In this document: in pieces, positions 1 through 37,279 of the stretch | How positions within the stretch are numbered: the first letter of the stretch is position 1 | How the letters are laid out: the number at the start of each line of letters is the position of its first letter | Assembly (NCBI GenBank): GCA_024280935.1 | Contig: JAJRPE010000142.1 | Location: 1-37,279 of the forward strand | DNA from: Candidatus Hydrogenedentota bacterium | GTDB taxonomy: Bacteria > Hydrogenedentota > Hydrogenedentia > Hydrogenedentales > JAEUWI01 | Length of the DNA: 37,279 nt | Direction: 5' to 3' | Made by a program: the position numbers and the translations under genes | Notes under the pieces: generated by a model | Told to the model about the DNA's origin: nothing | Databases searched by the model: none | What the model saw: only the letters and a program-made list of their open reading frames with translations

Positions 1-504
1 GACGATGCCCATGAGGGCCACGGCGCGCCCCCGGTATTGGTCGAACCATTTTCCAACCGCGACGCGGGCAATCACGGTGAGGCAGCCCTGGCCAAAAAAG
101 CGCAGACACAGGAAGCATCCGAAAATGGCGACGAAGGGAGATATCGAGGTCGGCAAGGGAAGAATGGCGGCGATTCGAGTTACGTTGGCCAGCAGGATAA
201 GGCTCAGCCCCAGGCCGATGGCGGCGGCGGTTCCCGTAGTGCGGATGCCAAGCCGGTCCACCCACGTGCCCGCCATGGGCAGCAGGAGACCGCTGCAGAT
301 CGTTCCCAAGGCGTAGGCCAGACTGAGCTGGCTGCGGGTCAGTTCGAGAACAACGATCAGGAAGTCGGTGAAGATGCCCACGCCCATGGTCTGGCCGGGG
401 ATGCTGGCTACGATGCCCACCGTGGCGGCAGCGAGCAATACCCATCCATAAAAGAAAGGGAGTCTGGCGGGCGAGAAGGGGACGTTGGACCAGTTACGTG
501 GCAC
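1..504 (-). CDS. MFS transporter, N-terminal part (runs off left edge)
   Basis: The minus strand is open for 168 codons from a GTG at 504 to the window edge. An in-frame TAA lies two codons upstream, so this GTG is the earliest possible start, and an AAGGA lies 7 nt before it. After a short polar leader the protein has alternating hydrophobic helices: a first segment beginning FFYGWVLLAAATVGIV, then the loop IPGQTMGVGIFTD, then a second segment followed by the cytoplasmic loop GTWVDRLGIRTTG, which resembles the MFS 'motif A' loop between TM2 and TM3. Further on, KWFDQYRGRAVALMGIV resembles the loop before TM5. This is the topology of the first half of a major facilitator superfamily permease, probably a monocarboxylate/oxalate-like member. 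The substrate cannot be told from the sequence, and the C-terminal half lies outside the window. Confidence 0.85.
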   Translation of the reverse strand, partial: MPRNWSNVPFSPARLPFFYGWVLLAAATVGIVASIPGQTMGVGIFTDFLIVVLELTRSQLSLAYALGTICSGLLLPMAGTWVDRLGIRTTGTAAAIGLGLSLILLANVTRIAAILPLPTSISPFVAIFGCFLCLRFFGQGCLTVIARVAVGKWFDQYRGRAVALMGIV

Positions 505-645
505 AGATTATTCCTTGTTGTGGGAACTGTATTCTTGAGCCATGAGTGCTCTCGGCGTGGCTTTCTGTGCAAGCAAAGCGCCCTGTTACCAATTCTCGAC
601 AAAAGCGGTTGCTTACTCGAAAGAGCAATCGGATTTCGTGTTGGC

Positions 646-694
646 GTTCCTACGCAGAGCGTAGGGACAGGCATTCCCAAGCGGAGCGTGGGAA
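646..694. repeat. Pair of short palindromic dispersed-type repeats
   Basis: Two related imperfect palindromes lie side by side. Positions 646-668 read GTTCCTACGC, AGA, then GCGTAGGGAC. Positions 673-694 are a diverged second copy built on TTCCCAAGC and GCGTGGGAA. Small hairpins of this kind are widely dispersed in genomes of this sort. Both lie between the divergently unannotated 3' side of the epimerase gene and the MFS start. The remaining sequence from 505 to 731 shows no gene. Confidence 0.65.
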
Positions 695-731
695 CGAGAG
701 CGTTGTTGCGTCGCCGCCACCACCTATTCAA

Positions 732-1592
732 CTACTTGTCGCCACACCGTGCGGCAATCAGCGCGCCGTAGCCTTCGCGGAATGTCGGGTACTTAAAGGT
801 GTAGCCACTGTCGCGAAGGCGCTGGTTGCTGTAACGTCGGTTACCACCGCGTGTCGATGAGCTTTCTACTGTATCGTTCGCATCGACGCTGGGTGGGAGG
901 GGATTTCTCAAGGTTTCTGCGATCCAAGCCAAGAGGTCGTTCCGCGAGCGGGGTTCGTCGTCTGTGGCCAGATAGAGCTTCGATGGTTTTTTCAGATGCA
1001 TCAGGTGGAGCAAGACACCTGCGCAATCATCACGATGAATGTGATTGAGGTAGGAGGTGTTGCCTTTTTCGAGACGCGCCGTTCCCGATGCCGCGCTGTC
1101 GATGAGCCGGGTGCGGCCCGGACCGTAGATGCCGCTGAAGCGAACGACAGTGGCCGGGATGTCGGCATGGTGTGCGAAGGTTTCGCCATCACAGAGGGCC
1201 TGGGCGGTGGGGCGGTCTGCGGTTGCCGGACTCGATTCGTCGAGTAGTTCGCCATCGTTTTGAGCGTAGACCCCCGTGCTGGACGTGAAAAAGAAGCGTC
1301 GGGGGGATTGGTCTTTCAGGGCTTCCAGCAGGTTTTTCACGCCTGTGACGTAGGCGGCACGGCAGGCTTCTTCGCTGTGACCGGAGGCGCTGGCGGTATA
1401 GAACACGATGTCGAGGCCTTGCGGAAGCGTTTCCAGGGTCGAGACATCTGTAAGGTCGGCGGCAACGGAGTGTACGCCCTCGGGTAATTGAGCGGGGTCA
1501 CGTCGCAGACCATAGACTTCATGGTTCTCGGCGAGCAATAGCCGGGCGAGTTCGGAACCTACGTAGCCACATCCCGCAATTAGAATTCGCAT
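732..1592 (-). CDS. NAD(P)-dependent epimerase/dehydratase family protein (YeeZ-like SDR)
   Basis: The 286-aa protein opens with MRILIAGCGYVGSELARLL, a Rossmann dinucleotide-binding loop (G7-x-G9-x-x-G12), and has the DLTD segment expected at the end of beta-3. The central TSSTGVYAQNDGELLDESSP block is the extended-SDR 'SS.. .VY' region, but the classical YxxxK catalytic pair is not evident in the following segment, as in YeeZ-type proteins. It is therefore an atypical extended short-chain dehydrogenase of roughly normal family length, probably cytoplasmic, acting on an unknown nucleotide-sugar or related substrate. A GAGGA precedes the ATG by 8 nt. The gene is transcribed alone, with repeats on both sides, so neighbours give no hint of the pathway. 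Confidence 0.88.
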   Translation of the reverse strand: MRILIAGCGYVGSELARLLLAENHEVYGLRRDPAQLPEGVHSVAADLTDVSTLETLPQGLDIVFYTASASGHSEEACRAAYVTGVKNLLEALKDQSPRRFFFTSSTGVYAQNDGELLDESSPATADRPTAQALCDGETFAHHADIPATVVRFSGIYGPGRTRLIDSAASGTARLEKGNTSYLNHIHRDDCAGVLLHLMHLKKPSKLYLATDDEPRSRNDLLAWIAETLRNPLPPSVDANDTVESSSTRGGNRRYSNQRLRDSGYTFKYPTFREGYGALIAARCGDK

Positions 1593-1638
1593 GGTAGGTT
1601 CCTCATGGTTGGTTCTCTAACCGGCCTGAAAGGCCTCA

Positions 1639-1820
1639 ATAGGTTAGCCCAAGGCAACGCCTTGGGTTGCTGAATCGATATATCGACAAGCCCTGAAAGG
1701 GCGACACAGGAATTTCATCCTGCAACAAGTGAAACTGACGCGGCGTAAACTATGTCGCCCTTTCAGGGCTATTGTCAGGGAGCGTATTGGGACCCATGGC
1801 GTTGCCCTGGGCTAACCTAT
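1639..1820. repeat. Nested inverted-repeat element, about 180 bp
   Basis: Outer arms at 1639-1661 and 1798-1820 are inverted copies differing at about one position (core AGGTTAGCCCA and its complement). Inner arms AGCCCTGAAAGGGCGACA at 1689-1706 and its exact complement at 1753-1770 are an 18-bp perfect inverted repeat. Both arms contain the self-complementary CCCTGAAAGGG type of core. There is no ORF inside. The structure looks like a non-autonomous palindromic element or a compound of two dispersed repeats, located upstream of the epimerase start and beyond the 3' end of the 188-aa gene. Confidence 0.75.
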
Positions 1821-1851
1821 CGTGCCCCTTCGGGGCGAATTGCGCATGCCG

Positions 1852-2418
1852 CTAACTTGTTATTTCGCGTCCGGTTTCAATGTCGAAGCTATAAGCTCTC
1901 CCGTTGAAATCAACTGTGTCTACGTGGTCATAGTGCAGCGAAAAACCTTCGGAAAAGATATCAGCCCCGCTTGCCCGCCAGATTACTTCGCCTTGGAGCG
2001 AGATGCGCGCAATCACGATTTCGCCGTGTGAAATAAAACACTTTTGCGTATCGGAGTAGTAAATGCCAAAGCACGTTTCCGATTCCGGATCCGCTTTCGC
2101 TACCCATTCAAGTTTTAGTGAGGGCAGATACAAAGATACGGCAAATTGACCGATTACGATAACGCAGGAATCATTGTGTACGATAGCCGAGTGCTGACTG
2201 ACTCCAGTCGGTCCACCGCAACTAAAAAGCATACACGATGCGGCAATTCGGCCTTTTTCCGTCACAGAGATCCCGTAGCGGTTGATGGCCTGCTCTCGGC
2301 GTATACCGTCAAGCAGGTACTCGTGTTCATAACCTGGTATTTCCTCAACAGGGCCTGGACCGTAATTCGGGAAGCTGGCAAGCGTGATATCGTGTTTTTT
2401 GTGGTTCAGTTTCAGCAT
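1852..2418 (-). CDS. Hypothetical protein, beta-strand-rich, 188 aa
   Basis: I do not recognise a named family. The ORF begins MLKLNHKKHDITLASFPNYG and shows repeated short hydrophobic strands broken by turns (SAIVHNDSCVIVIGQFAVSLYLPSL split by polar loops, then CFGIYYSDTQKCFISHGEIVIARIS and GEVIWRASGADIF). This pattern fits blades of a small beta-propeller or a WD-like sheet protein. There is no signal peptide and no membrane helix, so it is probably cytoplasmic. No strong Shine-Dalgarno precedes the ATG, so the start is uncertain. Amino-acid composition and the lack of a competing better frame support a real gene. It is flanked by a palindromic element and by a 180-base stretch before serC in which nothing was seen. 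Confidence 0.7.
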   Translation of the reverse strand: MLKLNHKKHDITLASFPNYGPGPVEEIPGYEHEYLLDGIRREQAINRYGISVTEKGRIAASCMLFSCGGPTGVSQHSAIVHNDSCVIVIGQFAVSLYLPSLKLEWVAKADPESETCFGIYYSDTQKCFISHGEIVIARISLQGEVIWRASGADIFSEGFSLHYDHVDTVDFNGRAYSFDIETGREITS

Positions 2419-2598
2419 GGATAACTCGATTTCGCTGTCTAAACATCCACCTGATCTGGGGACAGCCCCGCCTGTTTGGGCGCGTATTTCATACCCCCGT
2501 AGGCCTGTTGGCCCCGAGGCTCACTTCACTAACCTGCGCGGTTGTGGGCGAGGCAGTCCCCGCGCGACGTCTTGCCGTGCGGGGAAAGTCGGTTTTGT

Positions 2599-3687
2599 CT
2601 AGCCGTTTTTCTGCTGGAATTCCTTCATGAAGGCGACCAGTGTATCGACGCTTTCCTGGGTGATGGCGTTGTAGATGGACGCGCGGAATCCGCCCACGGA
2701 GCGGTGTCCCCCGAGGCCGTCGAGGTCGGCGGCCTTGGATTCTTCGAGGAACTTTGCGTCCAGCGCGCTGTCCTTGAGCACGAAGGTGACGTTCATGAGC
2801 GAACGGCTGCCTTCCTTGGCGTGGCCCGTGTAGAAACCTTCGCTTTGGTCGATGGCATCGTAAAGCGTCGCCGCTTTCTTCCGGTTAATGGCTTCCATCT
2901 TTTCGAGGCCGCCGATGTCGTTGCGCAGGTATTCCGTGACCTTATTGATCATGTAAATGCCAAAGGCGGGCGGCGTGTTGTACATGGAGTCATTCTTCAC
3001 CATCACGCGGTAGTCCAGCAACGACGGAAGTCCTTCGGGGCAGCGTTCGACGAGGTCGTCACGAATGATGACAGCGGCGACACCAGAGGGTCCGATGTTC
3101 TTCTGGGCGCCAGCGTAGATCATGCCGTACTTTTCCACCTCGATGGGGCGACTCAAGAAGGCGGAGGAGAAATCACAAAGGAGCGGCACGTCGCCCGTGT
3201 CGGGGGCCTCGGCGAATTCGATGCCCTGGATCGTCTCGTTGGCCGTGGAGTGGACATAGGCCGCACCGGGGGTCAGTTTCAGTTCGTCGTTGGAGGGCAT
3301 GCGGTTGAAGTTGTCGGCACTGCCGTCCCAGGCAACGTTCACCGTGCCATGCTTTTTCGCTTCGGCAATGGCCTTTTTCGACCAGGAGCCTAGATTGAGG
3401 TAGTCCGCCGTCCCGCCATTGAGGAGATTCATGGCGATCATGGTGAATTGCATGGAAGCGCCGCCCTGGAGAAAAAGGATCTTGTAGTTGTCGGGCAGGT
3501 TCAAAAGGGTTTTTATATTGTCCTTGGCCCCGGCCAGCACGTCGGAGAAGGCCTTGGATCGGTGGCTTATCTCCATAACGGAGGCACCGGCCCCCGGAAG
3601 GCACAGCAACTCGGCCTGAACCCGTTTGAGTACGGTCAGGGGCATGGCAGCGGGACCCGCCGAAAAATTATGAACACGTTCTTCCAC
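2599..3687 (-). CDS. serC: Phosphoserine aminotransferase
   Basis: The 362-aa PLP enzyme transfers the amino group of glutamate to 3-phosphohydroxypyruvate in serine biosynthesis and also acts in pyridoxal-phosphate synthesis in some bacteria. The N-terminus VHNFSAGPAAMP, the substrate region VMEISHRSKAF, the LFLQGGASMQF phosphate-binding loop and the PLP lysine in YAGAQKNIGPSG (K196) are all characteristic of SerC, and the length is the family norm. The frame stays open to an ATG at 3837, but SerC homology starts at the GTG at 3687, which has an AAGGAG 8 nt upstream, so that start was chosen. It is not in an operon with other serine genes. The kinase gene starts 221 nt away on the other strand, so the interval 3688-3908 probably holds divergent promoters. 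Confidence 0.95.
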   Translation of the reverse strand: MEERVHNFSAGPAAMPLTVLKRVQAELLCLPGAGASVMEISHRSKAFSDVLAGAKDNIKTLLNLPDNYKILFLQGGASMQFTMIAMNLLNGGTADYLNLGSWSKKAIAEAKKHGTVNVAWDGSADNFNRMPSNDELKLTPGAAYVHSTANETIQGIEFAEAPDTGDVPLLCDFSSAFLSRPIEVEKYGMIYAGAQKNIGPSGVAAVIIRDDLVERCPEGLPSLLDYRVMVKNDSMYNTPPAFGIYMINKVTEYLRNDIGGLEKMEAINRKKAATLYDAIDQSEGFYTGHAKEGSRSLMNVTFVLKDSALDAKFLEESKAADLDGLGGHRSVGGFRASIYNAITQESVDTLVAFMKEFQQKNG

Positions 3688-3908
3688 TAAATTATCTCCT
3701 TCAAAGTGAATGTGCAATCCGGCCGCGGCCATAACACATGGGCATGCATACGTCTTGCATCGCAGATGTGGGCTGGCGGTAATCCAGAAAATAGAGGCCT
3801 CATCATAGCAGTTTGACGGGATCGCGTGCCACGTCACTCTGGTCTTTTGTTTGAATTCTGCGCTATTATACCGTCGAGCGAGAGGGCGGGGTTCCCGCCG
3901 CGCAGTGA

Positions 3909-6272
3909 ATGGACTCTATTGGGGAATTGAATGGGCCACAGGGTAGTCATATGGTAGGTTCAGACGTTCGGCATAGTTTGTTGGACGATGTAAATCCACA
4001 GCAGGCAGCGAGTACTGACCCGCTGGCGGATCCGTTGCTCGGTGCCCGCCTGGGCAACTACGAGATTACCTTTGTGCTTGGAAAGGGGGCCTATGGCGCG
4101 GTGTACAAGGCGCGGGATCTAACCCTGGGCCGCTACGTGGCTATCAAGTTTCTCCACCAGTTCCTCGATAAGTCGCACGAGGCCATGTTTTTGCAGGAGG
4201 CCAAGGCCGTGGCCGCGCTGGGGAAGCACGCGGCCATCGTGACCATCTTCGAGTTCAGCGAATACCAGGGGCGGAAGTATTTCGTGTTGGAGTTCGTGGG
4301 TTCTCATGCGGGCATGCTGCTTCGGGTACACCCCAAGGGCCTTCCCCTGGAAATGGCCCTGCGCATCGGCAAGGAGAGTACCGAGGGGCTGGCCTACGCC
4401 CACAAGCACAACATCATCCACCGTGACATCAAGCCGGCCAACATCCTGCTTGAGATAGAGGGAGGCCATGCCAAGTTGGCCGATTTCGGCGTGGCCCGGC
4501 TCTTCGATCCCACAGCGGACAGTCAGGGCGAGGCACCCGGCGGAACGCCCGCTTATATGGCACCCGAGGTGATAGCCGGGTCGCCGGGTGATACCCGTTC
4601 GGACATCTTCTCTCAGGGCGTAACACTTTACGAACTGCTGACGGGAACCTTGCCCTTCGCCGGGCCAGATGCCGCCTCGATAATGGATGCCATAGCGGCC
4701 TATCAGTATGCGCCCATCGGGCAGCGTCGCGAATTGTCTGCCGAGGTTATCACGGTGGTTGAGAAGGCCCTCGCCTTCCGGGCGGAGGACCGTTTTCAGA
4801 CGGCCAACGAACTTGTAGCGGCCTTTGAGGCCTGCCTGGCTCCCAAGGCCGCCGCCATGGCCCATCCCGCCGTGATGGAAGACAATGTTACCCGGGATGA
4901 AACGCGCCTGGTCAAATTGAAAGCCTATCAACTGGCTGAGGATGCAAAACATAACGGCTGTGACAAGTTGGCCAACCAGCCCCTTAACGAAGGTGTGGAG
5001 CTGTTTCGCAATGGCGAGGCCCACGAGCAGTTGAAGCAATATGGCCCGGCGAAGACCGCCTTCGAGAATGCGGCGGCGAGCTTCACCAAAGCTATTGATC
5101 GCGCCAAGGCCATCATGAAAAAGATGTTGGCCTTGAAGTCAACACGCGCCAAGATGGAGGAAATCCGCCAAAAGTCCGAAGTTGCCCGGGCGGAGGAACT
5201 GGCCCCCGACGTTTTTGTCCGCGCTATGGAGGAGGAGAAGCTCGCCCGCGCCACTTCGGGTGTCATAAAGGCAACCCAACATTACCACCGGGCCGCCGTA
5301 TACTATGTCGAGGCCCTGAAGGTGGCCATGAAGTATGGGGAGGCGGTGTTGGTGGAGGTGCGCAATCAACTGGAAAAGACGGTCAAAAGTCTCGAAACGG
5401 AGGGCTTGCTCCCCTTTCTGGAGATGGAAACGAAGGGCGTGGTTGAGCTGGTTGCCCAGGCCGAAACCGTATTGCCGGATTTTGAAGCCGCCAGGAAGCT
5501 CTATCAGACTGCGATTGAACTTTATCAGGGCGCTGCGAAACGAGGGCGCGAGCGCAAACGTATTTCCAGCGAAGAGGAGTCGCGGGCTCCCATTACCGTG
5601 GCGGGGATCGAGTTGGTCTGGATGCCCCCAGGCCACTTTTACATGGGGAGCGACGACGGCTCCGTCGAAGAAGAACCCCGGCATGAAGTGACTATCAACC
5701 ATGGTTTCTGGATGGGCAAGTATCCCGTAACCCAGGCACAATGGCAAGCCGTCATGAAAAGCAATCCGTCGGGTTTTCAGGGCGAACCCGAATTGCCGGT
5801 GGAAAACGTGAGTTGGGATGACTGCCAGGGGTTCGCAAAAAAACTGACCGGTCTCGGAGAGGGCTTGTTTCGCTTGCCTTCCGAGGCAGAATGGGAATAT
5901 GCGTGCCGCGCTGGCAGCACGGATGACTGGTGTTTTGGACGGGACGAGTCGATGTTGGCAGACTACGCCTGGAACCATGAAAGCGCTGACGGGCGCACCC
6001 ATCCCGTGGGCCTGAAAATTCCCAACGCCTGGGGCCTTTACGATATGCACGGTAATGTCTGCGAGTGGTGTGAGGACCATCGCCACCCGGATTATACCGG
6101 GGCCCCGGACCGGGGCCAAGCCTGGCTGGATGACACACTGGAAGAGCGTGTAACACGGGGCGGCAGTTGGTGCATTATTACACCAGAATGCCGAAGCGCC
6201 TATCGAAGCTGGTATGCGAGTCCGTCGACAAAAGCCGACTTTATGGGCTTTCGCATCTGCAAATCCGATTAG
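3909..6272 (+). CDS. Serine/threonine protein kinase fused to a formylglycine-generating-enzyme-like (SUMF1/FGE-sulfatase) domain
   Basis: The 787-aa protein has three parts. Residues about 50-315 form a Hanks-type kinase with the glycine loop GKGAYGAVY, ATP lysine K80 (YVAIKFL), catalytic HRDIKPAN (D173), DFG at 192-194 and APE at 218-220, so it should be active. Residues about 320-560 are helical and charged, rich in Ala/Lys/Glu, resembling a TPR- or MIT-like spacer. Residues about 562-787 are an FGE-sulfatase domain (VWMPPGHFYMGS, PVTQAQWQAVM, RLPSEAEWEYACRAG, YDMHGNVCEWCED, TRGGSWCI). No transmembrane segment was seen. In true FGE two active-site cysteines follow GGS; here only the second is at the expected distance, so formylglycine activity is doubtful and a ligand- or protein-binding role is more likely. 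The first ATG was used; an ATG at 3930 with GGGGAA before it is an alternative. Confidence 0.93.
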   Translation: MDSIGELNGPQGSHMVGSDVRHSLLDDVNPQQAASTDPLADPLLGARLGNYEITFVLGKGAYGAVYKARDLTLGRYVAIKFLHQFLDKSHEAMFLQEAKAVAALGKHAAIVTIFEFSEYQGRKYFVLEFVGSHAGMLLRVHPKGLPLEMALRIGKESTEGLAYAHKHNIIHRDIKPANILLEIEGGHAKLADFGVARLFDPTADSQGEAPGGTPAYMAPEVIAGSPGDTRSDIFSQGVTLYELLTGTLPFAGPDAASIMDAIAAYQYAPIGQRRELSAEVITVVEKALAFRAEDRFQTANELVAAFEACLAPKAAAMAHPAVMEDNVTRDETRLVKLKAYQLAEDAKHNGCDKLANQPLNEGVELFRNGEAHEQLKQYGPAKTAFENAAASFTKAIDRAKAIMKKMLALKSTRAKMEEIRQKSEVARAEELAPDVFVRAMEEEKLARATSGVIKATQHYHRAAVYYVEALKVAMKYGEAVLVEVRNQLEKTVKSLETEGLLPFLEMETKGVVELVAQAETVLPDFEAARKLYQTAIELYQGAAKRGRERKRISSEEESRAPITVAGIELVWMPPGHFYMGSDDGSVEEEPRHEVTINHGFWMGKYPVTQAQWQAVMKSNPSGFQGEPELPVENVSWDDCQGFAKKLTGLGEGLFRLPSEAEWEYACRAGSTDDWCFGRDESMLADYAWNHESADGRTHPVGLKIPNAWGLYDMHGNVCEWCEDHRHPDYTGAPDRGQAWLDDTLEERVTRGGSWCIITPECRSAYRSWYASPSTKADFMGFRICKSD

Positions 6273-8275
6273 CCACTTCCACTCCCACCGCGAAAACGAG
6301 AACCGGAACCCGCCCGGCCATAGGTTCTGACCCCCTTGTCCTCGGGGGTGGAGACGACTGCGTCCGGTGCTGCCTCCATGATGTTCTCCACGTACCTATC
6401 CATAAAAATGCGCGTGCCGCTGTCGAAAACTCCGGTAACTTGCGCGCCTTCCTCCTCGCTTTCGGGATTTTCCAACACATGAATTTGATAATCCCTGCCC
6501 AATCGCTCGGAAGCGGCGTGGAAATCTTGAAGGTACTGATCCGCCTTCGCGCCGAATTCACTCGCATGTCGCGCCGCCCGATCTACGGTGCGCAAGGCCC
6601 GAACAATAAACCCTGAGCGGAGGCGTTTTCCCATGGGACTTTCTGGGGGCTGTTTTTTCATGGCGGGCAAAATTTTGTTCAGCGCCTCCAGCTTCGTCGT
6701 TCCCTCTCCGCTTCCTGCCAGCACCTGCTCGTATTTTTCCAAATGCTGTACCGACCGTTCCTCCTCGCGTACCTTTTCGGCCATTTTCTGCTGTAGTTCA
6801 CACATCTCGAAAAGTTTCTGTCGAACTTGATCCAGAATGAGACCGGTATCCTTCCTGTTCAGATTTCGGGCATGGAGGGATTTTTGGAATTTCTCCGCAT
6901 CTGCACGGGCCGCTATCAGCTCATTGTCCTGGTCCAGCTCGTCCTCTATAGCGAAGTGGGACGCCCGCACCTCATCGCCTCTTTCACTGCCCGTCAGGCT
7001 GTCCTGGGCCTGCTCAAGAATACTTTGAAGGTTGTCCACCACATTGCTGACGAGGATATGCTGTCGTTGCGCACGCAGGAAGCCCTTTAATCGCTTCTGC
7101 ACTTCGCCACCGCCGAAAATATACATGAGGGCCGATTGGGCGGCATGGTCCGTCTCCCGCCGCGCCGCGTTCGCCATGTTCCTGAAATTATGTGCCTTCC
7201 GCCGGAGGGTATAGGCTTGGGAAAGCAATTGTCTCAAGTCGTCGCCCGTGATTTCACCAAAGTCCTCGCAGGACAATTCCCGCCGAAGGACAATGGCAAG
7301 ATTACTCATGCCAAGATGCCGGAATGCTTTTGCGCAGGCATTGCCCGCAATTTCGAGATGCCCGCCCCGGACTTCCCCTTCCACAACCATTTCCCGCGTG
7401 ATGAATTTCCCCAGCATGGTGTTTTCGTTGACATAAATAGATCGCCCCGCAAAGATGAGCTTGGGTCCCTGGGCGTTGTTGCAAATAACACTGCCCATTT
7501 TTGCTACGACCAGGGCATTGTTGATAATGCTCCGGGCGCGAATATGGCCGCGCAGGACGATCGCGACACCGGAAATATTCTGGCGGACTTCACAATGATT
7601 CTTCGCCAGGATACGCCCCATAACATATCCGTCAACCGCGCAGGAAGCTTCGTTGCTTACAACGACCGTACAATTATCGGGTACGTCGCCCAAAATGCGA
7701 AGGTGCGTGTCCGCAGTAAAAACAGGACCACGACAAGGGAGTTCAATGCCCGCCAGCAAGCGAACGACACTTGTATCGGCCGCCCGAATGTCGGCTTCTG
7801 TGGCATATTGAATATGCTGCTCCAACTGATGCACATCGTTGCTGGGGGACAGTAGCCCCCGAAGCTTGAGAAGGGGCTGGCGATACGCCCCGATGCGTTC
7901 GCAAATTCGGGATTGGACCTGTTGCTGTCCGCTTCGCTCGATGAGTTCCCATGCGGTGCATAGAAAAGCAACTTCATCGCCAACAAGCCCCTCACAACCA
8001 CTTTTGGCCAGTCGAGACAACAGCATCCTGAGAAGACCCTGGTGGCGGCGACCCGCCGTGTTGAGATCAGGCATGCTGGGATTAGTGAGCCAGGAATCGA
8101 TGCGGTGCCGAATGGCTTGGGTGGTCTCGTCGTCAATGCCTTGGCGCAGCCGCCCGTCGAGCCAGAGTTGGCACAGGGCAATATCCTGGAACGTGAGCTT
8201 GACAGACGGGTGGGAACCATCCGCCACAACGAATTCGACAAGCCGTTTCAGCAAGATTTTTCTCCGCTTCCGCAA
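6269..8275 (-). CDS. FapA/DUF342-family protein with C-terminal coiled coil
   Basis: The 668-aa protein starts at a TTG (in-frame TAG 14 codons upstream, and no ATG or GTG start between). Residues about 170-320 carry short, regularly spaced beta-strands with Gly/Asn turns (HLRILGDVPDNCTVVV, CAVDGYVMGRI, VRGHI-like steps, ARSIINNALVVAKMGSVIC), the right-handed parallel beta-helix pattern of FapA/DUF342. Residues about 440-560 are heptad-rich and charged (FEMCELQQKMAEKVREEE), indicating coiled coil. The tail ends in a Gly/Ser/Arg-rich GSGSRFRGGSGSG. The N-terminal 165 residues are an unrecognised helical domain. Members are linked to polymer-forming or envelope functions, but no flagellar gene is nearby. 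It converges with the kinase gene and the two stop codons overlap by 4 bases. Confidence 0.8.
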   Translation of the reverse strand: MRKRRKILLKRLVEFVVADGSHPSVKLTFQDIALCQLWLDGRLRQGIDDETTQAIRHRIDSWLTNPSMPDLNTAGRRHQGLLRMLLSRLAKSGCEGLVGDEVAFLCTAWELIERSGQQQVQSRICERIGAYRQPLLKLRGLLSPSNDVHQLEQHIQYATEADIRAADTSVVRLLAGIELPCRGPVFTADTHLRILGDVPDNCTVVVSNEASCAVDGYVMGRILAKNHCEVRQNISGVAIVLRGHIRARSIINNALVVAKMGSVICNNAQGPKLIFAGRSIYVNENTMLGKFITREMVVEGEVRGGHLEIAGNACAKAFRHLGMSNLAIVLRRELSCEDFGEITGDDLRQLLSQAYTLRRKAHNFRNMANAARRETDHAAQSALMYIFGGGEVQKRLKGFLRAQRQHILVSNVVDNLQSILEQAQDSLTGSERGDEVRASHFAIEDELDQDNELIAARADAEKFQKSLHARNLNRKDTGLILDQVRQKLFEMCELQQKMAEKVREEERSVQHLEKYEQVLAGSGEGTTKLEALNKILPAMKKQPPESPMGKRLRSGFIVRALRTVDRAARHASEFGAKADQYLQDFHAASERLGRDYQIHVLENPESEEEGAQVTGVFDSGTRIFMDRYVENIMEAAPDAVVSTPEDKGVRTYGRAGSGSRFRGGSGSG

Positions 8276-8464
8276 TGAACATCCCGATGATACGCAGACA
8301 TTTCCGCAGCCATCCTAGCAGACGGCTCGGAGAGGGAACAACCGTAGTTGGCGATCTAAATTGTCTTGGTGTAAGCTATGGACCACGTGGTGAAGCACGC
8401 TACGGCCCTCCCAAAAATTGGAAGCGGTACACGGGCCAACGGATAGTGAAAAGGAGATAGGATT

Positions 8465-10561
8465 TTGAGCGAAGTAGTGACCTATAACGCAGACGGCAAT
8501 GTAGGAATTATTACGGTGGATTCGCCACCGGTAAACGCCTTATCCCTGGCCGTTCGTCGGGGCATTCTGGAGGCGGCAAAGACCGGCATTGCCGATGATA
8601 GTGTCCAGGCGTTGGTATTAATATGCACAGGACGCACGTTCATTGCGGGCGCCGATATTACAGAGTTTGACAAGGCGCCGGAAAGCCCCTGGCTCGACGA
8701 GGTAATTGACCTCATTGAGGGCGCAGCCAAACCAGTGGTTGCGGCTATTCACGGAACGGCGCTGGGCGGCGGCCTGGAAACAACCCTGGCATGCCACTAT
8801 CGTGTTGCCGTTCCCAGCGCACGGTGTGGCCTGCCGGAGGTGAGCCTGGGTATTGTTCCGGGTGCGGGCGGCACCCAACGTCTGCCGAGGCTAATCGGTC
8901 CCGAAGCGGCCTTGGACATGATCGCCTCAGGCATACCAGTCAAAGCTTCCAAAGCCTTGGAGCTCGGGCTTCTCGACCACATTGTGGAGGGTGAACTACT
9001 TCCCGGCGCACTTGCTTTCGCACGCAATTTAATCGAAGAAGGGAAAGGCCCCCGGCGTATTCGGGAAATGTCCGACAAGGTTCAAGACGTGAATGCCGCC
9101 ATCTTTGAAGCAGCGCGAAAACTCTACGGCAAGAAACGTCGTGGTTTTAATGCGCCCCAGCGTGCCATCGATTGCGTTGAAATCGCCACCAAAACGGACA
9201 TTGACGCAGGCCTGGCCAAGGAGCGGGAGATTTTTGAGGCGTGCCTGCATTCGGATCAATCCAAGGCGCAGCGTCATATTTTCTTCGCCGAGCGGACCGC
9301 CACAAAGATTCCCGATGTTCCCAGAGATACGCCCGTGCGCGACATCAAGTCGGCGGCAATTATTGGCGCGGGCACCATGGGCGGTGGTATTGCCATGAAC
9401 TTTGCGAGCGCGGGCATTCCCGTGTTTCTCATGGACGCCACCCAGGAAGGATTGGATCGTGGCATCGCTATCATCGAAAAGAACTATGCCAGCGGGGTTA
9501 AGAAGGGGCGAATGACTCAGGAGCAGATGGATGCCACCATGGCGCTTGTTCGACCTACGCTTTCCTATGCCGATCTCGCCGATGTTGATATTGTGATTGA
9601 AGCCGTTTTCGAGGAAATGGATATCAAGAAAACGGTTTTCAAGGAGTTGGATGCCGTTTGCAAGGCGAGTGCGATACTTGCCACAAATACCTCTACGCTG
9701 GATATCAACGAAATTGCCGATAGCATCTCTCGTCCCGAGCAGGTAATCGGCCTACACTTTTTCAGCCCGGCAAATATCATGAAGCTGCTTGAAATCGTGC
9801 GGGGCGAAAAAACCGCCAAGGACGTGATCGCGACATCGTTCAAGTTGAGCAAGACTATCAGAAAGGTTGGTGTCTTGGTTGGTGTCTGCGATGGATTCGT
9901 TGGCAACCGCATGGTCCACCCGTACATACGCGAGTCCATGTTCCTCTTGGAAGAGGGCGCGACCCCGGCGCAGGTTGACAAGGCTATTTACGAATTCGGC
10001 ATGGCTATGGGACCCCACGCCATGAGCGATCTCGCGGGCTTGGATGTGGGCTGGCGAATTCGGAAACGGCAAGCCGAGACGCGCCCAGCGGACGAGCGCT
10101 ATTGCGCCATTGCCGATAAGATTTGCGAGGGTGGCAACTACGGTCAGAAGAGTGGAAGGGGATTCTACATCTATGACCCGGCGACCCGTAGATCGACACC
10201 GGACCCAGAGGTCGAAGCGCTCTGTGTTGCCGAAGCCGGACGCAACGGTATCGAGCGCAGGGCGATCAGCGACGCGGAGATCGTAGAGCGCTGTATCTAC
10301 GCCCTGATTAACGAAGGTGCCCGCATCCTGGAAGAGGGGATCGCGTTGCGCGCTTCCGATATTGACGTAATCTACGCCTATGGCTATGGTTTCCCCGCCT
10401 ATCGCGGCGGCCCCATGCACTACGCAGACACCATCGGTATTGCCAGAGTCTATGAGCGCGTCTGCGCTTTTCATGAGGAACATGGTGTACTCTGGGAACC
10501 AGCGCCATTGCTCAAGCAATTGGCAGAGACCGACAGAACCTTCTCAGACTTTACTAAGTAA
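8465..10561 (+). CDS. fadJ: Fatty-acid oxidation bifunctional enzyme: enoyl-CoA hydratase / 3-hydroxyacyl-CoA dehydrogenase
   Basis: The 698-aa protein combines a crotonase domain (about 1-190) with a 3-hydroxyacyl-CoA dehydrogenase (about 295-690), catalysing hydration and NAD-dependent oxidation in the beta-oxidation spiral. The crotonase oxyanion loop and both catalytic glutamates are present: E105 in GTALGGGLETTL and E125 in CGLPEVSLGIVPGAGGTQR. The dehydrogenase has the NAD loop IIGAGTMGGGIAMNFASAG and the catalytic dyad H431 (GLHFFSPANIMKL) and E443. The TTG start has AAAAGGAG 8 nt upstream and begins the conserved region. There is no thiolase (FadA/FadI) gene alongside, so its beta-subunit partner must be encoded elsewhere. 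FadJ versus FadB cannot be decided from sequence alone. Upstream, 8276-8464 holds no gene. Confidence 0.93.
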   Translation: MSEVVTYNADGNVGIITVDSPPVNALSLAVRRGILEAAKTGIADDSVQALVLICTGRTFIAGADITEFDKAPESPWLDEVIDLIEGAAKPVVAAIHGTALGGGLETTLACHYRVAVPSARCGLPEVSLGIVPGAGGTQRLPRLIGPEAALDMIASGIPVKASKALELGLLDHIVEGELLPGALAFARNLIEEGKGPRRIREMSDKVQDVNAAIFEAARKLYGKKRRGFNAPQRAIDCVEIATKTDIDAGLAKEREIFEACLHSDQSKAQRHIFFAERTATKIPDVPRDTPVRDIKSAAIIGAGTMGGGIAMNFASAGIPVFLMDATQEGLDRGIAIIEKNYASGVKKGRMTQEQMDATMALVRPTLSYADLADVDIVIEAVFEEMDIKKTVFKELDAVCKASAILATNTSTLDINEIADSISRPEQVIGLHFFSPANIMKLLEIVRGEKTAKDVIATSFKLSKTIRKVGVLVGVCDGFVGNRMVHPYIRESMFLLEEGATPAQVDKAIYEFGMAMGPHAMSDLAGLDVGWRIRKRQAETRPADERYCAIADKICEGGNYGQKSGRGFYIYDPATRRSTPDPEVEALCVAEAGRNGIERRAISDAEIVERCIYALINEGARILEEGIALRASDIDVIYAYGYGFPAYRGGPMHYADTIGIARVYERVCAFHEEHGVLWEPAPLLKQLAETDRTFSDFTK

Positions 10562-10617
10562 CCGCGTGGTGCGATTGGCACTGATGTGCTTGTCGCTCTC
10601 TTTACAGCAGGGTAGAT

Positions 10618-11811
10618 ATGGCAAAAAATACGGGTTTGGAAGAGTGCCTCACGGTAGGCTTGGATGTGTTTCTGGATGCTCAGCCCGGGAAAAACAACTC
10701 CCCGCGCTTTCCCGGCCGAATTCGCGGAGGGGGGGTGGAAAAATACATTCTTCTGGGTGTAAACCGGGGTGCTCGGGCACCTTCCACCCGGCGGGGTGAA
10801 AAGTGTGTGGTCCGTTTCATGTACGAAGGCGAAGTGTGGGGTTTTACCGCAGCCTTCGGGGAACCTGCCGCGCCGTCCGAATTCCCGCTTATCCAGATCC
10901 ACTGGCCCCGGGAGGTGGCGCGAATTCAGGTGCGCAAACATGAGCGCGTGCCTATACAGATACCGTGTACCTTGCATTTGGAAGACGATAGCACTGAGGC
11001 ATGCACAATTTGTGATATCAGCGGCGGCGGATGCAGCCTTATAGCTTCCTGCGATATAGCCGTATCCGCTACCGTCCATTTGTCTTTCCGCATGCCGGAC
11101 GGCGGCCAGGTAAGCCGGCGCCCGATCATTATACGAAATCGGCGATCAGATCCTTCTGGCGCGAACTGTTATGGGTGCCAGTTTCAGGAAGAGAAAGAAG
11201 AAGATCGGGGTATTGAGCTTTTCGTAGCGCGGAAGAAAGCCATGGATCGGGGCGAAGCCGCGCCCCACCCACAACTTCTTGTGCTCTCGCGCAACGACGA
11301 AGATGTGCAGATTGCCCAACAGGCCCTGAGCGAAAGTCCCTACCAGGCAGTCGCGGCGACAGGAATTCTGGATTTGGGCTACCGACTACACACCTGCAAC
11401 GCGGTCGGCATCCTCATTTGCGACGAGCAAAAAGAGCTTTCTGCCATCGAAATATTCCCGCTTATTCAACAATCGCAGGGCATGGAGGAGATTCCATTGT
11501 TTCTTTATGGCGGTGGTGCGGGGATGCATGATCAGGCGATGAGCATGGGTGCCTCCATGTGCCTCGAACACTTGTCCAACGCACAAGATATTTTTCCGCA
11601 CCTGCCTGAGATAGAATCACCGCCAACACCTGATGAGGCGCCGGATGACAAGAGTGCCGAGGAGAGCCTTTCATCAGAACCCGAAGATAACGACGCTTCC
11701 TCGGAGGAATCCGAAGTTGCGCCCGATATGAACGGGGAAGAAGACGGCGATGACGTTAGCGATGATGATGATGATGATGATGACGACGACGACGAGATAA
11801 ACCTGGGATGA
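10618..11811 (+). CDS. PilZ-domain protein with receiver-like domain and acidic poly-Asp tail
   Basis: The 397-aa protein starts with a YcgR-N-like beta-rich domain (about 1-100). The PilZ domain (about 102-210) has the c-di-GMP motifs RKHER (R106 and R110) and DISGGG (D133, S135, G138), so dinucleotide binding is expected. Residues about 215-330 resemble a degenerate response-regulator receiver (QLLVLSRNDEDVQIAQQAL, then AVGILICDEQ at the phospho-acceptor position). The last 65 residues are almost entirely acidic and end in eleven consecutive Asp. It is presumably a cytosolic c-di-GMP effector, but its target is unknown. The gene lies 56 nt after the fadJ-like gene and 37 nt before the phosphatase gene, so cotranscription is plausible. 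Confidence 0.85.
   Translation: MAKNTGLEECLTVGLDVFLDAQPGKNNSPRFPGRIRGGGVEKYILLGVNRGARAPSTRRGEKCVVRFMYEGEVWGFTAAFGEPAAPSEFPLIQIHWPREVARIQVRKHERVPIQIPCTLHLEDDSTEACTICDISGGGCSLIASCDIAVSATVHLSFRMPDGGQVSRRPIIIRNRRSDPSGANCYGCQFQEEKEEDRGIELFVARKKAMDRGEAAPHPQLLVLSRNDEDVQIAQQALSESPYQAVAATGILDLGYRLHTCNAVGILICDEQKELSAIEIFPLIQQSQGMEEIPLFLYGGGAGMHDQAMSMGASMCLEHLSNAQDIFPHLPEIESPPTPDEAPDDKSAEESLSSEPEDNDASSEESEVAPDMNGEEDGDDVSDDDDDDDDDDDEINLG
11761..11793 (+). repeat. GAT/GAC trinucleotide microsatellite in coding sequence
   Basis: Seven GAT codons are followed by four GAC codons at the 3' end of the PilZ-protein gene, encoding the eleven-Asp run. The triplet unit means that slippage would change the length of the acidic tail without shifting the frame. 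Confidence 0.9.
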
Positions 11812-11848
11812 GGAGACTCGGGCTTGTCGATATAAACGGAATCCTGCT

Positions 11849-12601
11849 TTGAAGTGGTCTCGGGAACTTGAAATAGCATTAACGGCTTCAAAGGCGGCCG
11901 GTGCCTGCCTGGCTGTACTGGCCCAAGGCCAACGCACGGTGCTCAGCGATGCGGGGCGAGACATCAAGATGCAAGCCGACCGTGATGCCGAAAAAGCCAT
12001 TTTGGCCCAGTTGGCTCCCAGTGGTTTTCCGGTGTTGGCCGAAGAGAGTGGCGCACACGGGGATGTGATGAATTCTGGCCCCGTCTGGGTCGTGGATCCG
12101 CTCGATGGAACGATGAATTTCAGCCGGGAAATCCCATTCTATGGCACGTCAATAGCCCTCCTTGTTGCGGGGAAGCCGGTCATGGGGGTGATCTATGATG
12201 CGAATCGCAGCGAGACCTTTTCTGGCATTGTGAGTGAGGGATGCTGGCTCAACGGCATCGCGGTGACCGTATCGAACATATCGGACCCGTCTAAGGCGAT
12301 CCTGGCAACCGGGTTGCCGACCTGTAGCAACCACGATTCCGCTTCCCTGGTCACCTTTGTCCATGACATGGGGCGCTTCAAGAAAGTGCGCATGCTCGGC
12401 AGCGCCGCGCTCATGCTGGCCTACGTCGCCGCTGGCAGGATCGATGCCTACAGCGAAGACGATATCATGCTGTGGGATGTGGCCGCAGGCCTTGCGCTGG
12501 TACAGGCCGCCGGAGGCTTTGTTTCTGATCGCCCCTCCGAGCGAATCGAATGGGGCCGCTACGTGCGATGCGCTGGCAATTCCAAACTTTGGGAAAGCTG
12601 A
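11849..12601 (+). CDS. Inositol-monophosphatase family phosphatase (IMPase/CysQ-like)
   Basis: The 250-aa protein belongs to the Mg-dependent, Li-sensitive phosphatase superfamily (inositol monophosphatase, fructose-1,6-bisphosphatase-like, 3'-phosphoadenosine phosphatase). The metal-binding motifs are all present: VLAEES (E65-E66), VVDPLDGTMNF (D83, D86) and MLWDVAAG near residue 208. QADRDAEKAI matches the N-terminal substrate-site helix. The frame is open upstream but offers no ATG; the TTG at 11849 best fits the family N-terminus (KWSRELEIALTASKAAG). The Shine-Dalgarno is weak, so the start is uncertain. The exact substrate cannot be assigned. It probably forms an operon with the PilZ gene 37 nt upstream. 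Confidence 0.88.
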   Translation: MKWSRELEIALTASKAAGACLAVLAQGQRTVLSDAGRDIKMQADRDAEKAILAQLAPSGFPVLAEESGAHGDVMNSGPVWVVDPLDGTMNFSREIPFYGTSIALLVAGKPVMGVIYDANRSETFSGIVSEGCWLNGIAVTVSNISDPSKAILATGLPTCSNHDSASLVTFVHDMGRFKKVRMLGSAALMLAYVAAGRIDAYSEDDIMLWDVAAGLALVQAAGGFVSDRPSERIEWGRYVRCAGNSKLWES

Positions 12602-12650
12602 AGGGGTGACTTATTCACGGCACATTTCTATGAATTACAAAGCGCTACAA

Positions 12651-12698
12651 GGGTGCCACCTACACGCGCAGGGACGAAGGACCGGAGCTTGTGGGTGC
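12651..12698. repeat. Dispersed repeat fragment beginning GGGTGCCACC (related to 16275-16325)
   Basis: GGGTGCCACC, then ACGC, CGAAG, GGAGCTT and GGGTG occur in the same order and spacing as at 16275-16325. It lies in the 230-nt gap between the phosphatase and the UDP-glucuronate decarboxylase genes, which holds no other feature that could be supported. Confidence 0.5.
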
Positions 12699-12831
12699 GA
12701 TCTTTCTGTGGCAACCTGAACCATCATTATTCGTTCCAGTCCTGCCTGTGTGAACGCTGGCACCGGGTATGCTATTCTTGTCCGACCTTTGAAATCCGGC
12801 GCACCTGACGCCGTACAGGAGTTTTCAGTCC

Positions 12832-13770
12832 ATGTCCCATGTTAATCTCGTTACCGGCGGTGCCGGTTTTCTTGGCTCCCACCTGTGCGAGGCCCTGTTG
12901 GCACGCGGCGAGGAAGTGCTCTGTCTCGACAATCTGTTTACCGGTCGGAAAGAAAATATTGCCCACCTGCTCGGCGATTCGAACTTCGAACTTATCCGTC
13001 ATGACGTGACGGAATCCATTGTGTTGGAGGCGAATCGTATTTTCAATCTCGCCTGCCCCGCATCGCCGGTCCACTATCAGCACAACCCCGTAAAGACTAT
13101 CAAGACCAACGTGATGGGGGCGCTAAACATGCTTGGACTCGCCAAGCGCGTAAAAGCACGAATCCTTCAGGCATCCACGTCCGAGATTTACGGTGATCCC
13201 GCCGTGCATCCCCAGGAAGAGTCCTATTGGGGAAACGTCAACCCCATTGGGCCCCGGAGTTGCTACGACGAGGGCAAGCGGGTGGCAGAGACACTTTTCT
13301 TCGATTACTACCAACAGAACCAAGTCGACATACGGGTAATCCGTATCTTCAATACCTATGGCCCCCGCATGCAAGTGGACGACGGGCGGGTTGTCAGTAA
13401 TTTTGTGGTGCAGGCCTTGCGTGGGAACCCCATCACGCTCTACGGTGACGGAAATCAGACGCGGTCCTTTTGTTACTACGAGGACTTGATTCGGGGCATG
13501 ATGGCCATGATGGACAATGACGACTTCACCGGGCCAGTGAATCTGGGAAACCCCGACGAATTTACCATCCGCGAACTCGCCGAGGCCGTTATACGACTGA
13601 CGGGGTCCAAATCGGAATTGGTGTTTAAGCCCCTTCCCGAAAATGATCCAACACGCCGAAAACCAAATATCTCCCTGGCGAAAGAAAAGCTGAACTGGGA
13701 ACCGGGCATCAAGCTGGAAGAGGGACTCAAGCCGACCATCGCGTATTTTGCCAAGGAGATTGGCCTCTAA
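12832..13770 (+). CDS. uxs: UDP-glucuronate decarboxylase (UDP-xylose synthase)
   Basis: The 312-aa extended SDR converts UDP-glucuronate to UDP-xylose, a precursor for capsule, LPS or exopolysaccharide. The NAD loop [11 protein letters not shown] (residues 8-18), the UXS signature [12 protein letters not shown], the [10 protein letters not shown] serine/threonine block, the YDEGKR catalytic pair (Y145, K149) and the nucleotide-sugar contact region [11 protein letters not shown] with DDGRVVSNF are all those of UXS rather than generic epimerases. Full length with a normal ATG start. It stands alone, with no adjacent glycosyltransferases, but complements the polysaccharide-acetylation operon at 29.5-33.7 kb. 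It converges with the Rrf2 gene 9 nt downstream. Confidence 0.92.
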
Positions 13771-13779
13771 GGAAGATGC

Positions 13780-14223
13780 CTACGGGATCCTTGTCGACAA
13801 GCCCAGGCAATCCCGCAAGTCATCACGATTTGTGGTCATGTCGGCCAGTGTATATTGATCGAGGACATCCGTGAAGGCCTGAAAGGCCTCGCCAAGAATG
13901 CCCATTAGTTTGCAGGCGGGCGTAATTACGCACTGGTTCTTCTCTCGGTCGAAGCACTCGACAAGATTGAAATTCGGCTCGGTTTTTCGTACCACCTCGC
14001 CAATGTTTATTTGCTCTGGGGGCATGGCCAGGCGCAAGCCTCCCTGGCGGCCCCGGGTGGTGGTTATGTATCCCAGTTTTCCCAGGTTATGAACAACTTT
14101 AACCAAGTGATTTCGGGAAATTTGGTAGTGCTCCGCGATCTCGGTTATGGTCGCATTCTCCGTTGAAATGGCAAGATAAATAAGGGTGCGAAAAGCGTAG
14201 TCGCTGTATTGGGTTAGCTGCAT
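13780..14223 (-). CDS. nsrR: Rrf2-family transcriptional regulator, NsrR-like
   Basis: The 147-aa protein starts MQLTQYSDYAFRTLIYLA and has a winged helix with EHYQISRNHLVKVVHNL as recognition region and TTRGRQGGLRLA as the wing, all as in NsrR, the nitric-oxide-sensing [Fe-S] repressor. Three cysteines at the cluster positions (C90, C98 and C104, the latter two as CVITPAC) support Fe-S binding, although the spacing between the first two is longer (x7) than in E. coli NsrR (x4). It is divergent from the truncated haemoglobin and reductase genes with a 190-nt shared intergenic region, the typical arrangement of a local NO-responsive regulator. Confidence in Rrf2 is very high; in the NO-sensing role, good because of context. 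Confidence 0.9.
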   Translation of the reverse strand: MQLTQYSDYAFRTLIYLAISTENATITEIAEHYQISRNHLVKVVHNLGKLGYITTTRGRQGGLRLAMPPEQINIGEVVRKTEPNFNLVECFDREKNQCVITPACKLMGILGEAFQAFTDVLDQYTLADMTTNRDDLRDCLGLSTRIP

Positions 14224-14273
14224 CTAAGTGGTCCTGCGTCGTCGGGCATCGAATGTCTTTCCAACGCCAATAG

Positions 14274-14302
14274 TTGACTTTTCTGTCAGTATACACTAAG
14301 AT
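14274..14302 (+). promoter_or_regulatory. Sigma-70-type promoter of the truncated haemoglobin gene
   Basis: TTGACT at 14274-14279 and TAAGAT at 14297-14302 are separated by exactly 17 nt and lie about 110 nt before the haemoglobin start. The spacer contains the palindrome GTATAC (14289-14294), so an Rrf2-type operator overlapping the promoter is possible, but no full NsrR consensus could be seen. Confidence 0.6.
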
Positions 14303-14413
14303 CGATTTGGAATCTATGTTTAACGCCCTGTGATTGGGTGTCCCATCAAAGTCGCATGTGCGAATGGAGGTGTGTCTCCATATTTTCGTGCAACCAACAA
14401 AAAGGAATCTATG

Positions 14414-14779
14414 ATGAGTTCTGTATACGAACAAATTGGCGGGGAAGCCGCCGTTGACGCCGCCGTTGATATCTTTTATCGCCACGTTTTGGGCGATAAC
14501 CGTATTTCCCGCTTTTTCGAGGGCGTGGATATGGAGACCCAGGCCCAGAAACAAAAAGCCTTCCTGACGATGGCTTTTGGCGGTCCCCACAACTACACGG
14601 GCAAAGATATGCGCGAAGGCCACGCCCATCTCGTGAAACAGGGCCTGAACGACAGCCACTTTGACGCCGTCGCCGAAAATCTGGCAAAAACGCTCAAGGA
14701 ACTGAACGTGCCGCAGAATCTCATTGACGAGGTGATGACCATCGCGGAAAGCACCCGTGAGGACGTTCTCGGTCGATAG
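14414..14779 (+). CDS. glbN: Group I truncated haemoglobin (trHbN-like)
   Basis: The 121-aa protein is a full-length 2-on-2 globin. YEQIGGEAAVDAAVDIFYRHVL gives helices A/B in two conserved blocks with a B10-position tyrosine (Y22). FFEGVDMETQ is the CD/E region, and YTGKDMREGH carries the proximal F8 histidine (H70), followed by the HFDAVAENL helix. Group I members commonly act as NO dioxygenases, oxidising NO to nitrate with O2. An ATG at 14411 is adjacent, but AAAGGA is 7 nt from 14414, so the second ATG was chosen; the longer reading frame from 14330 adds unconserved residues. The NsrR-like gene upstream and the reductase gene downstream make an NO-detoxification role likely. Confidence 0.92.
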   Translation: MSSVYEQIGGEAAVDAAVDIFYRHVLGDNRISRFFEGVDMETQAQKQKAFLTMAFGGPHNYTGKDMREGHAHLVKQGLNDSHFDAVAENLAKTLKELNVPQNLIDEVMTIAESTREDVLGR

Positions 14780-14810
14780 GCCGATGCTCTAACCACGCAC
14801 GACATCTTTC

Positions 14811-14836
14811 GCTCCCCTCCCAGGGGGGGAGCCTTT
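14811..14836 (+). terminator. Terminator-like hairpin between haemoglobin and reductase genes
   Basis: GCTCCCC at 14811-14817 can pair with GGGGAGC ending at 14832, and TTTT follows at 14833-14836. The T-run is short. It may cause partial termination, lowering reductase expression relative to the globin, rather than separating two transcription units. Confidence 0.45.
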
Positions 14837-14866
14837 TCACTCTCTTGGACACCCGCGAAAGTTCCT

Positions 14867-15841
14867 ATGCCTGCAATTACCTACGAAGATAATTCCTACG
14901 CCCTCGGTGAGGGGGAATCCGTATTGGATTGTCTGGCGCGGGAAGGTCATGATATTCCCAGTTCTTGTCGCAGCGGAGTGTGTCATAGTTGCATGCTGCG
15001 GGCGACCTCGGGTGAATTGCCCCCTGCCGCGCAGAAAGGGCTGAAGGATGCCCACCGCGCCCAAGGCTACTTTCTCTCGTGCTGCTGCCACCCCGAAGGG
15101 GACTTAACGGTGACACGTGCCGATGATGCCACGCAGAAGGTTGCTGCACGGGTGCTTCGCAAAGAGACGTTGAATGATCGGGTGCTTCGGGTCGTATTGG
15201 AAACAGACAAGCCGCTGGAATATTTTCCCGGTCAGTTCGTGAACTTCGCCCGGCCCGGTGGGCTGGTGCGGAGTTTTTCGCTGGCAAGCGTCCCCGCCCT
15301 CGGGAATGAATTAGAATTTCATGTTGCTCTGGTGCTTGGTGGCAGTATGAGCGGATGGTTGCATCATGAGGCGGCTCCGGGAGATCCGTTGGAACTCCTG
15401 GGGCCACTCGGCAACTGTTTTTACGTTTCGGGCAACCCGGAACAGCCCCTGTTCATGTTGGGAACGGGCACCGGGCTGGCACCGCTCTACGGCATTCTTC
15501 GTGATGCCCTGAATCAGGGACATCGGGGTCCAATTCACCTTTTTCACGGTGCTTTGCTTGCGTCCGACCTCTATTTGACGGAATCGCTCCGCGATTTGGA
15601 CGGCAAGCATGAGAACTTCACCTACCATGCCAGCGTTCGCGATGAGCCGGGCGAAGACTGGATGGAGCAGGGGGCCGTGGATACGCTCGCGCTGAAGACC
15701 GCTCCCGATTTGAAGGGGTGGAAGGTCTTCCTTTGTGGCAACCCGGATCTGGTAAAACAGGTGCAGCGCAAGACCTTCATGGCCGGGGCCAACATGAAGG
15801 ATATCCACGCGGATGCCTTTTTGCCTGCGGGCGGCGGCTGA
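14867..15841 (+). CDS. [2Fe-2S] ferredoxin / FAD / NAD(P)H oxidoreductase
   Basis: The 324-aa protein fuses a plant-type ferredoxin to a ferredoxin-NAD reductase module, as in phenol hydroxylase or CDP-6-deoxy-glucose reductase components. Cluster cysteines are C34, C39 and C42 (SSCRSGVCHSC) plus C72 in FLSCCCHP. The FAD-binding block is RSFSLASVP after GQFVNFARP, and the NAD pyrophosphate loop is LGTGTGLAPLYGIL, with FLCGNPDLVK near the C-terminus. It passes electrons from NAD(P)H through FAD and the cluster to an acceptor. Its place 87 nt after the truncated haemoglobin gene suggests that the globin's ferric haem is the acceptor, which would make the pair a split analogue of flavohaemoglobin. 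That pairing is inference; the enzyme class is clear. Confidence 0.92.
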   Translation: MPAITYEDNSYALGEGESVLDCLAREGHDIPSSCRSGVCHSCMLRATSGELPPAAQKGLKDAHRAQGYFLSCCCHPEGDLTVTRADDATQKVAARVLRKETLNDRVLRVVLETDKPLEYFPGQFVNFARPGGLVRSFSLASVPALGNELEFHVALVLGGSMSGWLHHEAAPGDPLELLGPLGNCFYVSGNPEQPLFMLGTGTGLAPLYGILRDALNQGHRGPIHLFHGALLASDLYLTESLRDLDGKHENFTYHASVRDEPGEDWMEQGAVDTLALKTAPDLKGWKVFLCGNPDLVKQVQRKTFMAGANMKDIHADAFLPAGGG

Positions 15842-15963
15842 TATTCTTGAACGCACACCAACCCAACCTTCAGTCCACAAAAAGAAGCGCCTGTGTGCCA
15901 CCTGCACAGACGTGAGGTGTAGAGGACGACCATCAGCTCCCCCGCTTCACGCCTCCAGACAGT

Positions 15964-15992
15964 TTGACTCACGCCGCACGCACCCGTACCAT
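15964..15992 (+). promoter_or_regulatory. Sigma-70-type promoter upstream of the 48-aa ORF
   Basis: TTGACT at 15964-15969 and TACCAT at 15987-15992 are 17 nt apart. A transcript would start near 15999, about 29 nt before the small ORF's ATG. No other gene begins here, so the promoter match supports expression of that ORF. The -10 matches the consensus at four of six positions. Confidence 0.5.
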
Positions 15993-16027
15993 AACAAGCA
16001 ACACGAAGTGACACGCCCGGAGGCCAC

Positions 16028-16174
16028 ATGTTTATCGTTGACGCATTTCTACAGATATTCGATTTTTTTCGCGCCCTGATTTTTTCGGGACAGGTGCCTC
16101 AGGACAATGTCGAGGCCGATATTTTTAACTTCCTTTCCGTCATTCTGAACATCTTCTCCATTTTCTCCTTCTAG
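16028..16174 (+). CDS. Small hydrophobic protein, 48 aa (unknown)
   Basis: A short ORF encodes a Phe/Ile-rich peptide starting MFIVDAFLQIFDFFRALIF, then a polar SGQVPQDNVEAD turn, then a second hydrophobic segment FNFLSVILNIFSIFSF. It looks like a two-helix membrane hairpin or amphipathic small protein; no family is recognised. Support comes from a GGAGG 4 nt before the ATG, a promoter-like TTGACT-17-TACCAT 29-64 nt upstream, and a clean Phe/Leu composition ending in TAG. It lies 186 nt after the NO-module reductase on the same strand, so a link to that module is possible but unproven. It could also be a toxin-like or regulatory micropeptide. Confidence 0.45.
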   Translation: MFIVDAFLQIFDFFRALIFSGQVPQDNVEADIFNFLSVILNIFSIFSF

Positions 16175-16274
16175 AAATCCTTCCGTCATGGGGGTGCCCT
16201 TTGAGAATATGCAAGTGTTTACAGCCAAGCGCTCTTGTTCTCGATGTCACCTTGATGCCAGAAAAAACAGCTAT

Positions 16275-16471
16275 GGGTGCCACCCGTACGCAGAGGAGCG
16301 AAGCGGGGGAGCTTACGGGTGTTGATCATCCAGGCACATACCGCCCAAAGAAAAATGACTGGATGGTGTTGCTAACACGTGTTCTCCGTCTATGCGATGG
16401 ATCACGGGATCTTCCGCAAACCCGCGCCCGCAAACTTAGCCGGGAACCGGCTGGGTGTGAGGGTGGCACCC
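16275..16471. repeat. Possible small palindromic element with 11-bp inverted ends
   Basis: GGGTGCCACCC at 16275-16285 and its exact complement GGGTGGCACCC at 16461-16471 bound 197 bp with no gene. The left 50 bp resemble the repeat at 12651-12698. The arms are themselves nearly palindromic and short, so this could be chance juxtaposition of repeat ends. The remainder of the gap 16175-16607 holds no recognised gene. Confidence 0.4.
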
Positions 16472-16549
16472 TTGCCGTTCCCAGTGAAAACCTTCGAGGG
16501 ACTGATGACGCGGGGCGTGGAAAAGCACAGGCTTCCTCTGTCAGCGCCA

Positions 16550-16589
16550 CGCTTCCCTTATTGCGGATTGGAAAGTCCGCACGCCTGCC
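16550..16589 (+). repeat. 40-bp dispersed element, copy 1 (also at 21685)
   Basis: This copy matches 21685-21724 at 33 of 40 positions. Its centre can fold as GCGGA, loop, TCCGC. It ends 18 nt before the GTG start of the comEC-like gene; copy 2 ends 27 nt before the start of the 1700-aa gene. Confidence 0.7.
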
Positions 16590-16607
16590 AGCCGTGGAAT
16601 TGGCACG

Positions 16608-18968
16608 GTGAATCGGCCCGTCCTTTGGGCAGCCCTCGCCTTTGCCGGGGGAATCGCTGCGATTGATGTCGCGCCCATTCCCCTTGCCTTTGTTGCGAGC
16701 GCTGCGCTCATCCTCTTTGGACTCTATGTAGGCCCGCATAGCCTGCCCTATCGCGATGGATTCCTCGTGGCCCTCGTATTTTTCCTGGCGGGCAGCACGT
16801 GGTCCATGATCCGCGCGCCCGAGCAGCAGGGCGACGCGCTGGCACAACACAACCGCCGTCACCCAGAATCCATTTACACGCTCGAAGCTACCGTCGTCCA
16901 AGCGCCGATCTACATGGCGGACACCGAGTACATGTCCGTTCGTCTTCGGGTAACTTCGGGAACAACCGGTGACCCCCCCGTCCCCCTTCCCGGCGGGGTG
17001 CTTCTCCGTTGGTCCAGGCCGACCATGGCCCTGCACCCCGGCGATCATGTACAGGTTCAAGGCCGGCTGTACCCCGTGCTGGGCGACGTCAATATGGATG
17101 TTCGCGGGATGGAAGATTACTATCGGCGCCATGGCTACCACAGCACCCTCCGCGTCCGGGGCGACGATCTGGAGCGGGTGTCCTCTCCCACTTTCAACAT
17201 CCGCTACTGGGCCTCACGCCTGCGCCAATGGGAGGCGGAAGTCTTCGCCCAAACCGTGCCCGCCGAAGCCCAGCCCTTGCTTCGGGCTGTTTGGCTGGGT
17301 GACCGGACGGCCCTCTCCACAGCCGAGTACGCGCCCTATCTGAATACCGGCACGGCCCACATCCTGGCGGTTTCCGGGGTTCACATCGGTATTCTCTACC
17401 TCACGCTCCAATTGATACTGCGGGGCATCCTCCGAAACCGGAAGCGGCGGGCCATGGTCATTCTGGGGTGCATCATGATCTTCGCCTTGGTAACCGGCGC
17501 ACGCACACCCATCCTCCGGGCCACGATCATGCTTGCGCTGTATCTCTGGGCCGAGTTCCTGGATCGAGAACCCGACGCGCCCACGGCGCTAAGCTTGGCG
17601 GGGCTTCTTTTTCTTGGCTACAACCCCGGCCTCCTCCTTGATACGGGCTTCGCCCTTTCCTTCACCAGTTTGGGGTCGCTTCTCCTGTTCAGCCAACGCC
17701 TGGCGGACCGTTTCACCGCGCTCCCTCGATTCCTGCGCCAGAACGTGGGGGCCACACTCGGTGTCTCCATTCTGCCTCTGCCCTTGACCGCCCATATTTT
17801 TCATGTCCTCGGCTGGGTCGGACCCTTGTGCAATCTCCTCGTGATCCCCCTGCTGACCCTCTTGCTATGGCTTTGCCTGTTGACCATCGCTATCGCACCC
17901 CTCTCCATTGAAGTCGCCAGCCTCTTTGGTCACGCAGCAGAACCTGTGGTCTGGGCGATTCGCTCCGTGGCCCAGTGGGGGGCTGCCATCTCCGGCGGAC
18001 ACCGTGTCGTCACCAGCCCCACGTGGCTGGCGTGTTTTGCCTATGCTGTCCTGGCTTTCGGGGTGTTCCGGTGGGTTGCGGGCGGCCCGCATTCCCGGCG
18101 CTGGCTTGGCGTTGCGGGCGGTGCCGCCGTTGCTGCATGGCTCTTTTGGCAACCCTTCTACCAACCCGCCACGGTGGACTTTCTGGATGTGGGCCACGGG
18201 GACGCCACCTTCATCCGCACGCCCGGCGGCACCACGGTGCTGATTGATGCGGGCAATCAGAGCGACTACGTGGACCTGGGCGCACGAACCGTAGCGCCCT
18301 GGATCCTGGCCCAAGGTATCGACTATCTCGATTATGTGGTGGTCACCCACCCCGACCAGGACCACATCGGCGGCATCGCATCCGTGCTGGACCGAATTGA
18401 GGTGGGCGAGGTTATCCTTTGGCCCTGGCCCTCCGACGACCCCACCGAACGGGCGCTCGTGACCCAGTGCGCTGCATTGCAAATCCCCCTGCGTCGGGTT
18501 GGCACCGGGGATACCTTGGAGGCCGCCGGGGCCACCCTGTCCGTGCTCCATCCCAAACGAGAGCACCCCCTGCCCGGCATCAACAACCAGTCTATCGTGA
18601 TCCATGTCCAATGGCCGGGAATGAATGTCCTGCTCACTGGGGATATTGAAGCCCTGGCGGAACGTGCGCTGCTGCCCTTTATTCCCCGTGTGGACGTGCT
18701 GAAGGTGCCCCATCATGGTTCCACAACATCAAGCACGGAGACCTTCCTCGATGCCACGGCACCCCAGATTGCAATTGCATCCACCCGGGATCAACCGCCG
18801 CGTGTGCCCATGAGGGAGGAGGTGAATGCACGCTATGAAGCACGAGAAATCCCCGTCTACCGCACCGACTACCACGGCGGTATCCGCGTGCGCCAGCGTA
18901 ACGGCATCTTGTACGTGGAAACAGCACGGGGGCAGCGGGGTTATTCGCTCGCGCCCAAGGACAACTGA
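16608..18968 (+). CDS. comEC: DNA internalization-related competence protein ComEC/Rec2
   Basis: The 786-aa membrane protein would form the inner-membrane channel for single-stranded DNA uptake. The N-terminus has two or three hydrophobic helices followed by an OB-like soluble domain (about 80-190, the DUF4131 region). The competence domain (about 215-500) contains the hallmark TGTAHILAVSGVHIGIL and many TM helices. The C-terminal metallo-beta-lactamase domain (about 525-786) has VDFLDVGHGDATFI, the zinc motif THPDQDHIGG (H581, D583, D585, H586), LLTGDIE and VPHHGS. Full length for the family. The GTG start follows the hydrophobic N-terminus best; the Shine-Dalgarno is weak. No other competence gene is nearby. 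A 40-bp dispersed repeat sits immediately upstream. Confidence 0.93.
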   Translation: MNRPVLWAALAFAGGIAAIDVAPIPLAFVASAALILFGLYVGPHSLPYRDGFLVALVFFLAGSTWSMIRAPEQQGDALAQHNRRHPESIYTLEATVVQAPIYMADTEYMSVRLRVTSGTTGDPPVPLPGGVLLRWSRPTMALHPGDHVQVQGRLYPVLGDVNMDVRGMEDYYRRHGYHSTLRVRGDDLERVSSPTFNIRYWASRLRQWEAEVFAQTVPAEAQPLLRAVWLGDRTALSTAEYAPYLNTGTAHILAVSGVHIGILYLTLQLILRGILRNRKRRAMVILGCIMIFALVTGARTPILRATIMLALYLWAEFLDREPDAPTALSLAGLLFLGYNPGLLLDTGFALSFTSLGSLLLFSQRLADRFTALPRFLRQNVGATLGVSILPLPLTAHIFHVLGWVGPLCNLLVIPLLTLLLWLCLLTIAIAPLSIEVASLFGHAAEPVVWAIRSVAQWGAAISGGHRVVTSPTWLACFAYAVLAFGVFRWVAGGPHSRRWLGVAGGAAVAAWLFWQPFYQPATVDFLDVGHGDATFIRTPGGTTVLIDAGNQSDYVDLGARTVAPWILAQGIDYLDYVVVTHPDQDHIGGIASVLDRIEVGEVILWPWPSDDPTERALVTQCAALQIPLRRVGTGDTLEAAGATLSVLHPKREHPLPGINNQSIVIHVQWPGMNVLLTGDIEALAERALLPFIPRVDVLKVPHHGSTTSSTETFLDATAPQIAIASTRDQPPRVPMREEVNARYEAREIPVYRTDYHGGIRVRQRNGILYVETARGQRGYSLAPKDN

Positions 18969-19093
18969 CCAAGAGCCAAGGGGACGCAGCACACAAGTGT
19001 GAGCCTTGCCCAAACAAAAAACACCCGTAGATTGGGTTGAGGCTGGAACTACAAGTCATCTGGATGCCCCTACTCAAACAAAAAACACCGTCT

Positions 19094-19220
19094 GGGTGCC
19101 ACGGGTAGGCCTGTCAGGGCTTTACCCGTGAAGTAACCTGCCGACAAAGAGGGGAGTATCCTGTTCCATGAGACAACGGTTTTTGCACGGGTAAACCCTT
19201 CGGGCCTACCCGTGGCACCC
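19094..19220. mobile_element. MITE-like element, copy 1 (18-bp perfect terminal inverted repeats)
   Basis: The 127-bp element begins GGGTGCCACGGGTAGGCC and ends with its exact complement. Its interior (TTACCCGTGAAGT, CCTGCCGACAAAGAGGG, TTTGCACGGGTAAACCCT) recurs in the same order at 27026-27151. It carries no ORF. It lies in the 1-kb gap between comEC and the DUF1080 gene. Size, perfect inverted ends and a second copy nearby fit a non-autonomous element moved in trans. No obvious target-site duplication was seen. Confidence 0.75.
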
Positions 19221-19390
19221 GGAGATTCCCTTGAGGATGGATGGATGTTCAGAAGGCCGCGAACGTAGCTGTCGAGTAGGCGGAGGGCTTCCAAGCTGTA
19301 GGACGAGGTTTGTTTTCTCTGTTTGCCGCCTGATTTCTCGGCGGTGCCACAATATTCCATCCATACTCGGTTGTCCCTCCGCCCCTCCCA

Positions 19391-19423
19391 GAACCGTGCT
19401 TGCGCTATTTACGCACACGGCTC
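19391..19423 (-). ncRNA. Group II intron domain V-like hairpin (possible remnant)
   Basis: Read on the minus strand, 33 bases form GAGCCGTG paired with CACGGTTC, an inner TGCG/CGCA stem, a short loop and a two-base AG bulge on the 3' side, with AGC in the first strand. This is the layout of group II intron domain V. The following bases are G-rich (TGGGAGGGGCGGAGG), but no reverse-transcriptase ORF, domain VI or intact boundaries were identified within 500 bases. If real, it is a decayed scar. Confidence 0.35.
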
Positions 19424-19425
19424 CT

Positions 19426-19495
19426 CACAGTGTCATTCACACAGTGTCATTCACACAGTGTCATTCACACAGTGTCATTCACACAGTGTCATTCA
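19426..19495 (+). repeat. Tandem array, five copies of a 14-bp unit
   Basis: CACAGTGTCATTCA is repeated five times without interruption or mismatch. It abuts the domain-V-like hairpin. There are no spacers, so it is not CRISPR. Identical copies indicate recent expansion by slippage. Confidence 0.95.
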
Positions 19496-19993
19496 CACGT
19501 AAGCGTCCGGTGATCATCGACTCTCCGCCAGATCTACGGGAGCTTAAAACTGCACGCCGCACAATGACACACCAATAAAACAGCAACGTCCCCACCCAAT
19601 CTATAGAGGTGATTTGTGGGGAATATCCATCCACGTACACCACGCATTCGGATTCACCAAGTCTCGCCGGAAGGCATTGGGCGGCTGCTCTTGCTGGGGT
19701 TATACCGGTTCCCCCCTTCAGACGCCGTTCCTCCCGCCGGCCCCATTTGGACGTCTCTAGGCGCGTACGCTGGCAAGGACCCGGACCCACAAACACCCTG
19801 CGGGGACTGCATCGCCTACGCCCGCGTCGGCAAGCAGCACAAGCGTCGTCTCCAGCCAGTCCACGCCACCGACGGTATGGCCCGTTCGAACGCGAGGCTG
19901 TCCCCAAGCGCTATCCGCAAGACGGGGCGGCCACGTCTTTGTGACCGCCCCGAGAATTCAGGCCGAAAAATCGAGCTTGTTTACTACGTCGCC
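19496..19993. other. Gap without a supportable gene
   Basis: Several overlapping reading frames of 110-140 codons cross this stretch on both strands, but none has a recognisable domain, a ribosome-binding site or convincing composition (they are Arg/Pro/Ser-rich, as expected of shadow frames). It may be decayed coding or mobile-element sequence. Confidence 0.5.
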
Positions 19994-21307
19994 CTATAGC
20001 TTCTTAATGGCGATATTGCGGAACATGACCGGGTCGTTGTGGCCCGCGAAGCCAAAGTGACCACGCGTGCGGTCCTTGCCGGGGTGGGGCGTATCCTTCA
20101 TGAATTCTGTGACCTTGCTGATATCGGCATCGAGGATGACCGATCCGTTGAGTTCAACCTTGATGGTGGAACCCTTGACCGTTACCTCCTGATAGTTCCA
20201 TTCGCCCACGGGCCGCTGGTAGCCCCGATGGACGGGAACCATGCCATAGGCGGAGCCGTGATACTGGCGCGGATCAAGATCCTTGTACTTGTCCGCCGTA
20301 TCATCCAGGATCTGTAACTCCGTCATGCCGTCGTAGGCCGCAGTGCCCGAGCCGGAATAGCGGATAGCTAAACCATTGTTGCCGCCAGGAGGGAGCTTGA
20401 ACTCCAGGCGCACAACGAAATCACTGTATTCTCCGGTGGTATGAAGCACACCGCCATGGTCGGGCTTGCAGACGATGGCCCCGTCACGCACTTCATAGTT
20501 GTCCAGGGCACCGGCCCAACCGCTCAGGTCTTTTCCATTGAACACCGAAGTGAACCCGGCGGCGGCATCATCACCGCGAAGGCGCGCATTCGCTTCATCT
20601 GGCGAAAACTCACGGATGTAAATGTTGCGCCAACGAATTTCGCCACCGTGGGTTTGCAGATGGATCGGACCCCGTGCAGGCAGGGGCAGTGCGCGATCCC
20701 AATAGTTTTCCATGATGGCGTTGTCCACCACGAGCTTATCGTTGAAAATCACCGACGTGCGTGCGCCAAGCTGGGTGATCTTGAAGGAATTCCACTCGCC
20801 AAAAGGCTTGTCCGCCAGCACCGAGGGATTCTTGCCGGGTGCGCCCTTGGAGTTATTCCAAAGACCACCGGAACCCTTGTCGGCATCATGCTTAAACTTG
20901 GCCTCTTCGGTAGAGTCCCAAATCTGAACCTGGGGCGTGCCCCGCATGTAGATGCCGCTGTCCGCCAGGGGAACCGTCTTATATTCGATGTGAAATTCGA
21001 CATCGCCGTAGTCTTTGTCGGTGGTGCAGTAAGGGCCGTGGCCATCGTTGACCAATTCGCCGTTTTCGACGGTCCAGTGTTCCTTAAAGGCAGCCTGGTA
21101 CGATGCGATGGCTTCCGGCAGTTTGTCGGCGGGCACCTTGTTGACCGTGTCGTGGGGATTGTGACCGTGCCAGCCATCGAGATTCTTTCCGTTCAGCAAT
21201 TCTGTAAACCCTTCGGGGGCACCCGCGAAGGCGGCGGTGCTGAGCACAGAAAGGCCAAGGGCCATGGGCACGGCCAAACGGGTCAGTGAGATAGTACGCT
21301 TAATCAT
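19994..21307 (-). CDS. Secreted protein with two DUF1080 (3-keto-disaccharide hydrolase-like) domains
   Basis: The 437-aa protein has a clear signal peptide (MIKRTISLTRLAVPMALGL, then LSTAAFAGA with AFA cleavage site). Two DUF1080 jelly-roll domains follow, about 30-225 (EGFTELLNGKNLDGWHG, then GDVEFHIEYKTV, DSGIYMRGTPQVQIWD) and about 238-437 (FTSVFNGKDLSGWAG, VVRLEFKLPPGGNNGLAIRY, EWNYQEVTVKGSTIKVELNG). DUF1080 proteins are concanavalin-like sugar-binding or 3-keto-glycoside-cleaving proteins, expanded in planctomycetes and relatives. It probably acts in the periplasm on plant or algal polysaccharide products. GGAG lies 11 nt before the ATG. Its start faces the start of the 1700-aa gene across about 440 nt of repeat-rich sequence. 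Confidence 0.92.
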   Translation of the reverse strand: MIKRTISLTRLAVPMALGLSVLSTAAFAGAPEGFTELLNGKNLDGWHGHNPHDTVNKVPADKLPEAIASYQAAFKEHWTVENGELVNDGHGPYCTTDKDYGDVEFHIEYKTVPLADSGIYMRGTPQVQIWDSTEEAKFKHDADKGSGGLWNNSKGAPGKNPSVLADKPFGEWNSFKITQLGARTSVIFNDKLVVDNAIMENYWDRALPLPARGPIHLQTHGGEIRWRNIYIREFSPDEANARLRGDDAAAGFTSVFNGKDLSGWAGALDNYEVRDGAIVCKPDHGGVLHTTGEYSDFVVRLEFKLPPGGNNGLAIRYSGSGTAAYDGMTELQILDDTADKYKDLDPRQYHGSAYGMVPVHRGYQRPVGEWNYQEVTVKGSTIKVELNGSVILDADISKVTEFMKDTPHPGKDRTRGHFGFAGHNDPVMFRNIAIKKL

Positions 21308-21373
21308 TGTTTTTTGTTCTCCATAAAGGTGGTCGCCCCGGCATCACCCGCCGGGGCTGGAAACCAGCATAGT

Positions 21374-21409
21374 ACCCGACAGCGAGGGAAAAATGCACCT
21401 CGTTGTCGG
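21374..21409. terminator. Strong 13-bp hairpin in intergenic region
   Basis: CCCGACAGCGAGG at 21374-21386 pairs with CCTCGTTGTCGGG at 21397-21409 (12 of 13 Watson-Crick, one G-T), followed on the plus strand by CTTTTG. It could act as a terminator, but no plus-strand gene ends here, so it may instead be a repeat or leader structure for the DUF1080 gene. Confidence 0.4.
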
Positions 21410-21444
21410 GCTTTTGTCAAGCTGGGCATAGTTTGGTGGACTGT

Positions 21445-21511
21445 GTGGACCTTGTGGACGAGGTGGACGACGTGGACAGTCCACTGGGTCCACCCCGTCC
21501 ACAAGGTCCAC
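21445..21511. repeat. Long hairpin built of degenerate GTGGAC units
   Basis: Units of GTGGAC every 6-9 bases run to about 21477 and then appear as GTCCAC on the other side of a single-base centre (GTGGAC, A, GTCCAC at 21472-21484). The 24-base arms 21445-21468 and 21488-21511 are complementary at 23 positions. The resulting stem spans nearly 70 bases. Confidence 0.85.
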
Positions 21512-21594
21512 CAAGCAGAAGACAGGAACCTCATCTTCCGTTGACACCGTTGTCATCTTTTCGTTAGATTGTAGCGGCTCGCTAAAAAAAGGAG

Positions 21595-21614
21595 GTCGGG
21601 TTTTCTTACCCGAC
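21595..21614. repeat. Short hairpin repeat, copy A (related to 26865)
   Basis: GTCGGGT, TTTCTT, ACCCGAC forms a 7-bp perfect stem. The surrounding bases (AAGGAGGT before or within, CCCGACACA after) match those at 26865-26900, so related hairpins lie on both sides of the 1700-aa gene. Confidence 0.55.
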
Positions 21615-21684
21615 ACAGAATACGCCGTAGGTGCATTGAGAACCGTAAGTGATACAAGAGTGCCAACGGGCCTGTGTTGTCCCA

Positions 21685-21724
21685 CGCCTCCTTCATTGCG
21701 GACAGGAAGGTCCGCACTCCTGCC
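21685..21724 (+). repeat. 40-bp dispersed element, copy 2 (also at 16550)
   Basis: This copy matches 16550-16589 at 33 of 40 positions. The centre pairs as GCGGAC/GTCCGC, one base pair longer than in copy 1. It lies 27 nt upstream of the chosen ATG of the 1700-aa gene. Confidence 0.7.
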
Positions 21725-21751
21725 CAGACGAATAATGAGGATACGCAGTTT

Positions 21752-24700
21752 ATGTCTATGAATACGACAAGAAAGCACAATGAAATGACGGGGGCAGCAA
21801 TCATGGCATTCCTGGCTCTGGTGCCGGGCCTCGTCCTGACGACCTTCGCCGATGCCGCCCCTAATGCCAATCGGCTGACCCATCTTGACGGTTCCGATCC
21901 CTATTACGTCCACCGCAGCTTCCCAAAACTGACCACGCCCATGTGGGTGGGGGAAGAAGGCGTGGAGGCCGTGGTGGTCCTTTCCATTGATGACATGAGC
22001 GATCCGGCCAAGTACGAAGCCCATCTGCGCCCCATATTGGATCGCCTGAAGCAGATCGATGGCCGCGCGCCCGTGACGATATTCGCCAACAAGCCCGACC
22101 CGGCGGACCCCATTCTCCAAGACCTTTTGCAGGAGGGGTGCAGCATTGATGTTCATACCATCGCCCATCCCTGCCCGCTTATGAATCCGAAGGGCTTCGA
22201 CTGGGCCAGTGACACGGTCCACGATTGCACGACGCTCTTAAACCAGATTCCAAACAACCATCCCGTGGCTTTCCGCATGCCCTGTTGCGACTCGCGAAAC
22301 ACTCCGACGCCCCGTTTTTACGACGGTATTTTTGATGAGGTGGCGAAGGATGGCAACTTCATGACCATCGACTCGTCGATTTTCAATATCACCACGCCCA
22401 ACGATCCCGACCTGCCTCGCGAGCTTGTCCTCGACGCCGATGGCCGTGAGCGGTTCCGCAAGTATCTTCCTTTCACCAATTTTGTCAACACGATTGAAGA
22501 CTACCCTTATCCCTACGTTATTAATAATGTCTGCTGGGAATTTCCCGCGTCCGTTCCGAGTGACTGGGAAGCCCAGAATCTCAATGGCGTGAACAACCAG
22601 AAGTCCATTGATGACATGAAAGCGGGCATCGATGTCGCGGTGCGCAAGCAGGGCGTCTATACGTTGGTGTTTCATCCCCATGGTTGGATGGAAAACACCC
22701 AGGTGGTTGAACTCATCGACTATGTTGTCGCCACCTACGGTTCCAAGGTGAAGTTCCTGAACTTCGCCGAGATTCAGGAACGGATGAACACCAACGTTCT
22801 CGGTGGCCAAAGCCTTCGCGATGGGGAGGGCAAGGACAACGGCGTGCGTCTGCTCGACCTCAACCTCGATGGCTATCAGGATGTCATCATTGGCAATGGT
22901 GTGGTGCAACAGACACGGATTTGGAACAACCACAGCCGTACCTGGAGCGAACAATCCCTGCCCTTTCAGATCGTGACCGCAGCGGGCACCGGGAGTGGCG
23001 TACGTTTCGGCGCTCACCTGGATAACCGTTCCGATACCCTGGCCCTGCTCCCCGATGGCGGATCCTATGTCTATAACCGGGAGGGCTGGACCCCTTTGCC
23101 CGATGTGGCGGTGGCTTCAGCCAATCTCAACCTGCCGGACAACGGCACCGACGGCGGATTCCGCTTCCGTGATATCGACGGAGACGGCACCCCGGAATTG
23201 GTCGTTGCCAACGCGACGAAGAATGCCATCTATCGGTGGGATAAAGGATGGAAGGCCCTGAGCATCGCGTTGCCCGACGGGGTACGCCTCGTGGATGGCG
23301 CAGGAAGCGACCTCGGACTCCGCTTTGTCGATCTGGACGAGGATGGGGATTCGGATATCGTGTTCTCCAACGAGAATGGCTCCAGCGTTCATGTTTTCGA
23401 CAGCTTGGAAACTGGTTGGGGGGGAAACACCCTGGCGGCGGGTGAGGCCTTGCCTCCGATTACGGTGGCGGGTGCCAACAACGGCGTGTTTTTTCATTCG
23501 CGCAGCATGTGGTTGGTCAATGAGACTACCGGAGAACTGCCCGATTGGGCCGAACCCCATTCCTTCAACGAACTCCTGGGCCATTCACCGGTCACCGCCA
23601 AGTCGCCCGAGGAAGCCCTGGCCTCCTTGCACTTGCGCCCCGGCTACACGGCGGAACTCGTGGTTTCAGAGCCGCTCGTGATGGATCCCGTTTCCATGGA
23701 ATGGGGAGCCGATGGTGCCCTCTGGGTCATGGAAATGCGGGATTACCCCCGTGGTCTGGATGAAATAGAGAACAAACCCGGAAGCCGGGTGCGTCTGCTT
23801 CGGGATACGGACGGCGATGGCACCTACGATAAATCCACCATCTTCCTCGACGGGCTTGGCTTTGCGAACGGTGTCCACCCCTGGCGAAACGGCGTGCTCG
23901 TTACGGTCGCGCCACACATTTTGTTTGCCGCCGATACCGATGGCGATGATGTGGCCGATGTGCGGGAGATACTGTACGAAGGCTTCGGCGAAGGCAATCA
24001 ACAGCACCGCGTAAACGGACTGCGCTGGGGCCTGGACAACTGGCTTCATGGCGCGAACGGCGACAGCAGCGGGAGCATCCGTGCCCTGAAAAGCGATGAT
24101 GCCATGAACCTTCGCGGTCGAGACCTGCGCATCCAGCCCGATACAGGGCGTATCGATGCCCTGGCAGGCCAGACCCAGCATGGCCGCTCGCGGGACGACT
24201 GGGGCAACTGGTTTGGGTGCAGTAATTCCAACCAGGGCTACCATTACGCCTTGGAGAATATTTACACACGCCGAAACCCCCATATCCCTATTCCCGACGC
24301 CCGCGTGACGCTCCTGCGTGACCGTAGCACCTATCCCGTGAGCCGCCTCACGTCCCGTTTCAACGATTTTGACCAGGCCAATAAATTCACCTCGGTCTGC
24401 GGCTTGGAAGTCTATCGGGGCTCTCTTTTTGGCGCGCCTTTCCAACGCAATATATTCTTCTGCGAACCCGTGCATAACACGGTGTCCCGGGCACAGGTGA
24501 TTGCGGACGGCACCACCTTCACCGGCAACCGGGCACCTGGCGAGGAGGCGAGCGAATTCTTCTCCTCCACCGACAACTGGTTCCGTCCGGTCATGGTTCG
24601 CAATGGTCCCGATGGGGCGCTTTGGGTCGCCGATATGTATCGCGAGACCATTGAGCACCCGGAATACATCTCTGAAATGGATCAGGCGCGCACCGACTTT

Positions 24701-26854
24701 ACCTTGGGCAACGACATGGGCCGGATTTACCGAATCTTTCCCGTGGGCTCCAAACCGACCCCCTTCCGCCGTCTCGACACGCTCAGCGCCCCGGAACTGG
24801 CAACGGCCCTGGGCGATCCCAATCCGTGGGTGCGCGACACGGCCCAGCGTCTCCTTTTTGAGCGGCAGGACACGGCGGCCCTGCCTGTCTTGAAATCCCT
24901 CGCGACCGAGAGCGACAATCCCCTGGCCCGCCTCCACGCCCTCCACACCCTGGAAGGCATGAAGGCCCTCCGCCCGGAATTGCTTCTTCCCAGTCTACAA
25001 GCCGATACGCTCCCCAGCCTGAAACGTCATGCCATCCGCCTCTCCGAGCCCTTCCTTAACGAGTCGGATGCCCTCGCTGAGCGCGTTCTGGCTGCTGCAA
25101 AGGATGAGGATGCACAGGTCCGCCAGCAGGTAGCCTATAGCCTGGGTGAACTGGATGGCCCCCGTGCTGCGAAGGTACTGGGCAACCTGCTTGAAGGAGA
25201 TGGCACGGACCTCTACCTGGCGACGGCCGTCTTGAGTTCCCTTCAGGGCGATGACTTGCCGTTCATTGTGGATAACCTTGTTGCCTACAGCCTGAATCCA
25301 GCTATCAGCAACGATCAAGCCAAGCGGGTTGTGTCTATGACCACCAGGATGGCCGAGTTGTATAAGCACACCGATCTCCTGGGAGCCTTCGCTACCGCCG
25401 TGACGAAAATTCAGAACAACACACCCGCGACACGAAATTTTGTTGCCGTGCGGGCGCTCATTCGCACGGCCCGGCAGGACAGCACGCGGGAGGCCTTCTT
25501 TGGCGGGTCGGGCATTCTGGCGCCACTCACTGCGGCGGCGCGGACGATTGCCGAAGATAGCGAGCAGCCGGATGCCCTCCGTCTGGATGCCCTCGAACTC
25601 CTGGGGCGTGAATCTGCCCATCGGGAGGGTGACCGTGAGATTTTGAAGAACCTCGTCGATCCCCGTGAATCCCTGGCGGTGGCCGAGGCTACTATTCAAG
25701 CACTGGCCCGCATGGGCGGCAACGAGGCGCTGGAGCCGCTGCTGGCAAACTGGAAGACCTACACACGGGAACTTCGCGGGAAGATTCTCGATGTCTTATT
25801 GGGCCTGGATGGCGGGGTGCAACTGGTGGTGGCCCACCTGGAATCGGGCGCGATGACCGTGCGCCAACTGAACGCCAGCCAGCGGCAGCGCCTGCTGACC
25901 CACCCCGACGCCACGATCCAGAAACGTGTAGAGTCCCTTATGGCGGGCGTGGTGGACAACGACCGTGTCGCGGTGGTGGCCCGCTTTCGTGCCGCCGCCG
26001 ATCTGGCAGGGGATCTGGAGCAGGGACGCCCCATCTATGAGGAGCTGTGCTCCAAATGTCATAAAATAGGGGACATGGGCTTCGTCGTGGGACCCGACCT
26101 CGCGGCAGCGGGCAGTGGCTCCTTTGAGACGCTCATTACGTCCATTCTTGACCCAAATCGCTCCATGACCGATCGCTACACGAATTACACGGTGGAAACG
26201 ACCAACCTGGAGTCCTTCGCCGGGGTGTTGGCCAACGAAAGCGCCAACGACATTACCCTCATCAATGCGGGCGGGGTGGAGAATACCGTGCTCCGTACCG
26301 AGATTGAATCCATGACGGAAGAGGATATGTCCATCATGCCCTTGGGCCTCGAAGAAGGACTCAGCGAACAAGACATGGCCAACCTGATTGCTTTCATCCG
26401 GGGTAAAGCCCCGGAGCCAAAGTCCTTCCCGGAGAACACCCCGGCCCTGGTCGCGGTCGATAGCAACGGCGTTCTTCAGCTCACCGCAGAGAATGCGGAG
26501 ATCTACGGCGACACCCTTGTCTACGAAAGTGATTACCACAATCTCGGCCAATGGTACAGCGCCAATGATCACGCCGTCTGGAACATAGAGACGGATACCG
26601 GCGGCACCTTTGATGTCGTCATGGAGTACTGCTGCGACAAGACCTCCACCGGCAATGCCTTCCGCATGGAAGTGGGGAAGAATCTCCTCACGGGAAAAGG
26701 CACCAGTACCGGCAGTTGGGACCGCTACTTCACCAAGAAAATTGGTCGTGTCCACCTGGCCCCCGGCGAGCAGCGTGTTGTATTCCGCCCCGACGGCCCG
26801 CTCAAAGAACGCCTTATTGAGCTTCGGGGCCTGCGCCTGGAGCCGGTGAAATGA
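21752..26854 (+). CDS. Giant exported protein: polysaccharide-deacetylase-like, FG-GAP-like, PVC-type dehydrogenase, HEAT-like and cytochrome c domains
   Basis: The 1700-aa protein starts at 21752; the open frame reaches back to 21674, but that part is a dispersed repeat. A signal-like segment (about 14-36, TTFADAA) is followed by a NodB-like domain (about 70-345) with VVVLSIDD (D80-D81), HTIAHP (H135, H139), FRMPCC and FHPHG (about 308). FG-GAP/VCBS-like repeats cover about 355-620 (LDLNLDGYQDVIIGNG, DIDGDGTPELVVAN, DLDEDGDSDIVFSN). A PVC-type dehydrogenase propeller follows (about 640-1010; GADGALWVMEMRDYPRG, RDTDGDGTYD, RNGPDGALWVADMYRE), then HEAT-like repeats (about 1015-1420) and a haem c domain with CSKCH (C1433, C1436, H1437) and a likely axial Met in SIMPLG. 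The last 130 residues are a beta-rich CBM-like domain. It is probably periplasmic, joining carbohydrate binding or deacetylation to electron transfer. Confidence 0.92.
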   Translation: MSMNTTRKHNEMTGAAIMAFLALVPGLVLTTFADAAPNANRLTHLDGSDPYYVHRSFPKLTTPMWVGEEGVEAVVVLSIDDMSDPAKYEAHLRPILDRLKQIDGRAPVTIFANKPDPADPILQDLLQEGCSIDVHTIAHPCPLMNPKGFDWASDTVHDCTTLLNQIPNNHPVAFRMPCCDSRNTPTPRFYDGIFDEVAKDGNFMTIDSSIFNITTPNDPDLPRELVLDADGRERFRKYLPFTNFVNTIEDYPYPYVINNVCWEFPASVPSDWEAQNLNGVNNQKSIDDMKAGIDVAVRKQGVYTLVFHPHGWMENTQVVELIDYVVATYGSKVKFLNFAEIQERMNTNVLGGQSLRDGEGKDNGVRLLDLNLDGYQDVIIGNGVVQQTRIWNNHSRTWSEQSLPFQIVTAAGTGSGVRFGAHLDNRSDTLALLPDGGSYVYNREGWTPLPDVAVASANLNLPDNGTDGGFRFRDIDGDGTPELVVANATKNAIYRWDKGWKALSIALPDGVRLVDGAGSDLGLRFVDLDEDGDSDIVFSNENGSSVHVFDSLETGWGGNTLAAGEALPPITVAGANNGVFFHSRSMWLVNETTGELPDWAEPHSFNELLGHSPVTAKSPEEALASLHLRPGYTAELVVSEPLVMDPVSMEWGADGALWVMEMRDYPRGLDEIENKPGSRVRLLRDTDGDGTYDKSTIFLDGLGFANGVHPWRNGVLVTVAPHILFAADTDGDDVADVREILYEGFGEGNQQHRVNGLRWGLDNWLHGANGDSSGSIRALKSDDAMNLRGRDLRIQPDTGRIDALAGQTQHGRSRDDWGNWFGCSNSNQGYHYALENIYTRRNPHIPIPDARVTLLRDRSTYPVSRLTSRFNDFDQANKFTSVCGLEVYRGSLFGAPFQRNIFFCEPVHNTVSRAQVIADGTTFTGNRAPGEEASEFFSSTDNWFRPVMVRNGPDGALWVADMYRETIEHPEYISEMDQARTDFTLGNDMGRIYRIFPVGSKPTPFRRLDTLSAPELATALGDPNPWVRDTAQRLLFERQDTAALPVLKSLATESDNPLARLHALHTLEGMKALRPELLLPSLQADTLPSLKRHAIRLSEPFLNESDALAERVLAAAKDEDAQVRQQVAYSLGELDGPRAAKVLGNLLEGDGTDLYLATAVLSSLQGDDLPFIVDNLVAYSLNPAISNDQAKRVVSMTTRMAELYKHTDLLGAFATAVTKIQNNTPATRNFVAVRALIRTARQDSTREAFFGGSGILAPLTAAARTIAEDSEQPDALRLDALELLGRESAHREGDREILKNLVDPRESLAVAEATIQALARMGGNEALEPLLANWKTYTRELRGKILDVLLGLDGGVQLVVAHLESGAMTVRQLNASQRQRLLTHPDATIQKRVESLMAGVVDNDRVAVVARFRAAADLAGDLEQGRPIYEELCSKCHKIGDMGFVVGPDLAAAGSGSFETLITSILDPNRSMTDRYTNYTVETTNLESFAGVLANESANDITLINAGGVENTVLRTEIESMTEEDMSIMPLGLEEGLSEQDMANLIAFIRGKAPEPKSFPENTPALVAVDSNGVLQLTAENAEIYGDTLVYESDYHNLGQWYSANDHAVWNIETDTGGTFDVVMEYCCDKTSTGNAFRMEVGKNLLTGKGTSTGSWDRYFTKKIGRVHLAPGEQRVVFRPDGPLKERLIELRGLRLEPVK

Positions 26855-26864
26855 CATGAATTGC

Positions 26865-26897
26865 GTCGGGCAAGGAGGTTGGGCATCCCTGCCCGAC
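26865..26897. repeat. Short hairpin repeat, copy B (related to 21595)
   Basis: GTCGGGCA at 26865-26872 pairs with TGCCCGAC at 26890-26897, starting 10 nt after the stop codon of the 1700-aa gene. There is no T-run, so it is a poor intrinsic terminator, though it may stabilise the mRNA 3' end. The loop contains AGGAGGTTGGG, shared with copy A. Confidence 0.55.
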
Positions 26898-27025
26898 ACA
26901 AGAGGCACGGGGTTCAATCAAATAGAACTCAAGAGCGAGGTTGCTGTCCCTGCGAGCTGGATTTCCTCTTTCCTGGAAATGACGTTGATCTGTTTTTTGG
27001 TGAAAACCCTCAAGAGAAATACGTC

Positions 27026-27151
27026 GGGTGCCACGGGTAGGCCTCTCAGGGCTTACCCGTGAAGTTCCTGCCGACAAAGAGGGAGCTATCCAGTTCCGGG
27101 TAGACCCTGAGTTTGCACGGGTAAACCCTGGCGGGCCTACCCGTGGCACCC
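27026..27151. mobile_element. MITE-like element, copy 2 (18-bp perfect terminal inverted repeats)
   Basis: The 126-bp element has the same 18-bp ends and interior as 19094-19220, in the same orientation, with small indels and substitutions. It carries no ORF. Immediately upstream (about 26960-26990) a CTGGATTTCC...GGAAATGACG hairpin resembles the right arm of the repeat at 33844-33927, so repeats are clustered here. Confidence 0.75.
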
Positions 27152-27421
27152 GTAGCGGTGTTTTATGGAGGAGAGGAGCTTTGGTTTGGTCGAGGTCCAC
27201 GGTTGGTATTATCGAGAACAGCCCCCAAAGCGCCTGAAAATTCCTCGTCCCATCGTGACAATTGCCCTATGGGACGAGGTTGACGCTGCCGCAGCCATTT
27301 TCGCTGCGCCCCTGCGCCTGTTATACCACTGGCACAAAACATTTATTCATTCGAGGGTGGCAAGAGCTGTTGTGGTGTCGTAGACGACGTGGTAGAGTGG
27401 AGCATCAGGAGATTCTTGTCT
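27152..27421. other. Gap without a supportable gene
   Basis: A 72-codon plus-strand frame (from 27165) has no recognisable domain. DUF4160, the usual neighbour of DUF2442 genes, was looked for here and not found. The stretch presumably holds the promoter of the DUF2442 gene. Confidence 0.5.
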
Positions 27422-27766
27422 ATGCCCATTCTGGCCCGCTCTGTTTCGGTGACCGAGGACTATATTGTTATCGAACTTGTCGATGCACGCAGTCTCTCTG
27501 TTCCCTTGGCGTGGTATCCCCGTCTGCTACATGGTACGCCCGAGAAGCGAAACAACTGTCGTCTCATCGGTGGTGGCGACGGCGTCCACTGGCCGGACTT
27601 GGATGAGGACATTAGTGTGGCAGGTCTCGTGGCAGGCCGTCCGTCTGGGAATCCCCGAACTCACTTGCGCGGTGGCTCAAGGCCCGAGGGTGACTGTACC
27701 GCCCACGCAAACCCAAAGTCGCTCTTACCAGCGTCAAGTCCGAAGGCGCGCTCACTGAGGGACTGA
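27422..27766 (+). CDS. DUF2442 domain protein
   Basis: The 114-aa protein has the DUF2442 pattern over residues about 5-80: SVSVTEDYIVIELVDARSLS, VPLAWYPRLLHGTPEKRNNC, RLIGGGDGVHWPDLDEDIS and VAGLVAGRPSG. AGGAG lies about 10 nt before the ATG; the longer frame from 27389 adds unconserved residues. DUF2442 proteins are often paired with DUF4160 as putative toxin-antitoxin modules; no partner is present. Family members normally end about 5-10 residues after the LDEDISV block's 'LL.G' segment, but here about 35 Ser/Pro/Arg-rich residues follow, and the stop codon lies inside the arm of a palindromic element. The tail may be a read-through into foreign sequence. Confidence 0.85.
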   Translation: MPILARSVSVTEDYIVIELVDARSLSVPLAWYPRLLHGTPEKRNNCRLIGGGDGVHWPDLDEDISVAGLVAGRPSGNPRTHLRGGSRPEGDCTAHANPKSLLPASSPKARSLRD

Positions 27767-28006
27767 CGCGGACCCACCCCGTTGATGACGGAGCTTTGCC
27801 GTGTGATAAAGAGGGAATGCAGTAGGTCGAAGTATACCGCTAAGATGTCCGTGGCTGTCCCGTCGTTTGTGGTGTTGACCCAACGCGGTCCCCGCCAACG
27901 ACGGGACAGCCACACCCTTTGCCGTATATTTTACGCGGTTTCGGTGGTGACCGGAATTCGAGTGCCTGTGCGATAATACTTGGGGCATGTGGGTGTGTCA
28001 GTCCCT
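27758..28006. repeat. Palindromic element with nested inverted repeats, about 250 bp
   Basis: Outer arms AGGGACTGAC (27758-27767) and its exact complement (27997-28006) enclose inner arms GTGGCTGTCCCGTCGTT (27851-27867) and its exact 17-bp complement (27897-27913). Partial complementarity continues outside the inner arms (CGGTATAC versus GCCGTATA). No ORF is supported. The left arm contains the stop codon of the DUF2442 gene. The remaining bases to 28092 hold nothing recognised. Confidence 0.65.
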
Positions 28007-28092
28007 GTGCGCCACGGGTGGAACAGCGTAGCATAGCCGTCCCGGCTGTGTTTTGTTTTCGGTTTTTTCATGCGCACGAAAGCGGCCTGTTT

Positions 28093-29220
28093 TCAGCCTT
28101 CAAGCCCCTTGGGGATTACATCGCCGAGGCAGACGGACACGTCCCGGGCCGCACGGACCCAAGGGTGGTCGAGGGTAACAAAGCGTTTTTTCCCGACCAC
28201 ATCTTCCAGGGGAACCGCGACAAACTCTTCGCCCCGTTTAGCCACCATACAACCGAATTCGCCTTTGAGTGCGAGGTCGGCGGCGTGGGTGCCAAATTTG
28301 GTACATAGCAGTCGGTCCGTTGGCGTGGGGATGCCGCCGCGCTGGAGGTGGCCCAGCGAGGTAACGCGGGTTTCAAGGCCGGTCACGTCTTCGAGGTGCT
28401 CCGCGAGGATAGAACTGACCGGTTCCTTGATGTGCTCGATTTCCTTGCTCCCCTTCTTTTTGCGTTTCTTGCCGATCTCTTCCTGTTGGCGTTCGGCATC
28501 TTCCTTGGAGACCGCACCTTCCGCCACGGCCACGATGCTGAACATCTTGCCGCGGCGCATGCGCGCGAGGAGGGACTGGCCCACAATCTCCAGGTCATAC
28601 GGCACTTCGGGAATCAGGATGACATCGGCCCCGCCGGCAATCCCCGCGCCCAGCGCAAGCCAGCCGGAGTTGTGCCCCATGATATCCACCACCATGACGC
28701 GGTGGTGGCTGCTGGCCGTGGTATGGAGGCGGTCGATGGCTTCGGTGGCAATAGACATGCCCGTGTCGAATCCAAAACAGGTATCGGTGCCCCAGACATC
28801 GTTGTCGATGGTTTTGGGCGCGGTAATGACATTGATATCCCCTTCTTTCATCAAGCGAAAGGCATTCTTCTGTGTGCCGCCGCCGCCCAGACAAAAGAGA
28901 CAGTCGAGGTTCATGCGCCGGTAATTCTCCAGCGCGGCCCCGGTCATGTCGCGAAAGGTTCCATCGGCACCGGGCATCTTGTGGGGCTTGTTGCGACTTG
29001 TCTTGAGAATCGTGCCGCCCACGGTAAGCAGTCCACTGGTGTCGGCATCGTTAAGACGGATATAGCGGTTCTCCACCAACCCGGTAAAGCCCTCCAGAAT
29101 ACCGAAAATCTCTATGCCCTCCGGGGTCAAGGTCTTGGTGATCGCCCGGATAACGGCGTTGAGACCAGGGCAATCCCCGCCGGAAGTAAGGATTCCAACA
29201 GTACGTAATTTGGAAGGCAT
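28093..29220 (-). CDS. pfkA: 6-phosphofructokinase family protein (ATP- or PPi-dependent)
   Basis: The 375-aa protein starts [18 protein letters not shown] and has [20 protein letters not shown], the substrate motif [18 protein letters not shown] and [10 protein letters not shown], so it belongs to the PFK family phosphorylating fructose 6-phosphate. Two active-site positions are unusual. The GGDGS motif, whose Asp binds Mg in E. coli PfkA, reads GGGGT (112-116). K136 precedes TIDND, a position that is Gly in classical ATP enzymes and Lys in PPi and some ATP forms. Phosphate donor is therefore uncertain. A Lys-rich insert ([11 protein letters not shown]) sits in the middle. Homology begins at the ATG at 29220; an in-frame ATG at 29259 is an alternative. 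The next gene is divergent, across 299 nt with nothing else seen. Confidence 0.88.
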
Positions 29221-29519
29221 AAGTACAGGACTTTCTTTGCGAGAAGAGACGGCAGACATCGACACAGCCCCATTATACGCAGGTGAAGAGGGATACCCAA
29301 ATTGCGACCGCCCGGAAGCCCGCTTGTTCGCCAATAAGCTCCTCGATTATACCATTCTGAGCCGACTTGCTTTGCAGGAAACCTATGATTTCGTTTCGGG
29401 TTTGCACTCTCACCTGCGAAGCTGTAAGCTGAGTCAGCCGTTCCGCCCGCCACCGAAATCGGTCTGTTCCTGGCCAGGGGGACTCGGTTGCAATCACCCC
29501 ACTGGAGAGTATTACAACA

Positions 29520-30557
29520 ATGAGTATTCGATATTCTGTGGCCGTGCCCCTCACCCTGTTGTTGTGCGCCTTGGTGCCGGTCGCCCCCGCCGAGGAATAT
29601 GACGCTGTACTGGCCCAGGAATTGGCCGACAAGGGCTGGATCGTCTACAGCGCACAGGCCGACACCGCCACCTGGGATTTGTTCGTCATCCGTCCTGATG
29701 GCTTGCCCGCACGCAGACTGACCAGAACAACCCGTTACGAGGAAGCCGCCCCCCGCTTCTCGCCCGATGGAAGCCGTATTCTATACCGCCGTTTTCCCAA
29801 GGATTCCGTGATCGACCACGACAAGTGGGGCTTTGGCGGCGAACTGGTGATCGCGAAATCAGATGGCACCGATGCCCGCGTCGTCGGCGCGGAGGGCGAG
29901 TATCCCTGGGCTTCGTGGATGCCGGATGGCAAGCATGTCTCCTGCCTTTACCGGAAGGGAATCCGTATTATAAGCGTGGAATCGGGGGAAGTTGTTCGGG
30001 AAATGCCACGCAAGGGCATATTCCAGCAACTCTTCCCGTCGCCCGATGGCCAACGCTTTTGTGGAACGGGCAACGTGGGCGGCAAAGCGTGGAACATCGT
30101 GTGCCTGGACACCAAAACGGGCGCCGTGAATCCTGTCCATGTTTTCCAGAGTTGCACCCCAAACTGGTTTCCCGATTCCAAGCGATTGATCTACTCGTCG
30201 CGTCCGCCCGACCAAGAGGCCCACAAGGGCTACGGGGCGACCCAACTCTGGATGGCCAACGCGGACGGCACGGGGCGACAGTTGGTTTACGGGGATGATG
30301 CCTACCACATCTATGGCGGCGAGGTTTCGCCCGACGGGGCCTACGTCCTGTTTACGAAATCACTGGCGGATGGCGGCGGCTCAGAGAAAGAGGGCGCGCC
30401 CATGTTCGTCATGCGTCTTGCCGACGCGCCGGCGGTCGGCGGAGACAGCGGTGCCTTGCGGGCCTTGCATCCCGGCGCCAAGGATGCCCCGCTTCTGGAA
30501 TTGCCCGCTGGTTGGGAGCCTCACTGGACCTACGCGAATGTGGTGGTGAAACCATGA
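29520..30557 (+). CDS. Exported TolB/WD40-like beta-propeller (PD40) protein
   Basis: The 345-aa protein has a signal peptide (MSIRYSVAVPLTLLLCALV, APAEE) and repeated propeller blades of the PD40 type: GWIVYSAQADTATWDLFVIR, APRFSPDGSRILYRR, WASWMPDGKHVSCLYR, FPSPDGQRFCGTG, TPNWFPDSKRLIYSSR, GGEVSPDGAYVLFTK. Such domains bind proteins or oligosaccharides in the periplasm. It is the first gene of a four-gene operon, overlapping the next by 4 bases (ATGA). A role as scaffold or ligand sensor for the polysaccharide-acetylation machinery downstream is inferred from position only. Confidence 0.88.
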   Translation: MSIRYSVAVPLTLLLCALVPVAPAEEYDAVLAQELADKGWIVYSAQADTATWDLFVIRPDGLPARRLTRTTRYEEAAPRFSPDGSRILYRRFPKDSVIDHDKWGFGGELVIAKSDGTDARVVGAEGEYPWASWMPDGKHVSCLYRKGIRIISVESGEVVREMPRKGIFQQLFPSPDGQRFCGTGNVGGKAWNIVCLDTKTGAVNPVHVFQSCTPNWFPDSKRLIYSSRPPDQEAHKGYGATQLWMANADGTGRQLVYGDDAYHIYGGEVSPDGAYVLFTKSLADGGGSEKEGAPMFVMRLADAPAVGGDSGALRALHPGAKDAPLLELPAGWEPHWTYANVVVKP

Positions 30558-31039
30558 CCAGCATCACGCGCTTTTTGATTGCAGGGATTGGGTTCTTCGG
30601 TGTCGCTGCGCTTTGCGTTGGCTGCGGCCCCGCCACGCCCGATGATGGCGCGGACCCCCAGGTAGCGACACAAGGCAGCATCGAGGTCACCGCGAAGCTC
30701 GTGGATATCACCGGCAAGTTTCCGCCGAATGACCTCTACGATTACGCCTACGTCATGAAATACGAAGTACTGAAAACCCATCGTGGTGAGGCCACCGGCA
30801 CCCTCCTGGTCGGCCAGTACAACCCGCTGAAAAAACGGGCCGTCGCGGCGGACGAGCGTTCGGGCGAAATCGGCGGCAATGTCACGCGCTTTCGGGTGGG
30901 TGACATTCATCGTCTCGCCCTGGAGCCGAATATAGACGAGTACTGCATGGCGGGCATCATCAACAAGTATGCAGAAGAAGACAAGCCCAGCGACGCACCC
31001 CTCTATTGGGCCGTCTGGACGAATCGGGTGATTCAATAA
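30554..31039 (+). CDS. Putative lipoprotein, unknown function
   Basis: The 161-aa protein starts at the ATG overlapping the preceding stop. The N-terminus has a charged residue, a hydrophobic core (FLIAGIGFFGVAALCVGC) and a lipobox-like CVGC, so it is probably a lipoprotein, though -3 is Cys rather than Leu. The mature part is beta-rich (GSIEVTAKLVDITG, DYAYVMKYEVLKTHRGE, LLVGQYNPLK) without a recognised family. It lies 6 nt before the MBOAT gene. A longer frame from 30512 is open but would overlap the upstream gene more and spoil the signal sequence. Confidence 0.82.
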   Translation: MTSITRFLIAGIGFFGVAALCVGCGPATPDDGADPQVATQGSIEVTAKLVDITGKFPPNDLYDYAYVMKYEVLKTHRGEATGTLLVGQYNPLKKRAVAADERSGEIGGNVTRFRVGDIHRLALEPNIDEYCMAGIINKYAEEDKPSDAPLYWAVWTNRVIQ

Positions 31040-31045
31040 CCGTCC

Positions 31046-32443
31046 ATGGTTTTTACCTCCCACATATTCCTGTTTTACTTTCTCCCGATCACGCTGCTGG
31101 TCTATTACCTGCTGCCCCGGGGGCGGAACCTCTTCCTGCTCGCAGCGAGCTACATCTTCTACGGCTGGTGGAATCCCTGGTTTGTCGGCCTCATGTTTTT
31201 TGCCACCGCCGTCAATTATGCCTGCGGCCTGGTCATCGCCCGCGAAGCCGTAGGCACGCCCCGGCGCAAGCACGCCCTCGTCGTCAGTATCGTAGTGAGC
31301 CTTGGCCTCCTGGGCTTCTTTAAGTACTTCATGTTCTTCGAGAACAATCTCAACGCCTTGTTGACTGTCTTTGGCGCTGACGCCCTTCCGGTCCTTCAGA
31401 TTATCCTGCCCGTGGGCATCTCCTTCTTTATTTTCCAGAGCCTGAGCTACACCATTGACGTCTACCGGGGTGATTCGCCGCCCGTTCGGACCTTCAGCGA
31501 CTTTGCCTGTTTCGTGGCCCTCTTCCCCCAGCTTATTGCGGGTCCAATCGTCCGCTACAACACCATCGCGGCGCAGCTCGTGGAGCGGGAGCACACGCTC
31601 GACAAGTTTTCTTCCGGCGCGGCCCTGTTCATGCTCGGTTTCGCCAAGAAGATACTCCTGGCCAACGCCATGGGCATGGCGGCAGACGCGGTGTTTGCCG
31701 CCGAATCTCCCGGCACGGTGGATGCCTGGTTTGGCATTGTGGCCTACGCCTTCCAAATCTACTTCGACTTCTCCGCCTACTCCGACATGGCCATCGGCTT
31801 GGGCCGTATGTTCGGCTTTGAATTCCCACGCAATTTCAACGCCCCCTACCTTGCCGAAAGCATCACCGACTTCTGGCGGCGCTGGCACATCTCCCTCTCC
31901 ACCTTCTTGCGCGACTACCTCTACATCCCCCTCGGCGGCAACCGGCGCGGCGAAGGGCGCACCTACGCCAACCTCGCCATTGTCATGCTGCTTGGCGGCC
32001 TGTGGCACGGGGCAAGCTGGAACTTCGTGTTGTGGGGCGCGTTTCACGGCGCGTTGCTGGCCCTGGAGCGCAAACTCGGCGGTGGACTCTTCGAAAAAGC
32101 GCCGCGTCCCCTTCGCGTTGGCGGCACCTTTGTCCTTATTCTATTTTCCTGGGTCCTCTTCCGCGCCGTCACCCTGGCGGAATCGGCGGACTACTTCCAA
32201 GCCCTGTTTATCCCACGATCAGCGAGCGGCGGCGCGATCCTGCTCGATTCCATCCTCTACACCCGTGGCAACCTCCTAATCATGGGGCTGTGTGCCGTTT
32301 TGACCTTTCGCAGACTCCAGGCCCACGACTGGGTGGAGCGCTTGACCCTGCCGCGTGTGGTGACAATCACCGCCTTGTTCCTCCTCGCTATCATGACCAT
32401 GCACGTACAAGCCTTCAACCCCTTCTTGTATTTTCAATTCTAG
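31046..32443 (+). CDS. algI: Membrane-bound O-acyltransferase (MBOAT, AlgI-like)
   Basis: The 465-aa polytopic protein is a full-length MBOAT of the AlgI/DltB type, which passes acetyl groups across the inner membrane for O-acetylation of an exported polysaccharide. VFTSHIFLFYFLPITLLVYY starts the first helix. PVGISFFIFQSLSYTIDVYR, FPQLIAGPIVRY and DFWRRWHISLSTFLRDYLY are family signatures, and the catalytic histidine is H321 in LGGLWHGASWNF. The gene follows the lipoprotein gene by 6 nt and precedes the AlgJ-like gene by 9 nt. There is no alginate gene in the window, so the acetylated polymer is unknown and the symbol marks family, not pathway. Confidence 0.93.
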   Translation: MVFTSHIFLFYFLPITLLVYYLLPRGRNLFLLAASYIFYGWWNPWFVGLMFFATAVNYACGLVIAREAVGTPRRKHALVVSIVVSLGLLGFFKYFMFFENNLNALLTVFGADALPVLQIILPVGISFFIFQSLSYTIDVYRGDSPPVRTFSDFACFVALFPQLIAGPIVRYNTIAAQLVEREHTLDKFSSGAALFMLGFAKKILLANAMGMAADAVFAAESPGTVDAWFGIVAYAFQIYFDFSAYSDMAIGLGRMFGFEFPRNFNAPYLAESITDFWRRWHISLSTFLRDYLYIPLGGNRRGEGRTYANLAIVMLLGGLWHGASWNFVLWGAFHGALLALERKLGGGLFEKAPRPLRVGGTFVLILFSWVLFRAVTLAESADYFQALFIPRSASGGAILLDSILYTRGNLLIMGLCAVLTFRRLQAHDWVERLTLPRVVTITALFLLAIMTMHVQAFNPFLYFQF

Positions 32444-32452
32444 GAGCCGACC

Positions 32453-33751
32453 ATGGATGCAACACGCACAACGAAAATGGCAAGTTTTCGCGACATGTTT
32501 TTTTCGGCGAAGCCAACACTCTTGTTCCCCTCCTTGGAGGGGTTAGGGGTGGGTTGGGGTATGGGCGCTAGAAATAACCCACCCCCAGCCCCTCCAGGGA
32601 GGGGAGTTCCTGGGAGCCGTGAACGGTTTCCAAAATGGTTCCTGGCGGCGATTTTTCTCGTTATCATCGCCATCGAGGGTCCCGTGCAGGCGCTCCTCGA
32701 TTTGCGCAGCGAAGGCCGACCCCAAGTCTTGGACTTCCTTTCCCAGGCACCCACACAGGACAATCTCCGCACCTTTGAAAGTGCCTTGGAAGACAACGCC
32801 TGGTCTGCGGAGGCCGTTCGCCCCGCCATGCAATACTTCCGCTATGCGCTCGGCGAAGATCTCGGTGCCAAGGCCCTTGCGGGCAAGGACGACTGGCTCT
32901 TCTACCGCGCTGGCGCGGAGTTCCTGATGCAACCCTGGCCCCACGCAGTCGAAGGCGGAGGGACAGACGATCCCCTGGGGGCCATCGTCGATTTTCGCGA
33001 CACCCTGGCGCAGCGTGATATCGCGCTCCTCGTGGTCATCGCACCGGGCAAGGCCAGTATATATCCCGACAAGCTAAGCGCACGCATCGCCGAAACCGAT
33101 GAACGGATCTATGGGCATGCCCGCGCTTTCTTGGACCGATTGGCCGAAGCGTCCGTACCGACGGTCGATCTCTTCGCGCGATACGCGACCGCTCGGGAAG
33201 GCCACGAAGCGCCGCTCTATCTCGAACGGGACACCCACTGGTCTCCCGAAGGCCTTCGCTTGGCCGCCAAGGCCGTCGCGGAGCGTGTCATCAAGGAAGG
33301 ATGGATCCCGAACGGCACGCTGGAATACGCCATACAACCCGTCGAAGTATCGAGGGTCGGCGATGTGCTCCGCATGGCCGACTCCCCCTATATCACGGCA
33401 CGCTTTGCCCCGGAATCAATCGCCTGCGCCCAGGTGACCGACCCCGCCACGGGGCAACCCTACGCCGACGAGGCCGAGGCACCACCAGTGCTCGTGCTTG
33501 GCGACAGCTTCCTGCGGATATACCAGAGCGACGCACCCGGCTCTGCGGGCTTCATCGCCCACCTGGCCCGAGAATTGAAACAGCCCGTGGCCTCCATCGT
33601 GAGTGATGGCGGCGCGTCAACCCTCGTGCGCCAGGAGCTTGCCCGTCACCCCGAATTGTTGCACGGGAAAAAACTGGTCATCTGGGAGTTTGTCGAACGA
33701 GACCTCCGCTTCGGCACCGAAGGCTGGCAGAAGGTTAAGCTGGGCGATTGA
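32453..33751 (+). CDS. AlgJ/AlgX-like SGNH-type acetyltransferase-associated protein
   Basis: The 432-aa protein has one membrane anchor (about 65-80, FLAAIFLVIIAIEGPV) and an exported SGNH-like domain of the AlgJ/AlgX family, which adds acetyl groups delivered by the MBOAT partner. LAGKDDWLFYRAG, the LERDTHWSPEG motif (H262) and VLVLGDSFLR (D351, S352) are characteristic catalytic features. AGGAG overlapping the previous stop lies 6 nt before the ATG. The N-terminal cytosolic leader is about 60 residues, much longer than usual, because a palindromic repeat has been inserted in frame (32526-32605), giving a low-complexity Gly/Pro-rich segment. It is the last gene of the operon. Confidence 0.9.
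   Translation: MDATRTTKMASFRDMFFSAKPTLLFPSLEGLGVGWGMGARNNPPPAPPGRGVPGSRERFPKWFLAAIFLVIIAIEGPVQALLDLRSEGRPQVLDFLSQAPTQDNLRTFESALEDNAWSAEAVRPAMQYFRYALGEDLGAKALAGKDDWLFYRAGAEFLMQPWPHAVEGGGTDDPLGAIVDFRDTLAQRDIALLVVIAPGKASIYPDKLSARIAETDERIYGHARAFLDRLAEASVPTVDLFARYATAREGHEAPLYLERDTHWSPEGLRLAAKAVAERVIKEGWIPNGTLEYAIQPVEVSRVGDVLRMADSPYITARFAPESIACAQVTDPATGQPYADEAEAPPVLVLGDSFLRIYQSDAPGSAGFIAHLARELKQPVASIVSDGGASTLVRQELARHPELLHGKKLVIWEFVERDLRFGTEGWQKVKLGD
32526..32605. repeat. Palindromic repeat inserted in frame in the AlgJ-like gene
   Basis: Arms 32526-32555 and 32576-32605 are 30-base inverted copies matching at 27 positions (cores GGAGGGG and CCCCTCC), separated by 20 bases. The element encodes PSLEGLGVGWG on one side and NPPPAPPGRG on the other. 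Repeats with exactly this translation are common between genes in many bacteria, but here the element is inside a reading frame and leaves it open. Confidence 0.85.
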
Positions 33752-33843
33752 CGCCGGGTAGGGCACAAGATAAAATCGTGCGAAGGCATCGCACAGCCCC
33801 TCGGAATGCCATAAGCGTTCACTGCCTGAGTATAAAAGAAACT

Positions 33844-33927
33844 CGTCATCCCCGCGAACGCGGGGATCCAGCTTTGTTTCAAGGAGTTCCCGCCGCGTTC
33901 TGGATTCCCACGTCCGTGGGAATGACG
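33844..33927. repeat. REP-like palindromic repeat
   Basis: The ends CGTCATCCCC and GGGAATGACG are inverted, and each half has its own hairpin (CCCCGCGAACGCGGGG and CCCACGTCCGTGGG). This is the well-known 'GTCATCCCCGCGAA...GGAATGACG' type of dispersed intergenic repeat. It fills most of the 225-nt gap between the acetylation operon and the H1-like gene, which converge here, so it may act as a bidirectional terminator. Confidence 0.85.
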
Positions 33928-33976
33928 ATGTGGTATGTCTCTATGCACCGCTCGCGCAAGATGCTCTGGAGTATCT

Positions 33977-34297
33977 CTACGCCTTTTTCGCGGCTTTCTT
34001 TGCTGCCTTCTTTTTGGCGGGTTTCTTCTTCGCGGCCCCGGCTTTCGCTTTTGCTTTCACCTTGGGCTTTGCGGATTTCACGACGGGTGTAATACCTGCT
34101 TTGTTGTAGAGGAATTTTGCGGCCTCAAGGATGTTTCCAAGGTTTCGCTTGCCCTCGTCGTCGATAGCAATCCCGATTTTATGCGCCTTCTTCAGAAAGC
34201 CTTCCCAGTCAGCGTGTCCCCAAGACCCGCCCTGTTTTGTCACAAACTCTCCCGCCAAATCGAGGGTTTTCTGTACTTCATTCTTCTTCGCAGCCAT
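33977..34297 (-). CDS. Small basic protein with histone-H1-like Lys/Ala tail
   Basis: The 106-aa protein has a compact N-terminal region of about 70 residues (KTLDLAGEFVTKQGGSWGHA, DWEGFLKKAHKIGIAIDDEG, NLGNILEAAKFLYNKAG) predicted helical, and a C-terminal 33 residues that are nearly all Lys, Ala and Pro (AAKKKPAKKKAAKKAAKKA), like the tail of eukaryotic H1 and bacterial H1-like proteins. It is likely a DNA- or RNA-binding nucleoid-associated protein. AAGGAG lies 8 nt before the ATG, so it is a real gene. The N-terminal region is not a family I can name. It converges with the acetylation operon. Confidence 0.85.
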   Translation of the reverse strand: MAAKKNEVQKTLDLAGEFVTKQGGSWGHADWEGFLKKAHKIGIAIDDEGKRNLGNILEAAKFLYNKAGITPVVKSAKPKVKAKAKAGAAKKKPAKKKAAKKAAKKA

Positions 34298-34661
34298 GGT
34301 CCTGTCTCCTTATGCTTGGCCCGCGTTGGTCCCAGGCACCAAGCGCGTCGGCCAAATCGTAATTTTATGCAATCAACCCCACCATACTACCACAGATGCC
34401 CTGTAAATGACGAATTTCGCACAGCCCAAGCGATCTCGCCCGCCCACATCACGGCGATACGCTGTCTACGCATCAAATTTCATACCTTCGCGATTGAGGA
34501 GCAGTGATCTCATTGTATTTCCATCTTTGCACGTTGAAAAAGCATCGAGAGCCAAGTAGACTGCGGGTTCATCTATCGCTCCCATGTGATAAGCTCGGTT
34601 CGCGAAAGATGCACGCTCCAGGATTTGATGAAAAAATAAAGGCCGTGGAAGGATTCTTGGT
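34298..34661. other. Gap; possible minus-strand gene remnant at 34466-34640
   Basis: No intact gene was found. On the minus strand a frame ending in TAG at 34466 reads ASFANRAYHMGAIDEPAVY, then LALDAFSTCKDGNTMRSLL, LNREGMKFDA, which looks like the end of a real protein more than a shadow frame. Upstream it runs into the opposite strand of the glycoside-hydrolase-like gene, so at best it is a truncated remnant or a 39-codon ORF from the ATG at 34585. The right part holds the promoter and Shine-Dalgarno of the next gene. Confidence 0.25.
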
Positions 34662-37279
34662 ATGAATAACGGATCACGCTGCTTCTTTGTGTCGTTGGTT
34701 AGCTTGGCCGCGATGATTTTGACTGCGCCCCTGAGCGCACTGGAGACCCCGCCGCCACTCAGTCCTGGACCGGACGAATGGGCCTTCGTGAAGGCGCTTT
34801 CGGAGCCGCTCACGTGGAAGGCCCACTGGACACGAACCGAGAAGAAGTCCGGCGAGGTCAGTCTGGGGAGCGGTATTCGCGTTGAAGCCGCCTTTCCCGA
34901 CCCGGATGGCATCCTTGAAACGGCCTACCAGGATCTCCAAAACTTCTTTGGCAGCGTGGGGATTCACACAGACGGCGCGTATCGGATTCTTACCGAAGAA
35001 ATTGCGACAGAGCGCTTCGAGGCCTTCACGCTGGTGGTCTCGGAGACGGAATGCCGTATTCAGGCCAACGACACGGAGGGGATTCGTCGGGGCCTCTTCT
35101 TCCTCCAAGACGAACTCCTTCGCGCCGAAGGTCCCTTTCTCAAGGTTGGGGCCATAGAGCGCTCACCCTTCATCCGCACGCGAATCTCGCGGTCTTTCTT
35201 TGGGCCAATCAAGCGGCCCCCAAAAAACAAGGACGAACTGCTTGATGACGTGGACTATTATCCGGGGGACTACCTCAACAAGCTGGCCCACGATGGCATC
35301 AATGCCCTTTGGCTCACGATTGAGTTCAAGGATATCGTCAAGACCTCCCTGACTCCCGTGGTGGACCCGGACCGGGAGCAACGCCTGGAAAAACTGCGCA
35401 AGACGGTGGCGAAATGTCGCCGTTATGGCATCGATGTCTTTATCTTCTGCATTGAGCCCCGGGTCATGTCGCCGGATAATCCCGTCCTCCTGGCGCACCC
35501 GGAAATAGGCAATAAAACAACCCGACCTGGCAGCCGACTTTTCTGCCCCTTCTCCGACGCAGCCCAGACCTATCTCTATGAGGCGGTAAACAACATTTTT
35601 TCGGAAGTGCCCAATCTCGGGGGCCTCATCAACATCAGCTTCGGCGAACGCTCAACCACCTGTCTCAGCGGCGCGAACGAGAAGTGGGAGATCCCGTGCA
35701 GTGTCTGCTCCGAAAAGCCCCTGGGCGAAATTCTCGGCACCTCCCTGGCCGCCATGGAAAAGGGTATGCATGCGGCGAATCCCGATGCGAAGTTTGTCTC
35801 CTGGCTTTATGTGCCGGAAAACGGTACGGGGCCACAGCGGGACCTCACGCCCCTGCGGGACATCGCGAAACACACACCCGCCGGTGTCATATGTCAGATT
35901 AACTTTGAATCGGGTGGGACAAAGACGCAGCTCGGCAAAGAGCGCCATGCGGGCGATTATTGGCTTTCCTATGTCGGCCCCAGTTCGGTGTATTTGGATG
36001 TAGCAGGTGGCGTAGCGGAAAGTGCGGGAGAACTGGGCGCCAAGCTCCAGGCGTGCAATTCCTTTGAAGTTTCGACCGTGCCCTTTGTGCCAGCACCGGG
36101 CAAGCTCTATCAAAAATACCGTGCCATGCGGGACTTGGGTGTTACGACGGTCATGCAGTGCTGGTACATCGGAAATATGCCCTCGCTCATGAACCGTGCC
36201 GCCGCCAGCGTCTTGCCCTTTGCCCCCGAGACGCTCACCGAAGACCAGTTTCTCTTGGCGCTTGCGCGTCGGGACTGGGGTGCGGAGCACGCCCAATCCA
36301 TCGTGGAGGTCTGGAAGCTGTTTGCTAAAGCCTACGATAATTTTCCTCTCACTAACGCCTTTCAATATTATGGTCCTATGCACGATGGCATCGTTTGGCC
36401 GCTCCACCTCAAGCCTGTACACAAGAACCTGTCGCCCGTGTGGAAGCTGGAGTTTCCACCGAGTGGGGATCGTATCGGCGAGTGTTTTTCTGGATCGCAT
36501 TCACTGGATGAGATGCTGGAGCTGTGTAAGCGCTTGTCGGACACCTGGCAAGAAGGGCTGGCCCTGCTCGTGGCGCGCAAGCCCCTTTTCGCCGAGGATC
36601 CCAATCGTATGCAAGATATCTACGTAGCCGAAGCGCTGGGCCTGCAATTTCGCTCCGGTTACAACACCCTCCGTTTCTATGATCGGCGTGAACGCCTTCT
36701 CTATGATGCCAGTGCCGCCAAAGAGGAACTCCTCACGGAGTTGCGGGAGATCGTCGAGGAAGAGATTGAAAACGCCACGAAGATGGCGGCCCTCTGCAAA
36801 CTAAACCCCTTCCTTGGTTTTCAGGCCGAGGCAGAAGGTTATACCTATTTTCCCGGCGAACTTCGCTGGCGTACCGACCGCTTGCGTGATTTGCTGGCTA
36901 CGGAAATGAAAGAGGCCGAAGCGGCCGTTGCCGCAGGCGAACGTGTTTTCTCCGAAGCATCCGGGCTGGCGGGGGAGAGTCTCCGCTACACGGCACCGAA
37001 GGCTGCGGCGGACTTCGCAGCGAATTGGCAGCAGGGGAAGACTTGGGCATCTGTTCCTGAGACTTCCAACCCGACGAGCAGCCCGGTTTGGCGTTGGCAG
37101 GCCACACACGATGACAGCGCACTCTATGTGAATGTGGAAGCGGTACAATCCGAGGCATGGCGGCCCGTGGAAGCCATCATCAGCATCGAGCCCACCCACA
37201 TCTATCCCCGCCGTACCTTTCGCATTACCCCTGCGGGAAAGCGCGATATCCGAACGGTTTGGCTCGGGGAGGAAATGCC
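34662..37279 (+). CDS. Secreted glycoside-hydrolase-like protein (GH20-like architecture), C-terminus outside window
   Basis: The frame is open from an ATG at 34662 (AAGGA 8 nt upstream) to the right edge, 872 codons. A signal peptide (CFFVSLVSLAAMILTAPLSA) precedes a GH20-domain-2/hexosaminidase-N-like domain (about 40-165; GIRVEAAFPDPDGILE, FTLVVSETECRIQANDTEGI, RRGLFFLQDELLR). A probable TIM barrel follows (about 170-500; YLNKLAHDGINALWLTIEF, KCRRYGIDVFIFCIEPRVMS, GLINISFGERSTTCLSG). The region about 640-760 is helical, and the last part (WQATHDDSALYVNVEAVQSE) looks like the start of a CBM9-like carbohydrate-binding domain. A cluster of Cys (IPCSVCSE) sits in the barrel. It is likely a periplasmic or extracellular glycosidase. 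The catalytic residues and substrate were not identified, so the family call is tentative. Confidence 0.78.
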   Translation, partial: MNNGSRCFFVSLVSLAAMILTAPLSALETPPPLSPGPDEWAFVKALSEPLTWKAHWTRTEKKSGEVSLGSGIRVEAAFPDPDGILETAYQDLQNFFGSVGIHTDGAYRILTEEIATERFEAFTLVVSETECRIQANDTEGIRRGLFFLQDELLRAEGPFLKVGAIERSPFIRTRISRSFFGPIKRPPKNKDELLDDVDYYPGDYLNKLAHDGINALWLTIEFKDIVKTSLTPVVDPDREQRLEKLRKTVAKCRRYGIDVFIFCIEPRVMSPDNPVLLAHPEIGNKTTRPGSRLFCPFSDAAQTYLYEAVNNIFSEVPNLGGLINISFGERSTTCLSGANEKWEIPCSVCSEKPLGEILGTSLAAMEKGMHAANPDAKFVSWLYVPENGTGPQRDLTPLRDIAKHTPAGVICQINFESGGTKTQLGKERHAGDYWLSYVGPSSVYLDVAGGVAESAGELGAKLQACNSFEVSTVPFVPAPGKLYQKYRAMRDLGVTTVMQCWYIGNMPSLMNRAAASVLPFAPETLTEDQFLLALARRDWGAEHAQSIVEVWKLFAKAYDNFPLTNAFQYYGPMHDGIVWPLHLKPVHKNLSPVWKLEFPPSGDRIGECFSGSHSLDEMLELCKRLSDTWQEGLALLVARKPLFAEDPNRMQDIYVAEALGLQFRSGYNTLRFYDRRERLLYDASAAKEELLTELREIVEEEIENATKMAALCKLNPFLGFQAEAEGYTYFPGELRWRTDRLRDLLATEMKEAEAAVAAGERVFSEASGLAGESLRYTAPKAAADFAANWQQGKTWASVPETSNPTSSPVWRWQATHDDSALYVNVEAVQSEAWRPVEAIISIEPTHIYPRRTFRITPAGKRDIRTVWLGEEM

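What the first reader, a model, noticed from the sequence alone, without database searches (positions are those of the whole stretch)
13780..15841. Split flavohaemoglobin-like NO-detoxification module under an NsrR-like repressor
Seen: an Rrf2 gene with NsrR-like sequence and three cluster cysteines is divergent from a group I truncated haemoglobin, followed by a [2Fe-2S]/FAD/NAD reductase. The TTGACT-17-TAAGAT promoter lies between the divergent genes. Known: flavohaemoglobin (Hmp) joins globin and FAD/NAD domains in one chain and is repressed by NsrR; group I truncated globins can be NO dioxygenases but their reductase is often unknown. Inference: here the reductase is supplied by an adjacent gene with an extra ferredoxin domain, giving a dedicated electron-transfer partner. 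The terminator-like hairpin between the two genes could set a globin excess.
Basis: partly seen in the sequence, partly recalled or inferred. Interest (0 to 1): 0.75.

Follow-up and report, generated by a model that had tools for sequence, protein, structure and literature searches.

The report
Two-gene nitric oxide detoxification module, NsrR-controlled
A small haemoglobin and a separate enzyme that very probably feeds it electrons sit side by side under a nitric-oxide-sensing switch, a pairing kept in many unrelated bacteria and first predicted in 2005, which offers a concrete electron donor to test for this haemoglobin class.

Summary
In detail: an Rrf2 repressor gene (13780-14223, -) diverges from a group 1 truncated haemoglobin (14411-14779) and a [2Fe-2S]/FAD/NAD reductase (14867-15841). 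The linkage is conserved: of 91 distinct loci with a close globin, 82 have the reductase beside it and 54 a linked Rrf2; none of 12 distant globin paralogues has the reductase in the flank held. The repressor is NsrR-type: its recalled cluster ligands (D8, three Cys) never vary. Unsupervised motif finding on 38 divergent promoters returns the NsrR palindrome. The window's degenerate copy (14298-14320) overlaps the -10 box and ranks first of 37,257 window positions under a model trained without this genus. Such sites also precede hcp in this genome and both congeners that have hcp. Flavohaemoglobin reaches its cut-off in 0 of 60 genomes searched. Best reading: an NsrR-repressed, two-protein NO dioxygenase in place of Hmp. 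The idea is not new: Rodionov 2005 predicted such a pair under NsrR in Legionella. Added here: breadth, operator, other regulators beside some copies (SufR-like, H-NOX, sigma factor) and an invariant lysine at haem position E10. The hairpin idea is not supported by conservation. No biochemistry was tested.

The parts
13780..14223 (-). NsrR-type Rrf2 repressor gene, 147 aa, with D8, C90, C98, C104
   Evidence: Pfam Rrf2 131 bits; best NCBIfam model NsrR PRK11014, 144 bits, below its cut-off of 182; best solved structure NsrR 5n07, E=2e-15; D8 in 54 of 54 and the three Cys in 55/55, 54/54, 54/54 sequences with a residue there
14274..14302 (+). sigma-70-like promoter TTGACT-17-TAAGAT for globin-reductase
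   Evidence: not above chance alone; same layout aligned in the three congeners
14298..14320 (.). NsrR-type operator AAGATCGATTTGGAATCTATGTT overlapping the -10 box; a degenerate copy
   Evidence: de novo palindromic motif from 38 divergent intergenic regions; rank 1 of 37,257 window positions with a model trained without this genus, 0.0006 of 5,000 shuffles reach it. Not picked out by the published consensus alone
14411..14779 (+). group 1 truncated haemoglobin (trHbN, GlbN-like), 122 aa, pocket Y23 (B10), Q44 (E7), K47 (E10), Q48 (E11), H71 (F8); position names recalled
   Evidence: PF01152; best solved match cyanobacterial GlbN 2ksc, E=1e-35; the five residues 113 of 113
14811..14832 (+). 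terminator-like hairpin between globin and reductase (not conserved)
   Evidence: gaps of 15, 53 and 146 nt without this hairpin in the three congeners
14867..15841 (+). reductase: N-terminal plant-type [2Fe-2S] ferredoxin, FAD and NAD(P) domains, 324 aa
   Evidence: Fer2, FAD_binding_6, NAD_binding_1; C34, C39, C42 in 83 of 83 and C72 in 82 of 82; R135 82 of 82; C290-G291 80 of 80; best solved match P450 reductase 5ogx, E=8e-39

Best explanation
A three-gene NO-defence module. The Rrf2 protein is an NsrR-type repressor that binds a palindrome over the -10 region of the globin promoter and lets go when NO attacks its Fe-S cluster. The globin and reductase are then made together. Ferrous-oxy globin turns NO into nitrate, and the ferric globin is re-reduced by NAD(P)H through FAD and [2Fe-2S] of the neighbouring reductase: the job of flavohaemoglobin Hmp, done by two proteins. 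Shown here: genes, linkage, operator, conserved cofactor residues, NsrR-type sites at other nitrogen-oxide genes. Inferred: Fe-S loading, NO response, reductase-to-globin electron transfer, NO dioxygenase chemistry.
For: Globin plus same-strand reductase in 82 of 91 distinct loci (3 of the 9 misses end at a contig edge) and Rrf2 linked in 54 of 91, in two main arrangements (40 divergent, 13 co-directional downstream, 1 other); 0 of 12 distant globin paralogues has the reductase in the flank held. All three genes together in 15 of 17 close-globin loci of the window's own order, the window included. Unsupervised motif = NsrR consensus, log-likelihood 287 against 35-44 in 5 shuffled sets; held-out sites of 11.9 bits or more in 33 of 38 intergenic regions against 17 of 4,758 background stretches. 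NsrR-type sites precede hcp in this genome and in both congeners that have hcp; the third congener has no hcp match but has such sites before a group III-like truncated globin and before napD and a molybdopterin oxidoreductase. Hmp model over its cut-off in 0 of 60 genomes. In some loci without Rrf2 the divergent gene is another NO- or Fe-S-type sensor: H-NOX, SufR-like. Published precedent for the same kind of pair under NsrR (PMC1274295).
Against: No activity measured. NCBIfam's NsrR equivalog cut-off is not reached (144 of 182 bits). The window's operator is degenerate (11.9 bits; the best held-out loci reach 25-26), and against the published consensus alone the window's promoter does not stand out (best match 4 mismatches at another offset, equalled by 52% of 50 shuffles). 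Six loci with room for it lack the reductase (L011, L053, L066, L076, L082, L091), one of them keeping Rrf2 (L076). 37 of 91 lack a linked Rrf2, and only 11 of those 37 have an NsrR-like site of 11.9 bits or more. The genome has four other Rrf2 proteins over the Pfam cut-off, so the sites cannot be tied to this one by sequence alone. Similar reductases serve oxygenases and P450s.
Confidence: 0.78

Rival explanations
1. The pair mainly handles another nitrogen species (nitrite or hydroxylamine reduction, or anaerobic NO reduction to N2O), with the reductase keeping the haem ferrous; NsrR control would look the same.
For: Chlamydomonas THB1 and THB11, which have LysE10, reduce nitrite in vitro (passages of PMC7082302); NsrR-type sites also precede hcp and, in one congener, napD with a molybdopterin oxidoreductase, genes of low-oxygen nitrogen-oxide metabolism.
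Against: B10 Tyr with polar E7/E11 is a ligand-stabilising set in group 1 truncated globins (passages of PMC7082302), which suits oxy-haem chemistry (inference); Hcp, present in 3 of the 4 genomes of the genus, already offers an anaerobic route (recalled function).
Confidence: 0.15
2. The reductase serves another protein (for example an oxygenase or Hcp), and the globin is a passive NO or O2 scavenger kept in the same operon only by co-regulation.
For: The best solved matches of the reductase are P450, benzoate and toluene oxygenase reductases; six globin loci with room for it lack the reductase.
Against: The globin is the constant partner while regulators and gene order change; in 82 of 82 loci the reductase frame begins within 376 nt of the globin end, leaving little room for another gene; on two Methylocystis plasmid records the pair is adjacent with no Rrf2 or hcp annotated within about 3 kb, in an incomplete gene table. 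Genes further away were not surveyed for oxygenases.
Confidence: 0.07

Closest known systems
Legionella pneumophila glbN-lpg2536 under NsrR (Rodionov et al. 2005, PMC1274295; repeated in Gardner 2012, PMC3820574; passages read)
   Same: Cyanoglobin-type trHbN plus ferredoxin reductase as an NsrR target in a genome without hmp; proposed NO oxidation like Hmp.
   Different: Different phylum; here an NsrR-type gene is divergently linked and hcp also has such a site, whereas in Legionella the pair was the sole predicted target. Sequences were not compared here.
Flavohaemoglobin Hmp
   Same: Globin plus FAD/NAD reductase, NsrR control.
   Different: Two chains, 2/2 (truncated) instead of 3/3 globin, and an extra [2Fe-2S] ferredoxin domain.
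Bradyrhizobium Bjgb-Flp (PMC4724949, passages read)
   Same: Separate globin and flavoprotein genes in one operon; mutants of either are sensitive to nitrosative stress.
   Different: Single-domain globin related to the Hmp haem domain, NasST control, Flp also proposed as donor to nitrate reductase; the flp mutant's NO consumption was only marginally lower than wild type.
Chlamydomonas THB1/THB2/THB4 (PMC7082302, passages read)
   Same: Group 1 truncated globins with LysE10.
   Different: LysE10 ligation is measured there; here only the residue is known. In the THB11 structure LysE10 points away from the haem.

Membership tests
NsrR (Rrf2 family) | Rrf2 winged-helix domain | tested here: met
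   PF02082, 131 bits
NsrR (Rrf2 family) | [4Fe-4S] ligands: three Cys plus Asp8 (ligand roles recalled from the Streptomyces NsrR structure) | tested here: met
   D8, C90, C98, C104 present and invariant where a residue is aligned (54/54, 55/55, 54/54, 54/54). Cluster binding itself not tested
NsrR (Rrf2 family) | NCBIfam NsrR equivalog score above its curated cut-off | tested here: not met
   144 bits against 182; so called NsrR-type, not an equivalog of the E. coli protein
NsrR (Rrf2 family) | Operator of type gATGyAT-N5-ATrCATc at its targets | tested here: met
   De novo motif AAgATgTATttnaaATAcATcTT for the family; the window copy is degenerate, top-ranked with the family model but not with the published consensus
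NsrR (Rrf2 family) | NO-responsive derepression | not testable with these tools
   Needs purified protein or a reporter
Group 1 truncated haemoglobin (trHbN) | Bac_globin domain, HisF8, TyrB10, closest to GlbN structures | tested here: met
Flavohaemoglobin Hmp | Globin and FAD/NAD domains in one chain, above the Hmp model cut-off | tested here: not met
   Separate genes; the reductase matches only the reductase half of the Hmp model, 71 of 432 bits
NO dioxygenase | O2- and NAD(P)H-dependent NO turnover with a defined electron donor | not testable with these tools
   Inferred from linkage and regulation only

The most novel reading that the evidence does not exclude
The GlbN-reductase pair is a widespread, mobile two-protein counterpart of flavohaemoglobin. 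Its globins form one clade with an invariant Tyr-Gln-Lys-Gln distal pocket (K47 at E10 in 113 of 113 sequences), in which LysE10 ligates the resting ferric haem and gates one-electron reduction by the dedicated [2Fe-2S] reductase. The pair is placed under whichever NO or Fe-S sensor the host has: NsrR, a SufR-like regulator, H-NOX or a sigma factor.
Probability: 0.3. Interest if true: 0.65.

Novelty: new member of a known kind. Interest (0 to 1): 0.45.

Why it matters
[quoted passage not shown] A reductase kept beside the same globin group in 82 of 91 loci is a concrete donor to test. It suggests that bacteria without Hmp, including this lineage, may use a two-protein counterpart, and gives a residue-level prediction (LysE10) for how electron entry is controlled.

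Tried and rejected
Hairpin as a conserved regulator of the globin:reductase ratio: rejected. In 60 measured gaps (the window plus 59 of the 82 loci with a reductase, starts chosen by a simple rule) the distance is -1 to 212 nt and 32 of 60 are 29 nt or less; of the three congeners L004 has a 15-nt gap, L006 a weakly folding 53-nt gap, and L002 a 146-nt GC-rich gap with a different, stronger fold.

A globin-reductase fusion: none seen in the loci searched. Hmp as a competing system: matches in 58 of 60 genomes, none over the cut-off and none spanning both halves; all but two of the listed matches (G023:C512 and G032:C585) lie in the reductase half. Rfam: no match in the window. Globin and reductase distances correlate only moderately (r 0.52, 64 sequences); not used as evidence.

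Published NsrR consensus alone (in which some gene starts were mis-set): the window's promoter does not stand out (4 mismatches, equalled by 52% of 50 shuffles); other loci do, two with no mismatch (L010, L047).

Regulon scan: the two IUPAC patterns were not exhaustive (they missed the hcp site of the own genome, found by reading upstream of hcp). The pattern was composed from the four globin-promoter sites, so its matches there are by construction. Controls (pattern read backwards) gave 0 except 1+1 in G003 and 1+1 in G042. Sites of unclear meaning: an alginate-export-type porin in two genomes, moaA, a cytochrome c7-like gene, an EF-G/Memo pair, an AAA/DUF4143 gene, and sites in L134, L141-L143, L164, L166, L168 and L169 with no clear target. 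In the 37 loci without Rrf2 only 19 selected neighbour proteins were scanned with Pfam; most were housekeeping or unrelated genes.

Rows dropped: of 40 divergent loci, L038, L068 and L103 left the motif set (no usable start or length), leaving 37 plus the window. One search dropped L001 (own) and five loci that duplicate named records (L005, L007, L008, L009, L013). L024 was too long to align, and its frame runs to the end of the sequence held. Shuffled motif searches used 25 starts against 60 for the real set.

Full report
What is there. The window is contig C255 of a 6.76 Mb, 661-contig genome. A same-family genome (G006) carries the globin on a contig of the same length (15,032) and match position as a record titled Candidatus Hydrogenedentota (L008 and L038), so the lineage is probably Hydrogenedentota. 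An Rrf2 gene (13780-14223, minus) diverges from a 122-aa group 1 truncated haemoglobin (14411-14779) followed by a 324-aa Fer2/FAD/NAD reductase (14867-15841). The globin is closest among solved structures to cyanobacterial GlbN (2ksc, E=1e-35), the reductase to P450 and oxygenase reductases (5ogx, E=8e-39), and the regulator to NsrR (5n07, E=2e-15; NCBIfam NsrR 144 bits, below the 182-bit cut-off).

Linkage. I took globin relatives chosen by globin similarity alone: 28 loci from the 59 related genomes searched and the best 80 of 120 confirmed loci from the species-level genome collection. After removing the window's own locus and five duplicates, 103 loci remained, 91 with a close globin (140 bits or more). 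The reductase follows on the same strand in 82 of 91, each time with its open frame beginning within 376 nt of the globin end; three of the nine misses (L075, L080, L087) end within 551 bases of the globin at a contig edge. Rrf2 is divergent upstream in 40, co-directional downstream in 13, otherwise placed in 1 and not found in 37; six of these 37 have little flank on one side. None of the 12 distant globin paralogues has the reductase in the flank held (up to 1.5 kb; shorter in L021, L024 and L026), though two have a weak Rrf2-type match downstream. Within the window's own order, 15 of 17 close-globin loci, the window included, carry all three genes. By record title the loci span Hydrogenedentota, Acidobacteria, Gammaproteobacteria, Zetaproteobacteria, Myxococcus and others; MAG titles are not proof of taxonomy.

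Residues. In 113 aligned globins (window included; tandem copies counted; the triple chain L066 counted once; near relatives not thinned) Y23, Q44, K47, Q48 and H71 never vary. In the alignment to GlbN K47 stands opposite its histidine; that this is the distal ligand position E10 is recalled and agrees with PMC11904497 (passages). None of the 11 distant paralogues that were aligned has the full Tyr-Gln-Lys-Gln set; as the close set was chosen by similarity, this contrast is partly built in. In the repressor D8 and three Cys are invariant; that these are the NsrR ligands is recalled. In the reductase the four [2Fe-2S] Cys, R135 and C290-G291 are invariant.

Operator. This matches the NsrR motif published by Rodionov 2005 (gATGyAT-N5-ATrCATc; passage). 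With a model trained without the window and its three congeners, the window site 14298-14320 scores 11.9 bits and ranks first of 37,257 positions (next 5.7); 0.0006 of 5,000 mononucleotide shuffles of the intergenic region reach it. Against the bare published consensus the window does not stand out, so the assignment rests on the family model and on the congeners. In fivefold cross-validation 33 of 38 regions score at least 11.9 bits, against 17 of 4,758 background stretches of 300 nt scored with the model; relatives in different folds are not independent. The site overlaps the -10 box, and -35, 17-nt spacing, -10 and operator align in the window and its three congeners, a layout that fits repression. 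Within 300 nt upstream of the globin, 7 of 13 loci with downstream Rrf2 and 11 of 37 without linked Rrf2 also have a site of at least 11.9 bits; the 6 SufR-like loci, part of the 37, have none.

Regulon. NsrR-type sites lie upstream of hcp in the own genome (21.7 bits), G001 (20.7) and G002 (19.0). G003 has no hcp match but has a 26.4-bit site upstream of a globin-like gene whose best solved match is a group III truncated haemoglobin (2ig3, E=1e-7; no Pfam match), and a 23.9-bit site upstream of napD and a molybdopterin oxidoreductase, probably napA. G002 has one beside moaA. Sites without an obvious nitrogen-oxide link were found too (Tried and rejected). The flavohaemoglobin model reaches its cut-off in 0 of 60 genomes, this one and 59 relatives, many of them incomplete, and no match spans globin and reductase halves; Hmp therefore seems absent, as described for Legionella.

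Regulator exchange. In six loci without Rrf2 (four titled as methanotrophs, two of these from one MAG) the divergent gene belongs to one family that is SufR-like (72-82 bits in the four scanned, cut-off 178.8) with conserved Cys; one of the six (L053) lacks the reductase. In L081 the divergent gene is H-NOX (PF07700, E=6e-33). On two Methylocystis plasmid records an annotated RNA polymerase sigma factor lies next to or near the pair. The globin-reductase pair is thus the constant core. H-NOX was found in that one locus only, and most of the 37 Rrf2-less loci have no identified sensor.

Mechanism and prior work. The simplest reading is a two-protein Hmp: NsrR holds the promoter until NO damages its cluster; the reductase then passes electrons from NAD(P)H through FAD and [2Fe-2S] to ferric globin, which oxidises NO with O2. 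Rodionov 2005 proposed this for Legionella glbN-lpg2536 and Gardner 2012 repeated it (passages). Four searches of the held library pairing NsrR with truncated hemoglobin, truncated globin, glbN or truncated haemoglobin listed nine different papers. In the passages I read of all nine only these two describe the pair; a 2024 study reports nsrR and glbN in Shark Bay MAGs of Hydrogenedentota and Sumerlaeota, its passages saying nothing of linkage. Most subscription papers are not in the library. Bradyrhizobium Bjgb-Flp is an experimental precedent for a split globin-flavoprotein system (passages). LysE10 ligates haem in Chlamydomonas THB1, THB2 and THB4 but not in ferrous THB11, so the invariant lysine is a prediction, not a finding (passages).

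Verdict. Real, well conserved and best explained as an NsrR-controlled NO-detoxification pair; a well-supported new member of a kind predicted twenty years ago, with a testable electron donor as its main value.

Noticed in passing
L057, L059-L062, L064, L065, L067, L069, L070, L072, L074, L079, L087, L088, L091, L093, L094, L096, L097, L106: 21 of 91 close loci have two adjacent globin genes; 20 of the 21 record titles are Zetaproteobacteria or Mariprofundus-type bacteria.
   Followed up: partly
L066:5950-7152: A 401-aa chain of three trHbN domains, each with the M..Q..KQ pocket motif, in a Chromatiaceae MAG, without the adjacent reductase.
   Followed up: partly
L081:5098-5649: An H-NOX gene diverges from the globin-reductase pair in a Thiodiazotropha MAG; not found in L090 from a similarly named MAG.
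   Followed up: partly
L172 and L173 (Methylocystis plasmids): The globin-reductase pair sits on plasmids next to or near an RNA polymerase sigma factor gene.
   Followed up: partly
L136:2513-2535: A near-perfect NsrR-type palindrome (26.4 bits) 17 nt before a group III-like truncated globin gene in a congener without an hcp match.
   Followed up: partly
L135:1564-1586 and L138:2561-2583: NsrR-type sites before an alginate-export-type porin gene in the own genome and one congener; relation to NO unknown.
   Followed up: partly
window 19426-19498: A perfect 14-bp tandem repeat, 5.2 copies.
   Followed up: no
window 21674-26854: A 1726-aa ORF with DUF7133, HEAT repeats, FG-GAP-type repeats and a weak cytochrome c match.
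   Followed up: no
L140:512-1810 (G000:C241): A 433-aa FAD/NAD/Fer2 oxidoreductase that is the genome's best match to the reductase half of the Hmp model (214 bits), with no globin domain found.
   Followed up: partly
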